DNA of 47,429 bases from Akkermansia muciniphila. Lineage in GTDB: Bacteria; Verrucomicrobiota; Verrucomicrobiia; Limisphaerales; BJHT01. The notes below the pieces were generated by a model, which did not search any database, was not told where the DNA came from, and saw only the letters and a list, made by a program, of their open reading frames with translations. The number at the start of each line of letters is the position of its first letter. Position 1 is the first letter of the stretch. The stretch spans positions 1 to 47,429 of the forward strand of contig CAMAUZ010000066.1 of the NCBI GenBank assembly GCA_945861535.1, given 5' to 3'. The position numbers and the translations under genes are program-made. Shown one piece after another: positions 1 to 47,429 of the stretch.

Positions 1-70
1 GGCGGCGGCGGGCGAGCCGCCGCGCCCCGTGGCGGCGGCGGGCGAGCCGCCGCGCCCCGTGGCGGCGGCG
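1..70. repeat. 30-bp tandem repeat at window edge
   Basis: Two perfect 30-bp units (1-30 and 31-60) are followed by the first 10 bases of a third. The unit begins GGCGGCGGCGGGCGAGCCGC. It is a multiple of three and lies in the reading frame of the DUF362 gene, encoding a ten-residue unit VAAAGEPPRP. More copies may lie upstream of the window. Confidence 0.95.
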
Positions 71-1015
71 CAGGTGCAGGCGCGCGTCGTCATCGTGCAG
101 GATGCCGGGGCGTCGGAAACTTTTACTGCCAACCCCGCCGTGGTGCGGAATCTCGTGCGGCGCGGGCTGCTGGCGGTCACGCGCAAGGCGGACCCAACGT
201 CCGCGTGGCGCAGCCTGGTCGCGCCGCAGGATGTGGTCGGCTTCAAGGTGTACTCGAATCCCGGTCCGGCCAGCGGGACGCGCCCGGCGGTGGTGGCGGC
301 GCTGGTGGAAAGCCTGCTCGCGGCGGGCCATCCGGCGCGGCAGATCGTGATCTGGGATCGCTACGAGTCGGACCTGCGGGCGGCAGGATATTTCGAGCTG
401 GCCGCGCGTCACGGGGTGCGGGTGAAGGGCGCGAATGAAGCGGGCTACGACGAGAGCCAGTTTTACGAATCGCCGTTCATCGGGCAGTTGATCTGGGGCG
501 ATCTCGAATTCCGGCGGCAGGGCGGTTTCATCGGTCGGAAATCGTTTGTCACAAAACTGCTCACCCGGGACATCACCAAGATCATCAATGTGACGCCGCT
601 GCTGAATCACAACCGCGCCGGCGTGACCGGGGCGCTGGTCAATCTCGCGCTCGGCAGCGTGGACAACAGCCATCGCTTCGAGGTCGATGCCGAGCGGCTG
701 GCGACGGCGGTGCCGGAAATTTTCGCGATGGTGCCGGTGGCCGACCGCGTGGTGTTGAACGTGGTGGACGCGATCTTCTGCCAGTATTTCGGCGAGCACC
801 GGTCGCTGCTGCATTATTCCACGGCGCTCAATCAGCTCCGCTTCAGCACGGACCCGGTGGCGCTGGATATTTTGTCACTGGAGGAGCTGGACCGACAGCG
901 GCTGCGCGCCGGTTCGCCCGTGGGCAAGAAGCGTTTGGAACTCTATTACAACGCGTCGCTGCTCGAGTTGGGTGTGAGTGAGTTGCAGAACATCCGCGTG
1001 GAAAATGCGCCGTGA
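2..1015 (+). CDS. DUF362 family protein, 5'-partial
   Basis: The reading frame is open from base 2. A GTG at 29 could be read as a start, but it lies inside the 30-bp tandem repeat, so the true start is probably upstream. Residues after the repeat match the DUF362 pattern known from Verrucomicrobia: a segment with DVVGFKVYSNPGP, a Rossmann-like stretch QIVIWDRYESDLRAAGY, then KIINVTPLLNHNRAGVTGAL and a C-terminal block FSTDPVALDILSLEELD. DUF362 proteins are often exported and associated with Fe-S or redox functions, but the biochemical role is not established. No Cys-rich ferredoxin motif is visible here. The next gene encodes an acyl carrier protein 245 bp downstream, with palindromic repeat DNA between them. 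Family assignment is firm; function is unknown. Confidence 0.85.
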   Translation, partial: AAAGEPPRPVAAAGEPPRPVAAAQVQARVVIVQDAGASETFTANPAVVRNLVRRGLLAVTRKADPTSAWRSLVAPQDVVGFKVYSNPGPASGTRPAVVAALVESLLAAGHPARQIVIWDRYESDLRAAGYFELAARHGVRVKGANEAGYDESQFYESPFIGQLIWGDLEFRRQGGFIGRKSFVTKLLTRDITKIINVTPLLNHNRAGVTGALVNLALGSVDNSHRFEVDAERLATAVPEIFAMVPVADRVVLNVVDAIFCQYFGEHRSLLHYSTALNQLRFSTDPVALDILSLEELDRQRLRAGSPVGKKRLELYYNASLLELGVSELQNIRVENAP

Positions 1016-1106
1016 GCGCGCGCGGGGCGGGCGGCGGAGTGGGAATTTCAGGGAGGAGTTTAGCCGGCGGGAACGCGGTGAAGGGGCGCATCGGGCCTGG
1101 TGCGGA

Positions 1107-1176
1107 GCGCCGATTTCCAAATCGGCGCGCGGGTGCGGATTGGCCGAGCGTGCCGAACGGGAGTTCGGCGCTCCGG
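1107..1176. repeat. Short palindromic repeats between DUF362 gene and acp
   Basis: GCGCCGATTTCCAAATCGGC with two more bases forms a 22-bp hairpin (10-bp stem, CC loop) at 1107-1128. A second hairpin with arms around GCCGAAC and GTTCGGC follows at about 1147-1176. The first hairpin core recurs at about 23749-23767 inside a larger element, so it belongs to an interspersed family. The 1016-1260 gap holds nothing else recognisable. Confidence 0.75.
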
Positions 1177-1260
1177 GGCTGCGCGCCGCGGGTTTTCCCT
1201 TGTCCGGCGGGAGTGTGCGCCGCAGGTTGCCTCCGCCGGGCGCCCGTCGCCCGCGAATTT

Positions 1261-1548
1261 ATGCCCGACCCAACCGACCTCAAACAACGCATCAAACTGA
1301 TGCTCGTGGACAACCTCATGCTCCAGGTGAGCGCCGCCGAGCTGGGCGATGACACGGCGCTCTTCGGCCCGGAAGGACTGGGTCTGGACTCGGTGGACGC
1401 GTTGCAATTGGTGGTGGCCTTGGAGAAAAACTTCCGCCTGAAAATTGCCGACACCGGCGAGGCGAAGAAAATCCTGCAATCGGTGAACACCATCGCCGCG
1501 GCGGTGCTGCTCGCGGAGAGCAGCAAGCAGCAGCAGCCGCCGAATTAA
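1261..1548 (+). CDS. Acyl carrier protein
   Basis: A 95-residue protein with the PP-binding fold. Its phosphopantetheine attachment site is GLGLDSVDALQLVVALE, with Ser in the DSV motif at about residue 42. The start ATG begins MPDPTDLKQRIK; the frame is open further upstream (from 1012), but that part is palindromic repeat DNA and is unlikely to be coding. Acyl carrier proteins carry acyl chains on a 4'-phosphopantetheine arm added by holo-ACP synthase, and an acpS gene lies at 14686 in this window. No fatty-acid or polyketide synthesis genes adjoin it. It may therefore be an additional ACP rather than the housekeeping one, which usually sits in a fab cluster. The residues after the site (FRLKIADTGEAKKIL) are less acidic than in fatty-acid ACPs. 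Confidence 0.9.
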   Translation: MPDPTDLKQRIKLMLVDNLMLQVSAAELGDDTALFGPEGLGLDSVDALQLVVALEKNFRLKIADTGEAKKILQSVNTIAAAVLLAESSKQQQPPN

Positions 1549-1665
1549 TCCCGTACTCCAGAATGAGAGGGCGGTGCCACCGGGCTGTCGGCCACGCCCC
1601 GGAAGTTCTTGGAGAGGCCCACGAACAACTATGGCCTGACACGCATCATGGCCGAGAACCGCAGC

Positions 1666-1732
1666 GGAGCGCCGAGCATTGCTCGGCATGGACGACTGCG
1701 GCGGGTTCTTGCCGAGCGATGCTCGGCGCTCC
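1666..1732. repeat. Interspersed inverted repeat
   Basis: Arms of 23 bp at 1666-1688 and 1710-1732 (outer end GGAGCGCCGAGCATTGCTCG) are complementary with one mismatch around a 21-base spacer. Each arm is itself nearly palindromic (CCGAGCATTGCTCGG). It lies in the 1549-1851 gap, where no coding region was found. Confidence 0.85.
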
Positions 1733-1794
1733 GGTTCGTGAAAGCCCCCGACACGCGGTGGGTGGTAAGATTCTACGATGCCCCGCCGGGGCAG

Positions 1795-1885
1795 GGAGAT
1801 TTTTTGCAAAGGTGACCGGGGCGTCGTCCGCTGGCGCGGTCTTGCCCCCGGCTAATTTCCTGCGGTGTCTCGGCGAGACGAGGGG
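1795..1885. repeat. Interspersed repeat carrying CCGGGGGCAAG core
   Basis: On the minus strand this reads ACCGCAGGAAATTAGCCGGG followed by GGCAAG. The same sequence occurs at about 14268-14335 (plus) and 14500-14570 (minus), so this is a third arm of one interspersed family. Its TTAG supplies the stop codon of the small ORF at 1852-2067. Confidence 0.8.
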
Positions 1886-2067
1886 CGTGCCTTGAAGAGT
1901 TTCAGACGGAGTTTGACGGAGTCGAGGTTCTCGCGGAGTTCGTGTGCGCGCGACTCGACGAGGAGCGTGTCGTAGAAGTCTTCCCAAAGTTTCCGACGAC
2001 GGCGCAAGTCGATGCCGGCTGCCGTCTTCGTGCCGCGTGAATCGACCGTGAACACAGCGCCACTCAC
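1852..2067 (-). CDS. Small ORF overlapping sdhB stop (possible antitoxin-like remnant)
   Basis: A 71-codon frame can start at GTG 2067-2065, overlapping the sdhB TGA in a GTGA arrangement typical of translational coupling. The protein begins [20 protein letters not shown] and continues [20 protein letters not shown] and [16 protein letters not shown]. The VDxxGxKTA...LWEDFYD...LxxVKxRL pattern resembles the C-terminal part of small antitoxin-like proteins, but that is a weak impression. The last residues (SSRRDTAGN) are encoded by interspersed repeat DNA, so the natural C-terminus has been replaced. The codon pattern looks protein-like up to the repeat. It could be a decayed gene fused by chance to the sdh operon. 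Confidence 0.3.
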
Positions 2068-2813
2068 GCCCCCTGTTTCAGCAGTGCCACCGCGTAGTCC
2101 CCGTTCATCCGCGCGATGAAGTTGATGCTGATTTCCTTGGGGCACACGGCTTCGCAGGAGCCGGTGACGGTGCAGTTGCCGAAGCCTTCCTGGTCCATCT
2201 GCGCGACCATTTTCAGGGCGCGGCGGTCTTTCTCGACCTTGCCCTGGGGCAGGAGGCCGAGGTGGGAAATCTTGGCGGAGACGAAGAGCATGGCGCTGGC
2301 GTTTTTGCACGCGGCCACGCACGCGCCACAGCCGATGCACTGCGCGGCGTCCATCGCGAGGTCGGCATCGTCTTTGAGGACGGGTAGGCCGTTTGCCTCC
2401 GGGGTGCCGCCGGTGTTGACGCTCACGAAGCCACCGGCCTGGATGATGCGGTCGAACGCGCCCCGGTCCACCACGAGGTCGCGCAGCACGGGGAACGGGC
2501 GCGCACGCCACGGCTCAATGGTGATGGTGTCGCCGTCGCTGAAATGCCGCATGTGCAACTGGCACGCCGTGGTCGCCTTCTGGCCGCCGTGCGGGGTGCC
2601 GTTGATGACGAGCGAGCAGGTGCCGCAGATGCCCTCGCGGCAGTCGCTGTCGAACGCGATGGGTTCCTTGCCCGCGGCGATGAGCTGGTCGTTGACGACG
2701 TCGAGCATCTCGAGGAACGACATGTCGGGGATGATGCCCGGCGCGTCGTAGGTCTCGAACTGGCCGGGATCGTCCGCATTTTTCTGCCGCCAGACTTTCA
2801 GAGTGAGGTTCAT
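2064..2813 (-). CDS. sdhB: Succinate dehydrogenase/fumarate reductase iron-sulfur subunit
   Basis: A 249-residue protein of usual SdhB/FrdB length. The N-terminal ferredoxin domain has the [2Fe-2S] motif CREGICGTC (about residues 58-66) and a further Cys in TTACQLH. The C-terminal domain has [11 protein letters not shown] for the [4Fe-4S] cluster and a second group with C in [16 protein letters not shown] for the [3Fe-4S] and [4Fe-4S] clusters. It passes electrons from the FAD of SdhA to the quinone site near SdhC. It is the last of three genes on the minus strand (sdhC-sdhA-sdhB), 72 bp after sdhA. The sequence type is that of the Bacteroidetes/epsilonproteobacterial-like SdhB, where the direction (succinate oxidation or fumarate reduction) cannot be read from sequence alone. 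Confidence 0.95.
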
Positions 2814-2885
2814 GTCAGGTGAAAATGTTGAGTGCCGCGCGTCGGTGTTCGTTGGGTGCCCGGTCGGATGCGATTTCGCGGGCGC

Positions 2886-4826
2886 TTATTTGTAGCTGCG
2901 TTTGGCGAGGTGGATGTCCTCGAACACGAGCGGTTCCTTGTTGAGAATCGGCGGCTTGCCGGGGCCGGCGTATTCCCACGCGGCGGCGTGGCAGAAGTCG
3001 TCGTCGTTGCGCTGGGCCTCGCCTTCCTGGTCCTGATACTCGACGCGGAAATGGCCGCCGCAGCTCTCCTTGCGCTCGAGTGCGTCGAGCGCGAGCAACT
3101 CGGCGAACTCGAGAAAATCAGCGACGCGCCCGGCGTATTCGAGATCCTGGTTCAGCTCTTCGCCGGTGCCGGTGACCTTCACGTTTTTCCAGAATTCCTC
3201 GCGCAGCGCGGGGATGTCGCGGAGCAATTCCTTCAGCCCCTTTTCGCTGCGGGCCATGCCGCATTTGTCCCAGACCATCTTGCCGAGCTGGCGATGGAAG
3301 CTGAGCACGGTGCGCTGGCCGTTGATCTTCAGCAGGCGCGTGAGGCGCTCGTTGACGGCGGCGAGGGCGGCCTTGAACTCGGGCGCGGCGGTGCTGAGCG
3401 TCTCGGGTTTGGCGGCGGAATAATTGGCGGCGAGATAATTGCCGACCGTGTAGGGCAGGATGAAATAGCCGTCGGCCAGGCCCTGCATCAGCGCGCTCGC
3501 GCCGAGGCGGTTCGCGCCGTGATCCGAGAAGTTCGCCTCGCCCGCGACGAACAGGCCGGGCAGCGTGGACATGAGGTTGTAGTCCACCCAGGTGCCGCCC
3601 ATCGTGTAATGCACGGCGGGATAAATGCGCATCGGCTGCTGGTAGGCGTTCTCGCCGGTGATGCGCTCGTACATGTCGAAGAGGTTGCCGTAGCGCTCGC
3701 GAATCTTGGCCTCGCCGAAGCGCGCGATGGCGTCGGTGAAATCGAGATAAACACCGAGGCGCTTGCCATCAATGAGCGGACCGACGCCGCGGCCTTCGTC
3801 GCAAGCTTCCTTCGCGGCGCGGCTGGCGATGTCGCGCGGCGCGAGATTGCCGAAGCTGGGATATTTCCGTTCGAGCACGTAGTCACGGTCGCTTTCGGGA
3901 ATCGACTTCGGGTCCTTGTCGCAATCGGCGGCCTTTTTCGGAACCCACACGCGGCCGTCGTTGCGGAGCGATTCGGACATCAGCGTGAGCTTGGACTGAT
4001 GCTCACCGCTGACGGGAATGCAGGTCGGGTGAATCTGCGTGTAGCAGGGGTTCGCGTAGCACGCGCCCTTTTTGTAGGCACGCCAGGTCGCGGTGACGTT
4101 GCAGAGCTTAGCGTTGGTGCTGAGGAAGAAAACGTTGCCGTAGCCGCCGGTGGCGAGGACGACCGCGTGGCCGGAATGCGCGGTGATCTCGCCGCTGACC
4201 AGATCGCGCACGATGACGCCGCGCGCCTGGCCCTTGGCCACCACGACTTCGAGCATCTCGGTGCGCGAAAACATTTTCACATTCCCGAGACCAATCTGCC
4301 GCGAGAGCGACTGATACGCGCCGAGGAGGAGTTGCTGCCCGGTCTGCCCGCGCGCGTAAAACGTGCGCTGCAACTGCGAGCCACCGAAGCTGCGCGTGTC
4401 AAGCAGCCCGCCGTATTCGCGGGCGAACGGCACGCCCTGCGCGACGCATTGGTCGATGATGTTCACCGAGACCTGCGCGAGCCGGTACACGTTGGCTTCG
4501 CGCGCGCGGAAGTCGCCGCCCTTGATCGTGTCGTAGAAGAGCCGCTGCACCGAGTCGCCGTCGTTCTTGTAATTCTTGGCGGCGTTGATGCCGCCCTGCG
4601 CGGCGATCGAGTGGGCGCGGCGCGGGCTGTCCTGGAAGCAGAAGCACTTCACGTTGTAGCCCTGCTCGGCCAGCGTGGCGGCGGCGGCCCCGCCGGCGAG
4701 GCCGGAGCCGATGACGATGACGTCGAACTTCCGCCGGTTGGCGGGGTTCACCAGCTTCATCTCGAACTTGTGCTTGTCCCACTTTTGAGCCAGCGGGCCG
4801 GCGGGAATTTTGGCGTCGAGTTTCAT
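2886..4826 (-). CDS. sdhA: Succinate dehydrogenase/fumarate reductase flavoprotein subunit
   Basis: A 646-residue flavoprotein. The FAD-binding Rossmann motif is [20 protein letters not shown] (about residues 33-52). It is followed by [16 protein letters not shown], whose His is the usual flavin-attachment position. Substrate-site elements include [11 protein letters not shown], a capping region, and [12 protein letters not shown], and the FAD C-terminal contact [20 protein letters not shown]. The frame is open up to 4958, but the ATG at 4826 ([20 protein letters not shown]) gives the normal length and leaves a 52-bp gap to sdhC, so it was chosen. The long form of the C-terminus (ending HLAKRSYK) matches the SdhA type that pairs with a single cytochrome b subunit. 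It catalyses succinate/fumarate interconversion on the inner face of the membrane. Confidence 0.96.
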
Positions 4827-4878
4827 GGAGTTTGTCAGCCGCGGAAAATGGTTCGGGGCAGGCCGGGTCAGTTCAGGT

Positions 4879-5586
4879 TCAGCGCACGATGCCGGTGAGC
4901 ACGGCCAGCGGGATGGAGGCGTAGCCGAGGAAAATCGCGCCCGCGACGACGTAGCCAAACGTGCTGAGCGCCGGCGACCAGGCTTTGTTTTTGAGACCGA
5001 GCGAATGGAAAGCCGCCTGCACGCCGTGGCTCAGATGCAGACAGAGGAGAAACATCGCCAGCAGATAGAAGCCCGCGACGAGCGGCTGGCGGAAACCGGC
5101 GATCATCATCGCGTACACGTCGTGACATTCCGTGCCGTTGGCGAGCTGGTAGGTGAGCTTGTGAAAATCTTCGCCGGCGAAATTCACCTGCGGCGTTTTC
5201 ACCGTGAAGTGCAGCAGATGATACACAATGAAGGAGGCGACGATCAGACCACTCATCATCATGGTGCGCGAGGCATAGGTCGCGGCGGCAGGCGCGGGAT
5301 TGCCGGCGTAGGGAATCGGGCGTGCGGCGCGATTTTCCGCCGTGAGCCGGATGGCCGACCAGATGTGGAGCGCGACGGTCAGCAGCAATCCGAGGCGCGC
5401 GGGCCAGATGATTTCAACATTGCTCTGCAGAAAGTGGCCGTAGGCGTTGAGCACCTCGGGACCGAAGAAGATCTGCAAATTGCCGACGAGATGGCCGATG
5501 ACAAACAGCAGCAACGCAGCCCCGGTGAGGGCCATGAGTAGCTTCTTCCCGAGGGAAGAGTTGAACAGTCCGGCGAGGAGTTTCAT
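4879..5586 (-). CDS. sdhC: Succinate dehydrogenase cytochrome b subunit
   Basis: A 235-residue membrane protein of the Sdh cytochrome b558 family that spans the membrane five times and needs no separate SdhD. Hydrophobic segments are visible at about residues 15-35, 60-80, 105-125, 150-175 and 200-225. Candidate heme ligands are His in [26 protein letters not shown] and [13 protein letters not shown]. The frame extends to 5631, but the ATG at 5586 ([20 protein letters not shown]) gives the family N-terminus. It anchors SdhA and SdhB and carries two b hemes and the quinone site. It is the first gene of the sdhCAB operon; the 340 bp between it and the HAD gene contains a candidate promoter and a palindromic repeat. 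Confidence 0.93.
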
Positions 5587-5781
5587 GGAGAAAGTGGCGC
5601 GCGGCGACGGGGCTTCAAGCCATGCCTCCACGCCGCGCCGTACCGCGCCCAGAACCGGGCGACCGGGGCGTTGGCGGCAATGCCTGCCGGAGCCGCAGTG
5701 GCTCTGTGGTGGAGGATTTTCCGTTGCTCACGGCATTAATCTTTGGCCGCCACACCCCCAAACGTCAACCGGTGCGCCAAA

Positions 5782-5810
5782 AGTATAAGCGAGCCTACCC
5801 CGCGAGTAAT
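5782..5810 (-). promoter_or_regulatory. Candidate promoter for sdhCAB
   Basis: Reading the minus strand, TATACT (complement of 5782-5787) matches five of six -10 consensus bases. ATTACT lies 17 bp upstream (complement of 5805-5810), matching three of six -35 bases. It sits about 195 bp before the sdhC start and downstream of the palindromic repeat at 5848-5920. The match is modest. Confidence 0.3.
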
Positions 5811-5847
5811 TGACCCTTATTCGCAGGCGCGCGAGGGAGGAATAGGT

Positions 5848-5920
5848 AGGGCGCGTCTGTCCTCAGCGCGCCGCGGTTGGGGCCGAACGTCCGGCGGCGC
5901 GCTGAGGACAGACGCGCCCT
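5848..5920. repeat. Interspersed palindromic element, family A copy 1
   Basis: Perfect 25-bp inverted arms at 5848-5872 and 5896-5920 (outer end AGGGCGCGTCTGTCCTCAGC) flank a 23-base centre. Copies with the same arms are at 21063-21139 and 44226-44303. It ends four bases after the HAD stop codon and could fold as a long hairpin in the transcript. Confidence 0.95.
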
Positions 5921-5924
5921 GTTT

Positions 5925-6599
5925 TCACAGCCCGAGCAGTGCCGGAATTTCCAGAAGCGAAGCGAGTTGCTCGCCGGCAATCGCGGGCGCGCCGCGGCGA
6001 ATGAGGCGCGCGTGCAGTCCCGCTCCGCGCGCGCCGGCGACATCCTCCGCCGGACTGTCCCCGACGTGCAACACCCGGCCCAACGGCAGCCCGAGCCGGC
6101 GCTCGAGCAATTCAAAAATCACCGGTGACGGCTTGGCGAACTTCACCTCGCACGACACGACGATGGCCTCGAAAAAACTGTGCAGCCGCAGGTTTGCCAA
6201 CAACGGGCGCAGGCGCTCGTCCCAGTTCGAGACAATGGCCAGCTTGACTCCCTGCGTCGCCAGCGCATCGAGCGTCGGGATCACATCTGCAAAAACGTGC
6301 CACACATCCGGCTCGGTAAAGCGCTGATAGACCGCGGGAAAGAACTCCTCCGGCAGTTCCCCGGCCCGTTCCGCAAAAGCCTGCCGCACCAGCACGAACC
6401 ACGCGGCCTGGGAAAAATCAAAATCCCCCTTGTTCCGCCACGCCTCACGGAACCGCCGGTTGAGCGCGGCCGGATCGGCGGCCCGCACCCCATGCCGCGC
6501 CGCCACTTCGGCATACACATGCCCGACCGACGGCCGCGGCTCGATCAACGTGCCGCCCACATCCAGACTGACGGCGGTGATGGGGGAATCTGGTTTCAT
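5925..6599 (-). CDS. HAD family hydrolase
   Basis: A 224-residue HAD-superfamily protein. Motif I is SLDVGGTLI near the N-terminus, motif II is IVSNWDERL, motif III Lys lies in CEVKFAKPSP, and motif IV is VLHVGDSPAEDVAGARGAG. The cap between motifs I and II is helical, as in subfamily IA. In motif I the usual DxD is DVG, so the second Asp (general acid) is replaced by Gly; this occurs in some HDHD3/REG-2-like HAD proteins. The frame opens at 6659, but the first 20 codons lie in an interspersed repeat (see 6600-6665), so ATG 6599 (MKPDSPITAVSLDVGG) is preferred. Substrate unknown; small phosphoesters are typical. It lies upstream of sdhC on the same strand. Confidence 0.85.
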   Translation of the reverse strand: MKPDSPITAVSLDVGGTLIEPRPSVGHVYAEVAARHGVRAADPAALNRRFREAWRNKGDFDFSQAAWFVLVRQAFAERAGELPEEFFPAVYQRFTEPDVWHVFADVIPTLDALATQGVKLAIVSNWDERLRPLLANLRLHSFFEAIVVSCEVKFAKPSPVIFELLERRLGLPLGRVLHVGDSPAEDVAGARGAGLHARLIRRGAPAIAGEQLASLLEIPALLGL

Positions 6600-6665
6600 C
6601 TTGGAAAAAGCAGTCGGAACCACGAACGGGGAAGGGCTGGCGGAATCGGGGGTTGTCATCTGGCG
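6600..6665. repeat. Interspersed repeat, family H copy 1
   Basis: The minus strand reads GATGACAACCCCCGATTCCG and then CAGCCCTTCCCCGTTCGTGG. A diverged plus-strand copy is at about 39862-39930 (GATGACCACTCCCAGTTCCG). The match runs up to the HAD start codon, which argues that the upstream 20 codons of that frame are not native coding sequence. Confidence 0.7.
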
Positions 6666-6969
6666 GGTGAGTTATCGGCATGTCGGGCAACCACGCTTCC
6701 GCCCTTGGTTTTCAGGCTTTTCGTAGCTCGCGTGTCTTTCGTGGTTTAACTCGACTGCCGTTTCCAAGTTCATATCAAATCGTAACTATGCCATCGGGGC
6801 GACCGGAGCGTGCCCTTCAGGCCGCCGAAACGTCCACCCAAAGACACGACCCCAAACCACCCGAACGCCTCGCCTCACCCGCTTTTTGAAGAAACGGAAA
6901 GGTCCGCACAGGAATTCGGCCGCAAGTTGCGCATCCGCTTTTCTGTGGCCCGAAGAACTGGTGAAAAAA

Positions 6970-7039
6970 GCAGCCGCCGCGGTAACGAGGCGACTCCCCC
7001 AAACGGCGGGGTAATCCGCCTCCGCCCGTCGGCGGCTGC
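6970..7039. repeat. Inverted repeat upstream of polysaccharide export gene
   Basis: Arms GCAGCCGCCG (6970-6979) and CGGCGGCTGC (7030-7039) with an inner complementary pair around GAGGCG/CGCCTC. The 6660-7274 region holds this element and another small palindrome near 7136-7150 (GCCGGGGATCCCCGGC). No convincing gene was found in it. Confidence 0.65.
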
Positions 7040-7274
7040 GTTCCGTCGGCGGTTCGCACCCCGGCGGCGAAGAACCCGCTCCGCTTGAATGGTTACGGCC
7101 AGGCGTTGCACTGAATCCAACGCGCGCACTTCGCCGGGGATCCCCGGCGCCCGGCATCCCCGCCACGAAACCCAACCGATGTCTCCACCCCACCTCGACA
7201 TGCCCCGCAGTTCGCGCGCGCACGGTTTTATCTTTGGAAATCCCCCTTGCTCCGTGGTAAGCCTAACGCGCTTT

Positions 7275-8474
7275 ATGAATATTGCTTTTCTTGTCAGTGC
7301 GGGTTGCCTGCTGGCGTTGTCCGCCGACGTCGCCTCCGGGCAGGCGATCGTCAACCGCAACACGCGCATCCCGGATGTTTTTGACACCGCGCCCCCGAAA
7401 GCGCCCGTCAATCCGCGGTCGATCACTCTTGATCCTGTGCCGGTGACCGTCCCCGCGCCCTCGTCCGCGACGCTCGCTACGCCGACGTACCCGACCCGAG
7501 TGGTCAAGCGGCCGGCGGCAACCTCGGGCGGCGCGATCACGCCGCCAGCCGTGTCGGCTTATCCGGTGGCTTCCTCCGCGCCGCTCGCGACGGCCCCGGT
7601 CGTCACGTCCACCCCGCTGCGCATCACCACCCCGACTCCGACCGCGTCCGCCGAATTGGCCGCGCCACGAATTTCCGCCGTCGCACCCGCTCCCTTCCCC
7701 GTACCTGCCTACAGCACGCCCGCGCCTGCCTACACAGCTCCCGCACCCGTTCCTGCCTACAGTGCGCCCGTACCGCCGGTCCCGCGCCTGTCCTCCGGCC
7801 TCGGCGCGCCGACGTCCCCGCCACCCCCCATTACTGTGCCCGTGCCCGAAAACCTCCGGTTTTCCACCCCACCGCCCCCGCCGACGCAACCCCGCCCCGT
7901 GGCGACCGCCTTCGTCCCGACGCCGCGCAGCGCGCCCAGCACCTCGTTCGACCCGCGCCTCTCCGGCCCCAGCAAATCGTATGTGTTCAGCGCCAACGAT
8001 GTGGTGGACCTGAAAGTTTTCCAAGAACCCGAGCTAGATTCCCGGGTGCGCGTGAACAAGGACGGCAACGTCACCTTGCCCTTGATCGGCACCATCCGGC
8101 TGGCGGGCCGCACGGTGGACCAGGCGACAGCGATGATCCGCGAAGCGCTGGACCGCCGCTTCCTCGTCAACCCGCAGGTCAACCTCACCGTCGTCGATTA
8201 CGCCAAGCGGCGCTTCACCGTGATGGGCGAGGTGCAGAAGCCCGGTAGCTTCGAGATTCCGAACGAGGAAAGCGTGAACCTGCTCCAGGCGCTCGCCTTG
8301 GCCGGCGGCTACACCCGCATCGGCGAACCCACCCGCGTGACCGTCGTGCGCGTGGAAAACGGCCAGCGGACAATCCTCAAGCTCAATGCCAAATCCATGG
8401 CGCGCGATCAGAAGTCCGCGCCCTTTGAAATCAGGCCCGACGACACGATCACCGTCGGCGAAAGTGTTTTCTAA
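7275..8474 (+). CDS. Polysaccharide biosynthesis/export protein (Wza/GfcE-like) with Pro-rich spacer
   Basis: A 399-residue protein. Residues 1-23 (MNIAFLVSAGCLLALSADVA) look like a signal peptide; a Cys is present but the lipobox is poor. About residues 30-230 are low-complexity, rich in Pro, Ala, Thr and Ser with repeats of the type YSTPAPAYTAPAPVPAYS. The C-terminal 165 residues contain a polysaccharide export (Poly_export) domain, YVFSANDVVDLKVFQEPELD onward, followed by an SLBB domain starting near RRFTVMGEVQKPGSFEIP and ending DDTITVGESVF. Such proteins form or gate the outer-membrane channel for capsule or exopolysaccharide. The long Pro-rich linker is unusual and may span the periplasm. 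No Wzc-like kinase or glycosyltransferase is adjacent. ATG 7275 was chosen over longer frames because it gives the signal peptide. Confidence 0.87.
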   Translation: MNIAFLVSAGCLLALSADVASGQAIVNRNTRIPDVFDTAPPKAPVNPRSITLDPVPVTVPAPSSATLATPTYPTRVVKRPAATSGGAITPPAVSAYPVASSAPLATAPVVTSTPLRITTPTPTASAELAAPRISAVAPAPFPVPAYSTPAPAYTAPAPVPAYSAPVPPVPRLSSGLGAPTSPPPPITVPVPENLRFSTPPPPPTQPRPVATAFVPTPRSAPSTSFDPRLSGPSKSYVFSANDVVDLKVFQEPELDSRVRVNKDGNVTLPLIGTIRLAGRTVDQATAMIREALDRRFLVNPQVNLTVVDYAKRRFTVMGEVQKPGSFEIPNEESVNLLQALALAGGYTRIGEPTRVTVVRVENGQRTILKLNAKSMARDQKSAPFEIRPDDTITVGESVF

Positions 8475-8502
8475 ACCGCGCGAAATTGAGTTGTTCAGCC
8501 AG

Positions 8503-8532
8503 GCCCGGCGAAGCCATTCGCCGGGCTTTTTT
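8503..8532 (+). terminator. Rho-independent terminator
   Basis: A 10-bp perfect stem GCCCGGCGAA / TTCGCCGGGC with a four-base loop GCCA is followed by six T. It lies 28 bp after the stop of the polysaccharide export gene and is the clearest intrinsic terminator in the window. Confidence 0.92.
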
Positions 8533-8558
8533 GCGTCGTCGTCCCGCTCCCGCCCCGT

Positions 8559-8734
8559 GTAGGAGTCGAGGTGACGAGACTCTAAACTCCTTCCACGAGC
8601 GGCCCGCCCCAAAACACCCACCACCGCGCCCTGCAACCAAGTTCCCGTCCCACAAGTCTCGCCCAAGTCAGCCCCCAAAACCCAGTCCACTTCTCTCGCA
8701 GAAAAGGTTAGAGCCTCGTTACCTCGACTCCTAC
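8559..8734. repeat. Interspersed inverted repeat, family D
   Basis: Outer arms GTAGGAGTCGAGGTGACGAG (from 8559) and its near-complement ending CTCGACTCCTAC at 8734 enclose about 120 bases. A single arm of the same family (GTAGGAGGCGACGTGAGGAG) occurs at 20703. The element fills the gap between the convergent polysaccharide export and Hsp70 genes. Confidence 0.85.
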
Positions 8735-8762
8735 AAAGGACGTGCGCGCGGACGAAACCGCC

Positions 8763-10676
8763 CTACTGGATGATCCCCCGCTTCCGCAGTAGCGCTTCCA
8801 TCGCGCGGTCCATCAAAATTTCCGCCAGCGGCTGGGTCGCCTGATCCAGCGCGGCGTTGGCGGCTTTCAACTTCGCCGGCTCGCCGATCTTCGTCTGCGC
8901 ATCCTCCGCCGCGAGCAACGCTTCGACCGCCCCCAGCGCCGTCTCGATCTTCGCACGCTGTTCCTCCGACAGTTCGGCGCCGCATTCCCCGAGCCCGTTG
9001 CGCGTCGCCTTCGCCGTCTCCTCCGCGCGCAGTTTCGCCTCGATCCATTGCCGCGCCTTCAGGTCATCGAAGGCGTGCTCGACCGATTCCTCCACCATCT
9101 GCTGCACCGCCGCGTCATCGACATCCACGGCGGATTTCATCGGCACGATCTTCTGATGCCCCGTCTTCGTGTCGCGCGCGAGCACATGGAGAATGCCATT
9201 GGCATCGATCTCGAACTGCACGCCCACGCGCGCAATGCCGCGCGGCGCGGCCTCAAATTCGAGGTCAAATTTCCCGAGGCTCCAGTTGTCCTTCGCGCGC
9301 TCGCGTTCGCCCTGGAGCACATGGATCAACATGCTGCGCTGGCCATCCACCGCCGTGGTGAACAGCTCGCCCGCCTTCACCGGAATCGTCGTGTTGCGCG
9401 GGATGATCACGTTCATCAGCCCACCAAACGTCTCGATCCCAAGCGACAGCGGCGTCACGTCCAGCAGCAGAATGTCCTTGAAACCGCCCGACAAAATTTC
9501 CGCCTGAATCGCCGCCCCGAGCGCGACCGCCTCGTCGGGATTCTGCGACGTGTTCAACATCGGCCCGCTGGCTTGGTGATAATCCGCGCCCAGCCGCAGA
9601 TCCCCGCGCGTCTCCTCGAACTCGGCGCAGCCAAACCACTCCCCCACGCACCGCCGCACCAGCGGCATTCGCGTCTGTCCGCCCACGAGAATGACCTGGT
9701 CCAAATCCTTCGCCTCGAGCTTCGCATCGCCGAGCGAACGCAGGCAGTGCGCGCGGGTCTGCGCAATGAGATCGCGGGTCAAATCCTCCAACTCCTCGCG
9801 TCGCAACCGGCCCGCGAAGCTGAACGTCGGCGTCAGGAATGGCAGCGGAATTTCCACCTCGGTATCCGTCGAGAGCCGAATCTTCGCCGTCTCCGCCGTC
9901 TCGCGGATGCGCGACAACATCGGCAAATCCTCGCGCGCATCCGGCCCGCCCGCCGCGATGATTTTCGCCACGAGGAAATCCACGACCCGCCGGTCCAGAT
10001 CATCCCCGCCGAGCCGCGTGTTGCCGTTCGTCGCGAGCACCTGGAACACGCCGTTGTTCAGTTCGAGAATCGACAGATCAAACGTCCCGCCGCCGAGATC
10101 GTACACCGCGATCTTGGATTTCTCGCGCAGCCGCAGCAGCCCATACGCGAGCGCCGCCGCCGTGGGTTCGTTGACGATCCGCTCGACCGTCAGGCCGGCC
10201 AGTTCGCCCGCGTGCTTGGTCGCATTGCGCTGCGCGTCGTTGAAATAAGCCGGCACCGTGATCACCGCGCGCGTGACGGCCTCGCCAAAGTAAGCCTCCG
10301 CATCCGCCTTCAATTTTTTGAGCACCTCCGCCGAGATTTCTTCCGGCGTGTAGTCGCGCCCGTGCAGGCGCATCGTCACCGGCCCCGCGCCCGCGCCCGC
10401 AACCGGATACGTCAGCGTCAGCTCCTCCCGCGCCACCTCCGCGCCGCGCCGCCCGATGAAACGCTTCACCGAATAAACCGTTTCCGCCGGGCGAATCACG
10501 CGCACCCGGTTCGCCGGATGCCCGACCGTCGGGGCCGCGCCCGCGCCGGGAAAATGCACCACCGACGGCGTGAGCCGCTGCCCGTCGGCATCCGCGATCA
10601 CCAGCGGAATGCCCGAATCCACCGTGGCCACCAGCGAGTTTGTGGTCCCCAAATCAATGCCGACAATTCTGCTCAT
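8763..10676 (-). CDS. Hsp70 family chaperone (DnaK/HscA-like)
   Basis: A 637-residue Hsp70. The ATPase domain has phosphate 1 motif GIDLGTTNSLVATVDSG (residues 5-21), VPAYFNDAQRNATKHAGELA, NEPTAAALAYG, phosphate 2 motif YDLGGGTFDLSILEL, and adenosine motif VILVGGQTRMPLVRR. The substrate-binding domain includes LLLDVTPLSLGIETFGGLMN and IPRNTTIPVKAGELFTT. A segment between the adenosine motif and PDEAVALGAAIQ (GCAEFEETRGDLRLGADYHQ) is longer than in canonical DnaK. The C-terminal lid is short and lacks the EEVD-like acidic tail, so it is closer to HscA-type or accessory Hsp70s. The ATG at 10676 (MSRIVGIDLG) is the family start; the upstream extension of the frame is repeat DNA. No grpE, dnaJ, hscB or fdx is adjacent, so it is probably a second Hsp70 rather than the main DnaK. 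Confidence 0.92.
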   Translation of the reverse strand: MSRIVGIDLGTTNSLVATVDSGIPLVIADADGQRLTPSVVHFPGAGAAPTVGHPANRVRVIRPAETVYSVKRFIGRRGAEVAREELTLTYPVAGAGAGPVTMRLHGRDYTPEEISAEVLKKLKADAEAYFGEAVTRAVITVPAYFNDAQRNATKHAGELAGLTVERIVNEPTAAALAYGLLRLREKSKIAVYDLGGGTFDLSILELNNGVFQVLATNGNTRLGGDDLDRRVVDFLVAKIIAAGGPDAREDLPMLSRIRETAETAKIRLSTDTEVEIPLPFLTPTFSFAGRLRREELEDLTRDLIAQTRAHCLRSLGDAKLEAKDLDQVILVGGQTRMPLVRRCVGEWFGCAEFEETRGDLRLGADYHQASGPMLNTSQNPDEAVALGAAIQAEILSGGFKDILLLDVTPLSLGIETFGGLMNVIIPRNTTIPVKAGELFTTAVDGQRSMLIHVLQGERERAKDNWSLGKFDLEFEAAPRGIARVGVQFEIDANGILHVLARDTKTGHQKIVPMKSAVDVDDAAVQQMVEESVEHAFDDLKARQWIEAKLRAEETAKATRNGLGECGAELSEEQRAKIETALGAVEALLAAEDAQTKIGEPAKLKAANAALDQATQPLAEILMDRAMEALLRKRGIIQ

Positions 10677-10873
10677 GAAATTAAATCCCCGCACGCCGCC
10701 GATGTCGCCAGACACCCGCCCGCGCGCGGCCCGCGACGATAGCACAACACCCCCGCGTGCCACGGGAAAAGACGCGAGCTGCCGCGGACGGGCGCATCCC
10801 AGTTCCTTGCAACGATCGGTGCGCGTTGGCGCCATCTCGCAAGGATGACCAGGAGCCCGGATGCGCCGGGACT

Positions 10874-11010
10874 GTGGGGCAGGCTTCCAGCCTGCCAGTT
10901 CGGGCGGCATCTTGCCGCCCGTTCCCATCGGTCGGCGGCGGGATGGTCACCACGACGGAACACGGGGCAGGGATGCCCCGCGAACTGGCAGGCAAGTATG
11001 CCTGCCCCAC
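10874..11010. repeat. Interspersed inverted repeat, family C copy 1
   Basis: Outer arms GTGGGGCAGGCTTCCAGCCT (from 10874) and the complementary sequence ending TATGCCTGCCCCAC at 11010 enclose inner pairs such as CGGGCGGCATCTTGCCGCCCG. A second copy with GCGGGCGTCCTCGCCTGCGA is at 26362-26466. It occupies the 10677-11331 gap between divergent genes; nothing else was found there. Confidence 0.85.
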
Positions 11011-11331
11011 ACCCGCAGCGTGGACACCAGACTGCGTCCAAGAAACTGAGATGCGCCCCCGCGGACTGGGTGACGCAGACCTCCTGGCCGGCGAGTTCGA
11101 GCGGCGTCTCGCCGTCGTCCCCACTCAGGCCAAGCCGCCCCGAGAACTCACTAGCGGCGAATTCTGCTCCGGTCGCACCGTTCGCCGGGGAACTCGCGCT
11201 GCGTCACCCGCTTGGCGCCCACACACCGATCGTCCGCGAAACCCGGGACTGAACTGCGTCCCGAATTCCCCCGCGTTTTCCGGGATTGCGTTTGCCAAAG
11301 CGCCGCATCTTTGGCAATCACACGCCGCACA

Positions 11332-13047
11332 ATGAGCAAGTCCGCATTATCTTTTCTCTGGTTCGGGCTGGTCGTCGCCTGCGGTTGTGGCGGCACCGCG
11401 CCCGGCATCCGCGCCCAGTCGGTTCCCGACGTCACCTTCCGCTGGCACTTCGTCGGCCTGAACCACATCAACGCCGCCACCAACGCCACCAAGCTCCGCA
11501 CCATCCTCGCGCTGCCGGAGACCACCAAGCTCCAGCAGGAACTCATCGCCAAATCCGCCGGCCCCCTCGCCGAACTCCTCATGCTCGGCCCGGCCCTCAA
11601 TCCCACCAACAGCCCCGCACCCGCCGCGGCCCTACAATCGCTCCTCCCCGAATTTCTCCAACACGAGTCCCTGATCGAGGTCCGCACCACCGCCGACCTC
11701 GTCAAAGAATGGCTCGTCGCCGTGCAACTGCCCGATGCCGCCGCGCCCGGGTGGGAAACCAAATACCGCACGCTCCTCACCCACGCCGGCACCGCCGCTC
11801 CGGCCAAGCTCACCTACCAGTCCGCGTTCACCGGGTGGCAGGCGGGCCGCAACGACCACTCCGGCCTCTACACCTACATGCGCGTCGGCCAGTGGTCCGT
11901 CTTCAACTTCCAGCGCGACGGCCGCCCCTGGCTCGCCGTCATGGCCCAGCTCAAGGCCACCGGCCGCCCGCTGCCCGCCGCGTCCGATTACCTGCTCGCC
12001 CTCGACGCCGACCTGCCCGCGCTGCGCAAATGGTGGCCGCTGCCCGAGTACATCGACTTCCCGAAAGTCGCCCTCACCGTCGCCGCGCAGGGCGAGAGCC
12101 TCCGCACCGTCGCGCGCCTGCGCTTCCCCGACACGCTCGCGTGGAACTGGCAGCCGTGGCAGCTCCCGACCAACAGCCTGCAAGACCCGCTCCTCAGCTT
12201 CACCGCCGTGCAGGGCCTCGAGCCGTGGCTGCGCCGCCATCCGGTCCTTCAGAAACTGGCCGTCCCCTTTCCGCTGCGACAATTCTTCGTCTGGGCGCAC
12301 AACGACATTCCGTTCAAAACCTTCGCCGCCCTGCCGGTGCCCGACGCGACGAACCAAGTCCGCCAGTTCGCCCCGCGCCTCGCCGCCGCGATGACCACCA
12401 ACACCATCCCCGCGCTGGTCGGCGCCGTGCGCGTCGCCACCAACGGCCTCGAGGCCGTCTGGCTCGGCCTGCCCATCTTTGCGCCCTTCCTCCGGCCCGC
12501 CGGCGAACCCGGAGACAACTTCCTCCTCGCCGGCACCATGGCCGGCCTCGTGCCGCAGATGCCCAACACCAATCCCCCGCCGCCCGAACTGCTCGCCCGT
12601 CTGACCGCGCGCAGCAACCTCTTCTACTACGACTGGGAAATCACCGAGGGCCGCCTCGCCCAATGGCGGCAGATGAATGCGCTCCTCGCCATGCTGGGCA
12701 CCGCGCCCGCACTGCCCACAACCACGGCCATTCCCACCCAGCCGTGGCTCGACGTCATCACGCCCCATCTCGGCAACACCATCACCGAAGTCACCCTCGA
12801 GAACGCGCGCGAACTGCAGTTCATCCGCAAATCCCATCTCGGCCTCACCGGCTTTGAACTCGTCCAGTTGGCGAAATGGTTGGGCAGCGAAAATTTTCCG
12901 TCCCTGCTCCCGCCGTCACCCACCAACGCCCCTGCGCCACCTGTCCCGGGAGTTCCGCCCACGCGCGTGCGCCCGCCCGCCGTCCCCGCTCCGTCCGTGC
13001 CAGCCACGCCAGCGGCTCCGTCAAAAACTCCCCCGCCCCCGCGCTGA
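11332..13047 (+). CDS. Secreted or lipid-anchored protein of unknown function
   Basis: A 571-residue protein starting MSKSALSFLWFGLVVACGCG, an export signal with a possible lipobox (LVVAC, Cys near residue 17). The body is rich in Trp, Leu and Pro with no motif I can name; it contains segments such as LLALDADLPALRKWWPLPEY, LEPWLRRHPVLQKLAVPFPL and FYYDWEITEGRLAQWRQMNA. The overall plan resembles large substrate-adhesion-like exported proteins of PVC bacteria (comparable to DUF3352 proteins), but I cannot assign a family. The last 60 residues are Pro/Ala-rich and probably disordered. The ATG 11332 is preferred over the longer frame from 11212 because of the signal sequence. It lies six bases upstream of pdxJ and is probably co-transcribed with it. 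Confidence 0.75.
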   Translation: MSKSALSFLWFGLVVACGCGGTAPGIRAQSVPDVTFRWHFVGLNHINAATNATKLRTILALPETTKLQQELIAKSAGPLAELLMLGPALNPTNSPAPAAALQSLLPEFLQHESLIEVRTTADLVKEWLVAVQLPDAAAPGWETKYRTLLTHAGTAAPAKLTYQSAFTGWQAGRNDHSGLYTYMRVGQWSVFNFQRDGRPWLAVMAQLKATGRPLPAASDYLLALDADLPALRKWWPLPEYIDFPKVALTVAAQGESLRTVARLRFPDTLAWNWQPWQLPTNSLQDPLLSFTAVQGLEPWLRRHPVLQKLAVPFPLRQFFVWAHNDIPFKTFAALPVPDATNQVRQFAPRLAAAMTTNTIPALVGAVRVATNGLEAVWLGLPIFAPFLRPAGEPGDNFLLAGTMAGLVPQMPNTNPPPPELLARLTARSNLFYYDWEITEGRLAQWRQMNALLAMLGTAPALPTTTAIPTQPWLDVITPHLGNTITEVTLENARELQFIRKSHLGLTGFELVQLAKWLGSENFPSLLPPSPTNAPAPPVPGVPPTRVRPPAVPAPSVPATPAAPSKTPPPPR

Positions 13048-13053
13048 CCGACT

Positions 13054-13794
13054 ATGCTCAAACTCGGCGTCAACATTGATCACGTCGCCACCGTTCGCGA
13101 AGCGCGCTACCGCGGCCAATCCACCGGCGAACCCGACCCCGTTGCCGCCGCGCTGCAATGCGAGGCCGCCGGCGCCCACGGCATCACCGCCCACCTGCGC
13201 GAAGACCGCCGCCACATCCAGGACCGCGACGTCCTCCGCCTGCGCGAACAAATCCGCACCCGGCTCAATCTCGAAATGGCCAACGCCCCCGCGATCGTTG
13301 CGTTCGCCCTGCGCCTGAAACCCGACATCGTCTGCCTCGTCCCCGAGCGCCGGCAGGAAGTCACCACCGAGGGCGGCCTCGACGTCGTCGCCCAGCTCGC
13401 GCCCCTGCGCGAAACCCGCCGGCGCCTCACCGACGCCGGCATCCCCGTCAGCCTGTTCATCGCGCCCGATCCCGCGCAGGTCGCCGCCGCCGCGCAGGTT
13501 GGCGGCGAATTCATCGAACTCCACACTGGCGCGTTCGCCGAACATTTCGCCGACCCGACCGCCCGCGAACGCGAAACCCAGCGCCTCATCGCCGCCGCGC
13601 GCCAGGCCCACGCCCTCGGCCTCCAGGTCAACGCCGGACACGGCTTGAACTACGAAAACCTCGCCACCCTCCACCGCGTGCCCCACCTCGTCGAACTCAA
13701 CATCGGCCACAGCCTCATCAGCCGCGCGATCACCGTCGGCCTCACCCAGGCCGTCACCGAAATGCTCGCGCTGCTCGCAGGCTACCGCGGCTGA
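13054..13794 (+). CDS. pdxJ: Pyridoxine 5'-phosphate synthase
   Basis: A 246-residue TIM-barrel enzyme of normal PdxJ length. It condenses 1-deoxyxylulose 5-phosphate with 3-amino-2-oxopropyl phosphate to form pyridoxine 5'-phosphate in the DXP-dependent vitamin B6 pathway. Recognisable elements are [18 protein letters not shown] at the N-terminus, [26 protein letters not shown] (catalytic Glu), [29 protein letters not shown] and [12 protein letters not shown] near the phosphate site, and [12 protein letters not shown] at the end. In E. coli pdxJ is directly followed by acpS; here acpS is also next on the same strand but about 0.9 kb of repeat DNA lies between. Confidence 0.97.
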
Positions 13795-13824
13795 CGCGGC
13801 CCCGCGTGAACTTCAAAACCGTTT

Positions 13825-14667
13825 TTCAACCACGGATGGACACGGATGTACACGGATGGGAACGGGAACTCGGCCGGTCCGGAATTCACCCGGTGAGGGA
13901 GAACGCCAGCATCGGTTTTTCCCGGCTCTATCAGTCATTGCGAAAGTTCGTGCCGTCCGCACCGGGACCTCCGGCTCCCTCTCCTCCGTTCGGAACGGAG
14001 GAGAGGGTTGGGGAGAGGAGGCCCTCCGCCACGGCGAGAACAAACGCAATAGTGCGGCACCCCTCTCCCCGGCCGTCGCCCCGTTCGTGCCTCACGGGGC
14101 GAGGGAGACGGACGCGCTACTTGCGACAACGGTCCCAGCACGAACTTTCGCAACGATTGATACAGGGCTTCGGATTCTCCCTGCGCCGCGAGAATTTTGC
14201 CGCGGTGCTGGCGATCAGCAGCCCACCGGAGAATTGTCGCCGACCCTCGGCTCTTCGTCCCGGAGGGACACCGCAGGAAATTAGCCGGGGGCAAGCCCGC
14301 GCCAGCGGGCGCAGCCCCCGGTTACCACGCCGAACAGGCCATGCCCCAGCGGGGCATCGAAGAAATTTTTCGCATCGCCCGCGCCGCAGCGTTTCCGCCA
14401 CCGCTCTTCCCCTCGGCCCGGTCGAGCCGCCAGCGATCAGCCTGCATTCCCGGCCTTTTCTTCGATGCCCCGCTGGGACACCGGGCCACTTGGCACGGTT
14501 TCCGGGGGCGGCGTCCGCTGGCGCGGACTTGCCCCCGGCTAATCTCCTTCGGGGTCCCTCCGGGACGGGAAACGGGCGAACACTACCAACGCCTTTTGCC
14601 AAAGTGAACCGCCCATCCGCAAATTCCCCTTCCCCATCCTTGTCCATCCGCGTCCATCCGTGGTTAA
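13825..14667. repeat. Nest of inverted repeats between pdxJ and acpS
   Basis: Three nested or adjacent inverted repeats fill this 891-bp gap. The outermost arms are AACCACGGATGGACACGGAT (about 13829-13850) and the complementary CATCCGCGTCCATCCGTGGT near 14646-14664. Inside, ATTGCGAAAGTTCGTGC (about 13937) pairs with GCACGAACTTTCGCAA (about 14138). Further in, GGAAATTAGCCGGGGGCAAG (about 14277-14296) pairs with CTTGCCCCCGGCTAATCTCC (about 14531-14550), the family also seen at 1795. No ORF here resembles a protein. Confidence 0.85.
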
Positions 14668-14685
14668 TATTTCCCTCCTGATCCC

Positions 14686-15063
14686 ATGATCCTCGGCACC
14701 GGCATCGACCTCATCGAGATCTCCCGCATCAAGTCTTCGCACGACAAATTCGGCGAACGCTTCCTCAGCCGCATCCTCCGCCCCGAGGAAATTTTCTACT
14801 GCCTCTCCTACAAGAATCCCGCGCCCTACATCGCCGCGCGCTTCGCCGCCAAAGAAGCCATCTCCAAAGCCTTCGGCACCGGCATCGGCAGCGAGTTGAC
14901 GTGGCACGACATGGAGATCGCCCGCCGCCCCTCCGGAGAACCCCACGTGATCCTCCACGACGGCGGCCAAAAACTCCTGCTCGAGCGCCACGCCGCCCGC
15001 CTCCACCTCAGCCTCAGCCACACCGCCCAATACGCCACCGCTATCGCGATCCTCGAATCCTGA
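14686..15063 (+). CDS. acpS: Holo-[acyl-carrier-protein] synthase
   Basis: A 125-residue AcpS of normal length. The N-terminal motif GTGIDLIEISRI carries the Mg-binding Asp. The central motif RFAAKEAISKAFGTGIG carries the Glu/Lys that bind coenzyme A and Mg, followed by LTWHDMEIARRPSGEPHV and the C-terminal LHLSLSHTAQYATAIAILE. It transfers 4'-phosphopantetheine from coenzyme A to the Ser of acyl carrier proteins, such as the one at 1261-1548. The order pdxJ-acpS is conserved in many bacteria. The ATG directly after the repeat nest is the family start; no Shine-Dalgarno sequence is apparent. Confidence 0.97.
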   Translation: MILGTGIDLIEISRIKSSHDKFGERFLSRILRPEEIFYCLSYKNPAPYIAARFAAKEAISKAFGTGIGSELTWHDMEIARRPSGEPHVILHDGGQKLLLERHAARLHLSLSHTAQYATAIAILES

Positions 15064-15125
15064 CAGCGGTGACCAAAGGAGTTCGGCGCTTTGTTGGTGC
15101 GCGAGAAAACGCAAGCGAGCTCCAA

Positions 15126-15294
15126 GGCTCAGACATCCTGACCCGGCGGGAAATGGCGTGAGCTTGTCCTGATACCACACCGGCCTATTTTACCCGCGTG
15201 AGTCGATGAAAGCCGGTTGGATTTCCAGCGGATGGTATCAGGAACTTTCCCGAGATTCGATTCCATCCCCCAGTGAGGTCAGGATGTCTGAGGC
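15126..15294. repeat. Nested inverted repeat downstream of acpS
   Basis: Arms CTCAGACATCCTGACC (15128-15143) and GGTCAGGATGTCTGAGG (15277-15293) enclose a second perfect pair TCCTGATACCA (15167-15177) / TGGTATCAGGA (15233-15243). It occupies much of the 15064-15486 gap between the convergent acpS and glnD genes. Confidence 0.8.
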
Positions 15295-15295
15295 T

Positions 15296-15474
15296 AAAGT
15301 TCAAAGCTCAAGGGAAGCACCAAGGCCAAAGCCTCCCAGCAAAACCGGTCTTCTCCATCTTTGTATCCGCCGGAAAACGACCACACCTCCGCCAGAATCA
15401 AAACTGCTTGCGCCGTCCCTGGAGCTTGGTGCTTGGTAATTCTTTGAGCTTTGAGCTTTGAGCTTTGAGCTTCC
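15296..15474. repeat. Interspersed inverted repeat, family G copy 1
   Basis: The left arm AAAGTTCAAAGCTCAAGGGA (15297-15316) pairs with a right arm made of four TTTGAGC heptamers near 15442-15470. A second copy with the same two arms is at 39718-40010. The right arm reads toward the glnD 3' end. Confidence 0.8.
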
Positions 15475-15486
15475 AAAACCCCGCCC

Positions 15487-18258
15487 CTACGCCAGCCCCT
15501 TCAGCGCCGCGCGTATTTTCTCCTCCACCGCCTTGATGCGCGCCGCGCCTTCGACCTTCTCGCCCTCCAGCTCGGTGACGTAAAACGTATCCATCGCCGC
15601 GCCCTTCTCCGTGCAAATCTTCGCCAAGGCAATGTTGACCCGCAGGTCCGCCAGCGCGTGCGACACCGCGTACAAAATCCCCGGCCGATCCTCCGTCTGG
15701 AGATCGATCACCGTGTAATCCGCCGAGCCTTGTGGATCCACCGTGACAGTCGTGGGGATCGTTTCGCCCTCCATCGACTGATACAGCGGACTGAGGCCCG
15801 CCTGCCGGCCGACGAGCTTCGTGAAATCCACGCCCTCCGTCAGCGCCTTCTCCAGCACCGTCTCGAACTTCTCGCGCTCCACCTTGTTCGCCAGCAAACC
15901 CGTCCGCGCATCGGTCACAAAAAACGTGTCCAGGATGATCCCGTCATTCCGCGTGAAAATCTGCGCCGCCAGAATGTTCAACCCCGCGGCCGTCAGCGCG
16001 CCGGCGATCTTGCTGAACAGCCCGCCGCGGTCCCACGTGCAGATGCTCACCATCGTGTACCCGCGGTCCGGCTCGTTGTGCCACAGGATCGTCGGCGCCA
16101 GCGGGTTGCCATCCAGATCGACCTGCAGCCGCATAAACTGATGCGACAACGTCAGGTCCGTGAAAATCTGCCGCACCGAATTGATCTGAAAATAGCGCGC
16201 CGGCAGGTTCGCGAAATGCGCCTGCAATTCATCCTCGCTGAAGCTCCCCGGCATCAGCCGCCGCACCTCGGCCAGCAGCGTCTCGCGATGTTTCTCCTCG
16301 CCCCGATCCTGCTCCACGCCGCCTTTCAGCGCCTGCCGCGTCTTGCGATACAACGTCAGCAGCAGCGAATCCTTGAACCCGTTCCACAGCTTGTCGCTCG
16401 TCCCCAGCGAGTCCGCCACCGTGTGCAACGCGAGAATGGCGAGCTCCTCCTCGGTCTTGATTACCGCGGCGAACTGCCGGATCACCTGGGCGTCCTCCAA
16501 ATCCCGCCGCTGCGAAATCACCGCCATCAACACATGATGCTCGATGATCAGCTTGAGCGTCGCGGTCGCCTCCGCCGACAACCCCAGCCGCCGCGCCACC
16601 CGCCCCGCCAGTTCCACGCCCACGGCCTCGTGTTTGCCGGTGTGGTCCGCCTTGCCCACGTCGTGCAACAGCAGCGCCAGGTAGAGCAAATGCGGCCGCT
16701 CGATGTACTGGAAAATCTCGCGATACGTCTCGTGCTGCGGCGCGCCCGCCGACCAGAACTGGTCGAGCTTGTCGAGGCACACCAGCGTGTGCTCATCGAC
16801 CGTGTACTGGTGATAAAACTCGAACTGCACCAGGCACGTCAGCCGCCCGAATTCTGGCAAAAATTTCCCCAACAACCCCACGTCGTGCATCAGCCGCAGC
16901 ACTCCGCCCACGTTGCCCCGCTGACTGAGAATCTCGAGGAACGTCGTCGCCGCATGCGGGTCCGAACGAAACTCCTTGTCCACCAGCACCAGGTTGCGCC
17001 GCACCAGTTGCGCGAGGTCCGGATGCAGCTTCAGCCCGCGCTGCTGGATGTGCAGAAACAGCCGCAGCAACCGCCGCGGCTGGTCACGAAACACCCGCGG
17101 CGCGCCCGCATGAATCTCGCCGCCCACAATTTTGAAACCATCCACGACCTGCTCCGTGGACCGCTTCCGCCGCTCGCGCAGCAACTGCGCCAGATACGGG
17201 AACCGCCCCGGCCGCGGCAGCAACGCCAGCCGCTGCTCCACCTCGCGCGTGATGAGATGAATGTTGCGGGCGTGCCGGTAGTAATCGCCCATGAACTTCT
17301 CCAGCCGCTGGCTCGGCGAGCGGTTCGTGTACCCGAGCGCATACGCCACGCCGGGCTGGACATCCTTGGTCAGCACGTCCGCCGGCCGGCCCAGCAGGTA
17401 ATGCAGCTCGTTGCGCGTGCGCAGCAGAAAATCATACGCCGCCTCGAGCTGCCGCCGCTCGCTTTCATTGATCATCTCCCGCTGCTCCAGCTCTTTCAGC
17501 GAACTCACCCGGTACCGGACAAACGTCATCCACAGCAGGTTTTGATAATCGCGCAACCCGCCGCAGCCGTTCTTGAGGTTCGGTTCCTGCATGCACGCCG
17601 AGCCGCCGTACTTGGCCCGCCGCGTCGTTTGATCCGTGATGCGCGCGTCGATGTATTCGTCCTCGCGCCCCATCACGCTCTTGGCCAGCAACACACGTTT
17701 CATCCGCTCCAGCAACTCCGCCGAACCGCTGATGAGCCGCGCCTCCAGCAGCGAGGTCTTCGACTGCATGTCCGTGTTCGCCACCGCCGCGCAATCCTCC
17801 ACCCCGCGCACCGCGTGCCCGACCTTCAGCCCGATGTCCCACAGCAGATAGAGCATCCCCTCGACCAACGCCGCCAGATACGGATGCGCCTTCCCCGCCG
17901 ACACCATGTCGCCCACGTGCAGAAACATGATGTCGATGTCGCTGTGCGGATTAAGCTCGCCCCGGCCATAGCCGCCCGTCGCCACCAACGCGAGCGGCGG
18001 CGGCGTCTTCGCGGTCCCCAGCGGCAGGTCCTTCTGCAAATCCGCCAGCAGATACCGCAGCAACGTGTCCATCACCGCCGCCCGCGCGTGGCAAATCTCC
18101 AACCCGCCGCCGCCCGCGCGATGCAGGATTTTCAACCGCGCGCTCTCGACCTTGAGGAACGTTTTATACCGCGCCAACTCCTGCGACGGCTTCCGCCCCG
18201 CGGGCAACGGCAGACGTTTGGCGGCACTGGCTTCGATTTTTTCCAACAGGCGCGGCAT
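15487..18258 (-). CDS. glnD: [Protein-PII] uridylyltransferase/uridylyl-removing enzyme
   Basis: A 923-residue GlnD of usual size. The nucleotidyltransferase domain has GGYGRGELNPHSDIDIMFLH (about residues 95-115) with the metal-binding DID. The PII-UTase region follows (YGGSACMQEPNLKNGCGGLRDYQNLLW). A central HD domain has HTLVCLDKLD, LLLHDVGKADHTGKHEAVG and IIEHHVLM. Two C-terminal ACT domains begin at TMVSICTWDRGGLFSKIAGA and TVIDLQTEDRPGILYAVSHA. The enzyme uridylylates PII when glutamine is low and removes UMP when it is high, so it sets the nitrogen response. The ATG at 18258 (MPRLLEKIEA) is preferred to 18297. No PII gene (glnB/glnK) is in the window. It is divergent from the ECF sigma gene across a purine/pyrimidine-rich repeat. 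Confidence 0.96.
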   Translation of the reverse strand: MPRLLEKIEASAAKRLPLPAGRKPSQELARYKTFLKVESARLKILHRAGGGGLEICHARAAVMDTLLRYLLADLQKDLPLGTAKTPPPLALVATGGYGRGELNPHSDIDIMFLHVGDMVSAGKAHPYLAALVEGMLYLLWDIGLKVGHAVRGVEDCAAVANTDMQSKTSLLEARLISGSAELLERMKRVLLAKSVMGREDEYIDARITDQTTRRAKYGGSACMQEPNLKNGCGGLRDYQNLLWMTFVRYRVSSLKELEQREMINESERRQLEAAYDFLLRTRNELHYLLGRPADVLTKDVQPGVAYALGYTNRSPSQRLEKFMGDYYRHARNIHLITREVEQRLALLPRPGRFPYLAQLLRERRKRSTEQVVDGFKIVGGEIHAGAPRVFRDQPRRLLRLFLHIQQRGLKLHPDLAQLVRRNLVLVDKEFRSDPHAATTFLEILSQRGNVGGVLRLMHDVGLLGKFLPEFGRLTCLVQFEFYHQYTVDEHTLVCLDKLDQFWSAGAPQHETYREIFQYIERPHLLYLALLLHDVGKADHTGKHEAVGVELAGRVARRLGLSAEATATLKLIIEHHVLMAVISQRRDLEDAQVIRQFAAVIKTEEELAILALHTVADSLGTSDKLWNGFKDSLLLTLYRKTRQALKGGVEQDRGEEKHRETLLAEVRRLMPGSFSEDELQAHFANLPARYFQINSVRQIFTDLTLSHQFMRLQVDLDGNPLAPTILWHNEPDRGYTMVSICTWDRGGLFSKIAGALTAAGLNILAAQIFTRNDGIILDTFFVTDARTGLLANKVEREKFETVLEKALTEGVDFTKLVGRQAGLSPLYQSMEGETIPTTVTVDPQGSADYTVIDLQTEDRPGILYAVSHALADLRVNIALAKICTEKGAAMDTFYVTELEGEKVEGAARIKAVEEKIRAALKGLA

Positions 18259-18304
18259 GAGCGGCGGACCATAGGGGCAAGCGACGCGGCGAGGCAAGCG
18301 GCGC

Positions 18305-18483
18305 GGGGGAGGGCGGGGAGAGAAGAGAGAGGAGAGAAGCTAGCAAGTGGAGGATGGAAATCTTCCGGGTTCTGAAATCTCAGAGTTGATATTGGCGATT
18401 TCAGATTCCCCGAATCCCGCCCTCCATCCTCTGCTCTGCCCCCGTCTTCTCTCCTCTCTTCTCTATTCTCTCTCTTCTCTCCG
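18305..18483. repeat. Purine/pyrimidine-rich inverted repeat between divergent genes
   Basis: A polypurine run (18309-18339, containing GAGAGAAGAGAGAGGAGAGA) is matched by a polypyrimidine run (about 18444-18483, containing TCTCTCCTCTCTTCTCTATT). An inner pair AGGATGGA / TCCATCCT lies near 18351 and 18423. The element fills most of the 283-bp interval that must contain the promoters of glnD and the sigma cassette. Confidence 0.75.
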
Positions 18484-18541
18484 CTCCCTCCGCTCCCCGC
18501 GCAACTTGTCCCCCCGTCCGGTTTAGTTACACTCAGCGCCC

Positions 18542-19159
18542 TTGCAAACACCGCCACCACCCGACCCCGACGCCGAGCTAATGCTGCGCATCCAGCGCGG
18601 CGATCGCGACGCGTTTGCCGAGCTGGTCGATGCGTGGCAGCAGCCGGTGCTAAACTTCGTCACCCGCACGCTGCGCGATGCCGACGAGGCCGAGGACGTG
18701 GCCCAGAGCGTGTTCGTGCAGATTTACCGCGCGCGTGAACGGTACGAACCCACGGCGCGCTTTGCCGCGTGGCTCTTCACCATCGCCCGCAACTGCTGCC
18801 TCAACGAACTGCGCCGCCGCTCGCGCCACCGCACCGAATCCCTCGACGCCCCGGCGCTCGACCCCGAGAACGACTCGGCCCCGCAGTTCGCCGACCCGCG
18901 CATCCGCACGCCGGACGAACTGGCGCTCGTCGATGAACTCGAACTGAAAGTCGAGGCCGCCGTCGCCGATCTGCCCGAGACCCAGCGCACCGCCCTGCTG
19001 CTCTTCCAACGCGAGGAACTCCCCTACGAAGACATCGCCAAAATCCTCGGCGTCTCGCTCTCCGCCACCAAATCGCTCATCCATCGCGCCCGCGAAACCT
19101 TGAAACAACGGCTCAAACCGTACCTCCAGACCGGTGTGTGGGAAGCGGCCGAGCACTGA
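18542..19159 (+). CDS. ECF RNA polymerase sigma factor
   Basis: A 205-residue sigma-70 family ECF protein. Region 2 spans DAELMLRIQRGDRDAFAELV to WLFTIARNCCLNELRRRSRH, including the DAEDVAQ-like core (DADEAEDVAQSVFVQIYRAR). Region 4 has LPETQRTALLLFQREELPYEDIAKILGVSLSATKSLIHRARETLKQRL. The start is uncertain: TTG 18542 keeps the usual DxELMxRIxxGD N-terminus, whereas ATG 18581 would remove it, so TTG is preferred. The two genes downstream encode a membrane-anchored anti-sigma-like protein and an exported DUF3106 protein, the normal layout of a sensor cassette. It directs polymerase to a regulon that cannot be read from this sequence. Confidence 0.92.
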   Translation: MQTPPPPDPDAELMLRIQRGDRDAFAELVDAWQQPVLNFVTRTLRDADEAEDVAQSVFVQIYRARERYEPTARFAAWLFTIARNCCLNELRRRSRHRTESLDAPALDPENDSAPQFADPRIRTPDELALVDELELKVEAAVADLPETQRTALLLFQREELPYEDIAKILGVSLSATKSLIHRARETLKQRLKPYLQTGVWEAAEH

Positions 19160-19201
19160 CGCAACTTTCCCCGCCCGCGAACGTTTAACCCAGAGCCAAC
19201 C

Positions 19202-19723
19202 ATGAACGAAGCCGACCGCGAACAACTCCTCGAAGCCGCCCTCCGGCGTCCCCTGACCGCCGAGGAACTGCGCCGCCGCGACGCGCATTTCGCCGCCCTG
19301 CCCGATGCGCGCGCCGCGTGGGAACTCGAGTTGCACCTGCGCCGCAGCGTGCGCCGCCTCCCGGCCGTGCCAGTCGCGTCCAACTTCACCGGCCGCGTCC
19401 TCGAGCGCATCGACGCCGAGACGCGTGCCGCGGAGCGTCGTCCCGTCCGCTCGTGGCTGGCCCGCTGGCCCGCCCACGGCTGGCTCAAACCCGCGCTGGC
19501 CGCGGCGCTCGTCCTCAGCCTCGGCACCCTCACCGTACAGCAAATCCGCACCCGCCAGCGCTCCACCCTCGCCCACAGCGCCGCCGCAGTCTCGCTCGCC
19601 GCGCGCCTGCCCGATTTGAAATTGATGAAAGACTTCGACCCGATCCAACGCCTCAGCGCCGTGCCCACGCGCTGGGTCGATGAAGAACTGCTCGCGGCCC
19701 TCGAACCCGGATTCGCGCGATGA
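19202..19723 (+). CDS. Probable anti-sigma factor, single-pass membrane protein
   Basis: A 173-residue protein. The N-terminal 60 residues are helical and charged (MNEADREQLLEAALRRPLTA) with ELHLRRSVRRLPAVPVASNF, a layout seen in short anti-sigma domains. One transmembrane segment is at about residues 96-112 (LKPALAAALVLSLGTL). The C-terminal part is periplasmic and ends EELLAALEPGFAR. There is no ZAS-type HxxxCxxC zinc motif, so the assignment rests on position, topology and size. It starts 42 bp after the sigma gene and its stop overlaps the next start by ATGA, so the three genes are probably translated together. Confidence 0.75.
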   Translation: MNEADREQLLEAALRRPLTAEELRRRDAHFAALPDARAAWELELHLRRSVRRLPAVPVASNFTGRVLERIDAETRAAERRPVRSWLARWPAHGWLKPALAAALVLSLGTLTVQQIRTRQRSTLAHSAAAVSLAARLPDLKLMKDFDPIQRLSAVPTRWVDEELLAALEPGFAR

Positions 19724-20691
19724 ACTTCACCCGAAAAATCATCACGACTCTCGTCGTTGCGAGCTGCGGCTTGGCCAGCGCAATGGCCCAGATTCCCGCC
19801 GCACCGACCACCGCAGCAGTCACTGCGGTCACTGCGGTCATCACGGCACCAACGCCCCCGCGCACGCCCGTGGATTTTTTCCGCCAGTTGCTCACCGCCG
19901 CACCGGCCGACCGCGAACCGATGCTCGCCTCCCGCCCCGCCACCGAGCGCACGCTCCTGCTCGCCAAAGTGCGCGAATATGAAGCCCTCGCCCCCGCCGA
20001 GCGCGAACTGCGTCTCAACGCCACCCAGATGCGCTGGCATCTCAAAAACCTCCTCCCCGCCGACGCCCGCCAGCGCGCCACCTACCTCGCCGCCCTGCCG
20101 CCCGCCGAGCGCGCCGTGCTGGAACCACGCCTGAAAAATCTCGAACAACTGCCGCCGCGCCTGCAATCCGAGGCCCGCAGCAGCCAGACTGTCATCCATT
20201 ACTACTCGCGTCCCGCCACCCCGCCGCTGCCGCCGGGACTCGTGCCGATTGCCCACCAACCCGCGGCCACACCCGCATCCGCGAGCGCTCCTTCCATCAC
20301 CCGCAATCCCCGGCAAACCACCGTTGAGCAGTTCCGCCGCTTCTTTGAACTCAACGACCGCGACCGTGCGCGCGCCCTCGAGCGCCTGCCCGCGACCGAG
20401 CGCCAGAGCCTCGAACAACTCATGCAGGAACTCGACCACCTGCCCGGACCGCTCCGCACGCTCTGCATGGATGCCCTGCAAAAATTCGCCACCCTCTCGC
20501 CCCGCGACCAGGCCGAGTTCCTCCGCAGCGCCAGCCGCTGGCAAGCCCTCACGCCCGGCGAACGCGAGACCTGGCGCGACTTCGTCACCGAACTTCCCCC
20601 GCTCCCGCCCGGCTTCGGTGAACCCCCGCTGCCCCCCGGCCTCGAACCCGCCGCCGCCCCGCCCGCCTTCCCTCCGCTGCCGAAACCGTGA
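19720..20691 (+). CDS. DUF3106 domain exported protein
   Basis: A 323-residue protein with a signal peptide (MNFTRKIITTLVVASCGLAS, cleavage near AMA-QIP). Two Leu/Arg/Glu-rich blocks resemble DUF3106: VDFFRQLLTAAPADREPMLA through LPPAERAVLEPRLKNLEQLP, and VEQFRRFFELNDRDRARALE through LTPGERETWRDFVTELPPLP. These are repeats of the type F..L....R...L...P...R..L. The C-terminus is Pro-rich. DUF3106 proteins are often next to ECF sigma and anti-sigma genes in Proteobacteria and Verrucomicrobia; their role is not known. It is translationally coupled (ATGA overlap) to the anti-sigma-like gene, which suggests a periplasmic partner or sensor. Confidence 0.82.
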   Translation: MNFTRKIITTLVVASCGLASAMAQIPAAPTTAAVTAVTAVITAPTPPRTPVDFFRQLLTAAPADREPMLASRPATERTLLLAKVREYEALAPAERELRLNATQMRWHLKNLLPADARQRATYLAALPPAERAVLEPRLKNLEQLPPRLQSEARSSQTVIHYYSRPATPPLPPGLVPIAHQPAATPASASAPSITRNPRQTTVEQFRRFFELNDRDRARALERLPATERQSLEQLMQELDHLPGPLRTLCMDALQKFATLSPRDQAEFLRSASRWQALTPGERETWRDFVTELPPLPPGFGEPPLPPGLEPAAAPPAFPPLPKP

Positions 20692-20698
20692 CCGTCCC

Positions 20699-20735
20699 TT
20701 GTAGGAGGCGACGTGAGGAGTCTCTAACCTTCTCC
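20699..20735. repeat. Single arm of interspersed family D
   Basis: GTAGGAGGCGACGTGAGGAG and then TCTCTAACCTT match the outer arm seen at 8559 (GTAGGAGTCGAGGTGACGAG...CTCTAA). No complementary second arm was found nearby, so this is a solo or truncated copy just after the DUF3106 stop. Confidence 0.7.
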
Positions 20736-20896
20736 CCGCGGCGCGCGTGTTTGGACCAGGGAGGTTCAAATATCCCTCACGTTTTCTCCCCTAGAAATCA
20801 GCTGCCGACAGCCACCCACCCTCCAACCGTCGCCATCCCTTTGCGCCCTCCGCGCGGAATTCCGAATCCATAAAAGCCCTTTCAACAGGGCGCTTT

Positions 20897-20930
20897 GCAA
20901 AACTCTGTCGCATATGCGACAGAGTTTTGC
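20897..20930. repeat. 34-bp perfect palindrome
   Basis: A perfect two-fold palindrome without a spacer; the half site is GCAAAACTCTGTCGCAT. It is AT-richer than its surroundings. It could be an operator, a cruciform-forming site or the core of another interspersed element. It lies in the 20692-21230 gap, where there is no gene. Confidence 0.95.
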
Positions 20931-21062
20931 AGCCGTCGCGACCGGGGTTTTTCCGCACGGCCATCGCCTGCTCCCCCACGTTACCTCGGCGGCTACGAAG
21001 TCGCTCCTCGCAATTTTCCAACTCCAGTTTCAGACGCACCGAAACGCCGGGGATCCCGCCCG

Positions 21063-21139
21063 GTAGGGCGTCGCTGTCCCCAGCGCGCCGCGGGTCGGAC
21101 GGACGTCGCACCGGCGCGCTGAGGACAGCGGCGCCCTAC
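21063..21139. repeat. Interspersed palindromic element, family A copy 2
   Basis: Arms GTAGGGCGTCGCTGTCCCCA and the near-complement GAGGACAGCGGCGCCCTAC flank a 20-odd-base centre containing GGACGGACGTCGCACC. It matches the copies at 5848 and 44226 with several substitutions. It lies about 90 bp upstream of the RHS fragment. Confidence 0.9.
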
Positions 21140-21230
21140 CACCGAGGTCGCCCGTGGAGTGCGGCCGGCGTCGGCGGCCTGCTGTCCGTCTCTCTCCGTT
21201 CCCCCCAGACGCCAGACGCCAGACGCCATC

Positions 21231-22842
21231 ACCCATTTCCCTGCGTTTGACGGCAACGGCAACGTAACCGCGCTGGTCGCCGCCGATGGCAACGGCCTGT
21301 CCGCGGTTTATGAATACGACCCCTTCGGCAAAACCCACCGCGTCACCGCCACCGTGCGCCTCGGGTCGGATGGCTCCCAGATCACCCTCGGCACCGCCAC
21401 CTACGATCTCGCCGGCCATCCGGTCACCCAGACCGACGCCGCCGGCCAGGTCACCACCTTTGCCGAGAGCCACGACGCCGCTGGCCGCGTCACCCACACC
21501 ACCACCCAGCCCAACGGCGGCACCCGCATCGAGACCCACAACCTGGATGGAACCCTCGAACGCCTCACCGGCACCGCCGTCCACGGCGTCCGCTACGTCC
21601 ATGGGATTGATGGCAACAGTCCCTCCACCCAGACCATCCCCCTCCTCGCCAACGGCACCGACTCCGCCGAATGGACCAAATCCTACACCGACTACCTCGG
21701 CCGCAACTATCAGACCGTCACCGCCGACAACAGCACCACCACCTCCTACTACAACGCCCTCGGACAGCTTGCCAAACAGGTCGATCCCGATGGCGTCACC
21801 ACCCTCTACGCCTACAACGCCCTCGGGGAACTCGAGTACACCGCCGTGAACCTTGACCAGAATGGCGTCATGGACCTCGCCGGCACCGACCGCGTCACCC
21901 GCACCGTGCGCAGCGTCGGCGCGTCCAGCCGGTGGACGGGCGTGAATGTCCGCCGCACCGAAAAGCTGGGTCTGGAACACCGACGGCCAGGACACCCCCA
22001 CCCTCGCCAGCGTCAGCGAAACCTCCGTGGACGGCCTCCGTTCCCCGCAGGCCAGCTACGGTCTCACCAACACCAGCCAGCGCGTCTGTCTCGGGGAAGG
22101 CCAGTGCCTTACCACCAACACCGCCCCCGACGGCACCTACACCGTCACCGTCCAACAGGCCGGCCACGTCACCTCCGTCACCCGTTATTCCCCCAGCGCC
22201 CAGACCCTCTCCGCCACCACCTACACCTACGACGCCCACGGTCGCCGCTCCTCCGTCACCGACGCCCGCACCGGCACCACCGGGTACACCTACGACTCCG
22301 CCGACCGTGTCCTCTCCATCACCACCCCCGCCCCGGGGAGCGCAGGCGGCCCGCCTGCTCCGTCCGGCGGCTCGCCGGGCGGCCCTCAAACCACCACCAC
22401 CCTCTACGACACTCTCAGCCGCCCCTGGAAAACCATTCAGCCCGACGGCACCAGTGTCACCAACACCTACCATGCCACCGGCGAACGCCAGCGCACCTCC
22501 GGTTCCCGCACCTACCCCGTGGAATACACCTACGACCACGCCGGCCGCATGAAGACCATGAAAACCGGCGCAACTTCGCCAGTGACACCGGGGCCGCCCT
22601 CACCACCTGGAACTACTCCGCCCAGCGCGGCTTCCTCCTCTCCAAACAATACGCCGACAGCCAGGGGCCGACCTACACCTATACCGCCGCCGGACGCCTC
22701 GCCACCCGCACCTGGGCGCGCGGCATCACCACCTACTACGCCTACAACCCCGCCGGCGACCTCGCGTCCGTGAACTACGACGACAATCTCACCCCCGGCG
22801 TCACCCACACCTACGACCGCCGCGGCCGCCGCCTCACCCGAT
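21231..22842 (+). pseudogene. RHS repeat protein, internal fragment with two frameshifts
   Basis: About 535 codons of YD/RHS-repeat protein survive in three segments. Frame 1 (21231 to about 21962) contains HFPAFDGNGNVTALVAADGN and repeats such as YDLAGHPVTQTDAAGQVTTF and YNALGQLAKQVDPDGVTTLY. At 21963-21966 the frame changes: TRT.EK then needs a shift to read SWVWNTDGQDTPTLASVSET. Frame 2 runs to MKTMKT near 22566, where loss of one base (most simply a T giving KTWRNF) returns to frame 1 at RNFASDTGAALTTWNYSAQR. The last RHS residues are YDRRGRRLTR, after which a group II intron begins. There is no signal peptide, N-terminal domain or toxin tip. The gene is not functional as it stands. Confidence 0.9.
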
Positions 22843-23562
22843 GTAGGTAGGAGGCGGGTTTCACCCCGCCCTTTCCCACCCAAACCGGACTGGCGGTTCT
22901 CCCGCATCCGGCTTTCCGGTCAGTGGTCTCGCGTTGGACTGGCTCAGGCACTCGACGCGAGGCGCTCGAAGGCGTCGCACCAGCCGCGCAGTGGTTGCCC
23001 ACCCGCTCACCCCTTTCAGGGCGGTCCACTGGCAGATCCCAAACCCACGCGGCAGCCCGGTTTACCGGCGCATTCGGACGCAAAGCCTTGCGGCACTATC
23101 CGAACCCTTCCAGGAGCAGCTTGTGTCCAGCCCCACCACCACTTTCCTACGTCCCTTCGCTCCACGGTCGTTACCCGCTTCTCAGCTACTACGGACGCTC
23201 TGACCCCGACCGGCTCGTTTGTCGCCGCCAGCCGTGGTTCCCTGATTAACGCCACCAGAACTTCCGACCATTCCATCTCCAACCATCCACGGTTCTCCAC
23301 CAGCCGCACCCACTCCCTCAGCGCTGGCAGCTCTATTTCGTTCGGGCTTCGTCGGTCGCTCGAGGACTCGCCAGAACCGCAGACCGAATCGAGTTCACGT
23401 TGACCGCCACAATCGGCGGCCTTTGTTACGGGCTAGTCTTTCGCTTCCCGTTGCTCTCCACCCAGGGGTATCGCCCCGATGCAGTTACGTTCAGCTACTG
23501 GCCTTCAGTGTCAGCCAGACAGAGACTCGCACCCTGCTGTTCCAGTGCGCTCTCAGGCGCAC
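22843..23562 (-). ncRNA. ORF-less group II intron, antisense to the RHS fragment
   Basis: Read on the minus strand, about 720 nt begin with GTGCGCC (5' end at 23562; consensus GUGYG) and contain CAGGGTGCGAGTCTCTG, a stem-loop like the G-GGUGCRAGUC-CC element near the 5' end of many bacterial group II introns. Near the 3' end AAGCCGGATGCGGGAGAACC and then GCCAGTCCGGTTT (about 22884-22916) fold as domain V: the lower helix contains the catalytic AGC triad with the G-U pair, and the upper helix is capped by a GAGA-type loop. It is followed by a domain VI-like helix (GGGCGGGG...CCCGCC) and the 3' end CTCCTACCTAC. No reverse transcriptase is encoded. A 7-bp hairpin (GCGGGCG GGC CGCCCGC) lies just before the 5' end, as at class C insertion sites. 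The exact ends are uncertain by a few bases. Confidence 0.65.
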
Positions 23563-23637
23563 GAGCGCGGGCGGCCCGCCCGCAAGTCCCGGCGACGTCT
23601 CGGCACCCGCGGCGGCATGCCCGCGCACGCGCCCAGC

Positions 23638-23793
23638 GTAGCGCAGGTTTCCAAACCTGCTGTATCGCGGGGTGCTAAAACCGCTGTCGGTACGGTCGCC
23701 CGCAGCGTCCGGACTGGTCATACGCGCCCGAAACCCCGGGGCCGCCGCCGATTTGGAAATCGGCGATACAGCAGGTTTGGAAACCTGCGCTAC
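23638..23793. repeat. Interspersed inverted repeat with perfect 31-bp arms
   Basis: Arms at 23638-23668 and 23763-23793 are perfectly complementary over 31 bp (outer end GTAGCGCAGGTTTCCAAACC). Each arm contains its own palindrome GCAGGTTTCCAAACCTGC. The centre carries GCCGATTTGGAAATCGGC (about 23749-23766), the same hairpin as at 1107. It lies directly upstream of the tyrA stub. Confidence 0.95.
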
Positions 23794-23871
23794 GGGGGCG
23801 GTGCGCGGAAGTGCCCTCCCAACCCCCTTTATCGCTTCCATCCCTCCGCGCGCTTCCCCTACCGTCCGCCC

Positions 23872-23997
23872 ATGCACTGGCAGAAAATCTCCCTCATCGG
23901 CGTTGGCTTGCTGGGCGGCTCCCTGGGCCTGGCCCTCCGCCTGCGCAAGCTGGCCGCGAAGGTCGTCGGGGCCGTGCGCCGCGATTCCGGCGGGTGA
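23872..23997 (+). pseudogene. tyrA: Prephenate dehydrogenase N-terminal stub
   Basis: Forty-one codons begin MHWQKISLIGVGLLGGSLGL and continue ALRLRKLAAKVVGAVRRDSG, then stop. This is the N-terminal NAD(P)-binding beta-alpha-beta unit (GxGLLGGSLG) of a TyrA-type prephenate or arogenate dehydrogenase, whose full length is about 280 residues. The rest of the gene is absent; the sequence after the stop (24000-24288) holds short inverted repeats and no coding continuation in any frame. An intact tyrA is expected elsewhere if the organism makes tyrosine. Confidence 0.75.
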
Positions 23998-23999
23998 AA

Positions 24000-24165
24000 A
24001 TGCCGCAGGCTCGCGGGGAAACGCGGATACCGTGAGCGAGAATCCGCAGCAGGTCTGCTCCAAGGATGCGCTTCCACCGGCGGCATTCATCGACTGGGAG
24101 CGATCGGTGGCCGTCGTGTCCGCGCTGGCACTCCCACCGATCACGAGGAAGAACTGAAGAGCGGC
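24000..24165. repeat. Inverted repeat replacing the body of tyrA
   Basis: AATGCCGC at about 24000 pairs with GCGGCATT at about 24081, and GATCGGTGG (24103-24111) pairs with CCACCGATC (24135-24143). The segment follows directly on the truncated tyrA stub, which suggests that the element's arrival or an associated deletion removed the gene body. Confidence 0.5.
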
Positions 24166-24288
24166 AAGCCGGTTACGGCTTCGCGCGGGGTGGTCGTTCG
24201 TGGTTCAAGTCTGGCATTCCAGATGTTTGCGGAATTCCCCAAAGGATTTCCGCCCGCCGCTTGTCCTACCCAGCAAAACCAACGCCGC

Positions 24289-24837
24289 ATGGCCGACACG
24301 AATGACGAACGGGAATGGATACGCGCCAGTCGGACGGGCGATCCGGCGGCATTCGAGCGGCTGGTCGGCCGCCATCAACGCATGATACACACGCTCGCCT
24401 ATCGCATGACCGGCTCACTTGCCGACGCGGAAGACCTCGCGCAGGAAACCTTCATCGCGGCGTGGGCGCAGCTCGACGGCTTTCGGGGTGAGGCGAGTTT
24501 TTCTTCGTGGCTTTACCGCATCGCCGTGAACCGCTGCCTGAACTGGCGCACGCGGGCCGCGCGGCGCGCCTCCGTGCAGCAGGACTGGAGCGAGCAGCGC
24601 GACGCTCCGGCACCGGAAAACAGCGAACTCTCGCAACAGGTGCAGCTGGCCCTGCTCCAGCTCACTCCCGCCCAGCGCGCCGCCATCGTGCTCACGGTTT
24701 ATGATAGCCTGAACCACGCCGAGGCCGCGCGCGCGATGGGCTGCGCGGAAACGACCGTCTCGTGGCGCGTTTTCATGGCGCGGAGGAAATTGCGGACGCT
24801 TCTGGCCGAAGCGCGCAACGGCGGAGGGCACCGATGA
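24289..24837 (+). CDS. ECF RNA polymerase sigma factor
   Basis: A 182-residue ECF sigma factor starting MADTNDEREWIRASRTGDPA. Region 2 is FERLVGRHQRMIHTLAYRMT through DAEDLAQETFIAAWAQLDGF and FSSWLYRIAVNRCLNWRTRA. Region 4 is LTPAQRAAIVLTVYDSLNHA with AARAMGCAETTVSWRVFMARRKLRTLL. It is clearly different from the sigma factor at 18542 and closer to the general RpoE-like group. The stop codon overlaps the next start (ATGA at 24834). The downstream genes encode an anti-sigma-like membrane protein and an exported protein, so this is a second sensor cassette. Confidence 0.93.
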   Translation: MADTNDEREWIRASRTGDPAAFERLVGRHQRMIHTLAYRMTGSLADAEDLAQETFIAAWAQLDGFRGEASFSSWLYRIAVNRCLNWRTRAARRASVQQDWSEQRDAPAPENSELSQQVQLALLQLTPAQRAAIVLTVYDSLNHAEAARAMGCAETTVSWRVFMARRKLRTLLAEARNGGGHR

Positions 24838-25433
24838 TACCGCGCGACGTTGCTCTCGACGCGGTGCTCCGCAGCGCCCGGGTGCCGGTACGATCCCCGG
24901 AGTATTGGGAGGAATTTCCCGCGCGCGTCATCCGGCGCCTGCGGAACCCGGTCCCGCACCCGATGCCCTTGGTGCGCCGTCGTTCCAGGTGGCGCTGGAG
25001 CTTTGGCCTAGCGACGGCGTGCGTGGTGGCGGCCTTCCTAATCAGTTTTTGGCGCGAGCGCGAAAGCGGGTTTACCGCGGCGGAACTCGCTCAGAGCCGG
25101 AAGATTTATCAGGAGCTGGCCGCCTTGTTTCCCGACCGGCTCCAAGCCGTGCAATTCGACGAGCAAGGCGCCCAACTTGTACTGGCGACCGACGGCCGCC
25201 CACCCGCTTCCGCCCCGTTGCTGGTGCAAATTTGCCACGCAGGAAGCTGCCGCCGCTTCATCACGTACAGCGGACAGCGCGTGGCGTTGAACGGAGAAAA
25301 CTTTGAGATTCTGGCCGATGCGCGGGGCAATGTTCTGGTCGTCGGGGACCGGCTGGCGTGGAGCAGCAGCCGCCCCCGTCAGACCGCCACCGGCTACCGC
25401 ATCCGCGCCGCCGCACTCGCGGAGGCCCTATGA
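24834..25433 (+). CDS. Probable anti-sigma factor, single-pass membrane protein
   Basis: A 199-residue protein starting MIPRDVALDAVLRSARVPVR. One transmembrane helix lies at about residues 54-73 (WSFGLATACVVAAFLISFW) between a cytoplasmic N-terminal domain with YWEEFPARVIRRL and a periplasmic C-terminal domain. That domain contains IYQELAALFPDRLQAVQFDE and two Cys close together (QICHAGSCRRF), which might form a disulfide. No zinc-binding motif is seen. The assignment rests on gene order, topology and the ATGA overlaps with both neighbours. Confidence 0.75.
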   Translation: MIPRDVALDAVLRSARVPVRSPEYWEEFPARVIRRLRNPVPHPMPLVRRRSRWRWSFGLATACVVAAFLISFWRERESGFTAAELAQSRKIYQELAALFPDRLQAVQFDEQGAQLVLATDGRPPASAPLLVQICHAGSCRRFITYSGQRVALNGENFEILADARGNVLVVGDRLAWSSSRPRQTATGYRIRAAALAEAL

Positions 25434-26311
25434 ACCGGAAGCCCACGACATCGATCCCGCATCCCGCATCACGGCGTGTTTCCAAGGCGGGTGTATGGTT
25501 CGCACTGGTGGTGTTCGCTTTCACCGGCATCTCGGCTCGGGCGCTCGAGGTCGTCTCGACAACGTCGGTGCAGCATGTGTTTGCGGACGGGGCGCGGGCG
25601 GTGGAGGTGCGGTTTCGGAATCCGGCGACGGAGATCGTGCATGTCGCGCTCCGGGTGCAATTGCTCCAGCTCACGTCGGCCACCGCGGTGCCGGTGGGCG
25701 GCCCGCGGGCGTGGAAGAATCTCGCGCTGCAGCCTGGCCAGACCGTGCTGGAGAACGCGACGATTGAGTTTCCGAAGCTCCGCGCGTCCACGCGTTTCGC
25801 GGTGCGCTGGCTCGCGGCGGACGACAAGGTGATCGGCGTGACCACGCTGTGGGTGCATCCGGACAGCCTGCTCGACACGCTCAAGCGCCTCGTCGGGGAC
25901 CAGCCCGTAGGTCTGGCCGATGACGCGGGGCTGCTGCGCAAAACGCTGGCCGCACGCAAGATTGCGATCAGCGATTTGCACAGCGCCGAAAGCTGGAACC
26001 GCTTTCGCGGCCGCCTGGCCCTGGTCACTTCCAAGCCCGCGATCGACGGCGACGAACCCCGCCTCGAGGCCGCGGCGCTGGCCCGCGCCAAGGACGGCCT
26101 GCCGCTGATCTGGTTCCGTCCGCCGCCGAAAATCGCCCCGCCCCCGCCGCCGCTGATCGAACGCCTCAGCCTGGGTCGCGGAACCGTTGTGCTCGCCCCC
26201 GCCGCGACGCTCGCCGATTTGGAAAATTCTTCCGCCGCCCAGCTCGCGTTGCTGCGCTTCGTGGTACTGGCCCTGTCAGCACCCACGCAAATCGACACCA
26301 CTGCCCAATGA
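25430..26311 (+). CDS. Exported protein of unknown function in ECF cassette
   Basis: A 293-residue protein with a signal peptide (about residues 18-38, AGVWFALVVFAFTGISARAL). Residues 40-140 look like a beta-sandwich: VVSTTSVQHVFADGARAVEV, FRNPATEIVHVALRVQLLQL, LQPGQTVLENATIEFPKLRA. The C-terminal part contains a Pro-rich stretch (PPPKIAPPPPPLIERL). I do not recognise the family. The start overlaps the stop of the anti-sigma-like gene by ATGA, so it is the third gene of the cassette and a plausible periplasmic partner or output. Confidence 0.75.
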   Translation: MNRKPTTSIPHPASRRVSKAGVWFALVVFAFTGISARALEVVSTTSVQHVFADGARAVEVRFRNPATEIVHVALRVQLLQLTSATAVPVGGPRAWKNLALQPGQTVLENATIEFPKLRASTRFAVRWLAADDKVIGVTTLWVHPDSLLDTLKRLVGDQPVGLADDAGLLRKTLAARKIAISDLHSAESWNRFRGRLALVTSKPAIDGDEPRLEAAALARAKDGLPLIWFRPPPKIAPPPPPLIERLSLGRGTVVLAPAATLADLENSSAAQLALLRFVVLALSAPTQIDTTAQ

Positions 26312-26361
26312 TTCCCGAACTCACCACCGACAATCCGCCGTGGCTCAATGCGCTGGCCTCT

Positions 26362-26466
26362 GGTGGCGCGGGCGTCCTCGCCTGCGAGTTCGGGCGGCGT
26401 CTCGCCGCCCGTACCAACTCGGGGCGAGACGCCCCGCGAACTCGCAGGCGGGACGCCTGCGGTACC
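26362..26466. repeat. Interspersed inverted repeat, family C copy 2
   Basis: GCGGGCGTCCTCGCCTGCGA with the following GTTCGGGCGGCGTCTCGCCG pairs with the sequence ending GGCGGGACGCCTGCGG near 26461. It shares its order of nested hairpins with the copy at 10874-11010. An AT-rich stretch with ATTCGAAATTC follows at about 26565-26575. The 26312-26595 gap has no gene. Confidence 0.8.
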
Positions 26467-26595
26467 CTTGCGCAATCGCATCTTGGCGGGCGGATGTCCC
26501 GCGCTACTGCGGCCCCACATCGCCACTCTTCCGCGTCCCCATTCATCATTCGCAGTTCGTAATTCGAAATTCATAACCCCAAACTCCACCCACCC

Positions 26596-27513
26596 ATGAA
26601 AACCCTCCCCACCACCCTCCTCGCCCTGTTCCTCTGCGCGCCCGTCTTCGCCGCCGCGCCGCCGCTCACCGTCGCCGTGTTCAACTTCGAGGCCACGGAC
26701 GAAGGCCTGCGCGACGCCGGCCCGAAGATCGCCATCCTTCTCAACGCCCTCCTCTCCGCCGAGGGCGACCTCGTCACGCTCGAACGCGCCGAGCTGGACA
26801 AGGCGCTGGGCGAACAAGAACTCGGCCTCTCCGGCACGGTCAAGGCCGAGACCGCCGCCAAGGTCGGCCAGCTCACCGGCGCGAAAGTGCTCGTCACCGG
26901 CCGCGTCTTCCGCGCCGGCAATGAAACCCTCGCCGTCGCCAAGATCATCAGCGCCGAGACCAGCCGCGTCTTCGGCGAGATCGCGCGCGGCAACGCCGAG
27001 GTCTCCCTCTCGGATCTCGCCACCGACCTCGCCGGCAAGATCGGCAAGACCATCGCGGCCAAGGGCGAAATGCTCGTCGCCAAAGTCCGCACGCGCGAGG
27101 AGCGGCTCGCGGCGTTGAAGAAATCCCTCAAGGACGGCCCGCGTCCGAGCGTGTTGGTGAGGATTCCCGAGGTCCACCTCGGCACGCCCGCCGTGGACCC
27201 GGCGGCGGAAACCGAGATCGGCCTGATCCTGCGCGAGTGCGGTTTCACGCTCGTGGACGCCAAGTCCACGACCAAGCCCGACTTCGAGATTCTCGGCGAA
27301 GCCTTCAGCGAACGCGGTCCGCGCAAGGGCAACCTGCAAATCTGCAAGGCCCGCGTGGAATTGAAAATCCGCGCCACCGCCACCGGTGCGTTGTTCGTGG
27401 ACCGCCAGACCAGCGTGGGCGTGGACCTCGCCGAACACATCGCCGCCAAGACCGCCCTGCAAACCGCCGGCGCCGACCTCGCCGAACGCCTCGCGCCGAA
27501 GCTCGTGAAGTAG
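26596..27513 (+). CDS. CsgG/FlgO-like periplasmic lipoprotein-type domain protein
   Basis: A 305-residue protein with a signal peptide (MKTLPTTLLALFLCAPVFAA). The N-terminal domain has the CsgG-like pattern: LTVAVFNFEATDEGLRDAGP, LLSAEGDLVTLERAELDKAL, ELGLSGTVKAETAAKVGQLT, GAKVLVTGRVFRAGNETLAV. The C-terminal half has a second alpha/beta unit (FTLVDAKSTTKPDFEILGEA) ending LAERLAPKLVK. CsgG forms the curli export pore and related domains occur in outer-membrane assembly proteins; here there is no membrane-spanning loop evidence and no curli gene, so only the fold is suggested. The next gene starts 10 bp downstream and also has a CsgG-like N-terminal region, so the two probably act together. 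Confidence 0.75.
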   Translation: MKTLPTTLLALFLCAPVFAAAPPLTVAVFNFEATDEGLRDAGPKIAILLNALLSAEGDLVTLERAELDKALGEQELGLSGTVKAETAAKVGQLTGAKVLVTGRVFRAGNETLAVAKIISAETSRVFGEIARGNAEVSLSDLATDLAGKIGKTIAAKGEMLVAKVRTREERLAALKKSLKDGPRPSVLVRIPEVHLGTPAVDPAAETEIGLILRECGFTLVDAKSTTKPDFEILGEAFSERGPRKGNLQICKARVELKIRATATGALFVDRQTSVGVDLAEHIAAKTALQTAGADLAERLAPKLVK

Positions 27514-27523
27514 TTCACCGGCC

Positions 27524-30500
27524 ATGAACCGCCCGCTGGCCACTGGAAACCGGCCGCGCTCGGCAGGCGGCGCGGAGCGCGGCTGTGTGCGCGGAGCACC
27601 AGCCGCAGCCGGTTGGCCGCCCGGGACGCCGCTGATTCCAACGGGCGCTCGCGACGGTTCGGTCCCGCTGCGGCTGGTCCGCGGGGGACACAGCCGCGCT
27701 CCTTGGGTTGCGCTCGCGTTGGTGCTCGCGTTCGCCGCGGCACTGTTGCCGATGCGCGCCGCAGAGGTCGCCGCGCCGCCGCTTTCAGTCCGGCGCGTGG
27801 CGCTGTTGAATTTCGCCCCGGCGGAGGACTCGTTCGCCGCCACCCGGGCGGCGGCGGATTTCACCGCGCTGGTGCAGGCGCGGCTCACCGCCACGCCGGA
27901 TTTGGAATGGGTCGAGCGGCAGGAGCACGAGCGCGTGCGGCGCGAGCTGGAACTGCTCGGCGCGGGCGTGACGCGTGGCGATTCGATTCGCGCCGGACGC
28001 GGCCTGCGCGCCGACCTGCTCGTGCTGGGTCGCTTGGTGGTGACCAACCGCACCGAGCACGCGCTCGATCTGGAGATCATCGAATTGCAGCGCGCCGACC
28101 TGCTGGCGTCGCGTCGCGTGAGCCTGCCGGCCGCGGGCCTGGCCGATCCCGCCCTCGGGGCCGTCGAGCTCGCGGTCGCCGGTGTGCGCGCAGCATTGGC
28201 GGAGACGCGGGCGTATCTGGAACGCACGCGCGGCCAGAAGACGGTGGCGCCGCTATTTTTCCAGACGCCGATCTGGCCCCCGCGGGATGAATCGCTGGAA
28301 GTGATCCCACGCGAGTTCCTCGCCGGCCTGAGCGAACTGAGCGCGCGAAAGGGCTTTCGCGTGCTGCGCTTCCCGCGCATCGCGGCGGCCACGCCGGAAT
28401 CCGATCTCATTCTATCCGGACTGGTGGAAACCGACCTCGAAGCCTGGCGCAAAGTGGCGGACCTCTATCTCTGGGGCGAGGCCCGCTGGATTGAACCGCC
28501 CACCGGCAATCCACCGCCCGTGCCCGCCGGCTTGGAACTCATTCTGCGGCTCTGGAACGGACGCGGCAAACCGCAGGAGTGGCGCGAAACCATCGTGGCG
28601 GACCCGGCCGGCACATCGCGTGTGACCGCCTTTCCTGCCGGGCGTGTCCATGCCGTCCTTGAACAACTGTTGGCCCGCACAGTGGACGCCATTCACGCAC
28701 CCGCCGTCGGCGAACCCGATGCCACCGCACGGGAGGAAATCGTGCGGGGGATGATCGCAACCGAGGCGGAAATGATCATGCGGATTGTGCGTCCCATGGG
28801 AATCCCGACAAAGGGTCCCGCTTGCGTCACCTTTGCTCGCTTGAGGCTCCAAAGCCGACCGTACTGGAGTGCGTCGGTGGAGGTCCGTTCCGCGCGACTG
28901 CACGAGGTGGGCTGTTTCCTCGATCCACTCAACGCCGACGCCCATGAGCGGCTGCTTCGGATCAAGCATAACCTGCCGCCCACTACGACGAATGCGCTGA
29001 CGACGCTGCTCCGGCAGCGCGACGCTTGGGGCCGGTACGTGGAGCGGTTTGGCTTTCAGCATCCCGAATGCAAGGGCCAGCCGCAGCGTTGCCTCGATAT
29101 TTTGCTACCGTATCTCCAGACCATGGAAGAGTTGCATCAGCGCCTGTCCCTCGCGGCGAGTTACCGCCCCATCGTCGCCCGCGGAGGGCGCGCCAACTAT
29201 CGGGAGTCGGTGGTGAACGATTTGGCGACTTTGCCGGAAGGGGATTTTCTACGGCTCAAGCAGGAGTATGGTGCGGAGTATGTCGCGCGGCTCCAGCGGG
29301 TCGTGGAATACCTCAAAGACGGGCCGCTGGAGGCGACACCGATGACGACCACGGCAGCCTATCGAGTTTCCGGTCTCGCGCTGGGCGGCGTGGAATGGCA
29401 CCTGGCCAACCGGGTTCTCACTGAAGACCTGCCCTTCACGCCGGCGGACCGGATTCGGCTGCTGCGCCTGCTGGAGCCGCGGCTTTTCCCGCCGGGACAG
29501 CCTTTGAGCGGAAGGCTGGACGCCGCCCAGTTGAAGCGTGCGTTCGCCGCCGCGGGCGAACCGGGCGGAGAGCAGGTTTGGCTGGAACGCCTCGCTCCGC
29601 CACCCGCGATGGCTCCGACGAATTCCGTGGCGAAGATGCCGACCAGTCCTGCCGCGCCGGTTCCCAGCGCGCCCGCGCCTGCCGCTGCAGCGACTAATCT
29701 GGCGTTCGTGTCGCCACCGCTCTTTCAACTGGCTCTGCCGGTCTTAAAGGTGGCGCGCTGCGATCCGCCGGTGGAGATGATCCGCTTTCCCGGCGACGAA
29801 AACATCGTGGCGGTTCACCAACTGGCGCTGACCAGCGACGGCACCCTGTGGGCGCTGGCAGGGGAACCCAGTGATTCCGTTCCACCAGCTCCCTCCAACT
29901 TGCGCTTCTCCGCAACCCCGCCCCGCATCCGGACACTCTCCCTGTGGAAGCTGGCGCGGGGCCGGACGGAGGCGGTGCGCGTGGCGGAGATTTCCAAGGA
30001 GCGGTTGCAAGGTGGTTTCCTCGTCCACGGAGACCATCTCTGGGTCGGCGGCCCGCAGTTGAGCCGCTGGCGGCTCGCGGACGGACAGTGGACGAACTTC
30101 GGCTTGCGCGAGGGACTGCCCCTCGCGCAAGTGAATGCGCCGGTCATCGCGGGCGGCCGCCTCTATGTCTCCGGCCAAGGTGAAATCTACGGCTGCGACA
30201 TGGGGGACGGACGATCGTGGCGAGTCGAGCCGCGCGTGTGGCCGGGACTGTGGAACAACCCAAACCTTTTTCCGGTCGGGAGCGAGTTGGTAGCCCACGG
30301 ATTCGTTGCCGATGTCTTTGTCCCGCCGGGGGAAATCGGGGTCGGGAGTGGGGCGGTGGTTGGGGGATACGATGCCACCGCATTCCGCGATCCAGTTTCC
30401 GGCAAATGGCTGGAACTGGGCGCGCGTTTTCCGTCCGCGCATCCCGCAGTCCTAAACTCAGCCACATCGAATTTGCCGAAAATCTGCGTTGCCGCCGCTG

Positions 30501-31756
30501 CCGACGGCGGCTTGTGGGTGGGCGAGAAGTCCGGCCTGCATCAGCTCGACTACGCCACGCTCCGGCTCTCGCACTGGCCGGTGGCCGGTTTGCCTCGGGG
30601 ACTTGCCCCGATATCCGAAAAATCCGACAAAGGCGTGGGGTATTGGGCTAGTTATTATTGGGGCCCGGCCCGGATGCCCGAGGGACCGTTTGGTCCCGCG
30701 CTCCGGGGCTGGCTCGCCGAGCGCACCCGGCGGCTGGCCATGGAGATCGGCCCTTCAGACATACGCCCGGCGGCGCTGCCCGGAGCCGTCACGGCGCTGG
30801 CGAGCGACGGTGAGTTTCTTTGGGTTGCCTGTGGTCCCGATGTGCTGGTCTGGCATCCCGCCACGAGCCGCTGGGCCGGGCGTTTCACACTGCCCCACCC
30901 GGTGCAGGCGCTGGCGGGGGATGCGAATCATCTATGGGCCGGGTTGAGCGCCCAGACGAGCCAGCCGGGCCAGCCGGTGCTGGTTCGCTTGCCCAAAGCC
31001 GCCGTGCTCGGCCGTCCCCGCGACCAGTGGGTGCTGGATGCCGACGATGAAGCCGCGTGGCGGAAGCGCGCATCCGGTCTGGATCCCCGCAGCCAGATCG
31101 TGGCCGCCTTCCACCGGGGTAACGCCGCCGAAGTCGTCACACGACTCTCCGCCACGCCATTGGCCCAGCTCGACGTGGAAGGATTGCTCCTGGTGGGCCT
31201 GGGCCACGACTTTCTCGGGCTGGACGATCCCGCGCGAGCGCAGGCGGCCTGGGACGAACTCGCGCGCCGTGAGCCGGTTCACACTTGGGCCACTGTGGCC
31301 GCTGATTTGGCCGTCGCACACTCGGCGCAACGGGCCACACTGGCGCGGCTCGGACCCGATTTCTTCCGTCAGCATGACACCGACAGTGACGGCCGCCTGA
31401 GCGCCAGCGAGCGTGCCCGCGCGGTGCTGGATGCCGCGTTCTGGGCGGCCCAAATCGCGGCCGACACTCGCACCAGCACGGAGGTGGAGCGGCTGCGAAA
31501 AAACTACGATCTCGACGGCGACGGACTGTTCAACCCCACCGAGTTTCATGAGATGCGGCGGCGCGAACCCGCGCTGGCGGACGATCACTCCAGCCGGCCA
31601 TCGTGGTATGTGCTTTTGTTTATGGATTCCAACCGGGACGGGAAGCTCTCCGTGGACGAACTCGCGCTCGGGCGACGCGTGTGGACCAGCCGCCCCGGAC
31701 TTTACAACCAGCCCCCGCCGCCCGGCCTGCCCCGCGACCGCAGGGGGCCACCGTGA
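27524..31756 (+). CDS. Large exported protein: CsgG-like domain, beta-propeller and EF-hands
   Basis: A 1410-residue protein. Residues 1-62 are encoded largely by an inverted repeat (27574-27702) and have no protein character. A hydrophobic export signal follows (WVALALVLAFAAALLPMRAA, about 64-84). Residues 89-230 are CsgG-like (VRRVALLNFAPAEDSFAATR, WVERQEHERVRRELELLGAG, ADLLVLGRLVV). The middle (about 440-620) is helical, with RYVERFGFQHPECKGQPQRC. From about 750 to 1180 there are propeller-like repeats: HQLALTSDGTLWALAG, FLVHGDHLWVGGPQLSRW, AAADGGLWVGEKSGLHQLD, ALASDGEFLWVACGPDVLVW. The C-terminus has three EF-hand loops: DTDSDGRLSASE (about 1285), DLDGDGLFNPTEF (about 1328), DSNRDGKLSVDEL (about 1367). 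Role unknown; probably a calcium-binding surface or periplasmic protein. The start is uncertain because of the repeat. Confidence 0.8.
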   Translation: MNRPLATGNRPRSAGGAERGCVRGAPAAAGWPPGTPLIPTGARDGSVPLRLVRGGHSRAPWVALALVLAFAAALLPMRAAEVAAPPLSVRRVALLNFAPAEDSFAATRAAADFTALVQARLTATPDLEWVERQEHERVRRELELLGAGVTRGDSIRAGRGLRADLLVLGRLVVTNRTEHALDLEIIELQRADLLASRRVSLPAAGLADPALGAVELAVAGVRAALAETRAYLERTRGQKTVAPLFFQTPIWPPRDESLEVIPREFLAGLSELSARKGFRVLRFPRIAAATPESDLILSGLVETDLEAWRKVADLYLWGEARWIEPPTGNPPPVPAGLELILRLWNGRGKPQEWRETIVADPAGTSRVTAFPAGRVHAVLEQLLARTVDAIHAPAVGEPDATAREEIVRGMIATEAEMIMRIVRPMGIPTKGPACVTFARLRLQSRPYWSASVEVRSARLHEVGCFLDPLNADAHERLLRIKHNLPPTTTNALTTLLRQRDAWGRYVERFGFQHPECKGQPQRCLDILLPYLQTMEELHQRLSLAASYRPIVARGGRANYRESVVNDLATLPEGDFLRLKQEYGAEYVARLQRVVEYLKDGPLEATPMTTTAAYRVSGLALGGVEWHLANRVLTEDLPFTPADRIRLLRLLEPRLFPPGQPLSGRLDAAQLKRAFAAAGEPGGEQVWLERLAPPPAMAPTNSVAKMPTSPAAPVPSAPAPAAAATNLAFVSPPLFQLALPVLKVARCDPPVEMIRFPGDENIVAVHQLALTSDGTLWALAGEPSDSVPPAPSNLRFSATPPRIRTLSLWKLARGRTEAVRVAEISKERLQGGFLVHGDHLWVGGPQLSRWRLADGQWTNFGLREGLPLAQVNAPVIAGGRLYVSGQGEIYGCDMGDGRSWRVEPRVWPGLWNNPNLFPVGSELVAHGFVADVFVPPGEIGVGSGAVVGGYDATAFRDPVSGKWLELGARFPSAHPAVLNSATSNLPKICVAAAADGGLWVGEKSGLHQLDYATLRLSHWPVAGLPRGLAPISEKSDKGVGYWASYYWGPARMPEGPFGPALRGWLAERTRRLAMEIGPSDIRPAALPGAVTALASDGEFLWVACGPDVLVWHPATSRWAGRFTLPHPVQALAGDANHLWAGLSAQTSQPGQPVLVRLPKAAVLGRPRDQWVLDADDEAAWRKRASGLDPRSQIVAAFHRGNAAEVVTRLSATPLAQLDVEGLLLVGLGHDFLGLDDPARAQAAWDELARREPVHTWATVAADLAVAHSAQRATLARLGPDFFRQHDTDSDGRLSASERARAVLDAAFWAAQIAADTRTSTEVERLRKNYDLDGDGLFNPTEFHEMRRREPALADDHSSRPSWYVLLFMDSNRDGKLSVDELALGRRVWTSRPGLYNQPPPPGLPRDRRGPP
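27574..27702. repeat. Inverted repeat inside the 5' coding region
   Basis: GGAGCGCGGCTGTGT (27574-27588) is perfectly complementary to ACACAGCCGCGCTCC (27688-27702), and ACCAGCCGCAGC (27598-27609) to GCTGCGGCTGGT (27667-27678). The nested architecture is that of the intergenic elements, yet it lies between the ATG and the signal sequence of the 1410-residue protein with no stop codon in that frame. Confidence 0.9.
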
Positions 31757-31882
31757 CCATGAACCACTACTCGGGGCGCCCCCGACTCCTCGTTCCTGTT
31801 CCCAATCGTCTGCCCACGATTGCTGGCCTCCCTTGTTTCGACGGCGCTGACAGCGCTGCCGCACCGGCGAAACGCGTTGAGC

Positions 31883-32179
31883 CGCCATGTGGAACGTCAT
31901 GGCTTCCATCGCTCACAGTGCGCGGACAACCCGTGGCGCTGCCGCGACCTGCCCGATCCGTATCCCCACCCGGTGGCGGAACTGCATCCGATGATCTCGG
32001 TCGCGGTGTTCCTCCGTTCCAATTTCGACTCCCAGCATCAGCTCGGCGGCATGAATGAGCTTGGGAAAATCCTGCCGGCACTGCCGAAACCGAATTTTCT
32101 GCGCGTGAACGAGGAGCTTGATGCGGAGGCGGCCGCGCGTCTTCGGCGGATGGTGGAGTATCTCGAGCAGGGTCCGCCA
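31883..32179 (+). pseudogene. Remnant of a paralogue of the 1410-residue protein
   Basis: About 99 codons in one frame align with residues near 505-605 of the upstream protein. RHVERHGFHRSQCADNPWRC matches RYVERFGFQHPECKGQPQRC, both followed by D, PY and ELH. NFLRVNEELDAEAAARLRRM with VEYLEQGPP matches DFLRLKQEYGAEYVARLQRV with VEYLKDGPL. There is no start, signal or C-terminal part. The remnant shows that a second copy once followed the gene in tandem. The flanks 31757-31882 and 32180-32445 hold no gene; a GCGCGCCG/CGGCGCGC hairpin lies near 32247-32271. Confidence 0.75.
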
Positions 32180-32445
32180 GCAGCGGGACTCCAAACAAAA
32201 ACTCCGCCGCACCGCTGTTCGACAAACCAGCAAAATCCTCGCGCGCCGCAAGGCTTTCGGCGCGCGGGCAGTCCCCGCCCGCAGCGGCCCCGCACCTGCG
32301 ACAACGCCAGCCCCCTCCGGATCCTCCGTTGCCACTGCGACCGGGGACCGGTCGCGCCCCGCGGGTTGGGGCTTCGCCGTTCTGCCTGCCTCTGCCCCTT
32401 CTGCCATTGGCAACCGCGTCTTGCCGCTCCAATATTCCGCCCGTC

Positions 32446-34395
32446 ATGAACAACGATTTCGCACGCCGTCCGCCCCTGCTTCTCCGGTTCCTCCTCGCCG
32501 CCTGTCTCCTGTTCGCCGCCGCGCAGCCCGCGCGCGCGCAAAGTGACGACGCGGAGAAACCCGCATCAGGCAAGGTCGAGAAGCCCATCATCTTCCTCGA
32601 CAAAAACCCGCGCATCGTCGCCTACCAGCTCGGCCGCCTGTCCAACGAGCAGCTTCTCCTCGTCGATCGCGAGACCACACATCCCAAGTTCGCGCCGGTG
32701 TTCGAGGCCATCCTTGGCCGTCCGAAGTTTGCCGCGAAAATCCGCGACGAAGCCCTCGCCGCCCTCGCCACGATCAACAAAACCGACGCCACCACCGAAA
32801 TCCTCGCCGCCCTGAAACGCCTCGATCCCGAGAAAAGCCCCGGCGTGCTCCCCGAACTCGCCAAGCTCCTGCTCGCACAAAAAACCGACGCGTTGAAAAA
32901 ACAACAGGCCGCCCTCGAGGAACTCGCCGGCACCGACGGCCCGCCCGCCGCGCGCCAGGCCGCGTTCGCCGCGCTCACCGGCATTCAAGCCGCGGACGCC
33001 CTCCTCACTTTCGCCGAGGACAAACCCGCCGGCCCCGAGCAGCTCTTCCTCTCGCTCCTGCTCGTCTCCGATGCCCCGCGCCGCGCCGCCTTTTTTCCGA
33101 AGCTCGAGACCCTCCTGAAGCCCGACACCGAGGAAGCCCTCCGCCGCGCCGCCATTCAGGCCGCGGGCCGCATGAATGGCCACGAGCCCGCCGTCTTCGC
33201 CGCGCTCGGCAAACTCGTCGCCAGCGGCACCGATGTCCCCGTCGTCGCCCGCGCGCTGCTCGCGTTGCCCAAGGACAAATGGCCCGCGCCCGCGCTCAAA
33301 GATCTCGGCGACGCCCTCCTCGAACAGGCCAAGCAAGTCCCCGACGATCAGCGCACGCAGAACGATTTCCTCGATCTCACCCAGCTCGGCACCGACCTCG
33401 CGCTCAAGCTCCCGAAAGCACAGGGCGTCCCGTTGCGCAAGGCCTTCGGCGGTCTCGGCGTGCGTGTCATCCGCCTCGGCGCGCTCATCGAGCAGATGTT
33501 CTTCGACAAAACTCTGATCGTCGTCGAGGCCGGCAAGCCCTTCGAACTCGTCTTCGAAAACGGCGACGTGATGCCGCACAACTGGCTCCTCGCCCAACCC
33601 GGCGCGCTCGATGAAATTGGTGCCGCCTCCGAGAAAATGCCGCCCACGCCCGACAAAACCGGCCGCATGTACGTCCCCGATTCGCCGAAAATCCTCGCCG
33701 CCACCAAGCTCGTGAACCCCGGCGAGAGCACCCGCGTCCGCGTCACCGCGCCCGCGACGCCCGGCGATTTCCCCTACGCCTGCACCTTCCCCGGCCACTG
33801 GCAGCGGATGCGCGGCATTCTCAAAGTCGTCCCCGACCTCGACGACTATCTCGCCAAAGCCCCGCCCGAACCCGCCGCCCCGGTCATCACCGAATGGAAA
33901 CTTAGCGACCTCGCCCCCGACCTCGCGACGCTCAGCGAGGGCCGCAGCCTCGTGCGCGGCAAGGAACTCTTCACCTCCGTCGGCTGCATCGCCTGTCACA
34001 AGGCCGGCCAGGAAGGCGTCCTCTACGGCCCCGAACTCACCGGCGTTTTCCCCAAATACAAAGGCAATGCCCAGGCCGTGCTCAGCGAAATCCTCGAACC
34101 CTCCACCACCATCGAACCCCGCTACCGCGCCTACACCTTCAAGCCCGCCGGCAATGACGATCCCTTCACCGGCTTTCTCGTGAGCGAAGACGCCACCACC
34201 CTCACCATCCAGACCGGCCCCGCCGAAAACCTCATCCAAAAATTCCCGAAGAAAGAAATCCTCGGCCGCGAACCCCAGCCCAACTCGATCATGCCCGCCG
34301 GCCTGCTGAACCTCCTGAGCAAAGACCAAATCCTCGACCTCCTCGCCTTCCTGAAATCCGCGGGCGAGACGGCGCGGACGGCGGAGAAAAAGTAG
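32446..34395 (+). CDS. Azurin-like cupredoxin fused to c-type cytochrome (heme-binding) domain
   Basis: A 649-residue exported protein with signal peptide LLLRFLLAACLLFAAAQPAR. Residues 50-330 are helical repeats in the style of HEAT/armadillo (LAALATINKTDATTEILAAL, RRAAIQAAGRMNGHEPAVFA). Residues 350-465 form a cupredoxin with all type 1 copper ligands in azurin spacing: His378 (MPHNW), Cys446, His451 and Met455 in CTFPGHWQRM. The C-terminal domain has one heme c site CIACH (residues 514-518), LYGPELTGVFPKYK and a late Met (SIMPAGLLNLLSKDQILDLL), matching the Planctomycete/Verrucomicrobial heme-binding domain. It probably shuttles or donates electrons in the periplasm. No PQQ dehydrogenase gene is adjacent. 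ATG 32446 gives the signal peptide. Confidence 0.9.
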   Translation: MNNDFARRPPLLLRFLLAACLLFAAAQPARAQSDDAEKPASGKVEKPIIFLDKNPRIVAYQLGRLSNEQLLLVDRETTHPKFAPVFEAILGRPKFAAKIRDEALAALATINKTDATTEILAALKRLDPEKSPGVLPELAKLLLAQKTDALKKQQAALEELAGTDGPPAARQAAFAALTGIQAADALLTFAEDKPAGPEQLFLSLLLVSDAPRRAAFFPKLETLLKPDTEEALRRAAIQAAGRMNGHEPAVFAALGKLVASGTDVPVVARALLALPKDKWPAPALKDLGDALLEQAKQVPDDQRTQNDFLDLTQLGTDLALKLPKAQGVPLRKAFGGLGVRVIRLGALIEQMFFDKTLIVVEAGKPFELVFENGDVMPHNWLLAQPGALDEIGAASEKMPPTPDKTGRMYVPDSPKILAATKLVNPGESTRVRVTAPATPGDFPYACTFPGHWQRMRGILKVVPDLDDYLAKAPPEPAAPVITEWKLSDLAPDLATLSEGRSLVRGKELFTSVGCIACHKAGQEGVLYGPELTGVFPKYKGNAQAVLSEILEPSTTIEPRYRAYTFKPAGNDDPFTGFLVSEDATTLTIQTGPAENLIQKFPKKEILGREPQPNSIMPAGLLNLLSKDQILDLLAFLKSAGETARTAEKK

Positions 34396-34495
34396 GGGCA
34401 GACGTTGTTCAGAACGGCAATTGGCCTGAGCCGCCCTGTGTTCCTCATAACTCTGTGGTGCTCTCGGCATTTGCGATTGCACGGGCACGGTTTGG

Positions 34496-34546
34496 AAATT
34501 CCCGTTCCTATCCGTGTCCATCCGTGGTTGAACCGCCGTTTTTAGG
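34496..34546. repeat. Solo arm of the ATCCGTGTCCATCCGTGG repeat
   Basis: ATCCGTGTCCATCCGTGGTT (34517-34536) matches the outer arms of the nest at 13825-14667. The 34396-34798 gap holds this arm and no gene; a complementary arm was not found nearby. Confidence 0.75.
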
Positions 34547-34798
34547 ATGAAAGGCCACCAGCCTGATTCGCCTCGAGCAGACCCCGGGCGCGTCCCCGCG
34601 TTCCCCGCCTCCCATCCGGTGGGAGAAAAGGAGAGCACGCACACCGGCAGCCGGAGTTGCCTGAATTAATTGCGGTCCCATGCGCTCATTGTCCCGGATT
34701 GCGAGCCGTGGCGCGGCCTCCGCCGGGGAGATCGTCACCCGAGTCGCGACCAACCGAGACCCGCTTCCGGATGCGGCGGGACACAATTTATTACCACC

Positions 34799-35572
34799 AT
34801 GAAACACGCCGCCCCACGCGACCCGCAGGCCTTCACCCTGATCGAACTGCTGGTGGTCATCGCCATCATCGGCATCCTCGCCTCAATGCTGCTGCCCGTC
34901 CTGTCGAGCGGCAAAGAAAAGGCCCGGCGCGCCACCTGCAAAAACAACATCCGCCAGTTTTCCGTCACCGCGCTGCTCTACGCCGACGATCACAATCAGA
35001 TGATTTTCGGCGGCCGACGGCTGGGCGACAACTATTCGCACACCGTCTGGCTGTCGCAGTCGGCGGGCCTGGCGCTGCTCGAGTATGTGGGTTCGCAGCG
35101 GTTCGCGGTCTGTCCCAACCTGCCCTATCCGTTCGGGGCCGGGACATTCGGCACCTTGAGCAATCCCACCCAGACCGAGCTGGGCTACAACGCCGCCGCC
35201 AGATGTTACCTGCTGGGCTACGGCTATCTGGGCGGCTACCAGGTGCCAGCCGCCGCCATCACCAACTGGGTGTCACCGAACACCCTCACCGATGATCCGA
35301 ACCTGACCTTGATCTACGACATGAACGACTGGACGCAGCCCTCGGCGAACAACTGGGCGGTCGTCCCCCACACCCGCGCCGGCTATTTCGGCAACAAGAC
35401 CGGCTGGGTCCAACCGAGCGGCGGCCAGACCTGCGCCCAGCTCGGCTCCGACGGCGGCAATGTCGGCCTGCTCGATGGCTCGGTGAATTGGAAAAAGATG
35501 GACGCGATGACGGCGCACACGAATGCGTGGAGCATCGGCGGCGTTCCCTCGGGCTATCTGGGAATGTGGTGA
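34799..35572 (+). CDS. Type II secretion/type IV pilin-like pseudopilin
   Basis: A 257-residue protein starting [20 protein letters not shown]. The prepilin peptidase site is A-FTLIE with Glu at +5 and Ala at -1 rather than Gly, which is common in PVC phyla. The hydrophobic helix is about residues 12-33 ([19 protein letters not shown]), followed by [20 protein letters not shown]. The C-terminus ends with [16 protein letters not shown], the DG-containing tail typical of Planctomycete and Verrucomicrobial pseudopilins. The function is unknown; genomes of these phyla carry many such proteins. No secretion-machine gene is near. The ATG after TTACCACC is chosen because it gives the normal short leader. 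Confidence 0.92.
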
Positions 35573-35622
35573 TCGCCGGCCCGCCCACGCGGGTTGCGGC
35601 GCGCGCGGCAGGCCGCAGCGCG

Positions 35623-36243
35623 TCAGCCGTTCTTCGCGGTGGGTTCGTCCGCCGCGCGCCACAAATAGCGGGCGGCGAGAGTGCGGTGCGGGGCCCATTG
35701 ACGGCCGAATTTTTGGAGCGCTTCCGGCGCGGGGAGCTGGCGCTTGCGGTAGGCAATCTGGAATCCACGCCGCACGCCGAGGTCGAGCACGGGCAGCACG
35801 TCGGGCCGTCCGAGGTTGAAAATCAGGAGCATTTCGACGGTCCAGCGACCCACGCCTTTGACACAGGTGAAGCGCTCGATGAGTTCGGCATCGTCCAGCC
35901 GATCACACTCGGCGAGCGACGGGATGACACCGGTGAGCGTCTTCTGCGCGAGATCGTGGAGGTAGCCGGCCTTGGGTCGCGAGAGTCCGGCGGTGCGGAG
36001 TTTCTCGAGGTCCATGCGCGCGACCGTCTCGGCGCTGGGAAAGGCGGGGCCGGTAAAAAGTTCCGTGAAACGCCGCAGAATGGTCTCGGCCGCCTTCCCG
36101 CTCAGTTGCTGGTGAACGATGGCCTGCACGATGGCTTGAAACGGCGGGAGCCGGCGCGGCTGGAGGTCGATCGGGCCGATGCGCGCGATGATCGCGGCCA
36201 TCACCGGGTCGGTCCGCAAATGCTGATGGGCGGGAGTGGGCAT
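35623..36243 (-). CDS. DNA-3-methyladenine glycosylase II (AlkA-like, HhH-GPD)
   Basis: A 206-residue base-excision repair glycosylase. The HhH-GPD core is visible: FQAIVQAIVHQQLSGKAAET, TAGLSRPKAGYLHDLAQ, helix-hairpin-helix VKGVGRWTVEMLLIFNLGRP and the catalytic Asp in DVLPVLDLGVRRGFQI. It removes alkylated purines from DNA. It lacks the N-terminal TBP-like domain of E. coli AlkA and is the short type found widely in bacteria. The frame is open to 36372, but the extra codons are repeat DNA, so ATG 36243 (MPTPAHQHLRTDPVM) is the start. Neighbouring genes on each side are on the opposite strand. Confidence 0.93.
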   Translation of the reverse strand: MPTPAHQHLRTDPVMAAIIARIGPIDLQPRRLPPFQAIVQAIVHQQLSGKAAETILRRFTELFTGPAFPSAETVARMDLEKLRTAGLSRPKAGYLHDLAQKTLTGVIPSLAECDRLDDAELIERFTCVKGVGRWTVEMLLIFNLGRPDVLPVLDLGVRRGFQIAYRKRQLPAPEALQKFGRQWAPHRTLAARYLWRAADEPTAKNG

Positions 36244-36261
36244 GGGGCGGGAGGTTGAAGG

Positions 36262-36480
36262 GTTGCCAGTTATTGCGAAAGTCCAGACACGAACCGCCGA
36301 ATCGCGCGGCGCTTCCGCCTCCCTCGTCCCGTGAGGGCCGAACGAGGCGAGGGAAACCGAGGCGCGCGGCATTTATGCCGCTTCAACGTTCACACGTCGG
36401 CGCGGGTGCGGACACGCTGCGACGTTCGGCGGCCGATGCGGCGTGAACGCCGCGCTCCGGGAGCGGCGTTTGACTCGCCT
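36262..36480. repeat. Mosaic of interspersed repeats upstream of alkA-like and nifS-like genes
   Basis: ATTGCGAAAGTCCAGACACG (about 36272) matches the ATTGCGAAAGTTCG arm at 13937. CCTCGTCCCGTGAGGGCCGA resembles the CCTCACGGGGCGAGG segment of the same nest. GCGGCATTTATGCCGC (36373-36388) is a short palindrome and GGCGTGAACGCCGCGCTCCG follows. The 36244-36531 gap between these divergent genes consists almost wholly of such pieces. Confidence 0.65.
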
Positions 36481-36531
36481 CGCGCGGTCCCTATGATCGC
36501 GCCTCCGTGCGCGGGCACGGAGCCAACGGAC

Positions 36532-37770
36532 ATGAAACGGCAAATCTATCTCGATCATCAGGCGGCCACGCCGGTTTTGCCGGAGGCGCTCGACGCGATG
36601 CTGCCGTTTTTCCGCGGGGACTTCGGCAACCCGGCGTCGCCGCATCATCTCGGGCTGAACGCGCGCGATGCGCTGGCGCGGGCGCGTGAGCAGTTCGCGG
36701 CGCTGCTGAACGCGGAATTACCGGAGGAAATTATTTTCACCTCGGGCGGCACGGAGGCGGTGAATCTCGCGATCAAAGGCGGCGCGCTGGCGAACGAGCG
36801 GCACGGCAAACACATCGTCGTGAGCGACATCGAGCATCCGGCGGTGCTGAATTCCGTGGCGGCGCTCGCGCGCGAGGGCTTCACCTGCACGCGGGTCAAA
36901 GTCGATGCCACCGGCTGGGTCGATCCCGCAGCGGTGCGCGCGGCGCTGACGGATGAGACGATCCTCGTCGCGGTGCATCACGCGAACCACGACCTCGGCA
37001 CGCTCGAGCCGATTGCGGAAATCGCGGCGCTCACGGCCGAGCGCGGCGTGCCGCTGTTCGTCGATGCCGTGGCCAGCGCGGGCTGGCTGCCGCTGGATGT
37101 GCAGGCGCTCGGGATTTCGCTGCTCGCGCTGTCGCCGCAGCGGTTTTACGGACCGAAAGGCGTCGGCGTGCTCTACCGCAACCAGCGCACGCGGCTCGCG
37201 GGCATCCAGCACGGCGGACGGCAGGAAGACGGCCGTCGCGCAGGCACGGAAAATGTGCCGGCCATCGTCGGCGCGGGAGTTGCGGCGGAAGTCGCGCGGC
37301 GCGAACTGCCGGAGCGCCAGGCGCACACGGCGGCGCTGCAACGGCGGCTGTGGGAGCAGATTCGCGAGCGCATTCCCTACGTATGCCTGAACGGTCCCGA
37401 GCCGGGGCCGCGCCGCAGTCCGGTGAATCTCAACGTGAGCTGCGAGTTCACCGAAGGCGAAGGTTTGGCGCTGCTGCTCGACACGCTCGGCGTGGCCGTG
37501 GCGAGCGGTCCGAGCTGCGTGAGCCGCGCGGAAAAGGTGCCGCCGGTGCTGGCGGCCATTGGCCTTGACCCCTCACTGGCGCAGGGCAACATCCTGCTCT
37601 CGCCCGGCCGGGACAACACGGCGGCCGATGTCGATGACGCCGTGGTGCTCCTCGAACAGGCCGTCCGGCGGCTGCGCGACCTGTCGCCGCTGTGGGATGA
37701 ATTTCAGCGCGGGCTGGTGGATTCGGTGCTCTGTCCGCGCGGCCGCGGCGAGCGTTCGGCGACGACGTGA
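36532..37770 (+). CDS. NifS/IscS-like protein lacking the PLP lysine
   Basis: A 412-residue class V aminotransferase-fold protein beginning MKRQIYLDHQAATPVLPEAL. Conserved elements include TSGGTEAVNLAIKG, SDIEHPAVLNSV (PLP-stacking His), LFVDAVASAGWLPLDV (Asp), RRAGTENVPAIVG and the active-site Cys329 in ASGPSCVSRAEK. The segment that holds the PLP Schiff-base Lys in cysteine desulfurases (SGHK.YGPKG) is SPQRFYGPKG here, so His-Lys is Gln203-Arg204. In addition NNEIG is NHDLG, the PLP-contacting Gln after VDA is Ala, and SLGR is SPGR. The protein may not form the internal aldimine and may have a different or non-catalytic role, unless another Lys serves. The start has a GGAG nine bases upstream, one of few SD-like sites. 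An Mrp gene follows 45 bp downstream. Confidence 0.85.
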   Translation: MKRQIYLDHQAATPVLPEALDAMLPFFRGDFGNPASPHHLGLNARDALARAREQFAALLNAELPEEIIFTSGGTEAVNLAIKGGALANERHGKHIVVSDIEHPAVLNSVAALAREGFTCTRVKVDATGWVDPAAVRAALTDETILVAVHHANHDLGTLEPIAEIAALTAERGVPLFVDAVASAGWLPLDVQALGISLLALSPQRFYGPKGVGVLYRNQRTRLAGIQHGGRQEDGRRAGTENVPAIVGAGVAAEVARRELPERQAHTAALQRRLWEQIRERIPYVCLNGPEPGPRRSPVNLNVSCEFTEGEGLALLLDTLGVAVASGPSCVSRAEKVPPVLAAIGLDPSLAQGNILLSPGRDNTAADVDDAVVLLEQAVRRLRDLSPLWDEFQRGLVDSVLCPRGRGERSATT

Positions 37771-37815
37771 GCTTCCCCGCTGCGCTCAATCAGAAACAAC
37801 CTCGGGAATTTTTAC

Positions 37816-38874
37816 ATGATGAACGAAGAGACAGTATTGAACGCCCTCAAGACCGTGAAATATCCCGGCTACTCGCGCGACATCGTGTCGTTCGGGCTGG
37901 TGAAAAAAATCGCCGTGGGCAACGGCGCGGTGAGCGTCGCGATCCAGATGACCTCGCCGAGCGCCGAGGCGGCGGCGCTGATCAAGGCCGACTGCGAGCG
38001 GGTGGTGAAGGCCCTGCCCGGCGTGACCGCGGCGGTCATCGAGGTGAACCGCCCCGTTGGCGTGACCACCGGCGCGACGGCGGGCGCGCCCGGACAGGCC
38101 GCGGCGGCGATTCAAAACCGCATCCCCGGCATCCGCCGCGTCATCGCCATCGCCAGCGGCAAGGGCGGCGTCGGCAAGTCCACGGTCTCGGTGAACCTCG
38201 CCTGCGCGCTGGCAAATCTCGGCGCGGAGGTCGGCCTGCTGGATTGCGACATCTACGGCCCGAGCATTCCGCTGATGATGGGCATCCACCAGCGCCCGCA
38301 CGTGAGCGAGGCCGAAAAGCTGATTCCGCCCATGAATCACGGCGTGAAACTCATGAGCATGGGCTTCCTCCTCGACGGCGATCAGCCCGTCATCTGGCGC
38401 GGGCCGATGATTCAGAAAACGATCCAGCAATTCGTGAATCAGGTGGAATGGGGCCAGCTCGATTATCTGCTCGTCGATCTGCCGCCGGGCACAGGCGACG
38501 CGCAGCTTTCGCTCTGCCAGACGGTGTCGCTCGATGGCGGTGTGATCGTCACCACGCCGCAGGAAGCGTCGCTCGGCGTGGTGCGCAAGGGCATCGCGAT
38601 GTTCGAGAAGGTCAACGTCCCGATCCTCGGCATCGTCGAGAACATGAGCTACTTCACGACGCCGCAGGGCGAGCGCATCGAAATCTTCGGCCACGGCGGC
38701 GGTCGCGCCGAATGCGAGCGGCGCAAAATCACGTTCCTCGGCGAAATCCCGCTCTTCACCGAAATCCGGCTCGGCGGTGACGCGGGCAAGCCCGTGGCCG
38801 CCGCGGCCCCGGCCAGCGCGCCCGGCCAGGCGTTCATCAGCGTCGCCGAAGCACTGCGGAAGAAGGTCGGATAA
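37816..38874 (+). CDS. Mrp/ApbC-family P-loop ATPase (Fe-S cluster carrier type)
   Basis: A 352-residue protein with an N-terminal MIP18/DUF59 domain (MMNEETVLNALKTVKYPGYS through ADCERVVKALPGVTAAVIEV) and a C-terminal MinD-like ATPase. The deviant Walker A motif is IASGKGGVGKSTVSVNLACA (about residue 113), followed by LLDCDIYGPSIPLMMG, RGPMIQKTIQQF and DYLLVDLPPGTGDAQLSL. The CxxC that binds the bridging [4Fe-4S] cluster in many Mrp proteins (NMSYF.CP.CG) is absent: the segment at about 276-290 reads NMSYFTTPQGERIEIFG. Alphaproteobacterial Mrp proteins also lack it, so this is a known variant. It probably assists Fe-S cluster loading and may work with the preceding NifS-like protein. ATG 37816 is followed at once by a second ATG; either may start. 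Confidence 0.92.
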   Translation: MMNEETVLNALKTVKYPGYSRDIVSFGLVKKIAVGNGAVSVAIQMTSPSAEAAALIKADCERVVKALPGVTAAVIEVNRPVGVTTGATAGAPGQAAAAIQNRIPGIRRVIAIASGKGGVGKSTVSVNLACALANLGAEVGLLDCDIYGPSIPLMMGIHQRPHVSEAEKLIPPMNHGVKLMSMGFLLDGDQPVIWRGPMIQKTIQQFVNQVEWGQLDYLLVDLPPGTGDAQLSLCQTVSLDGGVIVTTPQEASLGVVRKGIAMFEKVNVPILGIVENMSYFTTPQGERIEIFGHGGGRAECERRKITFLGEIPLFTEIRLGGDAGKPVAAAAPASAPGQAFISVAEALRKKVG

Positions 38875-38948
38875 ACCGACGGCGGAAACGCGCCGGGTTC
38901 ACGAGCGGCAAGTTTGACGGGCACACTTGGGAACCTGAGAATCACCTC

Positions 38949-39671
38949 ATGAAACCGACCTCTCTGGCCCTGTTGCTTCTGACCTCGGTCGTCGTGCTCA
39001 CCGGTTGCGCAACCCGTTACGGCACGCCCGATCGCACGGGCACTGGAACGCTGACCGGCGGTGCCATCGGCGCGGCTTCCGGCGCGGTGATTGGCGGACG
39101 AAACGCCGGAGCCGGCGCCCTGATCGGCGGCGCCGTGGGCGCGGTCACCGGCGGTTTGATCGGCAATGCGATGGATCGGGACGCCCAGGCCCGCCTCCAG
39201 CAGCAGGCACCGCAGACCTACACGCGGGTCGATCAAGGCCGCCCGTTGTCCGTGGCCGACGTGAAAGCGCTCGCCACCGCGCGCGTGAGCGATGACGTGA
39301 TCCTCAGTCAGATTCGCAGCACCCGCACCTCCTTCCAGCTCAGCAGCGCCGATCTCATCGATCTCAAAAACGCCGGCGTCAGCGACCGCGTCGTCGAGGC
39401 CATGATCAACACGCCGCCGCCCAGCGCCGGCAACGCGCCGCCCGATCAGGTCGTCGTCGCCGGTCCACCGCCGCCGCCCCGCGTCGAGACGGTGGTCGTC
39501 GCGCCCGGCCCCGGCTACGTGTGGATCGATGGCGAATGGATTTGGAACGGCCGCTGGCTTTGGGTCGCTGGCCACTGGCTCGCGCCGCCGTATCCACACG
39601 CGGTCTGGGTGCGCCCCTCTTGGTCCCGCGGCCCGCACGGCTACCACCGCCACGGCGGACACTGGCGGTGA
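38949..39671 (+). CDS. Glycine-zipper lipoprotein with WXXGXW repeats
   Basis: A 240-residue lipoprotein; the signal MKPTSLALLLLTSVVVLTGC ends in a clear lipobox LTGC. Residues 33-75 form a glycine zipper (GGAIGAASGAVIGGRNAGAG and GGAVGAVTGGLIGNAMDRDA) like those of the YmgG/Rcs or SlyB type, which insert in or associate with membranes. A helical segment follows (VADVKALATARVSDDVILSQ and LIDLKNAGVSDRVVEAMI). The C-terminus carries YxWxxGxW-type repeats (GYVWIDGEWIWNGRWLWVAG) and ends in a His/Arg-rich tail (GPHGYHRHGGHWR). The role is unknown; envelope stress or outer-membrane integrity is plausible. Confidence 0.87.
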   Translation: MKPTSLALLLLTSVVVLTGCATRYGTPDRTGTGTLTGGAIGAASGAVIGGRNAGAGALIGGAVGAVTGGLIGNAMDRDAQARLQQQAPQTYTRVDQGRPLSVADVKALATARVSDDVILSQIRSTRTSFQLSSADLIDLKNAGVSDRVVEAMINTPPPSAGNAPPDQVVVAGPPPPPRVETVVVAPGPGYVWIDGEWIWNGRWLWVAGHWLAPPYPHAVWVRPSWSRGPHGYHRHGGHWR

Positions 39672-39717
39672 ACGGCAGCCACGGTCGCTCCCGCCGTGCC
39701 GAGCGGAGGCGGCAAAG

Positions 39718-40010
39718 CTCAGAGCTCAAAGAGTTCAAAGCTCAAGGGAAGAGCCAAACTCCAAGCCCAAAAAATGCGGTCGTGGCGAACCCAGAAAGAG
39801 ACAAAAAGCCCCAAAAAAAGGCAGGATCGCGGTTGGCCGGCACCCAATTGCCTCCTCCTCCCGATGACCACTCCCAGTTCCGCAATGCCTTTTCCGTTCG
39901 TGCCCCTCGTGGTTCCACCTGCCGTTTCCAAATTCAGCCGAGCCCGAACCCCCTTGATCCTCGGACCTTCCCTTGAGCTTTGTACTTTGAGCTTTGAGCT
40001 TCCCTTCCCC
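39718..40010. repeat. Composite interspersed repeat (families G and H)
   Basis: AGCTCAAAGAGTTCAAAGCT with CAAGGGAAG (39722-39751) pairs with CTTCCCTTGAGCTTTGTACT and TTTGAGCTTTGAGCTTCC (about 39966-40003); this is the second copy of the element at 15296-15474. Between the arms lies the family H segment (39862-39930) also found before the HAD gene. The 39672-40052 gap has no gene. Confidence 0.85.
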
Positions 40011-40052
40011 CTTCCCCGCCGTTTCCGTTTGTCATCCCGACACGCGAACGCA

Positions 40053-41024
40053 ATGGTTCCCCGCATGAATCCGCGCCTTCCCGCTGCTCCGCGTCTCCGG
40101 TTCCGCTGCATGACCGTCGCCGTGGCCGTCGGCCTCCTCGCACTGTCGCTGGTGTCCGCCGAGATTCCTCCCACCGCCGCCCTTAAATTCACCCTGCAAA
40201 AGCGCGTGGAATCACCCGCCGACAGCGGCCAGTACAGAATCACCGCCACGCCCGAGACCTGGGATGCGCGCCGCACCGCCATCATCGTCTGCGACATGTG
40301 GGACCTGCACCATTGCAAGAACGCCGTCACCCGCGAGACCGAGATGGCGCCCCGCGTGAACCAAGTGCTCACCACCGCCCGCCAGGCCGGCGCCCTCATC
40401 ATTCACGCGCCGAGCAGTTGCATGGAGTTCTACAAGGACCACCCCGGTCGCAAGCTTGCGCAGACCGCGCCCAAAGCCGCCAATCTCCCCAAGGACATCG
40501 CGTCGTGGTGCAAAAAAATCCCCGCCGAGGAAAAGGGAAAATACCCCGTGGACCAGACCGACGGCGGCGAGGACGACGATCTCGTCGAGCACGCCGCGTG
40601 GGCCAAACACCTCGCCGGACTGGGCCGCAATCCCCGCGCCCCGTGGAAGCGCCAGATCGACGTTTTGGAAATCAAGGATCACGACGCCATCTCCGACTCG
40701 GGCGTCGAGATTTGGAATCTCCTTGAGCAGCGCGGCATCACCAACGTGATCCTCCTCGGCGTTCACATAAACATGTGCGTCCTTGGCCGCCCCTTCGGCC
40801 TGCGGCAGATGGCGCAGAACGGCAAGCATGTGGTTCTGATGCGCGACCTCACCGACTCGATGTACAACCCCGCCCGCTGGCCCAACGTGAACCACTACCG
40901 CGGCACCGACCTCGTCATCGAGCACATCGAAAAATTCGTCGCCCCCAGCATCACCTCCGACCAGCTCCTCGGCGGAAAGCCCTTTGTCTTCAGCACCGAC
41001 CCGGATGCGAAGAGTCGGCAATGA
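40053..41024 (+). CDS. Exported isochorismatase-family cysteine hydrolase
   Basis: A 323-residue protein of the isochorismatase/nicotinamidase superfamily. The N-terminus has a signal sequence (FRCMTVAVAVGLLALSLVSA). The catalytic Asp is probably in TAIIVCDMWDLHHC, and the nucleophilic Cys is in GVHINMCVLGRPFGLRQM. A long insertion between them (about residues 145-220, SCMEFYKDHPGRKLAQTAPK to WAKHLAGLGRNPRAPWKRQ) is typical of the exported Planctomycete/Verrucomicrobial subgroup. The substrate is unknown; the family hydrolyses amides and vinyl ethers. ATG 40053 is used; ATG 40065 (MNPRLPAAPRLRF) is equally possible. It stands alone, 95 bp before the DUF58 gene. Confidence 0.88.
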   Translation: MVPRMNPRLPAAPRLRFRCMTVAVAVGLLALSLVSAEIPPTAALKFTLQKRVESPADSGQYRITATPETWDARRTAIIVCDMWDLHHCKNAVTRETEMAPRVNQVLTTARQAGALIIHAPSSCMEFYKDHPGRKLAQTAPKAANLPKDIASWCKKIPAEEKGKYPVDQTDGGEDDDLVEHAAWAKHLAGLGRNPRAPWKRQIDVLEIKDHDAISDSGVEIWNLLEQRGITNVILLGVHINMCVLGRPFGLRQMAQNGKHVVLMRDLTDSMYNPARWPNVNHYRGTDLVIEHIEKFVAPSITSDQLLGGKPFVFSTDPDAKSRQ

Positions 41025-41119
41025 CTGCGCTCACGCCGCATGACGCCGCTGTTCGATCATGATTTTCCCCTTCCTGTCTGCTGCCTCCTGTCTCCTGCGC
41101 CCTGACTCCTGTCCCCCGA

Positions 41120-42025
41120 ATGTCCCACGTCGCTGACTTCCTCACGCCCGCCGAGCTGCAAAAGATCTCGAACCTGCAGGTCGTCGCGCGGCTCGTGGTC
41201 GAGGGGTTTTTCTCGGGGCTGCACAAGTCGCCGCACAAGGGCTTCAGCGTCGAGTTCGCGCAGCACCGGCAGTATGTGCAGGGCGACGAAATCCGCCGCC
41301 TCGACTGGAAGGTCTTCGCCAAGACCGACCGCTACTACATCCGCGAATACGAGGAGGAGACCAATCTCCGCACCACGCTGCTGCTCGATCTGAGCGGCTC
41401 GATGGCCTACGCCGGCGGCAATGGCAAGGGCCTCTCGAAGGCCCACTATGCCGCGCGCCTCGCCGCCGCCCTCGCCTATCTCATGCTGCAACAGCGCGAC
41501 AGCGTCGGCATGGTCACCTTCGACACCAAGGTGCGCCGCTACATCCCGCCGCGCTCGAGCGTGCCGCATTTGCAGACGATTCTCGACGAACTCCAGAAGG
41601 CGCAGCCGGGCGGCGAAACCGGTCTGGCCGGCGTTTTTCACGACCTCGTCCTGCGCATCCAACGGCGCGGGTTGCTCGTGATCCTCACCGACGGCTTCGG
41701 CGACGTGAAGGACCTGGTCGCCGCGCTCGCGCACTTCCGCTCGGCGCGCCACGAGGTTCTCCTGTTTCAAGTCCTCGACCGCGACGAGGCCGAGTTCCCC
41801 TTCAAGCAATGGACGCGCTTCGAATCGCTCGAGGAGGCCGACCGCCATCGCATGATCGACCCCTCGCAATTCCGCGCGGTGTATCTCGAAAATTTCCGCA
41901 AGTTCCAGGACGAACTCACCGCCGGCTGTCACCGCCACCGGATTGATCTCGTGACCATGTTCACCGACCAGCCCTACGCCGACGCGCTGGCGCAGTACCT
42001 CACCCGCCGGTTCGCGCGCGCATGA
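41120..42025 (+). CDS. DUF58 domain protein
   Basis: A 301-residue soluble protein of the DUF58 family. Diagnostic parts are the N-terminal [20 protein letters not shown] with [21 protein letters not shown], and a VWA-like domain with MIDAS motif [13 protein letters not shown] (DxSxS intact, about residue 92). DUF58 proteins usually act with a MoxR AAA+ ATPase and membrane VWA (Bat) proteins in envelope stress or protein maturation. Here the two downstream genes are the Bat-type proteins, but no moxR gene lies upstream; the preceding gene is an isochorismatase. The stop overlaps the next start by ATGA (42022-42025), so the pair is translationally coupled. Confidence 0.93.
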
Positions 42026-44229
42026 CGTTTCTCAATTTCATCCTGCTCGGCGGCATCGGCGCGGCGACGATTCCGATCATCATCCACCTGCTCAACCGCA
42101 ACCGTTTCAAGATCGTGAAATGGGGCGCGATGCACCTGATCGACACGGCGTTCGTCGTCCACCAGCGCCGGCTGCAAATTGAAAACTGGCTGCTGCTCTT
42201 GCTCCGCTGCCTGATCCCGGCGCTGCTCGCGCTGAGCCTCGCGCGGCCCGTGCTCACGGGCGCGAGCCAGCTTTTCGGCGCGGCGAAAAGCTCGCTCGTG
42301 CTGCTGCTGGACAACAGCTACTCGATGGACTTCAGCGGCGGCGGCACCGCCAATTTCACCGAGGCCCGCGCCGATGCGACCAACATCCTCGCCAGCATCG
42401 GCCGCGGTTCCGACGCGTCGGTCCTGCTGATGGCGGGCGGCGTCACGCCCCTGCTGCCCGCGCCCTCGTCCGACCTCGACCAACTGCAAAAGCTGCTCAA
42501 AGACGTCGATGCCGGCTACGGCGCGGCCAACGTGCCCGAGTCCCTCGAGACCGCCGCCGCGTTGCTCGAGAAAATGAACAACCCCTACCGCGAGCTGATC
42601 GTCGTGAGCGATTTCCAGCGCGTGAGTTGGTCGGAGAACGACTCGCCCGCCCGCGCCCGCATCGCGAAACTGCTGCACGCGCAAAAGCCCGAGCCGCGCC
42701 TCACCTTCATCCACGCCGGCGCCGAGGGCACCGACAACGTCGCCGTCGAGTCGCTTGATTATTCGCGGCTCGTGTTCGGCGTCGGCCAGACCATGCAACT
42801 GCACGCCACGGTTCGAAATTACGGCGAGCGCACCTATCCCGAGCTGCGGGTGGAATTCCGCGTCGATGGCACCAACCGCACCGTGTCGCAGATCAACCTC
42901 GGCGTCCGCGAGCAGCAGAAGGTGCTGTTCACGCATGTCTTCGAGTCCCCCGGCTCGCACGTCCTCGAGATCCGCGTGGATGCCGACGCGCTTCAGGCCG
43001 ACAATTATCTCCAGGCCTCCGTGCCCGTCTGGGACCGCGTCCCCGTGCTCATCCTCAACGGCGATCCCAATCCCGAGGTGCTGCGGAGCGAGACGGATTT
43101 CCTCGAAATCTCCCTCCAGCCCTACGCCAAAACCAAGGCCGACCTCACCGACCTCATCACGACGCGCGTGATTTTGCCGGCGCAGTTCAACGCCGAGTCG
43201 CTGGCGCAAACCCGCGTCGTCGTGCTCGCCAACGTGAGCCATCTCACCGACCAGCAGGTTCACTGGCTCAACGAATATGTGCGCGACGGCGGCGGCCTGC
43301 TGCTCTTCGGCGGCGACCGCGTGCGACCCGATTGGTACAATCAATCCCTCGCCGCGCCGGGCCTGCTGCCGCTCCCGATCAACGCGCTGGCCGGCTCGCT
43401 CGATCCCGCCGTGCCGGGCGCGAAAATTGTCGGCGAGCATTACTCCCACGCCGCGCTGGAGATGTTCAACGATCCGCGCAACGGCTCGCTCGCCGACGCC
43501 GAGATCAAGCAGTGGTTCAAGCTCAAGGAGACGCGCCCCGGTCGCGAGTCCGCGGTGAGCGTGCTGGCGCAACTCACCAGCGGCGACCCGTTTCTGGTCG
43601 AGAAAAAACACGGCGAAGGCCGCGTGATCCAGTGCGCCACCGCGTGCGACGCCGACTGGGGAAATCTCCCGCTGCGCTCGGCCTACCTGCCGCTCATGCA
43701 GCGCATCGTCACCTATCTGGCCTCGACCGTTTTCCCGCCGCGCAACGTCGAGGTCGGCAAGCCGCTGACCGCGTTCCTCCCGCGCCTCGAGGCCGGGCGC
43801 AAGGCCTACCTGACCGATCCCGCCGGCCAGAAGCACGAGCTGACCGTGACCGCCAAAGGCTCGCGCAGCATGGTCGAATTCACCCGCACCCAGCGCCCCG
43901 GCCTCTACGTCCTGAACCCGCCGGACGGCACCACGATTCACTTCGTCGTTAGCACCTCCCGCCTCGAATCCGACCTCGAACAACTCAAGGAAACCGAGCA
44001 ACAGGCTCTCGCCAAAGGCATGGGTGCGGAAATGGCGAAATCGTGGAAAGACTGGAAAGTGCTTGATCGCAAGCGCCGCTTCGGCACCGAACTGTGGCGT
44101 CCGCTGCTCTGGACCGTCCTCGCCTTGCTCCTCGGCGAACTGCTGTTGCAACAATGGATCACGCGCCCGCCGGCCCGCGCCAAAAGCGCCGCGCAGCGGG
44201 CGGTGGAAACGAAGACCCGCAGTGGGTAG
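42022..44229 (+). CDS. BatA-like VWA membrane protein
   Basis: A 735-residue protein. The N-terminal BatA signature is [20 protein letters not shown] followed by [16 protein letters not shown], with a second hydrophobic helix ([19 protein letters not shown]). A VWA domain has MIDAS motif [14 protein letters not shown] (DxSxS intact, about residue 97). The central region contains CARDB-like beta-sandwich sequence ([20 protein letters not shown]). Then follows a class I glutamine amidotransferase-like fold ([20 protein letters not shown] and [20 protein letters not shown]), and a C-terminal membrane helix ([19 protein letters not shown]). The TAG stop lies within the family A palindromic element, so the original C-terminus may have been different. 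Confidence 0.92.
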
Positions 44230-44303
44230 GGCGCGTCTGTCCCCAGCGCGCCGCCGCGACGTTCGTACGGTTCTGCGGCGCGCTGAGGACAGACGCGCCC
44301 TAC
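44226..44303. repeat. Interspersed palindromic element, family A copy 3
   Basis: GTAGGGCGCGTCTGTCCCCA at the left end pairs with the sequence ending GACAGACGCGCCCTAC at 44303, with one mismatch in 25. Its centre reads as the reverse complement of copies 1 and 2, so it is inserted in the opposite orientation. Its first bases provide the TAG stop of the BatA-like gene. A TTTGCGCCTCTTTGCGTTCT segment, itself repeat-like, follows at about 44357. Confidence 0.92.
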
Positions 44304-44476
44304 CATCGTCCTCGGATTTGCCGAGCGTCGGGCCAATATCGGACACTCTCCCCTTTTTGCGCCTCTTTGCGTTCTTTGCGGCCATTTCCCCGCCCGCCGC
44401 AAATTTTACACTGCGACTCGCGCGCGGGTCCCGCTAGGCTCCGCGCCGAACTCCGCCCGCGGCGCCCGGCGCGCCG

Positions 44477-47245
44477 GTGCGGCGGCCGCTTTTTTTGACG
44501 GAACTGCATTTCATCGGTGACTGGAAGTTGGCGACGGGGCTGGCGCTCGGGCTGGCTCTGGCGGTCGTCGCGTATCTCCTGTACTCGCGCGAACTGCGCG
44601 ACCGCCGCGGCTTTCTCCGCTGGTTTCTTCCCAGCCTCCGTGCGTTCACCGTGCTCGTGGTCGTGCTCACGCTCACCGGTCCCGTGCTGCATCACCGCCA
44701 GACCGTCGGGGAACTGGCGCGGATCATCCTGCTCGTGGACGGCTCGGGCAGCCTCGATGTCACCGATGAACAAATGGATCTGCCGCGCAAAATGCTCTGC
44801 GCGCAATCGCTGGGCTGGCTGCCCGCGGGCAATTTCGATGTCTCGCTCAAGCCCGTCGCCGCCGGCCTCGCGCGGGCGCAGAACATCGCGACCGCCGCCC
44901 AGCTCGGCGACGCACGGACGGCGGTGGATGAATTCCGCGACGCCCTGCGCGAGACGCTCGTGGCGTGGGAAAAAATCCCGGCCGCGACCTGGCCCGAGGC
45001 GAAGGACAAGCTCGAGCCCTTCCGCACCGACCTGCTCCAGCCGGCGACGCGCCTCGCCGCCACGCGCGCCGCCAACGTGCGCAAGGCCCAGGCCGAGCTG
45101 GCCACCCTCGCGCGCGTCGCCGCGGAATGGGAACGCGAGGTGAATGCCGCCTTCACGGCCCTGCTCGGAAAATCGTTTCCCGCCGAGGACGCCAAGATGG
45201 TTTCCGTGGTCGAGAAGTTCGACAAATCGCGGCGCTGGCAGCGGCTGGAAACGCTGTTGTTGCAGGGCAAGGAGCCGCTGCTCGGACGGCTGGCGGCGCA
45301 GCACAATGTCGAATTGCAATCGCTCGCCGGCAGCAAGAGCCAGATGCTCTGGTGGCCCGGCGGCGGCAAGGCGGACCCGGCCGGCAACAAGACTCCCACC
45401 GCGTTTCCGAATTACGCCGCGACCAACGCCACCACCGATCTCGGCGGCCCGGTCGCGGAGGTCGTCGAGCAGGGCAACACCAAGCAGCGCATCGCCGTGG
45501 TGCTCTTTTCCGACGGCCAACACAATGCGGGTTCGTCGCCGCTCGAGGTCGCCAAGATGCTCGGCCAGCGCGGCATTCCGCTGCACACCGTCGGCGTGGG
45601 CGCGACGCAGCCGCCGCGCGATCTGGCCGTCCTCGACGTGAAGGCGCCCGACACCGTGCCCGCCGACGCGCAACTGCGGGGCGAAGTGATGCTGCGCGAC
45701 GACCTGCCGCCGGGCGAACCCTTCACGCTGCGCATCGCCGCGGGCGGCAAGACGCTGTGGGAAAAATCGCTCACCACCGAACAGCGCTCGCAGCGCTCGG
45801 TGCCGTTTGATTTTTCCATCAAGGATTTCGTGGAGGCGGAGATGAAGGCGAAGGATCGCGACCTGCAATACGCCAGCCTCGGCCTCGCGCTCGAGGTGTC
45901 CGTGCCCGTGCTGCCGGGCGAAAAAAACACGAACAACAACACCCGCGTTTTCCGCCTGAACGCGATGACGCAGAAGCCGAAGGTGCTGCTGCTCGACGGC
46001 CGGCCGCGCTGGGAATTTCGCTACCTGCGCAATCTCTTCGAGCGCGACGAGCGCTGGGAGGTCAACGCCCTGCTCGCCGGCGCGGGCGGCGAGGCCAAGC
46101 CGTGGTCGCGCGGGCCGCGGGCCGGGCAGTTTCCCGGCAATCGCGAGGCGCTCTTTTCGTATCACCTGATCGTGTTCGGTGACGTGCCGCCGGGGCAGAT
46201 CCGCGGCCCCGAGCTGGACTGGATCCGCGAGTTCGTCGAGCGCCGCGGCGGCGGGATCATCTTCGTGGACGGCCGGCAGGAGCAGCTCTCGAGCTACGCC
46301 GAGAGCGAGCTGGGGCCGCTGTTTCCGGTGTCGTGGAAAGGCCCCGCGCTCGAGGGCACGGCCGTCCGGTGGCGATTCAAGGCCGTGGGCGCCGCGCAGG
46401 CGCCCCTCTCGCTGGTGGCCGGCTCGCAGCAGAACGCCGAAATCTGGGGCGTGCTGCCCGGCCCGCAACGCGTCGCGCCCGCGCAGGCGTTGCCCGCCAC
46501 CGAGGTGCTGCTCGAGGCGGTGCTGGGCGAGCGCAGCGTGCCCGCGCTGGTGTATCGCCGCTTCGGCGCGGGCCGCGTGCTGTATGCCGGCTCCGATGAA
46601 TCGTGGCGCTGGCGTTACAACGTCGGCGACCTGTATCACACGCGGTTTTGGAACCAGGTCTCGAAGTGGATGATGGAGGCGCCGTTTCCCGTGCAGGACA
46701 AATTCGTCTCGCTCGACTCCGGCCCGCCCGCGTATCAGCCCGGCGAGACGGCCGAGATTCGCGTCCGCGTGCGCGACGAGGAGGGCAAGTCCATGCTCCA
46801 GGCCAAGGCCGTGGCGCTCATCTATCGCGACGGCCAGAAGATGGGCGAACTGCCGCTGGCGGCCGACGACAGCAACGGCGGCACCTATCGCGCCCGCACC
46901 ATGCCGCTGACGCCGGGACAATACGAAATCCGCGTCAAGGTCGAGGGGCTGCTCGAGGCGGAGATGAAAGCGCGCACGCAGTTCACGGTGGCGGCGCAGA
47001 CCGGCGGCGAACTCGGCGCGCTCCACTGCGACGAGCGCCTGCTGCGCCAGATGGCCTTTCATTCCGGCGGCACCTATTTCCGCGAAGAAGAAACCGCGGC
47101 CCTCGCCGACCTCCTCAAGCCGCTCAGCGACGGCCGCGTGATCGAGACCGAAACCGTGCTCTGGCAGAGCTACTGGTGGTTCGTCCCCATCGCGCTGCTG
47201 CTCACGCTCGAGTGGATTGTGCGCAAGCGGGCGGGGATGGTCTAG
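44477..47245 (+). CDS. Large VWA membrane protein with amidotransferase-like fold
   Basis: A 922-residue membrane protein starting at GTG 44477 (MRRPLFLTELHFIGDWKLAT). Two N-terminal helices (LATGLALGLALAVVAYLLYS and FLPSLRAFTVLVVVLTLTGP) precede a VWA domain with IILLVDGSGSLDVTDEQMD (MIDAS DxSxS intact) and VVLFSDGQHNAGSSPLEVAK. A region with FTLRIAAGGKTLWEKSL is beta-rich. The glutamine amidotransferase-like domain covers KVLLLDGRPRWEFRYLRNLF to FGDVPPGQIRGPELDWIREF and GAGRVLYAGSDESWRWRYNV. A C-terminal helix (WWFVPIALLLTLEWIVRKRA) ends the protein. This layout is the usual third member of a DUF58-BatA-VWA cluster, about 250 bp downstream of BatA because a repeat lies between. Mutual assembly in the inner membrane is likely. 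Confidence 0.9.
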   Translation: MRRPLFLTELHFIGDWKLATGLALGLALAVVAYLLYSRELRDRRGFLRWFLPSLRAFTVLVVVLTLTGPVLHHRQTVGELARIILLVDGSGSLDVTDEQMDLPRKMLCAQSLGWLPAGNFDVSLKPVAAGLARAQNIATAAQLGDARTAVDEFRDALRETLVAWEKIPAATWPEAKDKLEPFRTDLLQPATRLAATRAANVRKAQAELATLARVAAEWEREVNAAFTALLGKSFPAEDAKMVSVVEKFDKSRRWQRLETLLLQGKEPLLGRLAAQHNVELQSLAGSKSQMLWWPGGGKADPAGNKTPTAFPNYAATNATTDLGGPVAEVVEQGNTKQRIAVVLFSDGQHNAGSSPLEVAKMLGQRGIPLHTVGVGATQPPRDLAVLDVKAPDTVPADAQLRGEVMLRDDLPPGEPFTLRIAAGGKTLWEKSLTTEQRSQRSVPFDFSIKDFVEAEMKAKDRDLQYASLGLALEVSVPVLPGEKNTNNNTRVFRLNAMTQKPKVLLLDGRPRWEFRYLRNLFERDERWEVNALLAGAGGEAKPWSRGPRAGQFPGNREALFSYHLIVFGDVPPGQIRGPELDWIREFVERRGGGIIFVDGRQEQLSSYAESELGPLFPVSWKGPALEGTAVRWRFKAVGAAQAPLSLVAGSQQNAEIWGVLPGPQRVAPAQALPATEVLLEAVLGERSVPALVYRRFGAGRVLYAGSDESWRWRYNVGDLYHTRFWNQVSKWMMEAPFPVQDKFVSLDSGPPAYQPGETAEIRVRVRDEEGKSMLQAKAVALIYRDGQKMGELPLAADDSNGGTYRARTMPLTPGQYEIRVKVEGLLEAEMKARTQFTVAAQTGGELGALHCDERLLRQMAFHSGGTYFREEETAALADLLKPLSDGRVIETETVLWQSYWWFVPIALLLTLEWIVRKRAGMV

Positions 47246-47256
47246 GCGGGGAGGGG

Positions 47257-47290
47257 GAAAGTAATTAGTGATTAGTGATTAGTAATTAGT
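47257..47290. repeat. ATTAGTG-type short tandem repeat
   Basis: Four or five imperfect units of TTAGTGA/TTAGTAA follow the stop of the VWA gene (AATTAGTGATTAGTGATTAG then TAATTAGTGA). It is AT-rich against a GC-rich background and is direct rather than inverted. Confidence 0.85.
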
Positions 47291-47429
47291 GACGGGCCGA
47301 CATGGATTCATCGGCCTGTAAACATTGGTCTCGGCGGCTCTCTGCGGGTGCGAATGTGGAATCATTTCGCGCGACTTTCCTGGTGTTTGCGCAGAATCCC
47401 CCCCAACATTCGCCCCGCCATCACCCTAT
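47291..47429. other. Terminal region without recognisable gene
   Basis: The last 139 bases contain no ORF with family character on either strand. They may be the upstream region of a gene beyond the window. Confidence 0.5.

What the first reader, a model, noticed from the sequence alone, without database searches (positions are those of the whole stretch)
22843..23562. Compact ORF-less group II intron lying antisense in an RHS pseudogene
The minus strand has a GTGCG 5' end, a domain V with AGC triad and a domain VI-like 3' end within about 720 nt, but no reverse transcriptase. Such introns depend on a maturase supplied in trans. A hairpin right before the 5' end resembles a class C target. 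Because it opposes the RHS gene it cannot restore it by splicing.
Basis: partly seen in the sequence, partly recalled or inferred. Interest (0 to 1): 0.65.

Follow-up and report, generated by a model that had tools for sequence, protein, structure and literature searches.

The report
RT-less mobile group II intron lineage
A complete self-splicing-type intron of 722 bases that encodes no protein sits in a broken repeat gene, and it belongs to a dispersed family of such protein-less introns that seem to spread by borrowing the copying enzyme of related introns.

Summary
RF00029 passes its gathering score at DV/DVI. A paralogous RHS gene in the same genome shows the site without the intron and without target duplication. 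All six domains fold with covariation across nine copies, window included; the window row breaks 6 of 186 consensus pairs. AGC triad, bulged A and 5/5 EBS1-IBS1 pairing are present.

It is not a one-off. Seventeen loci in nine genomes of one phylum share its RT-less domain IV. A tree built without domain IV puts nine ORF-less copies in one clade (100/99). Domain IV has its own covarying hairpin and no RT remnant by profile search. In one relative three copies are identical, a fourth 99.86%, beside four RT-encoding introns at similar palindromes.

Best reading: a long-lived non-autonomous intron lineage mobilised in trans, landing after dispersed palindromes. In the window's genome only a truncated RT was found, so this copy may be stranded. 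Splicing and mobility are untested.

The parts
22841..23562 (-). whole ORF-less group II intron, 722 nt, GTGCG...CTACAT
   Evidence: RF00029; site without intron in RHS paralogue L132; same ends in relatives
23241..23557 (-). domain I
   Evidence: RNAalifold consensus of 9 ORF-less copies
23357..23361 (-). EBS1 (GAGCG)
   Evidence: 5/5 pairing with IBS1; co-varies in relatives
23203..23238 (-). domain II
23149..23198 (-). domain III
22918..23147 (-). domain IV, no RT ORF and no RT remnant by profile search
23072..23105 (-). lineage-specific domain IV hairpin: covarying stem, near-invariant inner GCC/GGC stem, GCAA loop here
   Evidence: model R1 and pair counts on 14 loci
22882..22914 (-). domain V; AGC triad 22913-22911
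   Evidence: RF00029
22843..22879 (-). domain VI; bulged branch-point A at 22848
23563..23567 (-). IBS1 (CGCTC), last 5 nt of the 5' exon
23563..23583 (.). target palindrome; fits the pattern that has 301 matches in the assembly
21159..22840 (+). frameshifted, truncated RHS/YD-repeat gene; homology to the paralogue (from 22384) runs to the last base before the intron

Best explanation
The window holds a structurally complete, RT-less group II intron that belongs to an old non-autonomous lineage. Its RNA is expected to splice and reverse-splice with an RT/maturase supplied by a related RT-encoding intron. It finds its DNA target by EBS1-IBS1 pairing to the nucleotides that follow a palindrome hairpin, and so inserts at a palindrome that exists in hundreds of copies. 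Its own domain IV hairpin stands where relatives have the RT ORF and is probably the handle or scaffold that keeps the RNA recognisable to the foreign RT. Shown: boundaries, consensus fold, pairing, clade, recent multi-copy spread in a relative, co-resident RT introns there. Inferred: splicing, trans mobilisation, the hairpin's role. In this genome the copy may be stranded, since the only RVT_1 gene found is truncated.
For: RF00029 hit. Uninterrupted RHS paralogue: homology runs to base 22840, then the same kind of palindrome. 186 consensus pairs, 52 with both-side changes; the window row breaks 6. EBS1-IBS1 5/5 in 25 of 28 introns with ten IBS1 types; 0 of 20,000 permutations as good. Nine ORF-less copies one clade, 100/99. 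Domain IV hairpin: 8 of 9 pairs of the main helix with both-side changes; whole structure above all 500 shuffles. Model R1 hits the 14 ORF-less loci given and none of the RT-encoding introns given. G435: L150, L151, L153 identical, L152 99.86%; four RT introns at similar palindromes with IBS1 CACTC, shared by five of the seven ORF-less copies. Palindrome pattern 301 against 15 for the reversed control.
Against: No splicing or mobility was tested. In 4 of the 9 carrier genomes no RVT_1 gene was found; this is weak evidence, since two of them are 76-82% complete and G386 shows 17 RF00029 matches, many at contig ends, where multi-copy RT introns may be lost. G386 and G404 pair 4/5 and G404 has no target hairpin. 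The window hairpin is matched by 19% of shuffles. The energy of the whole intron fold is not unusual (z -0.87).
Confidence: 0.8

Rival explanations
1. A private, recent ORF deletion of a local RT-encoding intron.
For: RT-deleted relics exist in relatives (G319, G030, G358). The nearest outside row of the tree is G358, itself RT-deleted (90/92). LRGW, a motif seen in the RTs, can be read in domain IV of 6 of 9 copies. One tblastn hit without composition correction in the window intron reaches 7e-4.
Against: An RT profile finds remnants in both deletion controls (3e-23, 8e-6) but only E 0.44 at best in nine ORF-less introns. The same RT-less domain IV occurs in nine genomes and the nine copies tested are one clade.
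Confidence: 0.1
2. Dead relic: this copy no longer splices or moves.
For: Only a truncated RT was found in the genome; several other introns there are relics; it opposes a pseudogene.
Against: 6 of 186 pairs broken against 34 of 177 in the decayed G435f; catalytic and exon-pairing parts intact. The assembly is 96.6% complete, and an RT copy may be missing.
Confidence: 0.5
3. Splicing-only element kept by the host, without mobility.
For: PMC4424553 (passages) describes introns without IEPs as splicing-only elements.
Against: Copies sit at different palindromes, three are identical in G435, and this one opposes the gene it sits in.
Confidence: 0.05

Closest known systems
ORF-less group II introns TeI3 of Thermosynechococcus elongatus with driver RTs (PMC2882425; passages)
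   Same: Many RT-less copies in one genome beside RT-encoding introns; good EBS/IBS matches; single origin of the ORF loss; trans mobilisation, there tested by mobility assays.
   Different: TeI3 introns keep clear RT remnants and were described in one genome; here none is found by profile search, the lineage spans nine genomes and two classes of a phylum, and domain IV carries its own conserved hairpin. No assay here.
Group IIC / class C introns inserting after terminator or attC motifs (PMC4424553, passages)
   Same: Hairpin just upstream of most insertion sites; nearest solved RTs of the partners are 7uim and GsI-IIC (that 7uim is also IIC is recalled).
   Different: Target is a dispersed palindrome (301 pattern matches); Rfam D1-D4 model only 20.6 bits against 49.
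Insertion sequences that target REP palindromes (PMC1525189, passages)
   Same: Repetitive palindromes used as target.
   Different: Transposases with direct repeats at the target; here a ribozyme without duplication.

Membership tests
Group II intron (RF00029) | DV/DVI covariance match | tested here: met
   42.7 bits, gathering 40; of the relatives scanned, G435c 51.2 and G386 50.9 pass, G404 38.7 falls short
Group II intron (RF00029) | six domains in order, AGC triad, bulged branch-point A | tested here: met
Group II intron (RF00029) | EBS1-IBS1 pairing | tested here: met
   5/5 in the window; 25 of 28 introns
Group II intron (RF00029) | insertion without target duplication | tested here: met
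   RHS paralogue: left flank by alignment, right flank by the 21-nt palindrome read by eye
Group II intron (RF00029) | splicing | not testable with these tools
   needs RNA
Class C (IIC) | hairpin directly upstream of the insertion | tested here: met
   MFE stem ending 3-5 nt upstream in 9 of 12 ORF-less sites, window included; G404 has none
Class C (IIC) | RT without endonuclease domain, in the class C clade | tested here: inconclusive
   partner RTs show RVT_1 and GIIM only in Pfam; closest PDB chains 7uim and GsI-IIC; no labelled class set was available
Class C (IIC) | Rfam D1-D4 model | tested here: not met
   RF02003 20.6 bits against 49; the RT-encoding relatives L178, L182, L108 give none either up to E 0.1, so these models do not cover the group
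ORF-deleted intron as in T. elongatus | RT remnants beside the deletion | tested here: not met
   profile best E 0.44 in nine ORF-less introns against 3e-23 and 8e-6 in two controls; one uncorrected tblastn hit 7e-4
ORF-deleted intron as in T. elongatus | related RT-encoding intron in the same genome | tested here: inconclusive
   yes in G435, G455, G102; truncated in G000; one RVT_1 match in G334 not looked into; none found in G386, G404, G481 or LJ_bin-4696

The most novel reading that the evidence does not exclude
Bacteria carry a stable, obligately non-autonomous lineage of group II introns, a ribozyme counterpart of SINEs or MITEs. It has persisted across families and two classes of one phylum, keeps a dedicated domain IV RNA structure in place of the RT gene to recruit foreign RTs, and retunes EBS1 to its host's own dispersed palindrome.
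Probability: 0.5. Interest if true: 0.8.

Novelty: new variant of a known kind. Interest (0 to 1): 0.62.

Why it matters
ORF-less bacterial group II introns are described as rare, and introns without IEPs as splicing-only (PMC4424553 passages). A persistent RT-less clade with its own conserved domain IV structure is a natural model for the step from self-sufficient retroelement to many dependent introns sharing one protein, which PMC2882425 (passages) links to the origin of the spliceosome. Pipelines that start from an RT gene, or need a match to known D1-D4 models, could miss it.

Tried and rejected
Folding energy against shuffles was not informative (whole intron z -0.87; domain IV z 0.06). 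A tblastn search for RT remnants without composition correction gave noise plus one 7e-4 hit in the window intron; the profile search did not support it. LRGW can be read in domain IV of 6 of 9 copies; it may be a vestige of the maturase domain or chance, and is left open. Plasmids: one match, 37 nt of DV in a Streptomyces RT intron. Phages: none. IMG/VR pattern scan: none. The first EBS1 script picked a wrong loop for G358 and missed G102RT; a second stopped with an error and had lost the window row, because alignment files hold a row of the same name; only, which reads the window file alone, is used. The same clash could have touched, but their printed window rows are the right ones. My note 5 says the hairpin ends 4 nt upstream in 11 of 12 sites; the folds support 9 of 12 (3-5 nt), which the report uses. 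One search was an empty script.

Circularly permuted group II introns (PMC8637638, search listing and start of abstract only) were considered and set aside: domain order here is normal.

Full report
THE OBSERVATION. On the minus strand of the window an intron starts GTGCGCC at 23562 and ends ...CTACAT at 22841, 722 nt. Rfam finds RF00029 at 22841-22916 with 42.7 bits (gathering 40, E 3.6e-5) and nothing else above gathering in 47 kb. The window is contig C66 of a 7.94 Mb assembly, 96.6% complete.

SITE WITHOUT THE INTRON. Another RHS gene of the same genome (contig C122, locus L132) aligns to window 22384-22840 at 91% identity, ending at the last base before the intron, and then reads straight into a palindrome of the type that starts at 23563 on the other side of the intron (by eye). 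In L132 the RHS-like reading goes on past the palindrome; in the window no homology to L132 was found on the far side. So the intron lies seamlessly, without target duplication, at the edge of a palindrome. The right-hand match is only the 21-nt palindrome, itself a repeat, so that side is weaker evidence. The window RHS gene is frameshifted and truncated. The intron opposes it, so splicing could not restore it.

ANATOMY. Nine ORF-less copies, window included, were aligned (A6). The consensus has 186 pairs, 52 with changes on both sides, in six domains DI to DVI in order. Non-standard pairs among pairs with letters: window 6 of 186, G435c 0 of 186, G435a 2 of 184, G435g 5 of 173, G435f 34 of 177, G386 1 of 186, G404 4 of 184, LJ_bin-4696 7 of 186, G455 (3' part left out) 0 of 150. 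The consensus was drawn from these same rows. The AGC triad is at 22913-22911 and the bulged A, eight nt from the end, at 22848. By single-sequence energy the intron is no better than shuffles, so the case rests on covariation and on RF00029.

TARGET RECOGNITION. For 28 introns (12 ORF-less, 16 RT-encoding, RT-deleted or cut-off relatives) the last 5 nt before the intron were compared with one loop in DI. In 25 of 28 the loop holds a 5/5 standard match; ten different IBS1 sequences occur; after removing duplicates (21) the summed Watson-Crick match is 100 against a permutation mean of 82.4 and maximum of 93, 0 of 20,000 as good. The three 4/5 cases are ORF-less: G435f, G386, G404. Hairpins: a minimum-energy stem ends 3-5 nt before the insertion in 9 of 12 ORF-less sites; G435c and G435f fold otherwise, G404 has none; 7 of 12 beat 95% of shuffles, and for 9 of 12 at most 10% of flanking windows are as stable. 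The window's own hairpin does not beat shuffles (0.19) because the stretch is so GC-rich.

THE PALINDROME. The pattern GAGCGCGGNCN{4,6}GNCCGC occurs 301 times in the assembly (153 and 148 by strand) against 15 for the pattern read backwards; in the listed part many come as inverted pairs about 140 bp apart. The window site fits the pattern. Contigs C50 and C17 carry other introns after the same kind of palindrome.

A LINEAGE. The window intron searched in 384 genomes of the class matched 51, mostly in DV or DIII alone, but in G102 across an RT-less domain IV. A 93-position model of that domain (R1, from window, C6 and G102) found 7 of 320 genomes of the order, 15 loci, and 2 of 387 of the phylum sample: G000 and G708, which is of another class. 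With G334, found at E 2e-4 but not, that makes 17 loci in nine genomes: G435 seven, G000 two, G102 two, one each in G386, G404, G455, G481, G334 and G708. Eleven, in five genomes, have both ends (window, seven in G435, G386, G404, G708); two of the G435 copies have internal deletions. R1 hits the 14 ORF-less loci given and none of the RT-encoding introns given; its best other score is 12 bits, outside an intron.

ONE CLADE WITHOUT RT. A maximum-likelihood tree of the 5' 400-510 nt, domain IV left out, puts nine ORF-less rows on one side of a branch (100/99) and eleven RT-encoding, RT-deleted or cut-off rows on the other. So the ORF-less introns of G000, G435 and G455 group with each other and not with the RT introns of their own genomes. 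Pairwise identity of five of them is 74-81%. An RT profile finds remnants in both deletion controls (G319 3e-23, G030 8e-6) but only E 0.44 at best in nine ORF-less introns. Against this stand one tblastn hit of 7e-4 in the window intron, without composition correction, and a readable LRGW in six of nine copies. An ancient deletion of the RT is the likely origin; G358, RT-deleted and with a similar GTGCGC/GCGCAC start, is the nearest outside row (90/92).

ITS OWN DOMAIN IV. On 14 loci 89.8% of cells form standard pairs; the main helix has both-side changes in 8 of 9 pairs and 96.0% paired cells, the inner 3-pair helix hardly varies (97.6%), the first helix is weaker (75.9%); no measure is reached by any of 500 shuffles, and slid controls give 24.8-40.1%. 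The alignment was fitted to the model, which leans towards the structure. The loop is GCAA in 8 of 9 rows. Its role as an RT handle is inference.

PARTNERS. G435 (86% complete) has seven RVT_1 matches, four of them in near-identical introns (98.9-99.75%). These four and five of its seven ORF-less copies follow similar palindromes with IBS1 CACTC. L150, L151 and L153 are identical over 730 nt, L152 99.86%: recent spread. RVT_1 was found in 5 of the 9 carrier genomes (G000, G435, G455, G102, G334) and not in G386, G404, G481 or LJ_bin-4696. Such absence is weak: G386 has 17 RF00029 matches, many within 150 bases of a contig end, as expected of multi-copy introns that break assemblies. In G000 the one RVT_1 gene (C50) keeps the RT but not the GIIM domain, its end being taken over by a palindromic element. 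Partner RTs match TIGR04416 and, among solved structures, 7uim and GsI-IIC best.

COMPARISON WITH PRINT. Read as passages: PMC2882425 (T. elongatus: 17 ORF-less introns with RT remnants, mobilised by driver RTs), PMC4424553 (ORF-less introns rare in bacteria; IIC targets), PMC3552965, PMC1525189, PMC8919778 (888 of 13,041 introns without IEP; no mention of Verrucomicrobi- in the main text). The listings of searches of an open-licence library showed no account of this lineage; most subscription papers are not covered.

VERDICT. A real, structurally complete ORF-less group II intron, and one member of an RT-less lineage that appears mobile in trans. New variant of a known kind. Function untested.

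Noticed in passing
L025 3456-4140 (G000 contig C17): A second, different ORF-less group II intron (RF02001 80.3 bits, RF00029 44 bits) after the same kind of palindrome in this genome; its start resembles class C introns from memory.
   Followed up: partly
L030 3878-5350 (G000 contig C50): RT-encoding intron whose RT gene is cut off by a copy of the ~170 bp palindromic element that also lies at the intron's 5' end.
   Followed up: partly
L028 2331-3360 (G000 contig C28): Relic RT intron with, by eye, an inverted repeat inside the RT remnant.
   Followed up: no
window 23624-23807: Inverted repeat (61 nt arms, 79% complementary) built of GCAGGTTTGGAAACCTGC-type palindromes; the motif recurs at 13 listed places of the genome.
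   Followed up: no
window 22338-22369: A second palindrome of similar type lies inside the RHS gene in an open frame, so the repeat also sits in coding sequence.
   Followed up: no
L157, minus-strand reading, bases before 564 (G404): The G404 copy is inserted in a 15-bp tandem repeat instead of a hairpin, with 4/5 EBS1 pairing.
   Followed up: partly
L096 136-1010, L094, L106: RT-deleted derivatives that keep pieces of the RT: ORF losses of the usual kind.
   Followed up: yes
G041, G097, G386, G370 (relatives): 15-19 RF00029 matches per genome, many at contig ends: group II introns are abundant in parts of this order.
   Followed up: no
L108 3193-3237: Acido-Lenti-1 sRNA match (36.1 bits, just below the gathering score of 37) about 800 bp downstream of an RT intron.
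   Followed up: no
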